A stretch of DNA of 42,331 nucleotides from Chloroflexota bacterium (GTDB lineage: Bacteria > Chloroflexota > Dehalococcoidia > JACVQG01 > JAHKAY01): NCBI GenBank assembly GCA_018825785.1, contig JAHKAY010000006.1, positions 1 to 42,331 of the forward strand, written 5' to 3'. The position numbers and the translations under genes were made by a program. The notes below the pieces were generated by a model, which ran no database searches, was not told the DNA's origin, and was given only the letters and a program-made list of their open reading frames with translations. Shown here in pieces: positions 1-42,331 of the stretch; positions within the stretch are counted from its first letter, which is position 1, and every line of letters begins with the position of its first letter.

Positions 1-175
1 CGCACACGAGCAAGCAGGAGACCGAACCCGGAATTGTGCTCCCTTCGCTGAGGCTCCTGCCCGGTTGACAGAGTGCTTGTTCAAGGAATTCTCCAAAATC
101 TCCACCGGGAACACTGGAATAGAGAAGGTCCGTTACTTCCCGCCTAAGCAGGGCAACATAGTGGGAGAAAGCCAC
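1..175 (-). CDS. Partial ORF at left edge, possibly polyprenyl-synthetase-like
   Basis: An open frame begins at a GTG (175-173) and runs off the left edge for 58 codons. It lies just downstream of, and on the same strand as, the small peptide gene at 204-431. The visible protein starts MAFSHYVALLRREVTDLL and later contains GRSLSEGSTIPGSVSCLLVC. Its helical start followed by a conserved-looking segment recalls the N-terminus of polyprenyl synthetase-like proteins, where a GK-x-LRP-type segment precedes a hydrophobic helix. That resemblance is weak and by eye. The ribosome site is poor, so translation may be coupled to the upstream gene. If it is a prenyl synthetase, the pair would look like a ComQ/ComX arrangement. 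It could also be any modifying enzyme or a chance ORF. Confidence 0.35.
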   Translation of the reverse strand, partial: MAFSHYVALLRREVTDLLYSSVPGGDFGEFLEQALCQPGRSLSEGSTIPGSVSCLLVC

Positions 176-203
176 CTTGCCGCCACGGCCAGTCCTGGGG
201 TCA

Positions 204-431
204 CTAGGGCGCTATTACCAACCAGCTCCCAGCAGGGATGGGCTCGGCTTCGAGGGGCCCTCCCTTTGCTCCCCATCCCAGCTTCCTCTGAGCAGCTAGC
301 ACCGCATCCCCTTCGTCCTTATTCAAGCCAAACTCAGAAAACGCCGCATCAGGAGAAGAAGCAAACCGCTCTTTAAACTTGTCATCGGCGAACACTTTGC
401 TGATAAACGCCTGGACCAAATGAAGTCTCAT
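204..431 (-). CDS. Small precursor-like peptide (75 aa)
   Basis: This 75-residue ORF has a strong ribosome site, GAGGAGGTG, just upstream of its ATG, which makes it a credible gene despite its size. Residues 1-50 form an acidic, helical leader-like part (FISKVFADDKFKERFASSPD, then AFSEFGLNKDEGDAVL). This recalls the nitrile-hydratase-like leader peptides of RiPP precursors, with their F-x5-dP-x-al-x5-Gl pattern. The C-terminal 25 residues are different: rich in Gly and Pro with two Trp (LGWGAKGG and AGSWLVIAP), as expected of a core region. A partial ORF follows 28 nt downstream on the same strand. ComX-type prenylated pheromone precursors also have a C-terminal Trp. There is no Cys, so lanthionine chemistry is excluded. 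Function is inferred only. Confidence 0.6.
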   Translation of the reverse strand: MRLHLVQAFISKVFADDKFKERFASSPDAAFSEFGLNKDEGDAVLAAQRKLGWGAKGGPLEAEPIPAGSWLVIAP

Positions 432-827
432 CTTACACCTCCTCAGTGCGACACTCTAGTTTGCCCACATGGGGAACCTTTTGTCAAGCTCTATATCGCA
501 GTCCGACCACTACCTGCATTCCGCCGACAGCAACACAGACCCAGTTGGGCCATGAACTGGGCAAGGTCACTGGGGTAAGGGAACTGGGGCCCTACAAGCC
601 CGAGCCCCTGAATCTCGCGGGAGCAGGCGTAGAAGCTTGGGGCGGGGGGAGGGCCGAAAGTCCCATGAGCCTCCCCCCTTTTTGGGGATGGGTGTTGCAC
701 CAAGAACCCTGCATAATGAATGTCGGTGATGCCAGGGCGGTGTCAGGGAGTATGTTGTGCCTAGAAGAGGTCGCCTTGGGGACGCCTTGACTCATCACGA
801 GTCGGGTCTTGGGTGCCGAAAGGGAAT
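432..827. other. Gene-poor stretch upstream of the peptide gene
   Basis: I see no convincing gene here. Short open frames on both strands have low-complexity, Pro/Cys-rich translations and no ribosome sites. A TTGACA match on the minus strand (487-482) lies about 50 nt before the peptide gene. Its best -10 match, TAGAGT, is 23 nt away, too far for a normal promoter, so promoter assignment is uncertain. Confidence 0.4.
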
Positions 828-1028
828 ATGTGGCCTGTGAAAGGGGTTCTCACCGAAGAGCAAGAGGCAGACGGGTTCGTGGCCTTTGAGGATGTGGAAT
901 TTGTCTACATCAGGAGGTTTGGAGAGCTTTGCCTCACCTTTGGCCGCTATACAACGAGGGAGTCCATTAGAGAAGCCGTGGAGAGGATCCGGCGGTCGCC
1001 CCCTGGTGGTGGTCAACCGCCGAAATGA
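828..1028 (+). CDS. Small hypothetical protein (66 aa)
   Basis: The protein runs MWPVKGVLTEEQEADGF and then FEDVEFVYIRRFGELCLTFG, ending in an amphipathic helix (TRESIREAVERIRR) and a Gly/Pro tail. The alternation of hydrophobic and charged residues looks like a real small alpha/beta protein rather than a shadow frame. I chose the ATG at 828, which follows AAAGGGA closely; a GTG at 813 in the same frame would add five residues with no better ribosome site. It stands alone between the gene-poor stretch and the convergent NHL-repeat gene. I do not recognise the family. Confidence 0.45.
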   Translation: MWPVKGVLTEEQEADGFVAFEDVEFVYIRRFGELCLTFGRYTTRESIREAVERIRRSPPGGGQPPK

Positions 1029-1188
1029 GGTGCCACTCTTTCCATTCACTGGCAAGTTCCGCGGCGCGAAAGATTCTGGATACCTGAATTCACGCTAGTT
1101 TCTTATCGTCTGGTTGAACTGCAGATTGAACAGAAGTCCATTTCGTCTCACTAGAGAGAGGTCCCCATGACGATGGGGAGCAATGGGC

Positions 1189-3623
1189 CTATCTAAGGTC
1201 TACCCGCCTGATGCGGTTGTTGCTCCTTTCAGCGATGTAGAGGTTCCCCGAGCCAACGGCGAGACCACAAGGAAAGTTGAGCTGTGCCGCCGCGGCCGGG
1301 CCCCCATCGCCCACGAAGCCCCCCACCCCGGTCCCGGCCAGGCTGGTGATGGTCCCTGTTGCCAAGTCCACCCTGCGGACGCGGTTGTTCTGGCTGTCGC
1401 CAATGTAGAGGTTCGCCGAGTCAACGGCGAGGCCAATGGGAGTGTTGAGCTGTGCTGCCGTAGCCGGGCCCCCATCGCCCGCAAAGCCCCCCGCCCCGGT
1501 CCCGGCAAAGGTTGTCATGGTCCCTGTCGCCAGGTCCACCCTGCGGATGCGGTTGCCGATGCCTTCGCTGATGTAAAGGTTAGCCGAGTCAAGGGTGAGG
1601 GCATTGGGATTGTTGAGCTGCGCCGCGGTCGCCGGACCCCCATCGCCCCCGAAGCCCGCGGTCCCGCTCCCGGCAAAGATGGAGATGGTCCCCGTCGCCA
1701 GGTCCACCCTGCGGACGCGGTTGTTGCCGCTGTCGGCGATGTAGAGGTTCCCCGAGCCAAGGGCGAGGCCTATGGGATTGTTGAGCTGTGCCGCCGTCGC
1801 TGGCCCGCCATCGCCCCCGGAGCCTACCGCCCCGTTCCCGGCTAAGGTCGTGATGGTCCCCGTCGCCAAGTCCACCCTGCGGACGCGGTTGTTGCCGCTG
1901 TCGGCGATGTAAAGGTTCCCCGAGCCAAGGGCAGCGCTTCTAGGACCGCTGAGTTGTGCCGCTGTCGCCGGGCCGCCATCGCCCCCGAAACCCGAGGTCC
2001 CGTTGCCGGCAACGGTGGTGATGGTCCCCGCCGCCAGGTTGACCCTGCGGACGCGGTTGTTGGCTGTGTCGGCGATGTAGAGGTTCCCCGAGTCAACGGC
2101 GACGCCATAAGGACCGCTGAGCTGCGCTTCCATAGCCGGGCCGCCATCGCCTGTGGGGACGGTGGTGCCCCCGGCAAAGGTGGTGATGGTGCCCGTCGCC
2201 AGGTCGACCCTGCGGACGCGGTTGCCGGCGAACTCGGTTATGTAGAGGTACCCCGAGCCAGAGGCGACGCCAACAGGAAGGGTGAGCTGCGCTGCCGTAG
2301 CCGGGCCACCATCGCCCGCGAAGCCCCCCACCCCGGTCCCGGCAAAGGTGGTGATGGTGCCCGTCGCCAGGTTGACCATGCGGACACGGTGGTTGCCCCT
2401 GTCGCCGATGTAGAGGCTCACCGAGTCAACGGCGAGGCTTCTAGGATCGTTGAGCTGCGCTGCCGTCGCCGGCCCGCCATCGCCCCCGGAGCCTACCGCT
2501 CGTTTCCGGCAAAGGTGGTGATGGTCCTCGCCGACAGGTTGACCCTGCGGATACGGTTGTTGCCACTGTCGGCGACATAGAGGTTCCCCGAGTCAAGGGC
2601 GAGGCCTCTGGGGCTGCTTAGCTGCGCTGCCGTGGCCGGGCCGCCATCGCCCCCGTGGCCCCCCTCCCCTGTCCCAGCGAAGGTGGTGATGGTCCCCGTC
2701 GCCAGGTCCACCCTGCGGATACGGTTGTTGCCACTGTCGGCGACATAGAGGTTCCCCGAGTCAACGGCGAGGCCTCTGGGGCTGCTTAGCTGCGCTGCCG
2801 TGGCCGGGCCGCCATCGCCCCCGTAGCCCCCCTCCCCTGTCCCGGCGAAGGTGGTGATGGTCCCCGTCGCAAGGTCCACCCTGCGGACGCGGTTGTTGCC
2901 GCCGTCGGCGATGTAGAGGCTACCAGAGTCAAGGGCGAGGCCCACCGGACCGCTGAGCTGTGCCGCCGTCGCCGGGCCGCCATCGCCAATGGGGAGAGGG
3001 CTGCCCGCCACCGTAACAATATTGCCCGCGATGAAGGCTGCGGGTGTTGTGGCGGGAGACTGGGCAGGTGTTGTAGCGGAAGGCTGGGTGGATGTTGCGG
3101 TGGGAGACTGGGGTGCAGGCTTGGGTCGAGGCGATGACCATAGGTAGACGCCCACGACCATCAGGGCGATGACTACCGACCCTATCCCGGCTAGCCTGAG
3201 CCACCTATATCGTCCAGGGCCCCTTTCACGGATCGGTTCCACAGTGGCAACAGGTTCTACCCGGGCTCCTACGATTGGCTTCGTTGGCTCTACACCGCCT
3301 CCCCGCTCAGGCTGCGGGGTCTCTCCAGCAGGAGCACCTAACAGGGCCTCACGGATGTGGGGCCGCTTGGAAATGATCCACTCTTGGACTGCTGGCTTCT
3401 GAGTTCTCACCAGTTCAGCCGGAATGCCTGGCTCGCCGATCGCCTCCTGAATTATCTTGGAGATGGTGACCCTATTCAGGTATATTCCCCGAAGCTCTAG
3501 CTTCTGCCGAACTCGGGCGATGCTGTGGCCGCCTGCCACCAGCTCCCACACTGCCGCCCTTTCCTCGTTCGTGACATCGGTCCTAACCCAGTCTGGAGCA
3601 AACTTGCGGCGAAACTGTCTCAT
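1189..3623 (-). pseudogene. HTH-membrane-NHL-propeller protein, split by a 1-nt frameshift
   Basis: Two ORFs (3623-2493, 376 aa, and 2421-1189, 410 aa) are one gene. The first ends at a TAG (2495-2493) inside a repeat, and the next frame continues the same repeat at once. Compared with the equivalent repeat near 1825-1840, about one base is missing at 2499-2503. The intact product would be about 811 aa. Residues 18-62 form a recombinase-style helix-turn-helix (GGHSIARVRQKLELRG). Residues 144-163 are a membrane helix preceded by Arg residues, so the N-terminus should be cytoplasmic. A Pro/Thr linker follows, then eleven 56-residue NHL-type repeats (GDGGPATAAQL, NLYIADSGNNRVRRVDL, TGTITTFAG). 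This suggests a one-component membrane regulator with an outside propeller, or a surface protein. The frameshift may be real, programmed or an assembly error. The last repeat stops abruptly after RRVDLR. Confidence 0.8.
1195..3000 (-). repeat. Eleven tandem 168-bp coding repeats (NHL-type units)
   Basis: A unit of about 168 bp, 56 codons, recurs in register; for example, the segment encoding RRVDLATGT recurs at about 1531, 1699 and 1867. One unit near 2150 is a codon shorter. Conservation at DNA level is high, so unequal recombination and assembly collapse are both plausible. Confidence 0.85.
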
Positions 3624-3647
3624 AACTTGATCATAAATTGACCATAA
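3621..3647 (-). promoter_or_regulatory. 11-bp direct repeats overlapping the start of the NHL gene
   Basis: On the minus strand, TTATGGTCAAT, TTATGATCAAG and TTATG follow each other with exact 11-bp period, the last containing the start codon. Repeats spaced by one helical turn over a start suggest a protein binding site, perhaps autoregulatory given the encoded helix-turn-helix. An alternative is repeated ATG context with no function. Confidence 0.45.
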
Positions 3648-3908
3648 TTTGAGCCTATTCTTTCTCAGCCCGTCTGCCTCTTAGTTTAATGTGTGGAACA
3701 GCGGAGTTCAACCAGCAGAGAGGAAAGCTGAGGGTAAGCATGCGTAAGAAGAAACGCCAGGGGAAAGAGTAGGGCAGGCCTGCTATTTGAACTTGCCGCC
3801 AGAGAATGCGGAAGCCAACCGCCACCCTGCAGAGAAAGGGGGTGAGAAACAGGCGGAAAGAGAAAGCGGCTCATCCTCAGGTGGACTGACAAAAAGAGGA
3901 GGTAGAAA

Positions 3909-4460
3909 ATGCGTACAAAGATTCTTCTTGGTCTTGTTGCGGTTGTTCTGGTTGTCTCTGGCCTCTTGCTCGCGGCCTGCTTGGTGCCTGCAGGCAGGAC
4001 CATAAGCGGTCCAGTAGAGCAAATAAGCAAGGCGGCGTTGCCCAACATAGCTGACCGTTCCGTAGATTTCAGTACCCCGCCTGATGGTGTGGTTGACTAT
4101 CAAATCCTGACTCGACATCTTGTATCGCAATACACAGGCGTCATGAAAGGATACGGGACCGTCCTGCTGACGGGCACGGACGACCTGAACACCAAAATGA
4201 CAAGGGCATTTGCCCAAGGAACCTTCTGGGGCACGGTGGGCGACTCGAAACCAGGAGCCATGACATTCTTTGGCAGTCTAGTGACCGACAAGACAAACTC
4301 GAATCTCTGGGTGATCAACTCCAGGTATACGGTGGTGGAAGGCAGCGGTAGCGGTGGCCTCGAGGGCATAACCGGTTACGGAGTCTCCAATCTCACGGGT
4401 CCTGGGACCGGCCCCTATGTAGGTGACGCCAACTGGTCGTTCACCCTCCCCACCCCTTGA
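3909..4460 (+). CDS. Exported lipoprotein with a DUF3224-like barrel
   Basis: The start follows AGAGGAGGT. Residues 1-24 are a lipoprotein signal: a charged MRTK start, a hydrophobic core and the lipobox LLAAC, so Cys24 should be lipidated. The mature part has Gly-rich beta strands: GYGTVLLTG, AFAQGTFWGTVG, SRYTVVEGSGSGGLEGITGYG. The VVEGSGSGGLEG segment resembles the DUF3224/allene-oxide-cyclase-like barrel signature (SGTGxLxGxxG). That is a pattern match by eye. The next gene encodes a similar protein, so the two look like diverged paralogues in one transcription unit, 240 nt apart. Substrate or function is unknown; a small-molecule binding or surface role is possible. Confidence 0.7.
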   Translation: MRTKILLGLVAVVLVVSGLLLAACLVPAGRTISGPVEQISKAALPNIADRSVDFSTPPDGVVDYQILTRHLVSQYTGVMKGYGTVLLTGTDDLNTKMTRAFAQGTFWGTVGDSKPGAMTFFGSLVTDKTNSNLWVINSRYTVVEGSGSGGLEGITGYGVSNLTGPGTGPYVGDANWSFTLPTP

Positions 4461-4702
4461 GGTCGCGAGGTCGGGCACAAACCGAATGCAGAGCCGATAG
4501 GCAAGAGAAGGCAAGCTGCCGGCAGCGCCCAGAGGCTTGTCTGGGGCATAGCACAGAACCCTGTCAGGCCGGGAAAGGGGGCGAGAGCAGGGTAAGCAGA
4601 AGTTGGGAGAAACGGGGAGATAGAGGGTAGGGAAACTGCGGCGGAAGACGGGTGTGGTGGCAGAAGACCACTCCAAAGGGAAGAATTGAAGGAGGAATGA
4701 AA

Positions 4703-5194
4703 ATGAAGAAGAAGGTCCTACTGGCAGTCTTGGCAGTACTGGCTCTCCTCATTGTGCCAATGTCACCAGCTATGGCGGTAACAAAGGTACCTATGACGTT
4801 CAACATCACAGGGCTTGTTCAGCTCGACCCTGGCAAAGTCTGGACAGAGGGCAATATCATACACACCGACGGCCGTCAGGTGAGAGGAGTATATTCCAGC
4901 CCCCAGCTAGGCACTGGGACCTTTGAGGCCACAATGGACCGGAGGTATAGCCTCCTGACGGGAGAGGGAACCTACCTCGCCAAGGCGACTATCACAATTA
5001 CTGTTGGAGGGTCGCTTGGCCTTGGAACGGGAACCATCTCGGGCACTGGTGAGGCAAAGATTACAGGTCTTACCCAACTCACAGGCAAGGCTGTGTACAC
5101 GCATGGTACCGGAGGCCTTGCGGGTGTAAAGAAAATGGCTGATTTTTGGACCGTACCTGGCGGCACTGCGGGAGCTGGCACAATCGCATACTAG
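4703..5194 (+). CDS. Secreted Gly-rich barrel-like protein
   Basis: I place the start at the ATG at 4703, eight bases after GAAGGAGG; the ATG at 4697 would be only two bases away. MKKKVLLAVLAVLALL begins a signal peptide ending SPAMA, with likely cleavage after AMA. The mature protein of about 140 aa has repeated strands with Gly turns (LGTGTFEATMDRRYSLLTGEG, GTGTISGTGEAKITG, HGTGGLAG). The GTGGLAG segment echoes SGSGGLEG in the upstream lipoprotein, which supports a shared fold. Here there is no lipobox, so this one should be released or bound non-covalently. An 11-bp stem-loop follows downstream. Function is unknown. Confidence 0.68.
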   Translation: MKKKVLLAVLAVLALLIVPMSPAMAVTKVPMTFNITGLVQLDPGKVWTEGNIIHTDGRQVRGVYSSPQLGTGTFEATMDRRYSLLTGEGTYLAKATITITVGGSLGLGTGTISGTGEAKITGLTQLTGKAVYTHGTGGLAGVKKMADFWTVPGGTAGAGTIAY

Positions 5195-5248
5195 GACGTA
5201 GCCGACACCGCACAGCCAACGGCGAAGGCTCTAACTGTCGTCTTGGGC

Positions 5249-5279
5249 AAGCTCCCGCCACACTAAAGGGCGGGAGCTT
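5249..5279 (+). terminator. Stem-loop after the exported-protein pair
   Basis: AAGCTCCCGCC and GGCGGGAGCTT form a perfect 11-bp stem around an 9-nt loop (5260-5268). No T run follows on the plus strand, so termination may be weak. Its position 55 nt after the last stop fits the end of the unit. Confidence 0.6.
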
Positions 5280-5567
5280 AGCCGTCCGGGGCGGAGGAAA
5301 TGCGGGGAACAGACCAGCTACCAGACGCTCCGTGATGAGTTGTTCTCCCTCCTGTTCTGGCTCACCTGGGGGGGCCCGACGCCCCACGACCCGTTCCCTG
5401 ATGCGGGCGCCCGGGTCAGGCCGCCAAATGTGCAACAGACGGACAAAATGTTCCCCAAGGCCGGGCAACGCGCTCCGTCCCACATTTCAGGTCTTGCCCA
5501 GCCAGGAAGTCGCTGATAGGGCGGTGCCGAAAGGGCGGAAGCCGCCCAGTTGAGTCTCAAGGTAGGG
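5280..5567. other. Intergenic stretch without a supported gene
   Basis: Between the stem-loop and the end of the tyrosine recombinase, open frames in both directions give Pro/Arg/Ser-rich translations with no ribosome site or recognisable motif. No repeat of the tRNA-Val 3' end is visible that would mark an element boundary. Confidence 0.4.
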
Positions 5568-6332
5568 TCATCCTTCACCGCTGTCGGGGGCATCACGAGC
5601 CGGAAGCTGACCACACAGCTTCCGATACCACTCCCGATGCTCACGCCCGCTGACTTTGCGGTACCTGGCGGTGGTGTTGAAGGATGCGTGCCCCAAGTGC
5701 TCTTGCAGAAGCCTCAGCCCGTCGCCAGAATCATCCACCTTCACTGCGTGGACGGCAAAGGCGTCCCTGAGGCGGTGGGGGCTCGCGCCAAGAGCCCTGC
5801 CCGTCGCCGGGTTCACCATGGGAGGCAGTCCCGCCCTACGGGCAGCCTCCCTCACGACCCGCCACGCCTGGCCGCGACCTATCCCGAAAAATAGGTTCCT
5901 CCCGTTCTTGGTTGCCTGATCGCCCTGCCCGACATAGTCCCGGAGCATGTTCAGGGTCTCCTTGTCGATGGGGAGGGTCCTCATTCTGCGGTGCTTCTGT
6001 TCTCTTGCCTGGGCCTCTTCCACCCTGGCACCACACTTAGGGCAGAAAGCGTGGGTTCTCCCCAGCCCGGCGTTACATCGGGGGCAGGAAAGCCTTACTC
6101 GGGCCTTGAGGTGCTCTATGATGACGGTACCCTGGACAAAGTTGATATCTTCCACCTTGAGGGCAAGGGCCTCCGAGATACGGCACCCGAGACGTGAAAG
6201 GACGCGGATGAGTAGCCGGTCCCTGAGAGTGCAGGCAGCAGCTATCAGTTTTTCAACCTCTTCCGGGTCTAGGTAAGCCTTGGGTTCCGGGATGGGACAC
6301 CTAGCCTTCACGGTGGATGCCCTCCCGGGCAT
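5568..6332 (-). CDS. Tyrosine recombinase with inserted zinc ribbon
   Basis: This 254-aa protein is the catalytic domain of a phage-integrase-type recombinase. The expected residues are visible: Arg51 (GCRISEAL), His186-x-x-Arg189 (SPHRLRD), His215 (EHLGHAS) and the nucleophile Tyr224 (TTARY). HRRMRTLPID near 114-123 fits the beta-hairpin region. Between Arg51 and that hairpin there is an inserted zinc ribbon, CPRC (83-86) and CPKC (97-100). The usual N-terminal core-binding domain is nearly absent, since only about 20 residues precede the catalytic domain. No in-frame N-terminal part was found upstream. It may act as a mobile-element integrase or a remnant. It converges on the exported-protein pair and is divergent from the HTH gene at 6690. 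Confidence 0.82.
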   Translation of the reverse strand: MPGRASTVKARCPIPEPKAYLDPEEVEKLIAAACTLRDRLLIRVLSRLGCRISEALALKVEDINFVQGTVIIEHLKARVRLSCPRCNAGLGRTHAFCPKCGARVEEAQAREQKHRRMRTLPIDKETLNMLRDYVGQGDQATKNGRNLFFGIGRGQAWRVVREAARRAGLPPMVNPATGRALGASPHRLRDAFAVHAVKVDDSGDGLRLLQEHLGHASFNTTARYRKVSGREHREWYRKLCGQLPARDAPDSGEG

Positions 6333-6621
6333 CGGGTGGCCATGGCCACTGCGAATCTGAGGGGGAAGGTTTGACTGTGTCCAGCATTCCCTGGGACGAT
6401 GGAGCCCCGGCTTTGCGCTCCTGTTTTGCGGCTGATTCCCTCACCCGCCTACGTGCGATAATCTTCGCCAGGATTCTCAAACCGGGGAGACAGGCATGAG
6501 GCGAAAAAACCGAACCCTGTTCTGGTCTGTCTGCGCGGTCTGAATAGCGGGACCGTCTCACATTTTGATTCTAAGCCGAAAGCCAATGGCTGGCAAAGCA
6601 CGTACACTCAATCATACACTA

Positions 6622-6650
6622 TTGACATGTGCTTAATAATGCAGTAACAT
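6622..6650 (+). promoter_or_regulatory. Sigma-A promoter for the HTH-recombinase unit
   Basis: TTGACA (6622-6627), a 17-nt spacer and TAACAT (6645-6650) lie in an AT-rich stretch about 40 nt before the start at 6690. The local composition is clearly more AT-rich than the housekeeping region. Confidence 0.7.
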
Positions 6651-6689
6651 ACAACAGCAAGAGGTGTTAGATACTACAATGGTAGGGAG

Positions 6690-7613
6690 ATGAGAATGCC
6701 AAGAACTTACTTACCTCATCAGAAGGCGAAGTGGCTCGACCTATTTGAAAGTGGCAAAAGCGAGAAGTCGATCGCAAACTACGCCAAGTGTGACTACAGG
6801 ACGGTGAAGAAAGGGATTGAGGAGGCCCGGCGGGATCGCAATGCGATTGCAGCGCAGATTGAGCTTGTCAAGGACGCATTAAGGGGCCATAAGGACCACT
6901 TGTTGATGGTGTTGGATGAGATGCGTCTCATGATGGCTATGCCGGCGGATAATCTGGAGATTCGGACCGAAAGAAACGGAAGCATGTTACCCATCTCTTT
7001 GACGCGGGCAAGAGTGAGGGCAGGCAACAGCGGAGGTCTGCTGCTCGATGTACCCGCAGAAGAAACAGTCGCCTGGGAGTTGATCCAGCAGCACCTGAAG
7101 GGAGATAAGGTTTGGAAAAGCTACAAAGAATGGAAAGAGGCGGTGCTCACCCATATCCAGGCGAAGGTTGATCTGAAGTCGGCGGTTGCCAGGTTCATTA
7201 AAGACAAAACCGATCTGGACATCGGTGATGAGGTTTCACAGGGCGACGAGACCGGGCGTGTCTATCCCGAGGCTGTACAGCTCTTCTATGAGGTGGCAAC
7301 GGCTCGATCGTTGGGGAGAATTGATGGGACCAACCTGGAAGGGCGCATGATGGCAGGAGCGGACGGATATGTGAGAAACGGGGTCGGGGGCACCCCGCTC
7401 GCCTACGCCCCCCTGGGGGCGGATGAATGCCGTAGGGAACTACTTCAGGCTTTGGAATCAATCTACAGGTCTTCCGAAGTTGATAGAGTGGGAACGTCCC
7501 ATAGCAGGCTGCAGGAAGTCACCGATAGAACCAGGCGCACTATCGATGAGATAGCATTGCTCCACATGCTTCCCGGAAGCTGCCGGGTCTGCAGACGTTT
7601 GGGAATCAGGTAA
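6690..7613 (+). CDS. HTH protein paired with serine recombinase
   Basis: This 307-aa protein follows TAGGGAG; the ATG at 6696 is an alternative start. The N-terminus (YLPHQKAKWLDLFESGKSEK, then IANYAKCDYRTVKKGIEEAR) is a helix-turn-helix of the transposase or resolvase type. The middle is a helical region and the C-terminus ends with SCRVCRRLGIR, a CxxC that could bind metal. I do not recognise a named family. It stops 22 nt before the serine recombinase and shares its promoter, so a role as recombination directionality factor, repressor or target-site helper is reasonable but inferred. Codon use is less GC-biased than in the core genes, as expected for mobile DNA. Confidence 0.6.
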   Translation: MRMPRTYLPHQKAKWLDLFESGKSEKSIANYAKCDYRTVKKGIEEARRDRNAIAAQIELVKDALRGHKDHLLMVLDEMRLMMAMPADNLEIRTERNGSMLPISLTRARVRAGNSGGLLLDVPAEETVAWELIQQHLKGDKVWKSYKEWKEAVLTHIQAKVDLKSAVARFIKDKTDLDIGDEVSQGDETGRVYPEAVQLFYEVATARSLGRIDGTNLEGRMMAGADGYVRNGVGGTPLAYAPLGADECRRELLQALESIYRSSEVDRVGTSHSRLQEVTDRTRRTIDEIALLHMLPGSCRVCRRLGIR

Positions 7614-7635
7614 AGAGGGAGGAGGAGAACCACCT

Positions 7636-9189
7636 ATGGAAGTCGCGCTTTATGCCCGGGTATCGTCGGAGAAACAGGACACAGACCTGTCTATATCTGC
7701 CCAATTGAGGGCATTGAGAGAGTACGCCGCGAAAAATGGCCACCGGGTAGCGAGGGAATTTGTCGATGAGGCCGAGACTGGCAGAACGACAGCCCGCCCG
7801 TCGTTTCGGGAGATGATTTTCCTGGCCCGGCGCCCGGATAAGCCGTTTGAGCAGATATTGGTCTGGAAGTACTCGCGATTCGCTCGCAGCCGTGAGGACT
7901 CTATCCTCTACAAAGCAATGCTCAAGAAGGCCGGAGTAACGGTCATCTCGATCAACGAACCGTTTGATGACACGCCGACCGGCCGGCTGCTGGAGGGCAT
8001 CATTGAGAGTCTGGACGAATTCTACTCCGATAACCTGGGGGAAGAAGTCACCAGGGGGATGAGAGAGAGCGCGGGCAGAGGCTTCTATCTATCAAGCCGA
8101 CCGCCTTACGGCTACCGAAAAGTACGAGTACTGGACGGGAACAGAGAGCGGACCAGACTCGAGCCTGACCCCAATCAAGTCGCGGTGGTGAAAGGCATGT
8201 TCGAAGCAGTATGCGATGGCAAGGGACTGACGGATATGGTACGGGATCTAAATGCAAGGAGAATTCCCGGTCCAACCGGGAAGGGGTGGAGCAAAACGGG
8301 GGTGTACGGCATACTGACCAACGAGATATGCACCGGCGTGTTTGTCTGGGGAAAGAACAGCAAACGTGGACTACCGCCGGTCCGTACCGAGAATGTCTGC
8401 GCTGCGCTGATAGAGAGGGCCACGTTCACCGAAGTGCAGAGCCTCATGAAAGAAAGGGCTCCGATCCATCAACACCCGAAGAGAGTGGCAAGTCCATTTC
8501 TCTTCAGCGGGCTGGCGAAGTGCGGCTACTGCGGGAAAGCCCTGGTTGGCAGGTATGCCAAGAGCGGCAAGTTTGCCTACTATGCCTGCGGCACCCTGGA
8601 CAAGAAAGGGGCTGGGTCATGTCCGGCACACTACGTGAATGCGAACCAGTTCGAAGCGTTGGTTATTGACCGGATCAAGAAGCGAATCCTCACCAGGGAG
8701 AATCTCGAGGAACTGGTACGCCTGGTCAACGAAGAGACGGACCTTCAAATGAAGTCGTTGCGGGACGAATTAGACCTGATATCGGGAGCGTCTACCGATG
8801 TCGATCATCGCTTGGAACGGTTATATGATGCTATCGAATCAGGCAAAGTGACCGTGGACGACCTCGTGATCAGGATTCGTGAGCTAAGGAGCCGTCAGGC
8901 GCAGCTACAGGCGAGGAGAATCACAATTGAAAACCAGATGTCCGACAGGAAGGTGGACCTTGCCGACCTGAAAAGTATAACGGGCTCTCTTAGCGACCTG
9001 TATGTGTTACTCAGTGAAGGCACACTGGCTGAACGAAGGACCTTCATCCGGAGTTTTGTGAAGGAGGTCCAGGTGATGGGCAACAAGGCGGTAATGAACT
9101 ATACGATGCCGGTGTTGCCGGAAAACCTAATCATTCAAAAAGAGGGAGTTCTACCTACCGTACAGTACAGTGGGCGGTATAGGACTTGA
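7636..9189 (+). CDS. Large serine recombinase
   Basis: The 517-aa protein has the resolvase catalytic start ALYARVSSEKQ with nucleophile Ser10, then WKYSRFARS and the GRLLEGIIESLDEF helix. A recombinase domain follows (GYRK, DLNARRIPGPTGKGWSKTGV, LTNEICTGVFVWGK), then a zinc ribbon (CGYCGKAL and YYACG with a later Cys) and a coiled coil around 375-470. The length is typical of large serine integrases. The ribosome site is GGGAGGAGG. Oddly, the last codons (TVQYSGRYRT) and the TGA stop lie inside the 3' end of tRNA-Val on the other strand, so tRNA sequence supplies the stop codon. This suggests integration at the tRNA, with a different C-terminus in the excised form, but attachment sites are not proven. 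Confidence 0.92.
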   Translation: MEVALYARVSSEKQDTDLSISAQLRALREYAAKNGHRVAREFVDEAETGRTTARPSFREMIFLARRPDKPFEQILVWKYSRFARSREDSILYKAMLKKAGVTVISINEPFDDTPTGRLLEGIIESLDEFYSDNLGEEVTRGMRESAGRGFYLSSRPPYGYRKVRVLDGNRERTRLEPDPNQVAVVKGMFEAVCDGKGLTDMVRDLNARRIPGPTGKGWSKTGVYGILTNEICTGVFVWGKNSKRGLPPVRTENVCAALIERATFTEVQSLMKERAPIHQHPKRVASPFLFSGLAKCGYCGKALVGRYAKSGKFAYYACGTLDKKGAGSCPAHYVNANQFEALVIDRIKKRILTRENLEELVRLVNEETDLQMKSLRDELDLISGASTDVDHRLERLYDAIESGKVTVDDLVIRIRELRSRQAQLQARRITIENQMSDRKVDLADLKSITGSLSDLYVLLSEGTLAERRTFIRSFVKEVQVMGNKAVMNYTMPVLPENLIIQKEGVLPTVQYSGRYRT

Positions 9190-9243
9190 ACCTATGGCCT
9201 CGGCGATGTCAACGCCGCGCTCTAACCGCTGAGCTAACCGCCC
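9171..9243 (-). tRNA. tRNA-Val (GAC)
   Basis: The minus strand folds as a tRNA: acceptor GGGCGGT/ACCGCCC, D stem GCTC/GAGC, anticodon stem CGGCG/CGCCG with loop TTGACAT (anticodon GAC), and T stem ATAGG/CCTAT with loop TTCAAGT. The discriminator is A and CCA is not encoded. Its last 19 bases overlap the 3' end of the serine recombinase gene. Confidence 0.95.
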
Positions 9244-9251
9244 CTTCTGGA

Positions 9252-9280
9252 ATTCTATACGGCCCCCGACAAGTTTTCAA
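9252..9280 (-). promoter_or_regulatory. Promoter of tRNA-Val
   Basis: On the minus strand TTGAAA (9280-9275), a 17-nt spacer and TAGAAT (9257-9252) lie just before the tRNA 5' end at 9243, leaving almost no 5' leader. It is divergent from the promoter at 9293. Confidence 0.75.
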
Positions 9281-9292
9281 CCCTCTGGGGAC

Positions 9293-9320
9293 TTGAAAAA
9301 GCTGGCCCAGGGCCTACAAT
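9293..9320 (+). promoter_or_regulatory. Promoter upstream of the SWIM-protein gene
   Basis: TTGAAA (9293-9298), a 16-nt spacer and TACAAT (9315-9320) predict a start near 9327. The resulting leader of about 70 nt contains an intrinsic terminator before the ribosome site. Confidence 0.65.
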
Positions 9321-9347
9321 AGCTCCCAGTGAGAGGAGATACTACGA

Positions 9348-9379
9348 GGATGGTCCCAAGAGAGACCATCCCTTTTTTT
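9348..9379 (+). terminator. Intrinsic terminator between promoter and SWIM gene
   Basis: GGATGGTC and GACCATCC form a perfect 8-bp stem around an 8-nt loop, followed by C and seven T. It lies between the promoter at 9293-9320 and the ribosome site at 9381, so it could attenuate the SWIM gene. A 21-codon frame (9350-9415) with a GAGAGGAG upstream passes through the stem and could be a leader peptide. Confidence 0.75.
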
Positions 9380-9396
9380 GGGAAAGGAGGTGAGCC

Positions 9397-9633
9397 TTGC
9401 GGTCGGCCCTTATAGGCAAGATTGAAAAGGCGAAGAGATATGCCCAGGAGCCCCATAGGCTCTCCCTGGACTCCTTCCGGGCCCGCTTCCAGGGGGAGCA
9501 TGATGCCTACACCTTGCGCTATGAGGAGGGGGCCTGGAACTGTTCCTGCCCCTTTTTCTCCCAGTGGGGCCAGTGTAGTCATACCATGGCCGGCCAGCGC
9601 CTCCTGGCCCTCTTCCTACCACAGGCTGGCTAG
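9397..9633 (+). CDS. Small SWIM zinc-finger protein
   Basis: The 78-aa protein begins with TTG at 9397, six bases after the strong site AAAGGAGG. Its N-terminus (IGKIEKAKRYAQEP) is a basic helix and the middle forms strands (YTLRYEEGAWNCSCPFF). The C-terminus carries the SWIM pattern CxC-x7-CxH (CSCPFFSQWGQCSH), which chelates zinc and binds DNA or protein. Stand-alone small SWIM proteins like this are known; their targets are mostly undefined. An intrinsic terminator sits directly upstream within the transcript, which suggests expression control by read-through. It is convergent with folC. Confidence 0.8.
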   Translation: MRSALIGKIEKAKRYAQEPHRLSLDSFRARFQGEHDAYTLRYEEGAWNCSCPFFSQWGQCSHTMAGQRLLALFLPQAG

Positions 9634-9647
9634 GGTAAGGAGGAGCA

Positions 9648-9696
9648 TCTGGGGGACACCCCCCAGACCGCCGGTGGGGGCTTCGCCCCCCGCACC
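9648..9696. terminator. Two GC-rich hairpins between SWIM gene and folC
   Basis: TCTGGGGG/CCCCCAGA (9648-9667) and GGGGGC-TTC-GCCCCC (9676-9690, with outer pairs to 9673-9696) lie between two convergent genes and may end both transcripts, though no T tract follows. A similar GGGGGC-GAA-GCCCCC hairpin occurs near 16006. Confidence 0.5.
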
Positions 9697-9709
9697 TACA
9701 AATGATGCC

Positions 9710-11044
9710 CTAATAACCCGGCTCGGCACTAGCCCCCTTTTTCCTCCGGAGGTATTCTACGGCCTCGGCCACTACAAAGAGGGAGCCCGTGGCCAGGATG
9801 AGGTCGGTGGGCAGGGCCCGGGCCAGGGCTTCCTCCAGTGCCCGTGGCACCGAGGGGAAGCCCTCGCAGGCCTGATATTTCTCCCAGACCCCGGCAACCT
9901 TTTCCGTGGCGGCCGCCCGGGGGTGGCGGGAGGCGGCCACCAGAACCCTGGCCCCCAGAGGGGACAGCTCCCGTGCCATGCCTTCTATGTCCTTGTCCAC
10001 CGAGGTGCCGAAGACCAGGACAGGCCGGCGGCCGGGGAAGAGGGCCAGGACCGCCTCCCTCAGCCTGCCGGCGGAGTCGGCGTTGTGGGCCCCGTCCACC
10101 ACCACCAGGGGTGCCTCCTGGAGGACCTGGAGCCGCCCCGGCCAGGATACCTCTGCCATTCCCCGGGCCAGGCTCTCGGCCGTTATGCGCGGGAAGTGGG
10201 GCGTGAGGGCCTCGAGCACCGCCACCGCTGTGGCCGCGTTCTCCTGCTGGTGGGCCCCCAGGAGGGGGATAAAGAGCTGGTATCTCCCTCTCCGCCCCAA
10301 GACCTCCAGGGCCTGGCCCCGCAGGCTGGCCTCTCCCCCCCCCCAGGTGATATCCCGGCCCACCAGGGTAAGGCTTGCCCCCCTCTCCCGACATATTCCC
10401 TCAAGGACCCTCAGTGCCGCCGGCGGCTGAGGGGCGCTGACCACCGTGGCCCCCGGCTTGATGATGCCCCCCTTCTCCCGGGCGATGTCCTCTACCTTTG
10501 TTCCCAGCAGGGCGGTATGGTCCAGGCTGAGGGAGGTGACGACGGCCACCAGGGGCTCCACGATGTTGGTGGCGTCCAGCCTCCCCCCCAGCCCCACCTC
10601 CAGCACCTGGACCTCCACACCCTTCCGGGCAAAGTGGTCCAGGGCCAGGGCGGTGAGGAGCTCAAAAGTGGTGAGCTTATCTCTGTACTCCATTCCTTCT
10701 ATCGCCACCTTCAGCCTCCCCACCCCCAGGGAGAAGTTCCTGGGGGAGATGGGCCGGCCGTCCACCCTTATCCTCTCCCGGATGTGGTGGAGGTGGGGGG
10801 AGGTGTAAAGCCCCGTGCGGTAGCCCGAGAAAGCGAGCCCCCAGGCCACCATGGCGGCGGTGCTCCCCTTCCCCTTGGTGCCGGCGATGTGGACGGTGGG
10901 GAGGGCCCGGTGCGGGTCCCCCAGCCGGGCCATAAGCCCCCTCATCCTCCCCAGGTCAAAGTCCGCCGGGGAATAGAGAAAGCTGGGGAGCTTCTCATAA
11001 TCGGTAAAGCCGAGGAGGAACTCCACAGCCTGCCGATAGGTCAT
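9710..11044 (-). CDS. folC: Folylpolyglutamate/dihydrofolate synthase FolC
   Basis: The 444-aa protein has the Mur-ligase-like fold of FolC. It adds glutamate to folates, and to dihydropteroate in bifunctional forms, using ATP in the cytoplasm. The ATP loop GTKGKGST is at 55-62 and TSPHL at 81-85 is the FolC signature. EVGLGGRLDATN, TSLSLDHTALLG, EKGGIIKPG, GAHQQENAATA and VVDGAHN follow in the expected order through the ATPase and glutamate-ligase domains. The length is normal. Only one copy is visible, so bifunctionality is plausible but not proven. The start lies 8 nt after a possible -10 box, so the mRNA may be leaderless, and two TTCTAGAA palindromes overlap the promoter. No other folate gene is nearby. 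Confidence 0.93.
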   Translation of the reverse strand: MTYRQAVEFLLGFTDYEKLPSFLYSPADFDLGRMRGLMARLGDPHRALPTVHIAGTKGKGSTAAMVAWGLAFSGYRTGLYTSPHLHHIRERIRVDGRPISPRNFSLGVGRLKVAIEGMEYRDKLTTFELLTALALDHFARKGVEVQVLEVGLGGRLDATNIVEPLVAVVTSLSLDHTALLGTKVEDIAREKGGIIKPGATVVSAPQPPAALRVLEGICRERGASLTLVGRDITWGGGEASLRGQALEVLGRRGRYQLFIPLLGAHQQENAATAVAVLEALTPHFPRITAESLARGMAEVSWPGRLQVLQEAPLVVVDGAHNADSAGRLREAVLALFPGRRPVLVFGTSVDKDIEGMARELSPLGARVLVAASRHPRAAATEKVAGVWEKYQACEGFPSVPRALEEALARALPTDLILATGSLFVVAEAVEYLRRKKGASAEPGY

Positions 11045-11052
11045 AAAGATAT

Positions 11053-11079
11053 ATTACAATTTTCTAGAACTTTCTAGAA
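11053..11079 (-). promoter_or_regulatory. folC promoter with two TTCTAGAA palindromes
   Basis: On the minus strand the -10 candidate TGTAAT (11058-11053) ends 8 nt before the folC ATG. TTCTAGAA occurs at 11062-11069 and 11072-11079, a 10-bp period, covering the spacer and -35 area where no -35 box is recognisable. Two palindromes one turn apart look like an operator or activator site. Confidence 0.5.
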
Positions 11080-11116
11080 ATGCCCAGGGGCAACCAAGCC
11101 CAATGATGAATAAGTA

Positions 11117-11206
11117 ACCCTGAGACCCTTCGCTGCGCTCAGGGTGACAAACAGTTCTGTCAGGGTGACAAGCAGCCCTGTCATTCTGAGCGGAGCGAAG
11201 AATCTG
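11117..11206. repeat. Dispersed palindromic repeat, copy 1
   Basis: ACCCTGAG and CTCAGGGT flank ACCCTTCGCTGCG, and the motif recurs in inverted form as CATTCTGAGCGGAGCGAAG. A related copy lies at 22658-22727 (CACCCTGAGCGAAGCGAAGG). This type of intergenic palindrome is common in bacterial genomes; mobility or RNA function is unknown. Confidence 0.7.
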
Positions 11207-11265
11207 GTTTTGGCCCCCGCGGGATAGGCGGAGCAGGACTTTCGTCCTCCCTCCCGGAGGGGGTA

Positions 11266-11293
11266 TTGACAAAAGGTGAGAAAAGGGTATGAT
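11266..11293 (+). promoter_or_regulatory. Distal promoter of the surface-protein locus
   Basis: TTGACA (11266-11271), a 16-nt spacer and TATGAT (11288-11293) predict a start near 11300, about 335 nt before the coding region. The long leader contains structured segments. Confidence 0.7.
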
Positions 11294-11319
11294 AGATGAC
11301 AGTTGAATATTTTCTAGCT

Positions 11320-11371
11320 GGACCCCGGACATGCGGGGCGTGTGTTGTTTATTGCCCCGGGGAAAGGGTCC
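11320..11371 (+). ncRNA. Candidate structured leader RNA
   Basis: GGACCC (11320-11325) pairs with GGGTCC (11366-11371) and can enclose a hairpin CCCCG-GACATG-CGGGG (11323-11338, partly competing). It lies directly after a strong promoter and far from any start codon. I do not recognise a riboswitch class. It may be a leader element, a small RNA or chance GC pairing. Confidence 0.3.
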
Positions 11372-11480
11372 TGAAAGGGAGGCTGACCGGAAAGCAGGCC
11401 TGGACAACTTAATAGCACATCTGCCCTGAAGAGCAGCCTAGAAGTTTTTAAGAATCTTTTAAAAAAGTCGTCAAAAGGGC

Positions 11481-11508
11481 TTGACAAGTGGGGTGGGTAT
11501 GTTATCAT
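11481..11508 (+). promoter_or_regulatory. Proximal strong promoter with UP-like tract
   Basis: TTGACA (11481-11486), a 16-nt spacer and TATCAT (11503-11508). Upstream, 11443-11467 is A/T-tract-rich (TTTTTAAGAATCTTTTAAAAAA), like an UP element. This fits high expression of a surface protein. Confidence 0.75.
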
Positions 11509-11565
11509 CCCGCTTAGGCTCGACAAGAAAGGAGGGCCAGATGTGAAAAGGGAATCATTTGGGTA

Positions 11566-11596
11566 GCCCCGGGTAGAGCTAAGCTTTATCTGGGGC
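11566..11596 (+). promoter_or_regulatory. Long leader hairpin before the surface-protein gene
   Basis: GCCCC/GGGGC closes an inner stem GGTAGAGC/GCTTTATC (with two G-U pairs) and a three-base loop TAA. The hairpin stands 40 nt before the start codon and may stabilise or control the mRNA. There is no T run, so it is not a typical terminator. Confidence 0.5.
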
Positions 11597-11636
11597 GCAG
11601 TGCGTTTAAGAAGGGTATTTAAATCAAGGAGGTTAA

Positions 11637-13943
11637 GTGAAAGGAAAATTCCCAAGGCTCTTTAAGCTGGCCATGGCCCTGGCCCTGGTTGTGGGGCTGG
11701 TGCCCATCATGGCCGCCCCGGCCTCGGCCGCTGTCACGGCCGTAACGGCCGCTCCCACCCCCAACACTGTCTCAGACAATGCACAGTACACCATCGGCTT
11801 CACGACTGCCGACGGTGTGGGGCTGGGGGGCACAATCACCGTAACTTTCCCCAGCGGCACGACGGTGCCGGCCACAATCTCCAAGAACAGCATATCCATT
11901 AACGGCGTGTTACTGACCCTGGACCCAAGCGTGGTAGGCAGGGCAGTCACCATGCAGCCCCCTGTGGCAATCGCCCTTGGAGCCAGCCCCACCATCGTCT
12001 TCTCCCAGCTAGCGGGGATTCTGAACCCCAATCTGGGAACGACCACCGCCACGTTAAGCGTGGCCACGGGGACTGAGTCTGCGGTAAACTCTGCGGCCTA
12101 CACCATTGTACGGACCCTGAGCCGCAGCCCCTCCTCGGGCGTCCGCGGCACCAGCACCGCGGTCTCCGGGAAAGGCTTTGCGCCGGCAACCACGGCTAAC
12201 GTGAGGCTTCAGGTCACTTCCGGCACCGATACCGCTGGCGCGGGCGCGTGGCTGACAGACGCAACGAAGAACTTCCTGAGCACTGGTGTATCGCCCCTGA
12301 GCGTAGCTGTCGGTGACACGGTCATTAACACCACTGACGGCTCGCTGGCTGTAATCACCGCCGTTACTGCCACGACACTGGCAGGAACGCTGACAGGTGG
12401 AACGGCTAATGTGTGGGCCCTTGGAAACGCCTACCGGGTCCTCCGTGCGTCAACGCTGGGCAGCGGTCTGGTGGCCTCTGACGGCACCTTCACGGCCTCC
12501 TCCTTCGCCGCCAGCGTAGGGCCCTTTGTCGCGGGCTCCAATACCCTTGTGGTCATTGACGGTTCGGGGTTGGCGTCGCTTACCACTACCTCGTTCACCG
12601 TGAGCGCAAAGATCACCCTGAACCCCGCCTCGGGGAAGCCGGGCGACACCATAACGGTAACGACCCAGGACTTCCGTGCCGCGGGGCCAAATATTGCCAC
12701 CATCACCTTTGAGGGGTCAGCGCTTGCTACTACGATCCCTCCTCTACCTATCGCTCACGTCCTGGGGGCCGCGACCTTCACCTTTGTGGTGCCCCAGGCC
12801 ACAGCGGGTGACAAGAATGTGATAGTTGGCGACAACCAGGCCACTCCGCTCACTGCCACGACCAAGTTCACCGTGACGGGCATTCCCATTGTTGCCTCTC
12901 CCGCCAGCGGGGTCATCGGCAACACGGTGACCCTGACAGGGTCGGGCTACCCGGGAGTCAACATTCCGATAGGAAGCATCCAGTTCGGTGGACAGCCCTG
13001 GAACAACAATGTGGTAACCATCTCGGGGGGGCAGTTTGCGACGACTCTCAACCTGTCCAATACTGGTATTGCGACGGTGGAGTCTGCGGCCGCGACCCCG
13101 GGCACCTACACCATTACCGTTGTTGACAACACGGGATTCAGCGGCACCGCGAGCTACACTGTTGCCGCCCGCTCCATCACCGTGACTCCTGATAGCAGCG
13201 CCATGGGCAGCTCGATAGTGATAAGGGGCGTGGGCTTCCCGGCCAATAGAATCGCCCTTATCTCGTACGGCGCAGCTGGGGGTATCGGGACGGGGCTGAT
13301 TGACAACTCAGGGAACTTTGCTGGGGCCGTAGTCGTTCCGACCGGGTTGACGCCTGGCACCCAGAACACGGTAACGGCGAGTTCCACGACGGCGGCGGCC
13401 ACTACCGTAACCGCCACGGCCACTCACAGCATTCCGGCGGGGGCGGTAACCCTTTCCGTCAGCAGCGCGAATCCCGGTTCCACTGTCAGGGTTAGCGGCA
13501 CAGGCTTCCCGTCCTACTCCCAGGTGGCGTTCCTGACCATCGGGGGCCTGAGTGCCCTACCCTTGCCGTCCCCGGCCACGGACGGAGTGGGCAGCTTCTC
13601 CGCGAACGTCCTCGTTCCTGCCCTGCCTGTGGGCCCCACCATCGTGGTGGTCACGGTTGGTACGGTAACGGGGACAACTCTGGTCACGATAACGACAACG
13701 GCTATAACCCCGGGCACGGCCCTGGCGGGGATCGCCGGGAAGTACACCCGGGTGTGGGGCTATAATGCCGCCACCAAGGCCCATTTGCTCTATGACCCGG
13801 CCGTACCTGCCATCAGCGACCTGACGGCTCTGGCAAGAGGTCAGGGCTACTGGATTAACTGCACGGAGGCCGTTACGCTGGTCTACGGAGCTAACCAGTA
13901 TGTCCTCGTGCCGGGCTGGAACCTTATCGGCTGGCTGGACTAA
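11637..13943 (+). CDS. Large secreted surface protein with TIG-like domains
   Basis: The start is GTG at 11637, four bases after AAGGAGG. The N-terminus MKGKFPRLFKLAMALALVVG with PASAA is a signal peptide. The 768-aa mature protein is nearly all Thr/Val/Gly-rich beta sandwich, with repeated TIG-like units of the form P-x-S-G-x-x-G-x-x-V-x-G-x-G-F (SGVRGTSTAVSGKGF, SGVIGNTVTLTGSGY, SSAMGSSIVIRGVGF, SANPGSTVRVSGTGF). The end is a distinct domain (RVWGYNAATKAHLLYD, LARGQGYWI, VPGWNLIGW), a C-terminal type seen in other bacterial surface proteins. A wall or S-layer role is inferred from the signal peptide, size and strong double promoter. A hairpin terminator follows, then a collagen-like gene. 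Confidence 0.8.
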   Translation: MKGKFPRLFKLAMALALVVGLVPIMAAPASAAVTAVTAAPTPNTVSDNAQYTIGFTTADGVGLGGTITVTFPSGTTVPATISKNSISINGVLLTLDPSVVGRAVTMQPPVAIALGASPTIVFSQLAGILNPNLGTTTATLSVATGTESAVNSAAYTIVRTLSRSPSSGVRGTSTAVSGKGFAPATTANVRLQVTSGTDTAGAGAWLTDATKNFLSTGVSPLSVAVGDTVINTTDGSLAVITAVTATTLAGTLTGGTANVWALGNAYRVLRASTLGSGLVASDGTFTASSFAASVGPFVAGSNTLVVIDGSGLASLTTTSFTVSAKITLNPASGKPGDTITVTTQDFRAAGPNIATITFEGSALATTIPPLPIAHVLGAATFTFVVPQATAGDKNVIVGDNQATPLTATTKFTVTGIPIVASPASGVIGNTVTLTGSGYPGVNIPIGSIQFGGQPWNNNVVTISGGQFATTLNLSNTGIATVESAAATPGTYTITVVDNTGFSGTASYTVAARSITVTPDSSAMGSSIVIRGVGFPANRIALISYGAAGGIGTGLIDNSGNFAGAVVVPTGLTPGTQNTVTASSTTAAATTVTATATHSIPAGAVTLSVSSANPGSTVRVSGTGFPSYSQVAFLTIGGLSALPLPSPATDGVGSFSANVLVPALPVGPTIVVVTVGTVTGTTLVTITTTAITPGTALAGIAGKYTRVWGYNAATKAHLLYDPAVPAISDLTALARGQGYWINCTEAVTLVYGANQYVLVPGWNLIGWLD

Positions 13944-13963
13944 GAAGAGGAGATAGGCCTGAA

Positions 13964-13994
13964 GGGGTGGGGCCGCACACAGCGGCCCCACCCC
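13964..13994 (+). terminator. Strong hairpin after the TIG-type gene
   Basis: GGGGTGGGGCCGC and GCGGCCCCACCCC form a perfect 13-bp stem with a 5-nt loop. There is no T run, and the next gene starts 22 nt later with its own ribosome site, so it may act as an mRNA-stabilising hairpin with partial read-through. Confidence 0.65.
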
Positions 13995-14016
13995 AGGGCC
14001 GATTGAAGGAGGAAGG

Positions 14017-15153
14017 ATGACGAGAATAAGAATCTTAGCCCTGCTGGCGCTGGTAGGCCTGTTGGTCCTGTTGCCAGCGGTGGCCTTCGCCCAGCCAAAT
14101 GCCCACCGCTTCTACGGCACGGCCACGCTGGACGGGGCCGCGGTCTCGGTCGGCTCAGCGGTGGCCGCCACGGTCGGTGGGGACATCTACAGCACTACCA
14201 CCACCGATGCCGCCGGAAGCTATGTCCTCACCGCCGCCTCGACGGACATCACCAAGAGCTATGCCGGACAGACGGTGGCCTTCACCGTAAGGGGCTATGC
14301 CGCCACGCAGACGGCTACCTGGACGGCCGGTGGGGTGACCAATCTGAACCTCACCGCCCGCACCGCTCCCCCTGCGGCGGCTGCCATTACCCTTAGCCCG
14401 ACAAGCGGCCTGGCCGCCACCACCATCAGCGGCAGCAACTTCGCCGCCGGCTCTACGGTCACCGTTTCCTGGGCGGGGACAACGGTGCCCACGGTCCCGG
14501 CTACAGTTACAGTGGGGGGGACCGGCGCCTTCAGCGCCATCATCGCCGTCCCCACGGCTACGGTTGGCTCCTACACCGTCAGGGCAGCGGATGCCACCGG
14601 CAACGCGGGAACGGCTAGCTTCTCCGTAGTGGCCGGGCCTGCCGGGCCTGCCGGGCCTGCCGGGCCTGTTGGGCCTGCCGGACCTGCTGGAGCTATCGGA
14701 GCTCAAGGGCCTGCTGGACCCGCCGGAGCTCAGGGGCCTGCTGGTGTTCAAGGGCCTGCTGGGCCTGCCGGACCCGCCGGAGTCAGGGGTGACACCGGGC
14801 CTGCCGGGCCTGCCGGAGCTGCCGGGCCTGCCGGAGCTCAAGGGCCTGCTGGGGCCAAGGGTGACACCGGGACCGCCGGGCCTACTGGTGCCCAGGGGGT
14901 TGCCGGAGCCCAAGGGCCTGCTGGGGCCAAGGGTGACACCGGCGCCCAAGGGGCCGCCGGACCTCAGGGGCTTGCGGGGGTTGCCGGACCTGCTGGACCT
15001 GCCGGACCCGCCGGAGCTATTGGTCCTAAGGGGGCCACGGGTGACGCCGGTGCGGACGCCCCGACGGCCATTGTCTGGATAGGCCTCATCCTGGCGGTGG
15101 TGGCCATCATCATGGGGGCCATTGCCGTAATGAGGAAGCCCAAGGCTCTCTAG
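14017..15153 (+). CDS. Collagen-like membrane-anchored surface protein
   Basis: The ATG follows GAAGGAGG. Residues 1-25 are a signal peptide ending VAFA. Residues 26-205 hold two beta domains: a carboxypeptidase-regulatory-like unit ([30 protein letters not shown]) and a TIG-like unit ([18 protein letters not shown]). Residues 207 to about 347 are Gly-X-Y collagen repeats ([20 protein letters not shown]). The C-terminus [20 protein letters not shown] is a membrane helix followed by RKPKAL, so the stalk should stand outside and be anchored by its C-terminus. Repeat DNA is near-identical in places (14837 and 14909), so length variation by slippage is likely. Bacterial collagen-like proteins often mediate adhesion, but no partner is known here. 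Confidence 0.85.
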
Positions 15154-15168
15154 AGCCTCAAGGCACAA

Positions 15169-15200
15169 AAAGGGCGGGTCGCAGAAGCGACCCGCCCTTT
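15169..15200. terminator. Bidirectional intrinsic terminator
   Basis: AAAGGGCGGGTCGC and GCGACCCGCCCTTT form a perfect 14-bp stem with loop AGAA. CCTTTT follows on the plus strand, and on the minus strand the stem continues into TTTTT. It serves the collagen-like gene and the convergent metallo-hydrolase gene. Confidence 0.9.
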
Positions 15201-15217
15201 CCTTTTAGTTAAAGACC

Positions 15218-15901
15218 CTAGCGGCGGTAGTCCAGGAGAATCAATCTGGTCTCGGCGGGGAGGGTAACCCGGGAGATGGAGAGGCGGGGTTGGGGGACTG
15301 CTGCCTCTGCCCCCATCTCCTTGAGGAAGGGTACCACAGGCTCCAGGTTGGCCCCTCCCGACTCTGTGCGGTAGTGCATGGGGATGACTACCCGGGGCTC
15401 CAGGGCCCTGACCAGCCCGGCGGCAGCCCTTGCCCCCATGGCCGCTCCCCCACCCACAGGCACCAGCAACACGTCCACCCGCCCTAACCCCCCCACCATC
15501 TCCGAGGAAAGGGGATGGCCCAGGTCCCCCAGGTGCAGCACCCGGACATCGTCCATCTCCACCAGGTATATGGTATTCCTCCCCAGCTTCTTTCCCTGCT
15601 CGCCATCGTGGTAGGTGGCCAGGCCCAGAACAAAGACTCCCCTGGTCTCATACTCCCCGGGGCCCTGGATAATCCGGGGCCCCCCACCCACCCCCACCCC
15701 GTAGCTATGGCCGGGATGAGAATGGCTTATGGTGACGATGTCTGCCTGAGGGCCGGGCCAAGGATAGCCCAGGGAGGGGTCAAAAGGGTCGGCGAGGAGC
15801 CCTGCCTCCTTCCCCTTGAGGCGAAAGCAGCTATGGCCCAGAAAGCTGACCTCCACAGGCGGCAGTATAACCACTGCCCCTCCCCCCGTCAACCCCTTCA
15901 C
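15218..15901 (-). CDS. MBL-fold metallo-hydrolase with altered metal motif
   Basis: The 227-aa protein starts at GTG 15901 after GGGAGGGA. It has the beta-lactamase-like fold of the small MBL group: VSFLGHSCFRLKG, LLADPFDPSLG, VTISHSHPGHS, VFVLGLATYHDGEQG, RVLHLGDLGHPLS and VVIPMHYRTESG near the end. Normally the first metal motif is HxHxDH; here it reads H-S-H-P-G-H, so the Asp that bridges the second metal is replaced by Gly. Asp in HLGDLGH and the late His are kept. The enzyme may use one metal or have lost activity. Such proteins are often annotated as Zn-dependent hydrolases with unknown substrate. It shares a terminator with the collagen-like gene. Confidence 0.8.
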   Translation of the reverse strand: MKGLTGGGAVVILPPVEVSFLGHSCFRLKGKEAGLLADPFDPSLGYPWPGPQADIVTISHSHPGHSYGVGVGGGPRIIQGPGEYETRGVFVLGLATYHDGEQGKKLGRNTIYLVEMDDVRVLHLGDLGHPLSSEMVGGLGRVDVLLVPVGGGAAMGARAAAGLVRALEPRVVIPMHYRTESGGANLEPVVPFLKEMGAEAAVPQPRLSISRVTLPAETRLILLDYRR

Positions 15902-16025
15902 ACTCCCTCCCGACGCCCGCTAAAGACAGGCCGCCGGGGGAACACACCCCCTGGGAATTGACAACCCCCCTTTCAGAATGGGGGAGAGTCCCTAAGGGGC
16001 CCAGGGGGCGAAGCCCCCCGACCCC

Positions 16026-16054
16026 TTGACACCCCTACCCCCAGATGCTAAAGT
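16026..16054 (+). promoter_or_regulatory. Promoter of the hrcA operon
   Basis: TTGACA (16026-16031), a 17-nt spacer and TAAAGT (16049-16054) lie immediately before CIRCE, so HrcA bound there would cover the transcription start. Confidence 0.75.
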
Positions 16055-16061
16055 ATGACTA

Positions 16062-16088
16062 TTAGCACTCGGGGCTGCCGAGTGCTAA
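16062..16088. promoter_or_regulatory. CIRCE operator
   Basis: TTAGCACTC, nine bases, GAGTGCTAA: a perfect match to the CIRCE consensus bound by HrcA. It lies between the promoter and hrcA, giving autorepression of hrcA-grpE-dnaK. Confidence 0.97.
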
Positions 16089-16099
16089 TAGAGGAAAAG

Positions 16100-17104
16100 A
16101 TGCTTACAGTGAGGCAGGCAGAGGTCTTGAAGGCGGTCGTGGGGGGGTATATAGCCTCCGGGATGCCGGTGGGGTCGGAGGTTATCTGGCGTCACGGCCA
16201 GTTGGGGGTGAGCCCGGCCACTATCCGGAATGAGATGGCGGAGCTGGAAGAGATGGGCTACATCCTCCGGCCCCATATTTCGGCGGGGGGTGTCCCCTCG
16301 GACCTCGGCTACCGGTACTATGTGGAATCCCTGGGGGGCGCCCCTCCTCTGCCCCCTTCAGAACAGCTCCTACTCCGGCATCTCTTCCATCAGGTAGAGA
16401 AGGAGCTTGAGGAATGGGCCCGCCTTGCCGCCGTTTTTCTCTCCCGTTTCACCGGGAATATAGCGGTGGTAACCCAGCCCCGGGCGCAGGAGGCCCGGCT
16501 CAAAAGGGTGGAGATGGTGGCCCTGCAGGAGTTCCTGGCCCTGATGCTCCTCGTCCTCTGGGAGGTCCGCGTCAAGCAACAGCTGCTTGCTTTTGACCGC
16601 CCCGTCTCGCAGGGGGAGCTGGATGACATAGCGCGCCAGTTCAACCAGGACTACTCCGGCCTTACCCCTTCCCAGATGCGAGAGAAGGGGCTGCCCGAGG
16701 GGGAACTGGCAAGAAAGGCAGCAGAGGCCATGATTGACGCCATGGAAGGGGTGGGGGGGAAGGAGCCTTATGTCCATGGCCTTACCCAGATGCTGGCCCA
16801 GCCCGAGTTCGGGGAACCCGAGAAAAAGACAGTGCTGGAGGCCCTGGAGGAGAGCCAGGTCCTCCAGGTTGTCCTCTCCGGGATTCCCTGGGAGGAGGGG
16901 GTAAGGGTTATTATCGGCAGCGAAAACCCGGAAACAAGCCTCCAGCATTTGAGCTTGGTGGCCAGGCGCTATGGCTCCCCCGGCCGGGTGGGGGGCACCG
17001 TTGCCGTCCTGGGCCCTACCCGCATGAGATACCCCCAGACCATGGCTGCTGTTAGCTACCTCTCCCGCATCCTCTCCAGCCTGGTAGGGGAACTATATGC
17101 CTGA
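16100..17104 (+). CDS. hrcA: Heat-inducible transcription repressor HrcA
   Basis: I place the start at the ATG at 16100 after GAGGAAAAG. The longer frame from 16055 would begin inside the promoter/CIRCE region. The resulting 334-aa protein opens MLTVRQAEVLKAVVGGYIAS and continues into the winged-helix part (GVSPATIRNEMAELEEMGYI, then RPHISAGGVPSDLGYRYYV), where ISAGGVPSDLGYR corresponds to the usual HTSAGRIPTDxGYR. The GAF-like middle and the C-terminal VAVLGPTRMRYPQTMAAVSY are typical. HrcA represses chaperone genes by binding CIRCE, and needs chaperonin for folding. The first gene of the unit, it is followed by grpE after 9 nt. Confidence 0.96.
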   Translation: MLTVRQAEVLKAVVGGYIASGMPVGSEVIWRHGQLGVSPATIRNEMAELEEMGYILRPHISAGGVPSDLGYRYYVESLGGAPPLPPSEQLLLRHLFHQVEKELEEWARLAAVFLSRFTGNIAVVTQPRAQEARLKRVEMVALQEFLALMLLVLWEVRVKQQLLAFDRPVSQGELDDIARQFNQDYSGLTPSQMREKGLPEGELARKAAEAMIDAMEGVGGKEPYVHGLTQMLAQPEFGEPEKKTVLEALEESQVLQVVLSGIPWEEGVRVIIGSENPETSLQHLSLVARRYGSPGRVGGTVAVLGPTRMRYPQTMAAVSYLSRILSSLVGELYA

Positions 17105-17113
17105 GGAGACGAG

Positions 17114-17683
17114 ATGGCCGAGGCGAAAGAGTCCCCGGAGGAAAATATGGACCTTCAGAAGGAGGCCCCTGTAGAGGACCTGAATAAAGCCCTGGAGGCG
17201 GAAAAGGCCAGGGCAGAATCCTATCTGGCCAGCTGGCAGCGGGCCCAGGCCGATTTCCTCAACCTTAAGCGCCGCACCGAGCAGGAGAAGGAGGAAACCG
17301 TCAAGTTCTCCAATGCCATGCTCATCCTCAATCTCTTGGCAGTGATGGATGACCTGGAGCGGGCACTCAACTCCATCTCCACCCATCTAGCGGGGCTCAC
17401 CTGGGTGGACGGGGTAAAGCTTATCTACCGCAAGTTCCTGGCCATCCTGGAGGCCCAGGGCCTCCAGGATGTCAAGGCCGTTGGGGAGCCCTTTGACCCC
17501 CGCTACCACGAGGCGGTGCTACAGGCTGAGGGGGAAGAGGGGATGGTCCTGGAGGAGGTACAGAAGGGCTACAAGCTCCATGACCGGGTCATCCGTCCCG
17601 CCATGGTGGTGGTGGGCAAGGGCAAGAAGAAAGAAAAAGTCACCGAAGAGGGCGAAAAGACCCCTGAGGAAAAGGGAGGCTAG
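17114..17683 (+). CDS. grpE: Nucleotide exchange factor GrpE
   Basis: The 189-aa protein opens with an acidic, disordered segment, then a long coiled coil ([35 protein letters not shown]) and the C-terminal beta domain ([20 protein letters not shown] and [15 protein letters not shown]), all hallmarks of GrpE. It exchanges ADP on DnaK. The C-terminus ends in a Lys/Glu-rich tail. It sits between hrcA (9 nt) and dnaK (2 nt) in the CIRCE operon and is likely cotranscribed and translationally coupled. Length is normal. Confidence 0.96.
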
Positions 17684-17685
17684 AT

Positions 17686-19602
17686 ATGGCAAGGGCAATA
17701 GGTATTGACCTGGGCACTACTCTGAGCGAGGTAGCTGTGGTAGAAGGGGGACAGCCGGTCATCATCCCCGGTCAGGATGGCCAGAGGCTCCTCCCCTCGG
17801 TGGTGGCCATTTCCAAAAAAGGGGAAAGGCTGGTGGGCTGGGCCGCCAGGCGCCAGGGTGTCACCAACGCGGAGAACACCATCTATTCCATCAAGCGCTT
17901 TATGGGCCGAAAGTTCGGGGAACCTCACGGCCGGGAACTCCCGGTGGAGGAAGATGCCCGGCGGATGACATATAAGGTTACCCCGGCCCCCAATGGCGAT
18001 GTGCAGGTGGTGATGGGGGACAAGGCGTACAGCCCCCCGGAGATATCCGCCACAATCCTCCAGAGGCTCAAGGCCGATGCCGAGGCCTATCTGGGGGAGC
18101 CGGTCACCGAGGCGGTCATCACCGTCCCCGCCTATTTCAACGATGCCCAGCGCCAGGCTACCAAGGATGCCGGGGAGATCGCCGGGCTCAAGGTGTTGCG
18201 CATCATCAACGAGCCCACCGCCTCGGCCCTGGCCTATGGCGTGGATAAGAAAAAGGAGCAGACCATTGCTGTCTACGACCTGGGCGGGGGCACCTTTGAT
18301 GTCTCCATCCTGGAGCTGGGGGAGGGGACCTTCCAGGTGAAGTCCACCGCCGGGGACACCCACCTGGGCGGCGACGACTTTGACCAGAAGGTCATTGAGT
18401 GGCTCGTCCATGAGTTCAAGAGGGACACGGGGATTGACCTGAAGGGGGACCGCACGGCCCTCCAGCGCCTGAGGGAGGGGGCGGAGAAGGCCAAGGTTGA
18501 GCTCTCCAACCTGCCCCAGACGGAGATAAACCTGCCCTTCATCACCGCCGATGCCTCGGGCCCCAAGCACCTGACCTACACCCTGACCCGGGCCAAGCTG
18601 GAACAGCTCACCATGGACCTGGTGGAGAAGACCGTGGGCCCCTGCCGCCAGGCCATGGAGGATGCCGGACTGAGGCCGGAGCAGATTGATGAGGTGCTGC
18701 TTGTGGGCGGCCAAACCCGGATGCCCCTGGTGCGGGAAAAGGTCAAGGCCGTCTTTGGCAAGGAGCCCAACAAGGGCATCAACCCCGACGAGGCGGTGGC
18801 CATGGGGGCAGCTATCCAGGCCGCGGTGCTCAAGGGGGAGGTGAAAGACGTCCTCCTCCTGGATGTCACCCCCCTGACCCTTTCCATAGAGACCCTGGGC
18901 GGGGTGGCCACCCCCCTCATCCCCCGCAATACTACCATCCCCACCTCCAAGTCCCAGACCTTCACCACCGCTGCCGAGAGCCAGACCTCGGTGGAGATAC
19001 ATGTTGTCCAGGGCGAGCGCCCCATGGCCACCGACAACAAGGGCCTGGGGCAGTTCATCCTGGACGGCATTCTCCCTGCCCCCAGGGGGATGCCTCAGAT
19101 TGAGGTCAGCTTTGACATAGACGCCAACGGCATCCTCAGCGTCCGTGCCCGGGACAAGGGGACGGGCCGGGAGCAGAAGATGACCATCATCCCCTCCAGC
19201 GGCCTCACCAAGGATGAGATTGAGAAGATGAAGCGGGAAGGGGAAATGCATGCCGCCGAGGATGCCCGCAAGAAAGAGGAAGCCGAGCTCAGGAACAGCG
19301 CCGATAGCCTGGCCTACTCCACCGAAAAGACCCTGAGAGAGCAGGGGGACAAGATACCACCCCCCTTGAAGCAGGAAGTAGAAGGCAAGCTCAAGGCCCT
19401 GCGCACCGCCCTTCAGGGAAAGGATATGGAGTCGGTGCGCCGGACCATGGCCGAGCTCTCCCAGTCCATGCAGAAAATAGGGGCCGCCGTCTACCAGCAG
19501 GCCGGGACCCCTCCCCCTGGAGGTGAAGCGCCCGGAGGCGAGCCCTCCGGGGAGACCAAGCCCCCCGAGGGCACCATAGAGGGGGAGTTCCGGGAGGTAT
19601 AG
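17686..19602 (+). CDS. dnaK: Chaperone DnaK (Hsp70)
   Basis: The 638-aa protein has the full Hsp70 architecture: ATPase domain ([64 protein letters not shown]), linker ([19 protein letters not shown]), substrate-binding beta domain and a helical lid with an acidic, Pro/Gly-rich tail ending EGEFREV. It folds proteins with DnaJ and GrpE. One oddity is the phosphate-loop signature, which reads [11 protein letters not shown] where DLGTTNSCVAV is usual, so the Asn and Cys are replaced. Residues around it are intact, and activity is expected. It ends the CIRCE operon with a hairpin downstream. Confidence 0.98.
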
Positions 19603-19622
19603 CCGGGCACCGCCTCTGACCC

Positions 19623-19662
19623 CAGGGCCAGCTGGTCTCCAGAAGAGGACCGGCTGGCCCTG
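19623..19662 (+). terminator. Hairpin after dnaK
   Basis: CAGGGCCAGC and GCTGGCCCTG form a 10-bp stem, with a further inner GGTC/GACC pairing; ATAGTTT follows. It probably ends the hrcA-grpE-dnaK unit. Confidence 0.75.
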
Positions 19663-19710
19663 ATAGTTTCCGGCCCAGGACTATTTTAGTAGCCGGGCGA
19701 AAGGATTTTC

Positions 19711-20151
19711 CTAGGATTCAATTAGCTTTGGCTGTGTGCCATCTACCAACTTGAAGGTGCCGGGTGCAACCTTTTCCCACGATGCGCTATTCTTGAGTAG
19801 CATATAGATATGAGAGGCAAGATTCGCTCGTTTGGCAGCACTCAACTTATTGTCAAAGATAAAGTTGGTTGCCATTGCGTAGTGCACTAAGCCGTCCCGC
19901 TTTTTGGCTAGAGTCTTGAGAATATCCATGAGCGTCATGTCCCGAAGTTCGCTAATTTGGTTAGCACTTGCCCAAGAGTCTCGGATTGACAGAGATTTTA
20001 CTCCATTAGGGAAGAGAAGCAAGACCCGCTCTAGAGCCTTCAAGTCAGCATCAAGCGTAGCTACTTGACTCCCTAGGTGTTGGAGTTGCTGGCGTTTGTC
20101 ATTGAGAAGCTTCGAAAGCTCTTCTCTGACTAGCGCATTTTCTTCACCCAT
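19711..20151 (-). CDS. Coiled-coil protein with winged-helix-like C-terminus
   Basis: The 146-aa ORF has a good ribosome site, AAAGGAG, before its ATG. Residues 1-45 are an amphipathic coiled coil (ELSKLLNDKRQQLQHLGSQV, LDADLKALERVL). The C-terminus (TLMDILKTLAKKRDGLVHYA, then IYMLLKNSASWEKVAPGTFKLVD) resembles winged-helix domains of the HARE-HTH type, where a strand pair ending W-x-x-V-x-x-G-x-F-x-L forms the wing. This is a fold guess by eye. The DNA is clearly less GC-rich than its neighbours. It lies just downstream of tRNA-Leu on the same strand and splits the dnaK-dnaJ neighbourhood, which suggests an acquired accessory gene at a tRNA hot spot. Confidence 0.65.
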   Translation of the reverse strand: MGEENALVREELSKLLNDKRQQLQHLGSQVATLDADLKALERVLLLFPNGVKSLSIRDSWASANQISELRDMTLMDILKTLAKKRDGLVHYAMATNFIFDNKLSAAKRANLASHIYMLLKNSASWEKVAPGTFKLVDGTQPKLIES

Positions 20152-20206
20152 TTGTGAACTCCTTTCTTTGCATTTGTTTCAAAATGCTTTTAGTTCTTGT
20201 CTTGAT

Positions 20207-20222
20207 AAGGCAAGATTGCCTT
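20207..20222. repeat. Short palindrome downstream of tRNA-Leu
   Basis: AAGGCAA, two bases, TTGCCTT on the minus strand (AAGGCAAGATTGCCTT on the plus strand) sits between tRNA-Leu and the coiled-coil gene. It could be a processing hairpin or weak terminator, but no U tract follows on the minus strand. Confidence 0.4.
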
Positions 20223-20239
20223 GTCCTATAGTCATGATA

Positions 20240-20328
20240 CGGAGGGTGGGAGATTCGAACTCCCGGGCCTGCGTACACAGGCCGACCGATTTTAAGTCGG
20301 TTCCAATGGACCTCTCTGGCAACCCTCC
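20240..20328 (-). tRNA. tRNA-Leu (TAA)
   Basis: The minus strand gives a class II tRNA of 89 nt: acceptor GGAGGGT/ACCCTCC, D stem CCA/TGG, anticodon stem ACCGA/TCGGT with loop CTTAAAA (anticodon TAA), long variable arm GGCCTG...CAGGCC and T stem GGGAG/CTCCC with loop TTCGAAT. Discriminator base is G, whereas Leu tRNAs usually have A. CCA is not encoded. It follows tRNA-Cys after 7 nt. Confidence 0.9.
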
Positions 20329-20335
20329 GGTAAAT

Positions 20336-20411
20336 AGGGCGGGGCCGGATTTGAACCGGCGAATCGACACCTTGCAAGGGGTCGCCGTTAGCCTGACTTC
20401 GGCACCCGCCC
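20336..20411 (-). tRNA. tRNA-Cys (GCA)
   Basis: Acceptor GGGCGGG/CCCGCCC, T stem GCCGG/CCGGC with loop TTCAAAT and discriminator U, which is characteristic of Cys. The D stem is short (CCG/CGG). The anticodon region GACCC-CTTGCAAG-GTGTC gives GCA only with an 8-nt loop and one C-U mismatch, so it is irregular. An Ala (TGC) reading is disfavoured because position 3-70 is G-C rather than G-U. Confidence 0.75.
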
Positions 20412-20451
20412 TGTGGCTAGAGTTGAGTATGTTTGCCGACATCTCACCTCT

Positions 20452-20479
20452 AGTTTATTCCTTTTCCCCCAAAAGTCAA
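20452..20479 (-). promoter_or_regulatory. Promoter of the tRNA-Cys/tRNA-Leu unit
   Basis: TTGACT (20479-20474), a 16-nt spacer and TAAACT (20457-20452) on the minus strand predict a start near 20445, about 34 nt before tRNA-Cys. Confidence 0.65.
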
Positions 20480-20631
20480 TTAGTGTTTTGGTACTGCTTT
20501 TATTGGGTGGTCAGGACAGTTTGTGCCAGCGAGTTTCAGCAGCTTTCTTGGCGATTTCTTTCGTTGCTTAGGGGTGAGCTTGTTAGCCCGTGCCAGCCCG
20601 CCCTAAATTTCCCACCTAGTTTTCCCTTCCT

Positions 20632-20664
20632 TTGTGGGCCCCCGTCCGGGGTGTATAATAGAAT
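20632..20664 (+). promoter_or_regulatory. dnaJ promoter close to its start codon
   Basis: TATAAT (20654-20659) overlaps a second -10 candidate, TAGAAT (20659-20664). The ATG is at 20673, 13 or 8 nt away, and no ribosome site lies between, so a leader of a few bases at most is expected. The -35 match TTGTGG (20632-20637) is poor. Confidence 0.65.
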
Positions 20665-20672
20665 GTTAAATT

Positions 20673-21728
20673 ATGGCTACCAAACAGGATTACTACGGGG
20701 TCCTGGGCGTTTCCAGGGATGCCAGCGAGGAGGACATCAAGAGGGCCTTCCGGCGGCTCGCTTTTCAGTGCCATCCCGACCACAACAGCGAGCCCAGGGC
20801 CGAGGAGAAGTTCAAGGAGCTCAACGAGGCCTACGAGGTCCTCTCCAATCCGGAGAAGCGGGCAGCCTATGACCGCCGGCGGGAGTGGGGTGACGACTTT
20901 GGGGGCCTTGGCCCAGGCGGCCTGGGGGATATCTTTGAGTCCTTCTTCGGCGGGATAGGCACCCAGGCCCGCCGTGCCCCGCAGAGGGGGACAGACCGGC
21001 AATACAGCCTCACCCTCTCCTTTGAGGAGGCCGTCTTCGGCTGTGACAAGGAGATAGGGATGGAGAGGCTGGAGGTGTGCTCCGTATGTCATGGCCGGCA
21101 GGCGCGCCCGGGGAGCCAGCCGGAGACCTGCCCTCATTGTCGTGGAAGGGGCCAGGTGCAACGGGTGCAGCAGAGCCTCTTCGGCCGCTTCGTCCACATA
21201 ACAGCATGTGAGCACTGCAATGGGGAGGGGCGGGTGGTCACCGACCCCTGCCCTCACTGCAGGGGGAGGGGCAGGGAGAAGCTCAGGAGAAGGCTGGTGG
21301 TCTCCATCCCGGCAGGGGGGGAAGATGGCTCCCGGCTGCATCTTCCAGGACAGGGGGATGTGGGGGAGAGGGGTGGCCCCCCTGGCGACCTCTATATCGA
21401 CCTCGCTGTGAAGCCCCACCGCCATCTGCACCGGGAGGGGGAGGACCTGCTCCTGGAACTGCCCATCAACCTGACCCAGGCCGCCCTGGGGGACAGGGTG
21501 GAGATTCCCACCCTGGAAGGCCCCCATACCCTCCATGTGCCCCCCGGTAGCCAGTCGGGCCAGGTGCTCAGGGTAAAAGGGAGAGGGGTGCCACGGGGCA
21601 GGGGGAGAGGGGACCTGCTGGTCCGGCTCAATGTCCTCACCCCCAGGACCCTGGACAAGAAACAACGTCAGCTCCTGGAGGAGCTGGCCCGCACTCTGGA
21701 AAAGCCCAAACTTGTTGAGGACAGATAA
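20673..21728 (+). CDS. dnaJ: Chaperone DnaJ (Hsp40)
   Basis: The 351-aa protein has a J domain with HPD at 34-36 (AFQCHPDHN) and a short Gly/Phe stretch ([17 protein letters not shown]). Four CxxC zinc motifs follow: [32 protein letters not shown]. The C-terminal substrate domains have [10 protein letters not shown] and [17 protein letters not shown]. It stimulates DnaK ATPase and delivers substrates. The first zinc motif lacks the usual GxG after its second Cys, and the J domain has Cys where Tyr usually precedes HPD. It is placed 1.1 kb from dnaK, with its own promoter and no visible CIRCE, and is followed by prmA. Confidence 0.95.
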
Positions 21729-21750
21729 GCCCACCCGGGGGCTTTGAGCT

Positions 21751-22596
21751 TTGAAGTGGCTTGAGGTCCGGGCCCGGGTGGGGCCGGGGGAGGCCGATGA
21801 TGTGGCCGCCCTCTTGGGCCGCTTCGGCCGGGGAGGGGCGGTGGTGGAGGAGGGGCCTCAGGGCCTCATGGTCAAGGCCTATCTCCCCGTGGACCGGGCC
21901 CTCCCCAAGAAGAAGGAGAGACTCTACACTCTCATCGGTCATCTCTCCCTTATCGTCTCGCTGAAGCTTGAGGAGGAGGTCCTGGAGGAGGAGGACTGGG
22001 CCCTGGCCTGGAGGGCCCATTTCACCCCCCTTCATATCGGCCGGCTGGTGATAAAGCCCTCCTGGCACAACTGTGCCCCTGGCCCGGGGGAGACCGTCCT
22101 GGAGCTGGACCCCGGCCAGGCTTTTGGCACCGGCCACCACCCCACCACCAGGATGTGCCTTCTGCTCCTGCAGAAATACCTCCGCCCCGGTATAGAGGTG
22201 CTGGACCTGGGCACCGGCTCGGGCATCCTGGCCCTGGCCGCCGCCAGGCTGGGGGCACGGAGCGTCCTGGCCCTGGACACCGACCCCCTGGCGGTGAAGG
22301 CCGCCAGGGAAAACGTCCGCAGGAACGGCCTCACGGGAGCCATAAAGGTGAGGAAAGGCACCCTGGCCCCCCGGTGGGGGTATTTTGACCTCATTGCCGC
22401 CAACCTCACGGCAAGGCCCGTCCTGGAGCTACTGCCTGCCCTCTCCTCTTCCCTCAAGACAGGGGGGGGTCTCATCGCCGGGGGCATAATCGCGGACCGG
22501 GAGGAAGACGTGAAGAAGGGGCTCCTTGCAGCGGGCCTGAGGCTCCAGGAAAAAGCGGCGGAAGGGGAGTGGCGCACCCTGGCCGCCTGCAAATAG
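21751..22596 (+). CDS. prmA: Ribosomal protein L11 methyltransferase PrmA
   Basis: The start is a TTG (21751) after a weak GGGG site; no ATG or GTG gives a complete N-terminus. The 281-aa protein begins MKWLEVRARVGPGEADDVAA. It has the PrmA N-terminal domain with DWALAWRAHFTP and the LVIKPSW segment, then ELDPGQAFGTGHHPTTRMCL and the SAM motif VLDLGTGSGILALAAARLGA, then VLALDTDPLAV, FDLIAANLTA and ALSSSLKTGGGLIAGGI. PrmA trimethylates ribosomal protein L11 in the cytoplasm. dnaJ-prmA order is common in bacteria. The gene ends before a dispersed repeat. Confidence 0.95.
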   Translation: MKWLEVRARVGPGEADDVAALLGRFGRGGAVVEEGPQGLMVKAYLPVDRALPKKKERLYTLIGHLSLIVSLKLEEEVLEEEDWALAWRAHFTPLHIGRLVIKPSWHNCAPGPGETVLELDPGQAFGTGHHPTTRMCLLLLQKYLRPGIEVLDLGTGSGILALAAARLGARSVLALDTDPLAVKAARENVRRNGLTGAIKVRKGTLAPRWGYFDLIAANLTARPVLELLPALSSSLKTGGGLIAGGIIADREEDVKKGLLAAGLRLQEKAAEGEWRTLAACK

Positions 22597-22657
22597 CAGC
22601 ACCGGTCCTTCCTCAGCCCCGAGGCTGTGGGGCAGTCCCGAAACGGGATTCCTTGCT

Positions 22658-22727
22658 ATGCTAGATGCTTCGCTATGCTCAGCATGACACACCTATGTTG
22701 TCACCCTGAGCGAAGCGAAGGGTCTCT
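22658..22727. repeat. Dispersed palindromic repeat, copy 2
   Basis: CACCCTGAGCGAAGCGAAGG and GCTTCGCTATGCTCAGCATG face each other in inverted form between the convergent prmA and lysE-type genes. The sequence is clearly related to copy 1 at 11117-11206. No ORF or terminal repeat is present. Confidence 0.65.
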
Positions 22728-22837
22728 GCTCATTTCTGTGGCAGGAATTATTGCAGCTAAGCACTTGTCAGGAAAAGCTCTCAGGCAAGCCCGCGTTTGA
22801 ACACCCGGCTTTGCCGGCGGAGGCCAAAGTGTAAAGC

Positions 22838-23461
22838 TCAGGTCAGGAAGAAGGCGCCACCGCTGTAGATGAAATAGCCTGCCAGGGCCAGGAGGAAAAG
22901 GCCGCTGGCCGTCATCAGCCCCCGGTAGATTCTTGTGGCAAGGCCCCGGCTCACCAGGACCCCCACCAGGCTATACCAGGAGAGGTCGGAGAGGATATGG
23001 CCGAAGTAGAAGACCAGGAGGCCCAGCAACCCCATCCCCAGGGCCCAGACGACAAAGGTGCTGCCCACAGCGGCCCACCACAGGAACCAGGTGGGGTTGG
23101 CCAGGCTCACCACCATCCCACCCAGCACAGGAAAGGCCCTGCGGGATGGGCTGGCCGATAATACCGGCCCCTCCATCTTCTGCCGGAGGAGCCTCAGCCC
23201 CATCCACCCCAAGAACAGCCCCCCCAGGATGCCGATAAGTGCAACGACAGGCCCCTTCTGGAGCAAGGGGCTCAGGCCCAGCGCCAGGGCGGTCACCAGG
23301 GCCGCCTCTACAAGGCCGTGGCCCAGGACCATCAGGGGGGCTGCCCAGAAACCCCTCCGGGCCGTCTCGGCGATGCTCAGGGCCAGCATAGGCCCGGGGA
23401 TAATAGACCCGGAAAACCCCACCCCAAAGGCAAGAAGAAAAAGGGAAACAAGCTCGGCCAA
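22838..23461 (-). CDS. LysE/RhtB family exporter
   Basis: The 207-aa protein starts at TTG (23461) two bases after the gpsA stop, which gives the canonical LysE-type N-terminus (FGVGFSGSIIPGPMLALSIA). Six membrane helices are visible and the PGPM segment in the first is a family hallmark. Members export amino acids or related solutes, but the substrate cannot be told from sequence. It is the last gene of the greA-argF-der-plsY-gpsA unit, and overlap-style spacing suggests translational coupling. Confidence 0.85.
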   Translation of the reverse strand: MAELVSLFLLAFGVGFSGSIIPGPMLALSIAETARRGFWAAPLMVLGHGLVEAALVTALALGLSPLLQKGPVVALIGILGGLFLGWMGLRLLRQKMEGPVLSASPSRRAFPVLGGMVVSLANPTWFLWWAAVGSTFVVWALGMGLLGLLVFYFGHILSDLSWYSLVGVLVSRGLATRIYRGLMTASGLFLLALAGYFIYSGGAFFLT

Positions 23462-23464
23462 AAA

Positions 23465-24454
23465 CTATCGGCCTCGGCTCTGGCCCAGAAGGCCCATGAT
23501 GGCCTCCCGGGGGTCCCCTTTCTCAAAGAGGACCTGGTACACCGCCCGGGTGATGGGGGCATCCACCCCCAGCTTCTCCGCCAGGAGCCTGGCGCCCCGG
23601 GTGGTAGGGATACCTTCGGCCACCTCCCTCAGGGAGGCGGTTATCTCCTCCAGACGGCAACCCCTGGCCACCTCCAGGCCCACCTGGTGGTTGCGGGAAA
23701 GGGGGCTCATAGAGGTGACTATCAGGTCCCCCACCCCTGCCAGGCCGTAAAAGGTCCTATCCCGGGCACCGGCGGCCACCCCCAGGGCCATCATCTCCTC
23801 CAGGCCACGGGCCATGAGGGCGGCCTTGGCGTTGTCCCCGTAGCCCAGCCCCTCGCAGATGCCCGCCGCCAGGGTGATGACATTCTTCAGGGCCCCCCCC
23901 AACTCCACCCCCACCACATCAGCGCTGGTAGAGATATAAAGGTTGGAAAGGCAGAGAAGCCCTTTTGCCTCCTCGGCCACCCTCTCCTCCTGCGAAGCCA
24001 CGACGGCGGCAGCCGGGAGGACCTGGACGACCTCCCGGGCCAGGTTGGGGCCGGAGAGGGCACAGAGTCCAGGACGGAGCCCCGGTCCCAGCTCCTCGGC
24101 CAGCACCTGTGTCATCCGCAGGGCGGTTTCGGCCTCCAGCCCCTTGGACACACTCAGTACGATGGGCGAGCCAGAAAGAGACCCCTTTATGGCCCGGACA
24201 TTCTCCCTCATGCTCTGAGAAGGGACCGCCATGATGACCATCTCCGCCCCCTCCAGGGCCTCCTCGGGGCGGGGGGTGACCCCCAGACGGGAGGGGAAAG
24301 GGACACCCAGGGAAGGGCTCTGGCGGCGGGCCTGTAGCTCCCCGGCTTCCTCCTCGGTGCGGGCAAGGAGCTTCACCTTCGCCCCCCCCTGGGCCAGGCG
24401 GATGGCCAGGGTAGTGCCCCAACTGGTAGTGCCGACAACGGCTATCCGGCTCAT
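23465..24454 (-). CDS. gpsA: Glycerol-3-phosphate dehydrogenase (NAD(P)+) GpsA
   Basis: The 329-aa protein has the NAD fold start IAVVGTTSWGTTLAIRLA (usually GAGSWGTALA, here with Thr-Thr in place of Ala-Gly), then VIMAVPSQSMR, PIVLSVSKGLE and LSGPNLAREV. The active-site region GGALKNVITLAAGICEGLG, with its Lys, and GLAGVGDLIVT follow. GpsA reduces dihydroxyacetone phosphate to sn-glycerol-3-phosphate for phospholipid synthesis. It overlaps plsY by 4 nt, the enzyme that uses its product, so the pair forms a compact lipid-precursor module. Confidence 0.96.
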   Translation of the reverse strand: MSRIAVVGTTSWGTTLAIRLAQGGAKVKLLARTEEEAGELQARRQSPSLGVPFPSRLGVTPRPEEALEGAEMVIMAVPSQSMRENVRAIKGSLSGSPIVLSVSKGLEAETALRMTQVLAEELGPGLRPGLCALSGPNLAREVVQVLPAAAVVASQEERVAEEAKGLLCLSNLYISTSADVVGVELGGALKNVITLAAGICEGLGYGDNAKAALMARGLEEMMALGVAAGARDRTFYGLAGVGDLIVTSMSPLSRNHQVGLEVARGCRLEEITASLREVAEGIPTTRGARLLAEKLGVDAPITRAVYQVLFEKGDPREAIMGLLGQSRGR

Positions 24455-25062
24455 CCCCTCTTCTCTGCCTTGCTCCCCAGTTTCCTCTCCGTGCCGGAGA
24501 GGAGGCGGTAGATATTGTCCCGGTGCTGGAAGACCACCAGGGAGCCTCCGGCGAGAGCGAAAACAAAGGGCTCCCTCCCCCCCCCAAGTGCCCAGACCAG
24601 AAGGCCCAGGACCACCCCCAGCGCCATCCCCAGCAGGGAGCCCAGGGAGGCATACCGGGATAGGGCGATGACCAGAAGGCCAAAGATCCCCCCCGCCAGG
24701 GCTATCCTCCAGTCCAGGACGAAGAAGCTACCCAGGAAGACCAGGACCCCCCTTCCCCCCCGGAAGCCGAGATATAGGGGCCAGTTGTGCCCCAGCATAG
24801 CCGCCAGGCCCCCCGCCAAGGCCCCCGGCATGCCTTTCATCAAGTAGAAGCCCAGATAGGCCGCCCCAACCCCCTTCAAGATATCGGTCGCGAAGACCAC
24901 CATGGCGGTGCGGGTGCCCAGGGTTCGCAGGACATTGGTGGCCCCCAGCTTGCCACTGCCATACTGCCTCAGGTCTACACCCCTGAGCCTCCCGGCGATG
25001 AAGCCAAAGGGAATAGCCCCGATAAGATACGCCAGGACAGCAGTGGCCAATCCCTCCAGCAT
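24451..25062 (-). CDS. plsY: Glycerol-3-phosphate acyltransferase PlsY
   Basis: The 203-aa membrane protein has the PlsY order of motifs: AYLIGAIPFGFIAGRLRGVD, GSGKLGATNVLRTLG, MLGHNWPLYLGFRGGRGV and a C-terminal Arg-rich loop (HRDNIYRLLSGTE). Five or so membrane helices are seen. PlsY transfers acyl groups from acyl-phosphate to glycerol-3-phosphate, the first acylation of phospholipids. The GSGN of most relatives is GSGK here. The gene overlaps gpsA by 4 nt and der by 1 nt. Confidence 0.95.
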   Translation of the reverse strand: MLEGLATAVLAYLIGAIPFGFIAGRLRGVDLRQYGSGKLGATNVLRTLGTRTAMVVFATDILKGVGAAYLGFYLMKGMPGALAGGLAAMLGHNWPLYLGFRGGRGVLVFLGSFFVLDWRIALAGGIFGLLVIALSRYASLGSLLGMALGVVLGLLVWALGGGREPFVFALAGGSLVVFQHRDNIYRLLSGTERKLGSKAEKRG

Positions 25063-26384
25063 CAGGTCCGTTTCCCGGCCTTTTCCTTATGGGACCTGGC
25101 TTTCAAAATCAGCTTCAGGGGGGTGATGTATCCGAAGGCCTGACGCAGGCTGTTCTCCAGATAGCGGAGGTAGGTTGCCGGCAGGGCCGGCCGGCTCACC
25201 TCAAGGAGGAAGGTGGGGGGATTGACCCCGGTCTGCGCCACCGAAAGGAGGCGGAAATCACGCCTGCCTCTCAGGGGGGGAGGGCGGAAGGCCACCGCGT
25301 CATTGACTACCTTCGCTAACTGGGCGGGGGGAAGCTGCCGCAGACGGTCCTGATATACCCGGCGGGCGATGAGCAGGACCTGCTCTATACCCCAGCCCCG
25401 CAGGGCGGAGATAAAGAGCAAAGGGGCGTAGGGCATGAAGACCAGCCGCTCCCTCACCATCTCCTGGTAGGCCAGGGGGTCGGGCTTCTCCACCAGGTCC
25501 CATTTGTTTATCAATATTACAAGACCCTTACAACTCTCGTGCGCATAGGAGACGATGTGAAGGTCCTGGGCCATAACGCCCTGGTGGGCCTCAACCAGGA
25601 GGAGGACCACATCGGAGCGGGCAATGGCCCTGAGGGCCCGGAGGACGCCGAAGTGCTCTATCCCCGCCTCTACCTTTGCCCTCTTCCTTACGCCGGCGGT
25701 ATCAATGAGCAGGATGGGCTGGCCCTCAAACTGGAAGGGGGTATCCAGGGCGTCCCTGGTGGTCCCAGGCAACTCTGACACCACCGCCCTCTCCTGGCCC
25801 AGGATGCGGTTGAGGAGGAGGGACTTGCCCACATTAGGCCTGCCCACTATCGCCACCTTCATCCCCGGGGCCTCCTCCTCTTTCCCCGCCGGGAGGAGGA
25901 GGAGGAGGCTGTCCAGCAGGTCGCCTGTGCCTTTTCCGTGGTAGGCACTGATGGGGTTGGGGTCCCCCAGGCCCAGCCGGTAGAACTCCGGGGCCATCAT
26001 CTGCTGGCGAGGACTATCGGCCTTGTTCACCACCAGCAGAACGGGCTTCTTCTGCACTCTCAGCCTTTCGGCGATTTCCTCATCAGAGGGGGTGAGGCCC
26101 CCCTTGGCATCCACCAGGAAAAGGATGACATCGGCCTCGGCCAGGGCCATCTCCACCTGCTGTTTCACCTGCTGGAGCAAGCTCGTGGAGGGGTGGACCT
26201 CCAGGCCTCCAGTGTCCACGATGGTAAACTCCCGCTCCTGCCAGGAGACATCCGAATATATGCGGTCCCGGGTGGTGCCGGGAATATCTTCCACAATGGC
26301 CAGTGGCCTTCCCACCAGGCGGTTAAAAAGGGTGGACTTGCCCACATTGGGCCTGCCCACTATCGCCACGATGGGCAGGCTCAT
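25062..26384 (-). CDS. der: Ribosome assembly GTPase Der (EngA)
   Basis: The 440-aa protein carries two consecutive GTPase domains, the hallmark of Der. Domain 1 has GRPNVGKSTLFN (10-21), IPGTTRD, DTGG and NKAD. Domain 2 has GRPNVGKSLLLN, LPGTTRD, DTAGVRKR and NKWDLV, followed by the KH-like domain (QAFGYITPLKLILKARSHKE). Der assists 50S ribosome maturation. It overlaps argF by 4 nt and plsY by 1 nt. Length is normal. Confidence 0.97.
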   Translation of the reverse strand: MSLPIVAIVGRPNVGKSTLFNRLVGRPLAIVEDIPGTTRDRIYSDVSWQEREFTIVDTGGLEVHPSTSLLQQVKQQVEMALAEADVILFLVDAKGGLTPSDEEIAERLRVQKKPVLLVVNKADSPRQQMMAPEFYRLGLGDPNPISAYHGKGTGDLLDSLLLLLPAGKEEEAPGMKVAIVGRPNVGKSLLLNRILGQERAVVSELPGTTRDALDTPFQFEGQPILLIDTAGVRKRAKVEAGIEHFGVLRALRAIARSDVVLLLVEAHQGVMAQDLHIVSYAHESCKGLVILINKWDLVEKPDPLAYQEMVRERLVFMPYAPLLFISALRGWGIEQVLLIARRVYQDRLRQLPPAQLAKVVNDAVAFRPPPLRGRRDFRLLSVAQTGVNPPTFLLEVSRPALPATYLRYLENSLRQAFGYITPLKLILKARSHKEKAGKRT

Positions 26385-27292
26385 CCCAGGACCTCGGCGA
26401 GGAGGGCCCGCTGGAGATGGAGACGGTTTTCTGCCTGGTCAAAGACCACCGACTGGGGGTGCTCCAGGAGGCCAGGGGAGACTTCCTCACCGCGGTGGGC
26501 AGGGAGGGGGTGCATGAAGAGGGCACCCTTTCCCGCCCGCGCCAGGAGGCCCTCGTTGACCTGATAGCCCGAAAAGGCCTTCCTCCTGGCCTCCGCCTGG
26601 GTCTCCTGCCCCATGCTGGTCCAGACATCTGTATAGACCACCTCCACCCCCGCCACCGCCTCTTGAGGCCCCTCATAAAAGGATAATCTGGCGCCCCCTA
26701 CCCGGGCAAGGGCCTGGGCCTTCTCCACCACTTGCGGCCCGGGGCCGTAGCCCTGGGGATGGGCCATGTGGAAGTCCACCCCCATGAGGGCCGAGGCCAG
26801 CATCAGGCTGTGGCAGACATTGTTGCCGTCCCCAATATAGGCCAGAGCCACGCCCTCGAGCCGGCCCTTCTTCTCCTTTATGGTCAGGAGGTCGGCCAGG
26901 GCCTGGCAGGGGTGCTCCTCATCGGTGAGGGCATTGATGATGGGGATGGCGGCCCACCGGGCCAGGAGGGCCAGGTCGGCCTGGGCGAAGGTGCGGACTA
27001 CAATGGCCTGGACATAGCGGCCCAGGGTGCGGGCCACATCGGGGATGGCCTCCCGCTTCCCCAGCCCTACCTCCGCCTGGGAGAGGTAGATGGCCTTCCC
27101 CCCCAGCTGGGATACCGCCACTTCAAAGCTTACCCGGGTGCGGAGGGAGGGCTTCTCAAAGAGGAGGGCTACAGCCTTGCCCTGGAGCCTGGGGGTGATG
27201 GGGCCCCGCTTCATCTCCCCGGCCACCTGGAGAAGGCGCTCTATTTCCGCAGCCGTGAGGTCGGCCACGGAGAGGAGGCTCTTCCCCTTCAC
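26381..27292 (-). CDS. argF: Ornithine carbamoyltransferase
   Basis: The 303-aa protein has the carbamoyl-phosphate site KPSLRTRVSFE (48-57), FAQADL, HPCQALADLLT (127-137), DGNNVCHSLM and the ornithine-binding DVWTSMGQE (222-230). The C-terminal HPLPAHRGEEV replaces the HCLP of many members, so the Cys is Pro; this variant is known in related bacterial OTCs, so activity is expected. The enzyme makes citrulline from ornithine and carbamoyl phosphate in arginine synthesis. No other arg gene is seen here. It overlaps greA and der by 4 nt each, which suggests translational coupling. Confidence 0.95.
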   Translation of the reverse strand: MKGKSLLSVADLTAAEIERLLQVAGEMKRGPITPRLQGKAVALLFEKPSLRTRVSFEVAVSQLGGKAIYLSQAEVGLGKREAIPDVARTLGRYVQAIVVRTFAQADLALLARWAAIPIINALTDEEHPCQALADLLTIKEKKGRLEGVALAYIGDGNNVCHSLMLASALMGVDFHMAHPQGYGPGPQVVEKAQALARVGGARLSFYEGPQEAVAGVEVVYTDVWTSMGQETQAEARRKAFSGYQVNEGLLARAGKGALFMHPLPAHRGEEVSPGLLEHPQSVVFDQAENRLHLQRALLAEVLG

Positions 27293-28068
27293 GCCTCAAC
27301 CTTCTCTATCCGGTAGCGCCGGACCCCCGCCGGGGTGGTCACCTCCACCACCTCCCCTTCGTGCTTGCCCAGGACCCCCCGCCCGATGGGGGAGGCTACC
27401 GATAGTTTTCCTCTCTCCAGGTCCGCCTCCCTGGGGTCCACCAGGACATAAGAGACGCTGGCCCCCGAGGCCAGCTCCATCAGGGTAACCCGGTGGCCGG
27501 GGGCCAGCCCCCGTCCCTCCTCCCTCCTGGCCGTTGCCCTGGCCAGCACCCCCTCCAGCTCCGCAATACGGGATGATACCTTGGCCATCTGTTCCCGGGC
27601 CGCATCCAGGGGGGCGTTCTCCCGGAAGTCCTTGTCCTCCCGGGCCCGCTTTACCTCCCCCACCAGTCTGAGCCTCTCCGCCTGGAGGGCTTCCAGGTCC
27701 TGCTTCAAGTGCTGTCTCCCCTCCTCGGTGAGGAGGCTGGGCTGGGGGGTCTCCCCGGCCGGGGACACCCGGGCCGGGGTCTTCTTGGCCCGGAGGTGGA
27801 CGGAGAGGTTGGTGGGGGTGAGCCCCTCCTTCTTGGCGAAAGTCAGGAAGGCACGTACCGGCTCCAGCTTCTTAATGTCCACCCCCTGGTCAGCTAACCT
27901 TTCGGCGTAGTTGCCTGTTTCCGGAGGGGTGAGGGCGGAAAGGGGCCTGTCCCAGCCATACCAGCGGACGAAGCGGTAGACCTCCTGCTGGGAAGACTCC
28001 TTTTCCTGGGGGGGAAGGCTGGCCAGGTAGCGGACGGCGGCCTCGCCCAGGGAAAGGTTCGCTTTCAT
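27289..28068 (-). CDS. greA: Transcript cleavage factor GreA with recombinase-like N-terminal domain
   Basis: The 259-aa protein is 100 residues longer than standard GreA. Residues 112-259 are GreA: a coiled coil (TEEGRQHLKQDLEALQAERL) with tip DFRENAPLDAAREQ, keeping Asp147 and Glu150 in place of the usual DLSEN, and the C-terminal FKBP-like domain (SPIGRGVLGKHEGEVVEV). GreA rescues backtracked RNA polymerase. Residues 1-95 (LGEAAVRYLASLPPQEKESS, then YRFVRWYGWDRPLSALTPPE and VRAFLTFAKKEGLTPTNLSV) look like the SAM-like core-binding domain of tyrosine recombinases. That match is by eye. The domain may bind DNA or polymerase. It heads a six-gene operon whose promoter leaves almost no leader. 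Confidence 0.9.
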   Translation of the reverse strand: MKANLSLGEAAVRYLASLPPQEKESSQQEVYRFVRWYGWDRPLSALTPPETGNYAERLADQGVDIKKLEPVRAFLTFAKKEGLTPTNLSVHLRAKKTPARVSPAGETPQPSLLTEEGRQHLKQDLEALQAERLRLVGEVKRAREDKDFRENAPLDAAREQMAKVSSRIAELEGVLARATARREEGRGLAPGHRVTLMELASGASVSYVLVDPREADLERGKLSVASPIGRGVLGKHEGEVVEVTTPAGVRRYRIEKVEA

Positions 28069-28077
28069 TATAGGGGT

Positions 28078-28106
28078 ATTTTAGGCAGGGCGCTCCCCCC
28101 TGTCAA
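28078..28106 (-). promoter_or_regulatory. greA operon promoter
   Basis: TTGACA (28106-28101), a 17-nt spacer and TAAAAT (28083-28078) on the minus strand. The -10 ends 9 nt before the greA ATG (28068), so the transcript should start about 2-3 nt before it and lack a ribosome site. Confidence 0.8.
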
Positions 28107-28147
28107 CGCAGAGGGGGCCCGAGATAGACCAGAAAGGGCAAGGGGGA

Positions 28148-28153
28148 TATAAT
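28148..28153 (+). promoter_or_regulatory. rsmI promoter -10 box
   Basis: A perfect TATAAT ends 8 nt before the ATG at 28162, so the mRNA is probably leaderless. No good -35 box is seen at 16-18 nt. It is divergent from the greA promoter. Confidence 0.65.
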
Positions 28154-28161
28154 CGGGGGAC

Positions 28162-28983
28162 ATGGGGACCCTTTATCTGGTGGCCACGCCCATAGGCAAC
28201 CTGGAGGATATCACCCTGCGGGCCATGCGCGTGCTGAAGGAGGTGGGGCTGGTGGCCGCCGAGGACACCCGCACCGCCCGCATCCTCTTCCGCAAATACG
28301 GGATAGAGACGCCCCTTATCAGCTACCACGACTACAACAAGAAGGCCAGGCTCCCCCGCCTGCTGGAGGTGCTGCAAGGGAAGGATGTGGCCCTCATCTC
28401 CGAGGCGGGGATGCCGGGGATAAGCGACCCTGGCTATGAGCTGGTGGTTGCCTGTGTAGAACGGGGGATAAAAGTCGTGCCGGTCCCCGGCGCCTCCGCC
28501 ATCCTCACCGCCCTGGCGGCCTCGGGCCTCCCCACCAATTCCTTCCTCTACCTGGGCTTTCTGCCTCGCAAGAAGGGGGAAAGACGGCGGCTCCTGGAGG
28601 CCCTGGCCCCTTTGCCCCATACCCTGGTCTTCCTGGAGGCCCCCCACCGCCTATCCAAGGGCCTGGAGGACCTGCGGGAAGTGCTGGGGGAGAGGCGGAT
28701 GGCGGTGGGGCGGGAGCTGACCAAGCTCCACGAGGAGTTCTTCCGGGGGACTGTCAGCCAGGCCCTGGAGCATTTCTCCCAGCCCCGGGGGGAGTTCACC
28801 CTGATTGTTGAGGGGGCACTCAAGGGAAAAAAGGAACTGGGGCCGGAAGTGGAAGCGGAACTCCTGAGGCTGCGCCAGGAGGGGCTGAGGGCAAAGGAGG
28901 CGGTGGCCCGGCTGGCTTCAGAGACAGGCCTCCCCCGCCGGGAGCTGTACCGGGCCTGGCTTGGGGCAAAAAGGGCCCCGTGA
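28162..28983 (+). CDS. rsmI: 16S rRNA 2'-O-methyltransferase RsmI
   Basis: The 273-aa protein opens with the tetrapyrrole-methylase-like signature GTLYLVATPIGNLEDITLRA and has VAAEDTRTARIL, ISYHDYNK, LISEAGMPGISDPGYELV, VPVPGASAILTALAASGL and FLYLGFLPRKKGERR in order, all RsmI hallmarks. It methylates the 2'-O of C1402 in 16S rRNA. The start codon lies 8 nt after a TATAAT, so the mRNA is likely leaderless. The stop overlaps the next gene's GTG by 4 nt. Confidence 0.95.
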   Translation: MGTLYLVATPIGNLEDITLRAMRVLKEVGLVAAEDTRTARILFRKYGIETPLISYHDYNKKARLPRLLEVLQGKDVALISEAGMPGISDPGYELVVACVERGIKVVPVPGASAILTALAASGLPTNSFLYLGFLPRKKGERRRLLEALAPLPHTLVFLEAPHRLSKGLEDLREVLGERRMAVGRELTKLHEEFFRGTVSQALEHFSQPRGEFTLIVEGALKGKKELGPEVEAELLRLRQEGLRAKEAVARLASETGLPRRELYRAWLGAKRAP

Positions 28984-29795
28984 GCCCCCTCTTTATTCTC
29001 TCCCTTGTCCTGGCGGGGGTGGGGACTGGTATCTATGGAAGCCTGGTGGGGCTGGGGGGAGGCTTTATCCTGGTGCCCCTCCTCCTCTATCTATACCCTG
29101 AGGAAAGTCCCCGCATCATCACCGCCGTCTCCCTGGCGGTGGTCTTCTTTAACGCGCTCTCGGGGAGCCTGGCCTATGCCCGGATGCGGCGGATAGACTA
29201 CTCCACTGGCCTCCCCTATGCCCTGGCCACTGTCCCCGGGGCTCTCCTGGGGACAGTGGCCTCCCGCTACGTCAGCCGGGAGGTTTTTGACCCCCTTTTC
29301 GGCCTGATGCTTGGCGCCGTTTCCCTCTTCCTTCTACTGCGCCCCCAGGCCCGGCTCTCCCTGCCCCGGGCCAAAACCAAGAGGGTGGTGGTAGACGGCT
29401 CCGGGCAGGTCCACGCCTACCGGACCAACCTGGGGCTGGGGGTGGGGCTGAGCTTCCTGGCGGGGTTCGTTGCCACCAGCCTGGGGCTCGGAGGGGGGGT
29501 CTTCCACATCCCCATCCTTATCGGCCTCCTCCAGTTCCCGGTCCACATAGCTACCGCCACCTCCCACTTTGTCCTCTCCATTACTGCCTTCACCGCCAGC
29601 CTGGCCCACCTCATAGGCGGGGCCTACTCCGGGACCTGGCAAATAGTGCTCGCCCTGGGGGCCGGGGTGATAGTGGGGGCCCAGGTGGGGGCAAGGCTCT
29701 CAGAAAGGGTGGCGGGGCCCCTCCTGGTCCGCCTCCTGGCCGTGGGCCTCCTCCTGGTGGGGGCAAGATTGCTCTGGCAAGGCCTCACCGTCTAG
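28980..29795 (+). CDS. TauE/SafE-type sulfonate or sulfite exporter family protein
   Basis: The start GTG is at 28980, overlapping the rsmI stop (GTGA). The 271-aa protein has about eight membrane helices in two similar halves, each with a Gly-rich motif: VGTGIYGSLVGLGGGFILVP, and FVATSLGLGGGVFHIPI in the second half. This pattern defines the TauE/SafE family, which moves anions such as sulfite or sulfonates, but the substrate here is unknown. It lies between rsmI and metG; read-through into metG is possible although metG has its own promoter. Confidence 0.85.
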   Translation: MSPLFILSLVLAGVGTGIYGSLVGLGGGFILVPLLLYLYPEESPRIITAVSLAVVFFNALSGSLAYARMRRIDYSTGLPYALATVPGALLGTVASRYVSREVFDPLFGLMLGAVSLFLLLRPQARLSLPRAKTKRVVVDGSGQVHAYRTNLGLGVGLSFLAGFVATSLGLGGGVFHIPILIGLLQFPVHIATATSHFVLSITAFTASLAHLIGGAYSGTWQIVLALGAGVIVGAQVGARLSERVAGPLLVRLLAVGLLLVGARLLWQGLTV

Positions 29796-29804
29796 TGCTA
29801 GAAT
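29796..29804 (+). promoter_or_regulatory. metG extended -10 promoter
   Basis: TGC then TAGAAT (29799-29804) is an extended -10 box inside the end of the TauE-type unit. It ends 9 nt before the ATG at 29814, so the transcript is expected to start within about 3 nt of the start codon. Confidence 0.6.
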
Positions 29805-29813
29805 ATGACCTTG

Positions 29814-31460
29814 ATGCCTGATAAGGTTTTGGTCTGTGTCGCCTGGCCCTATGCCAACGGCCCCCTCCACCTGGGCCACATCGCCGGGTGCTATCTCCCC
29901 GCCGATATCTTCGCCCGCTACCACCGTGCCAAGGGGGACCGGGTCCTCATGGTCTCCGGCTCCGACCAGCACGGCACCCCCATCACCCTCCGGGCGGAGC
30001 AGGAGGGGAAGACTCCCCAGGAGGTAGTGGCCCGCTATCACCAGCAGTTCCTGGAAAGCTGGCAGAAAATGGGCATCTCCTTTGACCTCTTCACCGCTAC
30101 CGGCACCCCCAACCACGCCCGGGTGGTCCACGACATCTTCCTCACCCTTCTCAAGAAGGGCTACATCTACAAGGACACCATGGCCCAGCCCTACTGCCCC
30201 AAGTGCAGGCGGTCCCTCCCCGACCGCTATGTGGAGGGGACATGTCCCTTCTGCGGGTTTGAGAACGCCCGGGGGGACCAGTGCGATAAGTGCGGGAAGC
30301 CCCTCAACCCCACCGACCTGGTGAAAGCCCGCTGCCGCACCTGCGGCACCACGCCACAAACAATCCAGTCGGAGCATTTCTTCCTGCGCCTCTCTGCCTT
30401 CCAGGAGGGGCTCCTTTCCTGGGTCAGAAAGCAAGCCCACTGGAAGCCCAGTGTCCTCAACTTCACAATCAATTATCTGGAGGAGGGGCTCAGGGACCGG
30501 GCTATCACCCGGGACATTGAATGGGGCGTGACGGTGCCGGTGGAGGGGTTTGAGAAGAAGCGAATCTATGTCTGGTTTGAAGCTGTCATCGGGTATCTCT
30601 CGGCCAGCCAGGAGTGGGGGGAGGGGTGGCGGGAGTTCTGGGAGGGGGATGCCCGCGCCTACTATTTTATTGGCAAGGACAATATCCCCTTCCACTCCAT
30701 CATCTGGCCCGCGATGCTCATGGGCTACGAGGGGCTGAACCTGCCCTACGATGTGCCCGCCAACGAGTTCCTCACCCTCCAGGGCAAGAACTTCTCCACC
30801 AGCCGCAACTGGGCGGTCTGGGTGCCGGATTACCTGGAGAGGTATGACCCCGACCCCCTCCGCTATCTCCTCTCCGCCAACATGCCGGAGTCGGCGGATG
30901 CCGACTTCTCCTGGCAGGAGTTCTACCGACGCAACAACGATGAGCTGGTGGCCACCTATGGCAACCTGGTCCACCGGGTGCTCACCTTCCTCCAGCGCCA
31001 CTATCAGGGGCGGGTGCCCCAGCCCGGCCCCCTGGACGCGGAGGGCCAGGCCCTGTGGGAGAAGGCCCGGCTCACCCTGGAGGCCGTGGACAAGAGCCTG
31101 GCCCTCTGCCACTTCCGGGAGGCTACAAGGGCGGCGATGGCCCTGGCCCAGGAGGCCAACCGCTACCTGGAGGTGAAGTCCCCCTGGAAGGCCGTGGCCC
31201 GGGACCGGGAAGGGGCGGGCACCTCCCTCTATGTGGCCCTGGGGGTTATCGCCTGCCTGAAGACGGTCTTCTACCCCTTCCTCCCATTTAGCTCCGCCAG
31301 GCTCCACCATCTGCTGGGCTTTGAGGGGTCGGTGGAGAAGGCGGGCTGGGGATGGCAGGTGCCTGAGCCGGGAAAGCCCCTCCCTCCGCCCCAGCCCCTT
31401 TTCACCAAGCTTGAGGAGAAGGCCCTGGCCGAGGAGTTGGCCCGCCTGGGCCCGAGGTAG
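29814..31460 (+). CDS. metG: Methionyl-tRNA synthetase, archaeal-type KMSKS variant
   Basis: I use the ATG at 29814; the ATG at 29805 sits next to the -10 box and is probably untranscribed. The 548-aa enzyme has VAWPYANGPLHLGHIAG (HIGH motif as HLGH), the zinc-binding inserts CPKC, CPFC, CDKC and CRTC, ARAYYFIGKDNIPFHSI and the signature loop as FSTSR (GKNFSTSRNWAVWV), which is the form seen in archaeal and some bacterial MetRS instead of KMSKS. An anticodon-binding domain follows. There is no C-terminal tRNA-binding domain, so this is the short form. It charges tRNA-Met. Confidence 0.95.
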   Translation: MPDKVLVCVAWPYANGPLHLGHIAGCYLPADIFARYHRAKGDRVLMVSGSDQHGTPITLRAEQEGKTPQEVVARYHQQFLESWQKMGISFDLFTATGTPNHARVVHDIFLTLLKKGYIYKDTMAQPYCPKCRRSLPDRYVEGTCPFCGFENARGDQCDKCGKPLNPTDLVKARCRTCGTTPQTIQSEHFFLRLSAFQEGLLSWVRKQAHWKPSVLNFTINYLEEGLRDRAITRDIEWGVTVPVEGFEKKRIYVWFEAVIGYLSASQEWGEGWREFWEGDARAYYFIGKDNIPFHSIIWPAMLMGYEGLNLPYDVPANEFLTLQGKNFSTSRNWAVWVPDYLERYDPDPLRYLLSANMPESADADFSWQEFYRRNNDELVATYGNLVHRVLTFLQRHYQGRVPQPGPLDAEGQALWEKARLTLEAVDKSLALCHFREATRAAMALAQEANRYLEVKSPWKAVARDREGAGTSLYVALGVIACLKTVFYPFLPFSSARLHHLLGFEGSVEKAGWGWQVPEPGKPLPPPQPLFTKLEEKALAEELARLGPR

Positions 31461-31509
31461 CCTGTGTCCCCAAAAATCCTCCAATTATTCGGGGACCCCG
31501 AGACCTAGC

Positions 31510-32463
31510 TTGGAACTCAAAGAAATATACAGGCCCATCCAGGGGGACCTGGACCGGGTGGAGAAGGAACTCCGGACTCTTTCAAGGAAGGAGTTCCCCC
31601 GCCTGGCCCCCCTTCTGGAGCATATCCTGCCCCAGACCGGCAAGCGCCTCCGCCCTGCCCTTACACTCCTGGCCGGCCGGCTCTACGCCAGGAACTCCAA
31701 CAGGCTCATCGCCATGGCTATGGCCGCGGAGCTCTTCCACACCGCCACCCTTGTCCACGACGATGTGGTGGACGATTCCGGGGTGCGCCGGGGCCGGCCC
31801 ACCGTCCACAGCCTCTGGGGTAAAGGGGCAGCCCTCCTTCTGGGGGACTACCTCTTCTCCCTCTCCGCCGACCTGGTGGCCTCCACCCGGAACATGAGGG
31901 TCATTGACATCTTCGCCGATACCCTGAAGACCGTCTCCCGGGGGGAGCTGGGGCACAACCTGAGCCCGGGGGAGGAGAGGGGAAAGCGGCGGGCATACTA
32001 CCGGTGGATAGGGGCCAAGACGGCCTCGGTCATGGCGGCGGCCACCCAGGCAGGGGCGATATTAGGGGGAGCGCCAGAGGCGGGGGTTACGGCCCTGGAA
32101 GAATACGGCCAGAGGTTTGGCCTGGCCTTTCAGGTTGTGGACGACATCCTGGACTTCACCGGGGAGGAAGGTGAGTTGGGCAAGCCCGTTGGCTCCGACC
32201 TCTTCCAGGGGGCCCTCACCCTCCCCGTGCTTATCCTTTTGGAGCGGGACCCTAAGAGCCCACTGGCCCGGGGCGAGGAGAGTCGCGAGAAGGCCCGGCG
32301 GACGGCCCGCCACATATCCCACTCCCCCGTCATCAAGGAATGCTACACCATAGCCCGGCGCTTCTCCTCCCAGGCCCTCCGGGCACTGGAGCCCCTCCCC
32401 CCCTCCCCCGCCCGGGAGTCCCTGGCCGCTTTGGTCCAGTACAACCTGGAACGGAGAAGATAA
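31510..32463 (+). CDS. Long-chain polyprenyl diphosphate synthase
   Basis: I place the start at TTG (31510), giving MELKEIYRPIQGDLDRVEKE; the longer ORF would lie within metG. The 317-aa protein has PQTGKRLRPALTLLAG, the first Asp-rich motif HDDVVDD (84-89) and the second VVDDILDFTG, with GKPVGSDLFQGALTLPVL, as in octaprenyl or similar synthases. Small residues before the first motif (ATLVHDD) fit a long product. The likely product is a quinone side chain or undecaprenyl-like precursor; exact length is not decidable. It ends 3 nt from the convergent LOG-type gene. Confidence 0.88.
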   Translation: MELKEIYRPIQGDLDRVEKELRTLSRKEFPRLAPLLEHILPQTGKRLRPALTLLAGRLYARNSNRLIAMAMAAELFHTATLVHDDVVDDSGVRRGRPTVHSLWGKGAALLLGDYLFSLSADLVASTRNMRVIDIFADTLKTVSRGELGHNLSPGEERGKRRAYYRWIGAKTASVMAAATQAGAILGGAPEAGVTALEEYGQRFGLAFQVVDDILDFTGEEGELGKPVGSDLFQGALTLPVLILLERDPKSPLARGEESREKARRTARHISHSPVIKECYTIARRFSSQALRALEPLPPSPARESLAALVQYNLERRR

Positions 32464-32466
32464 CCC

Positions 32467-33099
32467 TCAGGCCTCCACCTCGCCGTCGGGGTTGTGGGTC
32501 TGCATGAGGGCGGCGTACTGGGGGTGGAGCTTATGCCAGTATATCTTCTCCAGCTTGTCCATGAGCTCCGCGGGGGTGGAGCTGTAGACCACCTCTGCCC
32601 CGGTCTCCTTCTTGACCATCTTGATAATGTCGTCCAGGTGCTCGGTGATGCCCCCGGTGCCCAGGAGGACGCCGATGACCTTCCCCTCGTCGTAGGCGAT
32701 GGCGAACTCCCCCAGGGTCCCCGAGCGGCCACCGGCCAGGATGACCACATCGCAGGAGCGGATGTTGTCTATCTCCCGGCCCATAAGGCCGCTCCCGGTA
32801 TAGATGATGGCATCATAGCCCCTAGTGGGGGACTTGTATTCCTCTACATGCTTTCTCAGGTTCAGGGCGGGGGAGATGCCTATGACGGTCCCCCCCTCCG
32901 CCTTGGCCCCCTTCGCAGCCTCGTGGGGGAGGCCGGGGCAGGCCCCCGTGATGAGGACGTGGCCCCTCCGGGCAATCTCCCTCCCCAGCTCATATAGCTT
33001 ATCCAGCACCCTGGGCTCCATTTTTCCCCCAGCGGAGCCCATGACCCCCACGCTCATGTGGGGGAAGAGTTCGCGGTGCTCTCCCTCGTATAGGTTCAT
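32467..33099 (-). CDS. LOG-family nucleotide-binding protein
   Basis: The 210-aa protein has the Rossmann-like LOG fold: VGVMGSAGG at the N-terminus, ITGACPGLPHEAAKGA, DVVILAGGRSGTLGEFAIAY with the signature GGRSGTLGEF, and VIGVLLGTGGITEHLDDII. LOG-family enzymes hydrolyse nucleotide phosphoribosyl bonds; many are annotated as lysine decarboxylases without basis. The substrate is not known for this subgroup. The start follows GAGGGTTGA. It is downstream of the radical SAM gene (19 nt), probably in one unit. Confidence 0.82.
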   Translation of the reverse strand: MNLYEGEHRELFPHMSVGVMGSAGGKMEPRVLDKLYELGREIARRGHVLITGACPGLPHEAAKGAKAEGGTVIGISPALNLRKHVEEYKSPTRGYDAIIYTGSGLMGREIDNIRSCDVVILAGGRSGTLGEFAIAYDEGKVIGVLLGTGGITEHLDDIIKMVKKETGAEVVYSSTPAELMDKLEKIYWHKLHPQYAALMQTHNPDGEVEA

Positions 33100-33118
33100 T
33101 CAACCCTCGCTTTGAAGT

Positions 33119-34444
33119 TCAGCAAACCAAGGGGGATTCTGACCTTCTGACTTCTTTATTAGCTCGGAGTTTTCCCCGCCAGCGAGATCGATAGTGGGAT
33201 CGCCAAGCTAGATTTAATACCCAAAGCCTGAGTAGATTGCGATGCCTAATTCTGATCCTGCGCCAAATAGAAGGCAAGCTAAAGAACTCCCTCAACGCCC
33301 AGATTGTACCCCTTTGTAATGCTTCTCTTGACATCAATTTTGGCTCATAGACCACATCATCATCATACCTTGACCAGTCTTTGGTAACTATGCGACCAGC
33401 TTCGCCTAGAGACTTAAATAGAGCGGTGCCGGGAAGGGGGGTAAGAACAGCGAACCCGGCAGACTCCAGCCTCATCCTCTGGGCAAAACGAACCGTGCGC
33501 CCAAAAACACTTTCGTCATCGTCATCCAAGCCTACGATGAAGGTGCCATGGATAGCGATGCCGCGGGAGTGAAGCTTTCTGATTACGTTTTCATAGTCAT
33601 CTGCCACATTGATCTTCTTCCCCACCGCTACCAGATTAGCTGGAGATAGTGACTCAAACCCGATGAGTAGGGCAACGCAGCCGCTGGCGGCTGCCAGTTG
33701 GAGCAGTTCTTCATCCCTCGCTATGGTGACCGAGGCCTGGCCGCCCCACTTGATTTTATAGGGAATAAGGGCACGAAAGAGCTCCTTGGCGAACCTGGGG
33801 TTGCCGACGATGTTATCGTCAACGAAGGCAATGAATTTCTTCTCTTTGAATGTCTCTATCTCCTTAAGGATTTCTTCCACCGGGCGGCAGCGATAGCTAC
33901 GGCCAAAGAAAGAGGTAACTGAGCAGAAGGCGCAGGAATTGGGACAGCCTCTGGTGGTCTGGAGGGTGTGACTGACGAAGTACGCCCCCTCGTCAAACAG
34001 GTCTCGCCGGGGAATAGGTAGGCCGACCAAGCTGGGCCGCTCAGGCTGCCCGTATATTCTTTGTAGCTTGTTCGCCTTGAAATCCTCGAGCAGATTTGGC
34101 CAAACTTCCTCGGCCTCCCCGATGACCACGGAATCGGCATGCTGACTTGCCTCTTCGGGCAGGAAGCTAGGATGTACACCCCCTAAGACAACTTTTACTC
34201 CTCTGGCTCTGAAGGTATCGGCGATGTCGTAGGCCCGTTGCGCCGTGAGAGTTAGCACCGTGATGCCCACCAGGTCGGTGTCCTTTTGGAGATCAATAGC
34301 TGTAACATTCTCGTCAGTTATGGAGACTTCGACCTCCGGCGGGGTTAACGCGGCGAGCATGGCGAGGCCCAGGGGCGGGATCAGGCCCCTTTTTCGCTTC
34401 CGGCTACCCTCTTGCCTGGCAGGGGCAATGAGCTCAAGTTTTAT
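33119..34444 (-). CDS. B12-binding radical SAM protein with apparent AUA start
   Basis: The first ATG (34360) would cut off the expected first strand of the B12-binding domain. Extending in frame gives IKLELIAPARQEGS then RKRKRGLIPPLGLAML, a typical N-terminus (L-I-x-P, then PPLGLAMLA). The only suitable initiation point is ATA at 34444-34442, 6 nt after AGGAAGGGAG; a stop lies further upstream and no ATG, GTG or TTG intervenes. The 441-aa protein has the B12 domain (VLGGVHPSFLPEEA), then the radical SAM site CPNSCAFC (Cys 167, 171, 174) and a C-terminal region. Family members do varied methylations or ring chemistry. The DNA is less GC-rich than neighbours. An ATG-to-ATA change or a noncanonical start are both possible. 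Confidence 0.85.
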   Translation of the reverse strand: MKLELIAPARQEGSRKRKRGLIPPLGLAMLAALTPPEVEVSITDENVTAIDLQKDTDLVGITVLTLTAQRAYDIADTFRARGVKVVLGGVHPSFLPEEASQHADSVVIGEAEEVWPNLLEDFKANKLQRIYGQPERPSLVGLPIPRRDLFDEGAYFVSHTLQTTRGCPNSCAFCSVTSFFGRSYRCRPVEEILKEIETFKEKKFIAFVDDNIVGNPRFAKELFRALIPYKIKWGGQASVTIARDEELLQLAAASGCVALLIGFESLSPANLVAVGKKINVADDYENVIRKLHSRGIAIHGTFIVGLDDDDESVFGRTVRFAQRMRLESAGFAVLTPLPGTALFKSLGEAGRIVTKDWSRYDDDVVYEPKLMSREALQRGTIWALREFFSLPSIWRRIRIRHRNLLRLWVLNLAWRSHYRSRWRGKLRANKEVRRSESPLVC

Positions 34445-34531
34445 TGGGACTCCCTTCCTCTTGTGGCGATAAGGACGCTATGGCCAGACCAGCATTCTTG
34501 TGCCACGCCTCACGCAATGCCTGGCTTCATC

Positions 34532-34936
34532 CTAGCCTTTGGCCCATTTCCACCCGTCGGGGAAGACCTCTTTCTTCCACAGGGGGACGGATTTCTTGAG
34601 CTGGTCAATGGCAAAGCGGCAAGCGGCGAAGGCCTGGCGGCGGTTGGGGGCGGAGACGGCGATGGCGACTCCTGTTGCTCCCACCTCCACCCTTCCCAGG
34701 CGGTGCAGAATGGCCACCTCCAGGGGCCCCCACCGCCTTCTCATCTCCTCCTCAATCCCCTGGAGCCTTTTCTCGGCCATAGGGGGATAGGCTTCATACT
34801 CAAGGCGCAGCACCTTCCTGCCCCGGGAGCTGGCGCGGACCGTCCCCAGGAAGAGGACCAGGCCACCGTGGTCGGGGTTCCTGACCAGGTCCAGGGCCCT
34901 TTGGGGCTCCAGGGGCTCTGAGGTTAGCTCAACCAC
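34532..34936 (-). CDS. moaE: Molybdopterin synthase large subunit MoaE
   Basis: The 134-aa protein starts at GTG (34936), overlapping the end of moaD by 8 nt. It has GGLVLFLGTVRASSRGRKVL, LEYEAYPPMAEKRL, ILHRLGRVEVGATGVAIAV and SAPNRRQAFAAC. The active-site Lys segment LKKSVPLWKKE and the terminal DGWKWAKG are typical. MoaE with thiocarboxylated MoaD converts precursor Z to molybdopterin. No other Mo-cofactor gene is visible. The unit ftsH-moaD-moaE suggests shared transcription. Confidence 0.95.
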   Translation of the reverse strand: MVELTSEPLEPQRALDLVRNPDHGGLVLFLGTVRASSRGRKVLRLEYEAYPPMAEKRLQGIEEEMRRRWGPLEVAILHRLGRVEVGATGVAIAVSAPNRRQAFAACRFAIDQLKKSVPLWKKEVFPDGWKWAKG

Positions 34937-35183
34937 AGGCCCCGCCGCTGAAGGGAGGGAGGAGGGCCACCTCGTCCCCTTCCTTGAGGGGGGAGTGGAG
35001 GGGCTTCATCTCCCCGTTTATGGCCATCAGGGGCAGGTAGTCTTTGAACCGGGGGAAGGTCCGGTCCAGGGTTTCCTTGAGGTCAGCCAGGGTGGCCCCT
35101 TTGGCTACTGCTACCTCCACCTCCCTCCGTTCCAGGAGCTCCCGGTAGAAGGCAAAGGGGAGGATTTTTATCTTGAGGGACAC
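34929..35183 (-). CDS. moaD: MoaD sulfur carrier with three residues after Gly-Gly
   Basis: The start is GTG at 35183, one base after the ftsH stop; the longer ORF begins inside ftsH. The 84-aa protein has the ubiquitin-like pattern MSLKIKILPFAFYRELLE, VAKGATLADLKETLDR, PLMAINGEM and SPLKEGDEVALLPPFSGG. MoaD normally ends exactly at Gly-Gly, which is activated by MoeB; here ACG follows before the stop. It overlaps moaE, whose start lies within that tail. A protease trim, a frameshift or a sequencing error could restore Gly-Gly. Confidence 0.85.
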   Translation of the reverse strand: MSLKIKILPFAFYRELLERREVEVAVAKGATLADLKETLDRTFPRFKDYLPLMAINGEMKPLHSPLKEGDEVALLPPFSGGACG

Positions 35184-35184
35184 C

Positions 35185-37026
35185 TTAAGCGGAAGGGGCG
35201 GGCTGGGGGACGGGCTCCTGGAAGAGCGTTGCCAGGGCCTCCCCCTCAATGGTCTCCTTGGCGATGAGCTCCTGGGCTATATGGTTGAGCTTGGCCCTCT
35301 TCTCTCGGAGGATGTCCTTGGCCGTCTGATAGGCCTCGTTGATGAGCCTGTGGACCTCCTGGTCTATCTCCAGGGCCACCTTTTCGCTATAGTTGCGCTG
35401 CTCAGAGATCTCCCTGCCCAGAAAGACCAGCTCCTCCTTGCGGCCGAAGGCCCTGGGGCCCAGGAGTTGGCTCATGCCGTATTCCATTACCATCTTGCGT
35501 GCTATCTTGGTGGCCTGTGCAATATCGCTCTCCGCCCCTGTGGAGAAGTCCTGAAAGACCAGTTCCTCAGCGGCCCTGCCCGCCAGGCTTACCGCCAGTA
35601 TATCCTTGAACTGAGAGCCGGTCCAGATGCGGCGGTCCTCGGTGGGGAGGAGGCGGGTATAGCCCCCCATCATCCCCCGGGCCACGATGGATATCTTGTG
35701 CACCGGGTCGGCATGGGGAAGCGTCCTGGCCACCAGGCCATGGCCGGCCTCATGGTAGGCGGCCAATTCCTTTTCCCGGGGGCTGATTACCCGGCTCTTC
35801 TTCTCCGGGCCAGCGATGAGCCGGTCTATGGCCTCCTCCATCTCCGCCGTGCCGACAGTCTTCTTGTTGCGGCGGGCCGCCAGGATAGCCGACTCGTTCA
35901 CCAGGTTAGCCAGGTCGGCCCCGGAAAAGCCCGGGGTGAGCCGGGCGATGGTCTCCAGGTTCACGTCGGGCTCCAGGGGCTTCCCCTTTGCGTGGATCTG
36001 GAGGATAGCCTTCCGGCCGACGATGTCTGGCGGGTCCAGGACCACCTGCCGGTCAAAGCGGCCCGGCCTGAGGAGTGCAGGGTCCAGGATATCGGGGCGG
36101 TTGGTGGCAGCGACGACGATGACATTGGTGTTGGTATCAAAGCCGTCCATTTCCACCAGTATCTGGTTCAGCGTCTGCTCCCGTTCATCGTGGCTACCGC
36201 CCAGGCCGGCCCCCCGGTGGCGGCCCACGGCATCTATTTCGTCCACAAAGATAATGCAGGGGGCATGGCGTTTGGCCTGGTCAAAGAGGTCCCGCACCCT
36301 GGCCGCCCCCACCCCCACGAACATCTCCACAAACTCGCTGCCCGAGATAGAAAAGAAAGGCACCCCCGCCTCCCCGGCCACTGCCCGGGCCAGGAGGGTC
36401 TTGCCCGTGCCGGGGGGCCCCACCAGGAGCACTCCCCGGGGGATGCGGGCTCCCAGGGCATGGAATTTCTCCGGGTTCTTCAGAAAGTCCACCACCTCAT
36501 GGAGTTCCTGCTTGGCCTCATCCACCCCGGCTACATCGGCAAAGGTCACCGGGGACCGTGCGCCGGCGAAGATGCGGGCCCGGCTCCGGCCAAAGTTCAT
36601 GGCCTGGGAGTTGGCCCCCTGGGCCCGCTGGAGGATGAAGATGAAGACTAGGCCAATCAGGACAAGGGGGAGGTAGGTGATAATCAAGGCAACCCAGTTC
36701 CTCCCCGCTGAGCGGGGGACTATCTCCACCCGTCCCGGCCCGGAAAGGCTTACCCCCTCCTTCCCCAGGAGGTCATAGAGCTCCGCCGTGCTCCCCTGGA
36801 AGGGGGTTATGTAGAGGGGGCTGCCATCTACCCTGGGGATGGCAGTAAGGGTCTCCCCCTGCTGCTCAATGGCCTTTATCTCCCCCGCCCTGGCCCGCTC
36901 CAGAAGCTCGGTAAGGGATACCTCCTCCTTCGCCTGGGAAGCAGGGAAAAGGCTGGAGAAGAGGGCCACCACTGCCACCATGAGCAGCAGCCAAAGAAAA
37001 CTGTTCCTCAACCAACGTCCGCCCAT
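35185..37026 (-). CDS. ftsH: Membrane protease FtsH
   Basis: The 613-aa protein has two membrane helices (about 9-27 and 113-133), an AAA domain with Walker A GPPGTGKT (203-210), Walker [10 protein letters not shown], the pore motif FVG, second region of homology ([13 protein letters not shown]), and the zinc protease motif HEAGH (425-429). FtsH degrades membrane and short-lived proteins. The ATG is 9 nt after an extended -10 box, so its mRNA is likely leaderless. It is divergent from the udg gene and precedes moaD by one base. Length and motifs are complete. Confidence 0.98.
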
Positions 37027-37035
37027 CGCTGCTAT

Positions 37036-37044
37036 ATTATAGCA
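37036..37044 (-). promoter_or_regulatory. ftsH extended -10 promoter
   Basis: On the minus strand TGC then TATAAT (37041-37036) ends 9 nt before the ftsH ATG. The -35 region (TAGGCC) is poor, which fits reliance on the TG extension. The transcript should begin within a few bases of the start codon. Confidence 0.65.
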
Positions 37045-37068
37045 CCAAAAAAGCCCCAGGCCTATTCA

Positions 37069-37097
37069 TTGACGCCCGGGGGGTGCCGTGCTATTAT
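37069..37097 (+). promoter_or_regulatory. Promoter of the udg-rnj-ftsK cluster
   Basis: TTGACG (37069-37074), a 17-nt spacer and TATTAT (37092-37097) predict a start near 37104. A short AAAAGAGG lies before the ATG at 37112, so this one does have a ribosome site, unlike the divergent ftsH. Confidence 0.7.
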
Positions 37098-37111
37098 CTT
37101 CCCAAAAGAGG

Positions 37112-37717
37112 ATGAAAGAGGTCAGGGACCTTTCCCCAGAGGAGCTGGCCGAGAGGGTAAAGGCCTGCACAGACTGCCGCCTGAGCCAGGGCCGTAACCT
37201 CGCAGTGCCAGGGGAGGGGAAAGACGGGTCCATCCTCTTTGTTGGGGAGGGCCCGGGCTGGCATGAGGACCAGATGGGCCGTCCCTTCGTAGGCCCCGCC
37301 GGCAAGTTCCTGGAGGAGCTCCTGGGCTCCATCGGTCTCAAGCGGGAGGAGGTATTCATCACCAACATGGTAAAGTGCCGGCCCCCGGGCAACCGGGACC
37401 CCCTGCCCGATGAGATTGAAACCTGCCGAAAGTATCTGGACCGTCAGATAGAGCTCCTCAGGCCCAGGGCGATAGTCAGCCTGGGCCGCCACTCTCTGGC
37501 CCGTTTCTTCCCCGGCAAGACCATCAGCCAGGTCCACGGCTCCTGGCGCAAGGAGGACTCCACTATCTACTTCGCCATGTATCACCCCGCCGCCGCCCTC
37601 CACCAGGGAAGCCTGAGAAAGGTCATCCAGGAGGACATTCTCAAGTTACCCCAGGCCATCCGGGAAGCGGAGAAGGACCGGGGGGAAAAGCCCACCCGGC
37701 AGCTCAGCTTCTTCTAG
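37112..37717 (+). CDS. Type 4 (Fe-S) uracil-DNA glycosylase
   Basis: I use the ATG at 37112 after AAAAGAGG; the GTG at 37088 lies before the -10 box. The 201-aa enzyme carries the four [4Fe-4S] cysteines at 19, 22, 89 and 105 (ACTDCRL, KCRPPGN, ETCRKYL), with the uracil-DNA glycosylase motifs GEGPGWHEDQMGRPFVGPAG and AMYHPAAALHQGS. It removes uracil from DNA in base excision repair. It lies first in a cluster with rnj (6 nt) and ftsK. Confidence 0.93.
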   Translation: MKEVRDLSPEELAERVKACTDCRLSQGRNLAVPGEGKDGSILFVGEGPGWHEDQMGRPFVGPAGKFLEELLGSIGLKREEVFITNMVKCRPPGNRDPLPDEIETCRKYLDRQIELLRPRAIVSLGRHSLARFFPGKTISQVHGSWRKEDSTIYFAMYHPAAALHQGSLRKVIQEDILKLPQAIREAEKDRGEKPTRQLSFF

Positions 37718-37723
37718 GCTACT

Positions 37724-39358
37724 ATGGCTAAAGACAGGCTTAAGGTCATCCCCCTGGGCGGGCTGGGGGAAATCGGCAAGAATATGCTGGCCCTGGAGTT
37801 GGGCGGGGATATTATTGCTATTGACTGCGGGCTGATGTTCCCCAAGGAGGGGATGCTGGGGGTGGACCTGGTCATCCCCGATATTTCCTATCTCCAGGAG
37901 AGAAAGGACCGCCTGCGGGGCATCATCATCACCCATGGCCATGAGGACCATACCGGGGCCCTCCCCTATGTCCTGCCCAAGCTGGATGTCCCGGTCTATG
38001 CCACCACCCTCACCCGGGGCCTTATCCAGGCCAAGCTCAAGGAGCACGGGGTCAAGGCCAGGCTGGAGGTGGTGCGGCCGGGGGGGGAGGTGAGGCTGGG
38101 GGCCTTCCGGGTAGGGTTCTACCAGGTCAGCCACAGCATCCCCGATGGCGTGGGGCTCATCATCCATACCCCCCTGGGCACCATTGTCCACAGCGGCGAC
38201 TTCAAGCTGGACCACACCCCCGTGGACGGCCGGCTCACTGACTTATCCCGCCTGGCCAAGGCAGGGACGGATGGGGTATTGCTCCTCTTCTCCGATTCTA
38301 CCTATGTGGAGCTCCCCGGCTATACCCCCTCGGAGAAGGTGGTGGGGGAGACCCTGGACAGGATTATGGCCGAGGCCCCGGGAAGGGTTATCATCACCAC
38401 CTTTGCCTCCCTGGTATCCCGCACCCAGCAGGTCCTCCGGTCGGCCGCCCGGCATGGCCGGAAGGTCTTTGTCCTGGGCAGGAGCATGCAGGATACGGTA
38501 AAGATAGCCACGAAGCTGAAATATCTGGAAATACCCCCCGGCACCCTGGGCCAACTGGAGGAACTGCCTGGACTGCCCCTACCCAAGGTGGTCCTCCTCA
38601 TCACCGGCAGCCAGGGGGAGCCTACCTCCGCCCTGGTAAGGATAGCCCGGGGGGACCACCCCAGGGTGCGCATCTTGGCCGGAGATACCGTGGTCATCTC
38701 CGCCTCCCCCATCCCCGGCAATGAGGCCCTCATCAACCGCACCATAGACGCCCTCTTCAGGCTGGGGGCCCAGGTCCTCTATGATAAGCTGGCCCGGGTC
38801 CATGTCCACGGCCACGGCAGCCAGGAAGAACTGAAACTGCTTATCAACCTGGTCCACCCCAAATACTTCGTCCCCATCCACGGGGAATACCGCCACCTCA
38901 GCCTCCATGCCAGCCTGGCCCAGTCCCTGGGGATGCCCAAGGAGAATACCGTTGTCCTGGAGGACGGGGATACCCTGGAAATCGGCCCCAGGGGGGGCCT
39001 GGTGATGGAGCACCTGCCCATCAGTAGTATCTATGTGGACGGGCTAGGCGGGGTGGGGCCTGTGGTGTTGAGGGACCGTCAGAGCCTGGCCCATGACGGG
39101 GTGGTAATGGTGATACTCACCCGGGAAAGACGCTCCGGCCGGCTGGTGGGAAGGCCCGATGTGGTCTCCAGGGGCTTTGTGGAGGAAAAGGAGTGGCAGG
39201 CACTGGCAGAAAGGAGCCGGGACCTCCTCACCCGCCAGCTGGGCCACGGCAAGATAGAGGGCCTTGTCCAGGACAGGGTAAAAGATGTCCTGGGGCGGTT
39301 CTTCTACCAGGAGACCCACCGCCAGCCCATGGTCCTACCGGTGGTGGTAGAGGTCTAA
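37724..39358 (+). CDS. rnj: Ribonuclease J
   Basis: The 544-aa protein is a beta-CASP metallo-beta-lactamase: LKVIPLGGLGEIGKNMLALE, the metal motif THGHEDHTGAL (70-80), VGFYQVSHSIPDG, HSGDFKLDHTPVDGR, ITGSQGEPTSALVRIARGDH and HVHGHGSQEELKLL. RNase J does 5'-to-3' exonuclease and endonuclease cleavage in mRNA decay and rRNA maturation. Length is typical. It follows the glycosylase gene by 6 nt and precedes ftsK by 1 nt, consistent with an operon. Confidence 0.95.
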   Translation: MAKDRLKVIPLGGLGEIGKNMLALELGGDIIAIDCGLMFPKEGMLGVDLVIPDISYLQERKDRLRGIIITHGHEDHTGALPYVLPKLDVPVYATTLTRGLIQAKLKEHGVKARLEVVRPGGEVRLGAFRVGFYQVSHSIPDGVGLIIHTPLGTIVHSGDFKLDHTPVDGRLTDLSRLAKAGTDGVLLLFSDSTYVELPGYTPSEKVVGETLDRIMAEAPGRVIITTFASLVSRTQQVLRSAARHGRKVFVLGRSMQDTVKIATKLKYLEIPPGTLGQLEELPGLPLPKVVLLITGSQGEPTSALVRIARGDHPRVRILAGDTVVISASPIPGNEALINRTIDALFRLGAQVLYDKLARVHVHGHGSQEELKLLINLVHPKYFVPIHGEYRHLSLHASLAQSLGMPKENTVVLEDGDTLEIGPRGGLVMEHLPISSIYVDGLGGVGPVVLRDRQSLAHDGVVMVILTRERRSGRLVGRPDVVSRGFVEEKEWQALAERSRDLLTRQLGHGKIEGLVQDRVKDVLGRFFYQETHRQPMVLPVVVEV

Positions 39359-39359
39359 A

Positions 39360-41444
39360 ATGGGCCGGGCCGCAAGAAGGCCTTCCCTCTGGGGCACCCT
39401 GGGGATCATTCTCTTGGTGGCGGCGCTGGTGCTCCTCTACTATGAGCTCCCCGAGTTGCCGGACATGACCCAGGAGTGGGCTGACTGGGCGTACGAGCTC
39501 ATGGGCGTGGGGCTTGCGCTTCCTGCTTTCTTCCTCCTCGTGCTTCTCACGCTCTGGCGTCTGGGCCGATTCTCATTCATCTGGCGGCGGAGATGGCTTG
39601 CCCTCCTGTCCTTTTCCTTAGCCGGCTGGGACATAGCCACCCTGACCGACTCCAGCTATGGGGGAGAATGGGGGCAGCGGTTCCTGGGACCGCCTACCTG
39701 GATAGCTTTCCTGCGCCTGGCGGTCCTCTTTTACCTGGGCCTCATCTTCTGGTCCCCCCGTCTTACCCTGAGAGTTACCCGGCGGGTCCTGCTTCTTATA
39801 GAGCGGCCCTTCCTCTTCCCGCTGCGCTTGCGGCTGCGGCGGCCCCGGCCCGCCGAAGCGCCCGTTGAACTGTCCCGCATGAAAGAAGAGGAACAGGAAG
39901 AAGCCCCACCCAAGCAGCCACCAAAGCCTTCCACCCCCCCTGCCCCCGCCCGCCTCAAGAAGGTTGTCATGGAGGTATGGAGGAAGAGGGCTCCACCCCC
40001 CGTCCCAGTCCAGCCCATCCTTACCGCCTCGGGGTGGGAGTTGCCCCCCCTGGAGCTGTTGGACATCAGCCCTGAGGCAGAGGCAAGACCTATGGACAAC
40101 GAGAAGCGGGCCCACCTGCTGGAAGAGGCCCTGTCCAGCTACGGCGTAGAGGCCAAGGTGGTCCAGGTAAATGTGGGCCCCTCGGTCACCCAGTTCGGGG
40201 TGGAGCCGGGCTGGGAGCGGCGCTTCCGGGAGCTGAAAGAGAAGGACAAGAACGGTAATGTCCGGGTCCGCAAGGAGGAGGTCTCCCGCACCCGGGTGAA
40301 GGTGGAGAGGATTGTCTCCCTGGCCAACGACCTCGCCATGGCCCTGGCTGTCGCCGCTGTCCGCATTGAAGCCCCCGTGCCGGGCAAGCCGCTGGTGGGG
40401 GTGGAGGTGCCCAACACCTCCTTCGCCACGGTGGGCCTCAGGAGCGTTATGGAGAGCGCTCCCTTCCAGCGCCTCCGGCCCAAGGCCGCGCTGGCCCTCG
40501 CCCTGGGCAAGGGGGCCGGGGGGGAGGTGGTGGTGGCCGACCTGGCCAAGATGCCCCATCTCCTCATCGCCGGGGCCACCGGCTCGGGTAAGACCGTCTG
40601 CCTCAACGCCCTCATCTGCTGCCTTATGATGTATAACACCCCCGAGGAACTCCGGCTGATGATGGTGGACCCCAAGCGGGTGGAGCTGGTGGCCTATAAC
40701 CGGGTCCCCCATATGGCCTTCCCCATCATCGTGGACCGGGAGAAGGCTGTAGAAGCCCTGCGCTGGCTCAATCTCGAGATGGATAACCGCTACAAGAAGT
40801 TCGCCGAGGTCGGGGCCAGGAATCTTGATGACTACAACAAAAAAATCCGGCCCCCCCTGCCCAGCCTCGTCCTCTTCATAGACGAGCTGGCTGACCTGAT
40901 GATGGCCGCCTTTGAGGAGGTAGAACACGGCCTCTGCCGCCTAGCCCAGCTGGCCAGGGCCACGGGCATCCACCTGATAGTGGCCACCCAACGCCCCTCG
41001 GTGGATGTGGTCACCGGACTTATAAAGGCCAACTTCCCCACCCGCCTCAGCTTTGCCGTATCCCAGCTAGTGGACTCCCGCACCATCCTGGACATGGCCG
41101 GGGCGGAAAAGCTCCTGGGGAGGGGGGATATGCTCTTCCTCCCCACCGAGGCCACCAAACCCAAGCGCCTCCAGGGCTGCTATGTCTCCGATGCCGAGAT
41201 AGAAAGGCTGGTGGCCTTCTGGTCCCGCCAGAAAGGGCCCGTTGCCCCGATAGCGGAGCCCACCGCCCCCGCTGCCAAAGAGGGGGAGGATTCCCTCCTG
41301 GAAGCTGCCCGCAGGCTCTCCAAAGAGCACCGCAAGCTCTCCGCCTCCTTCCTCCAGCGCCAGCTCCAGGTAGGCTACCCCCGGGCCGCCAAGCTCATGG
41401 AAGCCCTGGAAAAAGAGGGCCTGGCCGCCAAAGAAAACTCATAA
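39360..41444 (+). CDS. ftsK: DNA translocase FtsK/SpoIIIE
   Basis: The 694-aa protein has three to four N-terminal membrane helices (GIILLVAALVLLYYELPELP, GLALPAFFLLVLL, FLRLAVLFYLGLIFW), a basic and Pro-rich linker, the alpha/beta FtsK domain (NVGPSVTQFGVEPG) and the ATPase with Walker A GATGSGKT near residue 405, LVLFIDELADLMM and TGIHLIVATQRPSVDVVTG. A winged-helix gamma domain ends it (SASFLQRQLQVGYPRAAKLM). FtsK pumps DNA to help chromosome segregation at division. Only 3 nt separate its stop from that of convergent uvrB. Confidence 0.96.
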   Translation: MGRAARRPSLWGTLGIILLVAALVLLYYELPELPDMTQEWADWAYELMGVGLALPAFFLLVLLTLWRLGRFSFIWRRRWLALLSFSLAGWDIATLTDSSYGGEWGQRFLGPPTWIAFLRLAVLFYLGLIFWSPRLTLRVTRRVLLLIERPFLFPLRLRLRRPRPAEAPVELSRMKEEEQEEAPPKQPPKPSTPPAPARLKKVVMEVWRKRAPPPVPVQPILTASGWELPPLELLDISPEAEARPMDNEKRAHLLEEALSSYGVEAKVVQVNVGPSVTQFGVEPGWERRFRELKEKDKNGNVRVRKEEVSRTRVKVERIVSLANDLAMALAVAAVRIEAPVPGKPLVGVEVPNTSFATVGLRSVMESAPFQRLRPKAALALALGKGAGGEVVVADLAKMPHLLIAGATGSGKTVCLNALICCLMMYNTPEELRLMMVDPKRVELVAYNRVPHMAFPIIVDREKAVEALRWLNLEMDNRYKKFAEVGARNLDDYNKKIRPPLPSLVLFIDELADLMMAAFEEVEHGLCRLAQLARATGIHLIVATQRPSVDVVTGLIKANFPTRLSFAVSQLVDSRTILDMAGAEKLLGRGDMLFLPTEATKPKRLQGCYVSDAEIERLVAFWSRQKGPVAPIAEPTAPAAKEGEDSLLEAARRLSKEHRKLSASFLQRQLQVGYPRAAKLMEALEKEGLAAKENS

Positions 41445-41447
41445 GGG

Positions 41448-42331
41448 CTACTTCCTGAGGGGCGACAGGAGCTCCAGGTCACGGCGCAGGTCAATAATGC
41501 GGTCGCGGATGAGGGCGGCCTTCTCATACTCCAGCTCCCGGGCCGCCTTCCTCATCTGGCCCTCCAGCTCCCTGATTAGCTTGAGAATGCCCTCGGCGGT
41601 GGCGGGGGTGGAGACCTCATAGGGGGCCCGGGGCTCCGCCACCACCCTGATGCGCTCGGTGATGTCCCGGATGGCCTTCCTTATCCCCTGGGGGGTAATG
41701 GCGTGCTCCTGGTTATAGGCCGTCTGGATGTCCCGCCGGCGCTGGACCTCGTCCATGGCGGCCTTCATTGAGCCAGTAATGGTGTCGGCATACAGGATGA
41801 CATGGCCGTCCACATGGCGGGCAGCCCGCCCCATGGTCTGGATGAGGGCCCCGGCGGAGCGCAGATACCCCTCCTTATCGGCGTCCAGGATGGTCACCAG
41901 GCTGACCTCCGGCAGGTCCAGGCCCTCCCGGAGGAGGTTTATGCCCACCACCACATCATAGACCCCCCGCCGGAGGTCCCGTAGAATCTCTACTCTTTCC
42001 AGGGTCTCTATCTCCGAGTGGAGATAATGGGTCTTGATGCCCATCTCCCGGAGGTAGTCGGAGAGCTCCTCGGCCATGCGCTTGGTGAGGGTGGTGACCA
42101 GGACCCTCTCCCCCCTCCCCACCCGCACCTTTATCTGCTCCAGAAGGTCGTCTATCTGCCCCTTTGTGGGCTTCACCTCCACCGAAGGCTCAAGGAGCGC
42201 TGTGGGGCGGATGAGCTGCTCCGCTATCTGCTCGCTGTGCGCGTATTCATAGGGGCCGGGGGTAGCCGAGACATAGATGACCTGGTTCACCCGCTCCTCA
42301 AACTCCTCAAAATTAAGGGGACGGTTGTCCA
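41448..42331 (-). CDS. uvrB: Excinuclease ABC subunit B, C-terminal part
   Basis: The gene runs off the right edge; 294 residues are visible. They begin [20 protein letters not shown] and continue with [86 protein letters not shown] and TYNQEHxxTPQ-type [17 protein letters not shown], ending in a UVR motif ([20 protein letters not shown]). UvrB is the damage-verifying helicase-like subunit of nucleotide excision repair and binds UvrC through the UVR domain. The N-terminal part is outside the window. Confidence 0.97.

Follow-up and report, generated by a model that had tools for sequence, protein, structure and literature searches.

A candidate prenylated-tryptophan signalling operon with a ComP-like receptor and a predicted c-di-GMP output in Dehalococcoidia

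The window analysed here, a stretch of 42,331 nucleotides, begins with the first base of contig C6 (134,223 bases) in an assembly of 1.59 Mb and 60 contigs, and at this very end lie two minus-strand ORFs which probably form one operon with the genes at the start of another contig, C59. The features of this locus are as follows, where L033 denotes the locus on C59.

204..431, minus strand: precursor peptide ORF of 75 aa (MRLHLVQAF...AGSWLVIAP), first gene of the operon
222..224, minus strand: codon of the invariant Trp70 (W70), predicted prenylation site, from the alignments and the tails of relatives
438..443, minus strand: Shine-Dalgarno sequence AGGAGG, 6 nt 5' of the peptide ATG, from the sequence
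2..175, minus strand: first 58 codons of a predicted ComQ-type tryptophan prenyltransferase, interrupted where the contig ends, from BLASTP to the enzyme of the relative G042
Contig C59 from base 1 (L033 2-790), plus strand: remainder of the predicted prenyltransferase, from a search of the same genome with the G042 enzyme
L033 (contig C59) 3176-4117, plus strand: class II terpene-cyclase-like gene, 314 aa, from matches to drimenol synthase and AstC

A previous reading made from the sequence only had pointed to the 75-aa ORF with a strong ribosome site, and in fact AGGAGG is found 5' of its ATG; moreover, of 11 homologous peptides examined, most have a purine-rich site 5' of the start codon. 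The partner ORF follows after 28 nt as that reading described, opens with a GTG at 175, and is incomplete in the window because the window begins at C6 base 1. Between close pairs of the peptide genes dN/dS is 0.15-0.29, and a search with a profile built from four peptides gave near full-length matches in 13 of the 393 genomes of the class (Dehalococcoidia). Judged from these comparisons, the peptide ORF is not a chance one, because the family recurs in these 13 genomes and in each of them precedes a ComQ-like gene; the conservation in relatives on which the earlier proposal hinged is thus present. A promoter and terminator scan found none.

As for the type of the peptide, residues from about 1 to 51 constitute a helical leader of the NHLP clan (Os1348/LigA-like) and the C-terminal tail bears W70. 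A structure model predicts four helices for residues 3-51, and the best Foldseek neighbours are SonA-type RiPP precursors, but with E about 1. The window peptide alone falls below the cut-offs of the NCBIfam families that it matches, TIGR04509 (E 8e-6) and NF038399 (E 6e-5), its score of 23.1 bits standing against a curated cut-off of 40 bits for NF038399; the latter profile matches all 15 of the 15 peptide family members with a best E of 5.6e-12, which bears out the NHLP-type leader previously recognised by eye. In all peptides a Trp is located within the last six residues, being the very last residue in G042 only, and around this invariant Trp the tails vary, for example GPMGGWF, EAILYWL, GTLGWWA, DPWWAPEP, IDWSAPEP and AGSWLVIAP. 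Homology with ComX was considered as well and is ruled out by a profile-profile comparison of 15 Chloroflexota peptides with 10 Bacillus ComX (hhalign probability 0.8%, E 0.07). The peptide is accordingly of the PalX (NHLP) type and not a sequence relative of ComX; with this one correction, the earlier suggestion of a locus resembling the ComX/ComQ type or another modified-peptide type is upheld, as the enzyme groups with ComQ and the Trp is invariant. In the phylum, NHLP relatives that share only the leader are frequent, and most of them do not have the tail. Small NHLP/LigA-like peptides without a terminal Trp occur at L072 7303-7560, L074 6305-6568 and L075 7066-7278; they were excluded from the family, as the stretches examined hold no ComQ-like gene, and may be other RiPP or unknown Chloroflexota peptides.

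The closest peptide matches in the first search of relatives, G042 and G043, each lie directly before a gene of polyprenyl-synthetase fold. The 58-aa fragment alone has no family match in a direct Pfam/NCBIfam scan; the N-terminus of the G042 enzyme matches it at 43% over 37 aa (BLASTP, E 2e-7), and the same enzyme as query in the window genome (G000) finds C59:17-775 with E 4.6e-36, where the 5' end is open at the contig start. With a 2-base overlap the ends of C6 and C59 read in frame and without a stop as SVSCLLVC-EAISGRYDQAG, and at the same place the relative G380 has LVACEAISGKYEHAL (shorter stretch VLVACEAISGKY) with CEAISG conserved. We infer from the ends and the frame that C6 adjoins C59, the join giving a ComQ-type enzyme of about 320 aa, so that extending the left ORF, the check proposed before, leads in frame into a protein of PF00348 fold. 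Alternatively the contigs would not be joined, the window carrying a truncated operon remnant and C59 the end of another copy, as could be argued from the assembly gap and from a shortened ComQ-like gene that exists in the relative G188. However, the genome has exactly one peptide, one 5' enzyme piece and one 3' enzyme piece, and the pieces meet in frame precisely so as to yield the conserved CEAISG junction of G380, whereby separate copies become scarcely credible.

The part of the enzyme on C59 matches Pfam PF00348, the polyprenyl-synthetase fold, with E 1.4e-26, and together with its grouping with Bacillus ComQ this upholds the polyprenyl-synthetase-like character formerly assigned to the partner ORF. 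The first Asp-rich motif is DTFDEIEDDD in G000 and DxFDDxEDxD in most relatives as well as in Bacillus ComQ, where canonical synthases have HDDxxD; as second motif, every complete ComQ-like enzyme has QxxND, as does Bacillus ComQ, in contrast to QxxDD in canonical synthases. For the conserved Gln that shortly precedes this motif, a role in Trp recognition has been proposed (PMC13290415). In a tree of 47 rows (19 Chloroflexota enzymes, 9 Bacillus ComQ and 19 canonical synthases, most of these from the same genomes), the ComQ-like enzymes and Bacillus ComQ split from the canonical isoprenyl-diphosphate synthases with support of 100/99. Given its long branch (2.1), the exact position of Bacillus ComQ is uncertain and attraction is possible, though less likely because the ComQ-like enzymes and Bacillus ComQ have common motifs. 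By fold, motifs and tree the enzyme appears to be a ComQ-type tryptophan prenyltransferase, with prenyl transfer as its predicted activity. The PF00348 fold, together with general synthase profiles matching with E down to 1e-42, would also suit an ordinary isoprenyl-diphosphate synthase with an unrelated small ORF beside it; but each genome searched has at least one other, better-scoring synthase, the expected IPP-binding motif is degenerate (QxxND) as in ComQ, and the peptide is kept with the enzyme across the class and beyond, all of which leaves such a synthase very improbable.

Behind the enzyme follows the gene of a 787-aa receptor, which starts at L033:787 and overlaps the enzyme stop at 790 by 4 nt. 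The G000 receptor has a GAF domain (PF13492, E 3.7e-7) and an HD-GYP domain (PF13487, E 2.3e-39); its N-terminus stays under the Pfam PDZ threshold, and the G042 homologue matches PF00595 with E 8.7e-6. An AlphaFold model (pLDDT 79.6) predicts a leading helix, PDZ-like strands at 49-119 and a bundle of membrane-length helices. Over their first 400 residues, ten Chloroflexota receptors aligned with eight Bacillus ComP at an hhalign probability of 99.7% (E 3e-25, 332 columns); Foldseek with the receptor N-terminus gave just GPCR-like membrane helices with E above 0.003. The HD-GYP motifs in G000 are HDLGK and HHEWYDGAGYP, and the HD and HHExx[DN]GxGYP motifs are intact in G000, G042, G022 and G696, so by motif the domain is a predicted c-di-GMP phosphodiesterase. 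The outputs vary across the loci: the receptors end in HD-GYP in G000, G042 and G022, in HD-GYP with GGDEF in G696, in a HisKA kinase in G380, G218, G011, L077, L085 and G467, and in a PAS-kinase-receiver hybrid in G228, G199, G262, G210, G084, G188 and L084. Three changes are needed when the c-di-GMP or kinase label is mapped on the enzyme tree, and therefore the receptor outputs have probably been exchanged more than once.

No response-regulator gene lies directly after the receptor on C59. Instead the terpene-cyclase-like gene begins 26 nt after the receptor gene, its 314-aa product matching the class II terpene-cyclase region in drimenol synthase (3e-14) and AstC (2e-11), with DIDS aligned under DLDTT of drimenol synthase; elsewhere in the 393-genome class sample it is without a homologue. 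Next comes a convergent GGDEF (diguanylate cyclase) gene (PF00990, E 4.5e-48). This one, beside the operon, is one of only two GGDEF proteins in the window genome, which further has four HD-GYP-type matches and one protein with two PilZ domains.

The arrangement is not confined to this genome. Directly 5' of a ComQ-like gene the peptide occurs in 20 Chloroflexota loci, namely the 13 from the class profile search, four from genome contigs and three in other classes, and in the stretches examined, wherever the contig continues, the peptide, the ComQ-like gene and the PDZ/TM receptor follow one another in this order on one strand. Among the other classes, G696, G467 and G577 have peptide and enzyme, with the receptor also in G696 and G467. 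Searched against GTDB contigs, the ComQ profile found 11 Chloroflexi/Dehalococcoidia loci, followed by 19 from Bacillus or Metabacillus, in most of which a ComX-like ORF and a ComP-like gene come immediately behind the match; in a plasmid collection the ComQ-like matches are weak, and in Lysinibacillus and Stenotrophomonas only. In G188 (L071 5725-6369, minus strand) the ComQ-like gene ends after 214 codons, about 1.1 kb before the receptor; G188 differs in this from its near relative G084, and its copy appears decayed or interrupted.

Taken together, the operon very probably makes a prenylated-Trp signal along with a ComP-like membrane receptor whose output would be c-di-GMP. In such a route the ComQ/PalQ-type enzyme, of trans-isoprenyl-synthase fold, would bind the NHLP-clan leader and, guided by it, move a prenyl group (C10-C20) onto the Trp in the C-terminal region, by analogy with PalQ-PalX and ComQ-ComX; the modified tail would then be cleaved off and exported via host factors. 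No dedicated protease or exporter is seen. The mature lipopeptide would be sensed outside the cell by the ComP-like receptor (membrane helix, PDZ, multi-helix membrane domain and GAF), presumably at its PDZ/membrane part. Because the G000 receptor ends in an intact HD-GYP domain in place of a histidine kinase, signal binding would shift c-di-GMP directly and without phosphotransfer, in a direction that the neighbouring GGDEF cyclase possibly opposes. A different possibility is that the operon makes a prenylated lipopeptide of antimicrobial or surface-active kind, an RiPP, the membrane protein serving self-sensing, immunity or stress sensing: antimicrobial activity is possible for prenylated-Trp peptides that PalQ makes (PMC13290415), and NHLP leaders serve mostly RiPPs. 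Yet the receptor adjoins the enzyme in every locus with a continuing contig, its N-terminus is ComP-like, its output domains are regulatory only, and the operons inspected carry no transporter or immunity gene, which together make a lipopeptide product of this sort rather improbable as compared with the signal.

Among known systems, PalP-PalX-PalQ of Paenibacillus alvei (PMC10853753) is alike in its NHLP-type precursor with C-terminal Trp, its trans-IDS-like prenyltransferase and an adjacent receptor-like kinase gene; there, PalQ prenylates the C-terminal Trp of PalX in vitro, and the cluster has a histidine kinase (PMC10853753). The Pal system, taken here by its published description of PalX, PalQ and PalP, differs in that it belongs to a Firmicute, has a histidine kinase only and needs the Trp strictly last, extensions blocking PalQ, whereas the Chloroflexota loci have 0-5 residues after the Trp and swapped outputs including HD-GYP. 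In fact PalQ is inactive once residues trail the Trp (PMC13290415), and up to five residues follow it in the Chloroflexota peptides; therefore the enzymes here should act like ComQ, tolerating an internal Trp. ComQXPA of Bacillus (PMC4008528) resembles the present loci in the ComQ-type enzyme (one tree group, same motifs), the ComP-type PDZ/TM input, the Trp near the peptide end and the adjacent same-strand genes. In contrast to it, the Chloroflexota leader is not ComX-homologous, the order is peptide-enzyme-receptor and not enzyme-peptide-receptor, the three-gene unit includes no comA-like regulator, the output is HisKA, hybrid or HD-GYP, and the loci lie outside Firmicutes.

The ChrPC-type prenyltransferase-cyclase fusions (PMC13290415) likewise link a trans-IDS-like Trp prenyltransferase with a class II terpene-cyclase-like domain, but in G000 the two are separate genes of one operon, the cyclase-like gene is found in one genome only, and a receptor is present. 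The cyclase-like protein of G000 might cyclise a peptide-bound prenyl group as in ChrPC. The fuller scheme, in which the Trp-bound prenyl would be cyclised to a terpenoid by this protein and the receptor would degrade or make c-di-GMP, as a one-protein route in Chloroflexota, is tentative and somewhat unlikely.

A census in 2014 had comQXPA-like loci nowhere outside Firmicutes (PMC4008528), and a survey in 2022 assigned to Chloroflexi a kinase-regulator pair only (PMC8895600). In the openly accessible literature we found comparable ComQ/PalQ systems reported from Firmicutes only, with histidine kinases, and no report of ComX, ComQ and HD-GYP together. The chemistry is thus of a known type, and what is new is the phylum, the c-di-GMP output logic and the receptor part, which the sequence-only reading had not seen. 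If the proposed signalling is true, prenylated-Trp peptide signalling would be wider and perhaps older, a system in which the receptor input is conserved while the outputs, direct c-di-GMP control among them, can be exchanged; the ComQXPA and NHLP/Pal systems would be linked via one enzyme family and one receptor family; and a concrete, testable cell-cell signal would be at hand for Dehalococcoidia and other mostly uncultured Chloroflexota.

Elsewhere in the window, two adjoining minus-strand ORFs at 1189-2421 and 2493-3623 carry NHL-type repeats (GDGGPATAAQL...LYIADSGNNRVRRVDLATGTI) and are perhaps one split gene, and the minus-strand ORF at 5568-6332, judged by eye, is tyrosine recombinase/integrase-like.

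Follow-up and report, generated by a model that had tools for sequence, protein, structure and literature searches.

A Gre-family factor with a domesticated tyrosine-recombinase core-binding domain in Dehalococcoidia and other Chloroflexota

The window, by which we mean the whole stretch of DNA analyzed here (42,331 nucleotides of contig JAHKAY010000006.1 from a Chloroflexota bacterium of the class Dehalococcoidia; assembly GCA_018825785.1), contains a gene whose product joins a Gre-like protein to an additional N-terminal domain. This raises the question of whether that domain is related to the core-binding (CB) domain of tyrosine recombinases and, if so, what it would contribute to a factor of the RNA polymerase (RNAP) channel. 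Two facts alter the meaning of the fusion, namely, that it is the rule in the class and that the ordinary GreA paralog of the lineage lacks the catalytic tip. If the reading developed below is true, the protein would rescue polymerase while anchored on the DNA side by a domain borrowed from a recombination enzyme, and it would be the working cleavage form in most of the class, including single-contig genomes with no other ordinary-sized Gre protein. It would then have to be asked whether a DNA anchor boosts the rescue of stalled polymerase, whether it can substitute for the classical docking domain, and what role is played by a Gre paralog that has lost its catalytic acids.

Organization of the gene and its product

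The fusion gene, its parts, and its neighbors in the window are as follows.

27289..28068, minus strand: CB-GreA fusion gene, with an ATG start, 259 aa plus a stop, and no internal stop
27781..28056, minus strand (aa 5 to 96): tyrosine-recombinase-like CB (SAM-like) domain of four helices
27736..27780, minus strand (aa 97 to 111): linker, with pLDDT of <50 at aa 97 to 106
27535..27735, minus strand (aa 112 to 178): GreA N-terminal coiled coil (PF03449)
27619..27630, minus strand (aa 147 to 150): acidic tip, D-F-R-E, in which D147 corresponds to Escherichia coli D41 and E150 to E44
27295..27501, minus strand (aa 190 to 258): GreA C-terminal domain (CTD), FKBP-like, the RNAP-docking part
26381..27292, minus strand: downstream gene with a 4-base overlap with the fusion gene, by its appearance presumably ornithine carbamoyltransferase (argF)
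28162..28983, plus strand: divergent upstream neighbor outside the fusion system, by its appearance taken to be an RsmI-type 16S rRNA methyltransferase

The GreA part of the window protein is recognized by the Pfam models GreA_GreB_N (53.2 bits against a cutoff of 24.5; aa 112 to 178) and GreA_GreB (70.2 bits against 26.9; aa 190 to 258), and its predicted structure matches that of GreA (PDB code 1grj). The tip sequence is D-K-D-F-R-E-N, with both acidic residues present. We aligned 49 sequences, namely, the window protein and those from 48 of 58 loci, omitting an incomplete locus (L036), the window itself (L039), two duplicates (L040 and L041), and the near copies L027, L029 to L032, and L035. 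Across this alignment, S223, P227, and G229 of the CTD are invariant and S226 is conserved in at least 90% of the sequences. An annotation slip or a chance open reading frame (ORF) is ruled out by the conservation of the protein over its full length in these sequences. The window protein misses the NCBIfam cutoffs for GreA (NF001261, 114.2 against 167 bits; TIGR01462, 109.3 against 139 bits), and we therefore regard it as a Gre-family factor in a clade of its own rather than as a GreA equivalog. A recombinase catalytic domain with its Arg-His-Arg-Tyr set found no Pfam match in the 259 aa, the remainder of the protein being Gre.

At the tip of the window protein (ENAPLDAA; window positions 27598 to 27621), a Leu replaces the Tyr that usually follows ENAE in GreA, and most of the class members that we read likewise have ENAPL instead of ENAEY. 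The Tyr at this position of GreA is said, in a portion of PMC3132773, to bind backtracked RNA.

A second, GreA-only product from an internal start is not a general feature, as a Met in the linker region occurs in 18 of the 49 sequences and is absent from the window protein. A GreA of Dehalococcoides mccartyi CBDB1, a candidate counterpart of the fusion, was detected and acetylated, more so in the stationary phase, with acetyl-K17 reported for cbdbA743, according to excerpts of PMC7918482. Residue 17 of the full-length fusion in two presumed Dehalococcoides genomes (L098) is Asn and does not match this report; acetyl-K17 would fit a start at the internal Met of L098, and the annotated start may thus be short.

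Identity of the N-terminal domain

Scans with single sequences decide nothing on the identity of the domain, because unrelated families match as well. Residues 1 to 105 of the window protein gave no match in a single-sequence Pfam search; when the 49 relatives were scanned singly, Phage_int_SAM_1, _4, and _5 were weakly matched by 3, 4, and 1 members, respectively (best E = 0.0024), and the unrelated families RsbRD_N (5 members) and ENOX1 (0.0014) did at least as well in the same scans. A profile of the domain built from all 49 sequences recovered a phage integrase N-terminal domain (PDB code 3nrw; E = 4.1e-5) as the sole significant match in an hmmsearch against the PDB, the next entry having an E value of 0.39. 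A profile-profile comparison with hhalign matched the fusion CB to the CB domains of XerC/D at 96.4% probability over 91 columns, with three control pairings at ≤0.3%. The Xer set comprised XerC/D-like CB domains from the same class, for which 17 of 24 loci were used after omission of 2 wrong ORFs and 5 that could not be trimmed by motif.

AlphaFold2 predicted a four-helix domain, with block pLDDT values of 90 to 97 (aa 11 to 90 of the full model) and a mean of 85.0 for the domain alone; the full model has a pTM of 0.50 and gives the CB domain no fixed placement. In a VIA-align search with the CB model, 22 of the top 26 entries are titled integrases, recombinases, or parts thereof, the best being 3nrw (Z = 12.7; 2.2 Å over 94 residues), with lambda Int at 11.5. 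The other four are 2kob (whose title names no function), phage SroF, and YopR twice, and the earliest clearly unrelated entry stands at a Z of 6.6, Z scores below about 13 being indecisive for helical bundles. The Foldseek E values for the CB model are weak by themselves (best, 0.02). That a common helical bundle was misread as a CB domain is ruled out by the sequence profiles, the structural Z scores being insufficient alone.

The claim of the earlier note that an integrase-like core-binding domain stands before a complete GreA is thus borne out by profile, hhalign, and fold matches. Structure prediction of the N-terminal segment, which could have ended without any match, led instead to integrase and recombinase folds. 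Judged by these profiles and models, the N-terminal domain is a true tyrosine-recombinase core-binding domain.

Phyletic distribution and gene neighborhoods

The fusion was present in 38 of the 41 relatives searched. Among 195 genomes of the class, each at least 90% complete, the CB domain was detected at E ≤ 1e-3 in 182 and continues into the coiled coil and the GreA CTD in 180 (including G038, whose contig ends just after the coil); the remaining two, G072 and G084, are without the CTD. Genus g9 lacks the fusion in all three of its genomes. Outside the class, the fusion occurs in at least 23 of 254 phylum genomes (taken from a draw of 300), distributed over 12 families, among the matches listed, which extend to an E value of ~8e-42. 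This occurrence across the class and the phylum rules out a lone fusion in one genome. Three class genomes of 90 to 95% completeness (G053, G067, and G101) showed no Gre match, including in a repeat search with the Gre C-terminal family.

In a phylogenetic tree computed with the tip columns omitted, the GreA parts belonging to fused proteins group in a single clade (SH-aLRT, 99), in a quick search over 148 of 215 rows that left many forks unresolved. The clade has 51 rows, of which 50 are fused proteins (including a second copy in G041) and one is the CB-less protein of G144 (see below).

We found no conserved operon partner in 73 loci, where no cluster of neighbors exceeded 13 loci; these are the loci in which mechanical ORF picking recovered the fusion ORF from 90 stretches. 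The argF gene lies directly after the fusion gene in 8 of the 73, and this pairing is local. Such freely changing gene neighbors fit a stand-alone housekeeping gene.

The acidic tip in fused and unfused Gre proteins

The role of the tip residues D41 and E44 of E. coli is described in passages of PMC7527559, and tip function is also treated in PMC3132773, from parts of which we take it that in the Gre factor of Mycobacterium tuberculosis (MtbGre) the D43N mutation abolishes cleavage and E46R remains active, making the Asp essential. Both residues are kept in 80 of the 81 fused sequences of the class that we read: D and E were found in all 62 distinct sequences and in all 18 further genomes (some of which may overlap with the 62). 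Outside the class, they were found in 18 of 18. The one exception is the second fused copy of G041 (L281, G041:C103:5456-6247), with the tip SGMPLDDAPS and hence P and D at these positions, which sits inside the fused clade of the tree; the first copy in that genome (L301) has an intact D/E tip. Fusion, therefore, does not guarantee catalysis.

The unfused paralogs of the class have lost this signature: none of 67 copies combines an acid with E, and D41 is kept in only 2. These copies come from 64 genomes, and the label "unfused" was given to 19 of them after rereading with upstream DNA and to the others from the single CB match of the genome or from longer flanks; in one of the 64 genomes (G074), the place of the fusion is taken by a protein that is of the fused type and has no CB. 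The window genome is typical in that its own unfused GreA (L062, G000:C39:25216-25686) reads GGTDHNAEY, with both tip acids lost. The loss of the Asp throughout the class is the stronger sign, since D43N is the inactive and E46R the active mutant in the MtbGre results cited above in part. From its sequence, the unfused class paralog should be a channel binder that does not stimulate cleavage.

Where genomes outside the class bear the fusion, their unfused copies are mostly D/D (D41, E44D); 3 of 31 distinct sequences combine an acid with E, and these three resemble divergent paralogs. In fusion-free genomes, this combination is present in 14 of 15. Unfused copies outside the class may accordingly retain activity. 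Where both kinds were read in the same genome, 28 of 31 genomes follow the tip rule, the exceptions being G254, G268, and G282.

The fused protein is the sole Gre match in 54 of the 195 class genomes, among the matches listed. Upon a renewed search with PF01272, it was the only ordinary-sized Gre in 17 of 17 genomes, 12 of them single-contig, nearly all of the 17 having been picked as single-match cases rather than at random. Taken together with the tip pattern, this suggests that the fused form, not the ordinary GreA, is probably the working cleavage factor of the lineage. Two of the 17 additionally showed GreA C-terminal stretches, at G109:C1:1647718-1647933 and G172:C1:1076496-1076708 within open frames of 1,604 and 1,319 aa, respectively, the match in G172 falling below the Pfam cutoff; these long frames may encode TPR-GreA/B-C-PIN conflict proteins of the kind described in sections of PMC8195603.

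Natural variants lacking the CB domain or the CTD

In family f49, all four intact members (G072, G084, G468, and G470; loci L139/L246, L141/L247, L244, and L250) encode a CB domain and a coiled coil with a D/E tip, followed by a stop and no GreA CTD; a fifth member, G466, in which the contig ends within the gene, was not counted. No remnant of a CTD was present in the translated surroundings of two members, and no CTD match was obtained in ORFs of at least 60 aa around the other two. As the CTD is the polymerase-binding part of GreA (PMC7527559 and PMC3132773, both in excerpt), the CB domain is the obvious remaining docking part in f49, and the variant suggests a docking capacity of CB itself. 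The G470 genome, which is 58% complete, also has a separate Gre (L240, G470:C12:967-1350) with a D/E tip and a CTD, whose frame begins inside the coil; this copy could be broken, stray, or real, and the CTD-less protein of G470 may not be alone.

The reverse situation is seen in G144 and G074, in which the tip and CTD are kept and CB is absent, indicating that CB is not indispensable. The G074 protein (L276, G074:C2) shows the DKDVRENAPLEAARE tip seen in fused proteins and begins with a Lys-rich tail; it is outside the tree, and its kinship was judged from the DKDVRENAPLEAARE tip. From these few lineages, we infer that either anchor, CB or CTD, would suffice. A different arrangement occurs in G152 (L133, G152:C21), where a 138-aa frame encodes a coil with a DGDLKEN tip after a CxxC segment and has no CTD; the segment looks zinc-ribbon-like by eye and is possibly another anchor of a Gre coil.

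Proposed function and alternatives

From what was computed, namely, the domain homology, class-wide conservation, single clade, tip pattern, and CTD-less variant, we infer a cleavage activity, DNA as the ligand, and a placement for CB. Our explanation as a whole, to which we assign a probability of roughly 55%, is that the fusion is the principal Gre factor of the lineage and that its CB domain is a second docking module on nucleic acid. The coiled coil would enter the RNAP secondary channel, D147 and E150 would complete the catalytic site at which backtracked RNA is cut, and the CTD would dock on the polymerase, each as in GreA. Domesticated from a tyrosine recombinase or integrase, the N-terminal domain would serve as the second docking module on a tether; together with the basic linker, it would grip nucleic acid next to the secondary channel, most probably DNA in duplex form, and thereby keep the factor on stalled complexes for longer. 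In known structures, GreA has its N terminus outside the channel, where the coiled coil begins at its base, and the tether between CB and the GreA part measures 16 to 25 mostly basic residues, so that CB would stay at the polymerase surface.

The CB positions that are basic (K, R, or H) in most of the 49 aligned sequences are R32 (86%), K67 (94%), R72 (100%), K79 (92%), H91 (90%), and R93 (100%), with K96 also largely basic; K67 and R72 have conserved basic counterparts in helix D of Xer recombinases. The segment from aa 90 to 111 has a mean net charge of +4.2 (range, −2 to +8) and is basic in most relatives. The conserved basic positions, the basic linker, and the natural variant without a CTD point toward DNA docking near stalled polymerase, which is plausible on these sequence features.

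The same features bear on a possible but rather doubtful alternative, in which the protein is the same cleavage factor and CB binds a protein (a surface of RNAP, some other factor, or its partner CB in a dimer), not DNA. The CB domains of recombinases also make protein-protein contacts, the CTD-less family f49 needs some form of docking, and the net charge of CB varies widely among relatives, from −11 to +10. However, positions 67, 72, 79, and 93 are basic in 92 to 100% of the 49 sequences, two of them in register with the Xer helix D residues, and both the linker and the tail of the G074 protein are basic, all of which speaks against this alternative.

It is unlikely that CB is an autoinhibitory or regulatory lid acting on the entry of the coiled coil or on competition with the tip-less unfused paralog. 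Such a lid would suit the presence of that paralog in the 64 class genomes sampled, which is reminiscent of competitors of the Gfh1/Rv3788 type (PMC4598747, in part), and the higher acetylation of D. mccartyi GreA in the stationary phase noted above (PMC7918482, in part). However, CB is still kept in the 54 of 195 genomes without a second Gre match among the matches listed, and the CTD-less forms would have no docking if CB were merely a lid.

That CB is a functionless passive relic, kept by descent of the fusion, would accord with its absence from G144 and G074 and with its faster evolution than that of the GreA part (pairwise identities average 33% for CB against 49% for the coil and 43% for the CTD), but we consider this very improbable given the conservation of its fold, hydrophobic core, and basic positions across the class, the persistence of the fused form in 12 families beyond the class, and the retention of CB by f49 without a CTD.

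Returning to the second docking module on nucleic acid, we tentatively propose an evolutionary course for it, at slightly less than even odds: at an early stage in much of Chloroflexota, a Gre factor would have acquired the CB domain of an integrase, the fusion would have taken over cleavage from ordinary GreA, the paralog would have lost its acids and turned into a channel binder that does not cleave, and CB, as an attachment on the DNA side, would be able to replace the standard docking domain.

Relationship to known systems

The fusion shares with GreA and GreB (PF03449 plus PF01272; PDB code 1grj) the coiled coil, the D/E tip, and the FKBP-like CTD, and it differs from them in its N-terminal CB domain, its own clade, its scores below the NCBIfam GreA cutoffs, and its mostly ENAPL tip. 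Its CB domain shares the fold, the sequence profile, and the two basic residues of helix D with tyrosine recombinases (XerC/D, lambda Int, and 3nrw; PF02899 and PF13495); unlike them, the protein has no catalytic domain and does not retain the T..aYr.DL stretch of XerC/D, as seen by eye in the hhalign alignment. We regard CB-GreA as a member of the Gre factors that carries a domesticated domain of recombinase origin. We found no description of a CB-GreA fusion among the open-access papers listed.

There is a precedent for the reuse of such a domain outside recombination in the plant ALOG proteins, in which, according to parts of PMC3537659, a recombinase CB domain became a DNA binder in transcription; ALOG proteins are regulators with a zinc-ribbon insert, whereas the partner in our fusion is a polymerase-channel factor. 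Gre modules joined to other domains are likewise on record in NCBIfam PRK14720 and PRK06330 and in the TPR-GreA/B-C-PIN conflict proteins (PMC8195603, as excerpted). Their partners are different, however, and they are far larger, and the window protein scores far below the PRK14720 and PRK06330 cutoffs. Finally, the unfused paralog of the lineage resembles Gfh1 of Thermus and Rv3788 of M. tuberculosis as a protein of Gre fold from which no stimulation of cleavage is expected; according to passages of PMC4598747 and PMC3132773, those two proteins keep the acidic tip residues, whereas the D/E pair is present in 0 of the 67 paralogs read here.
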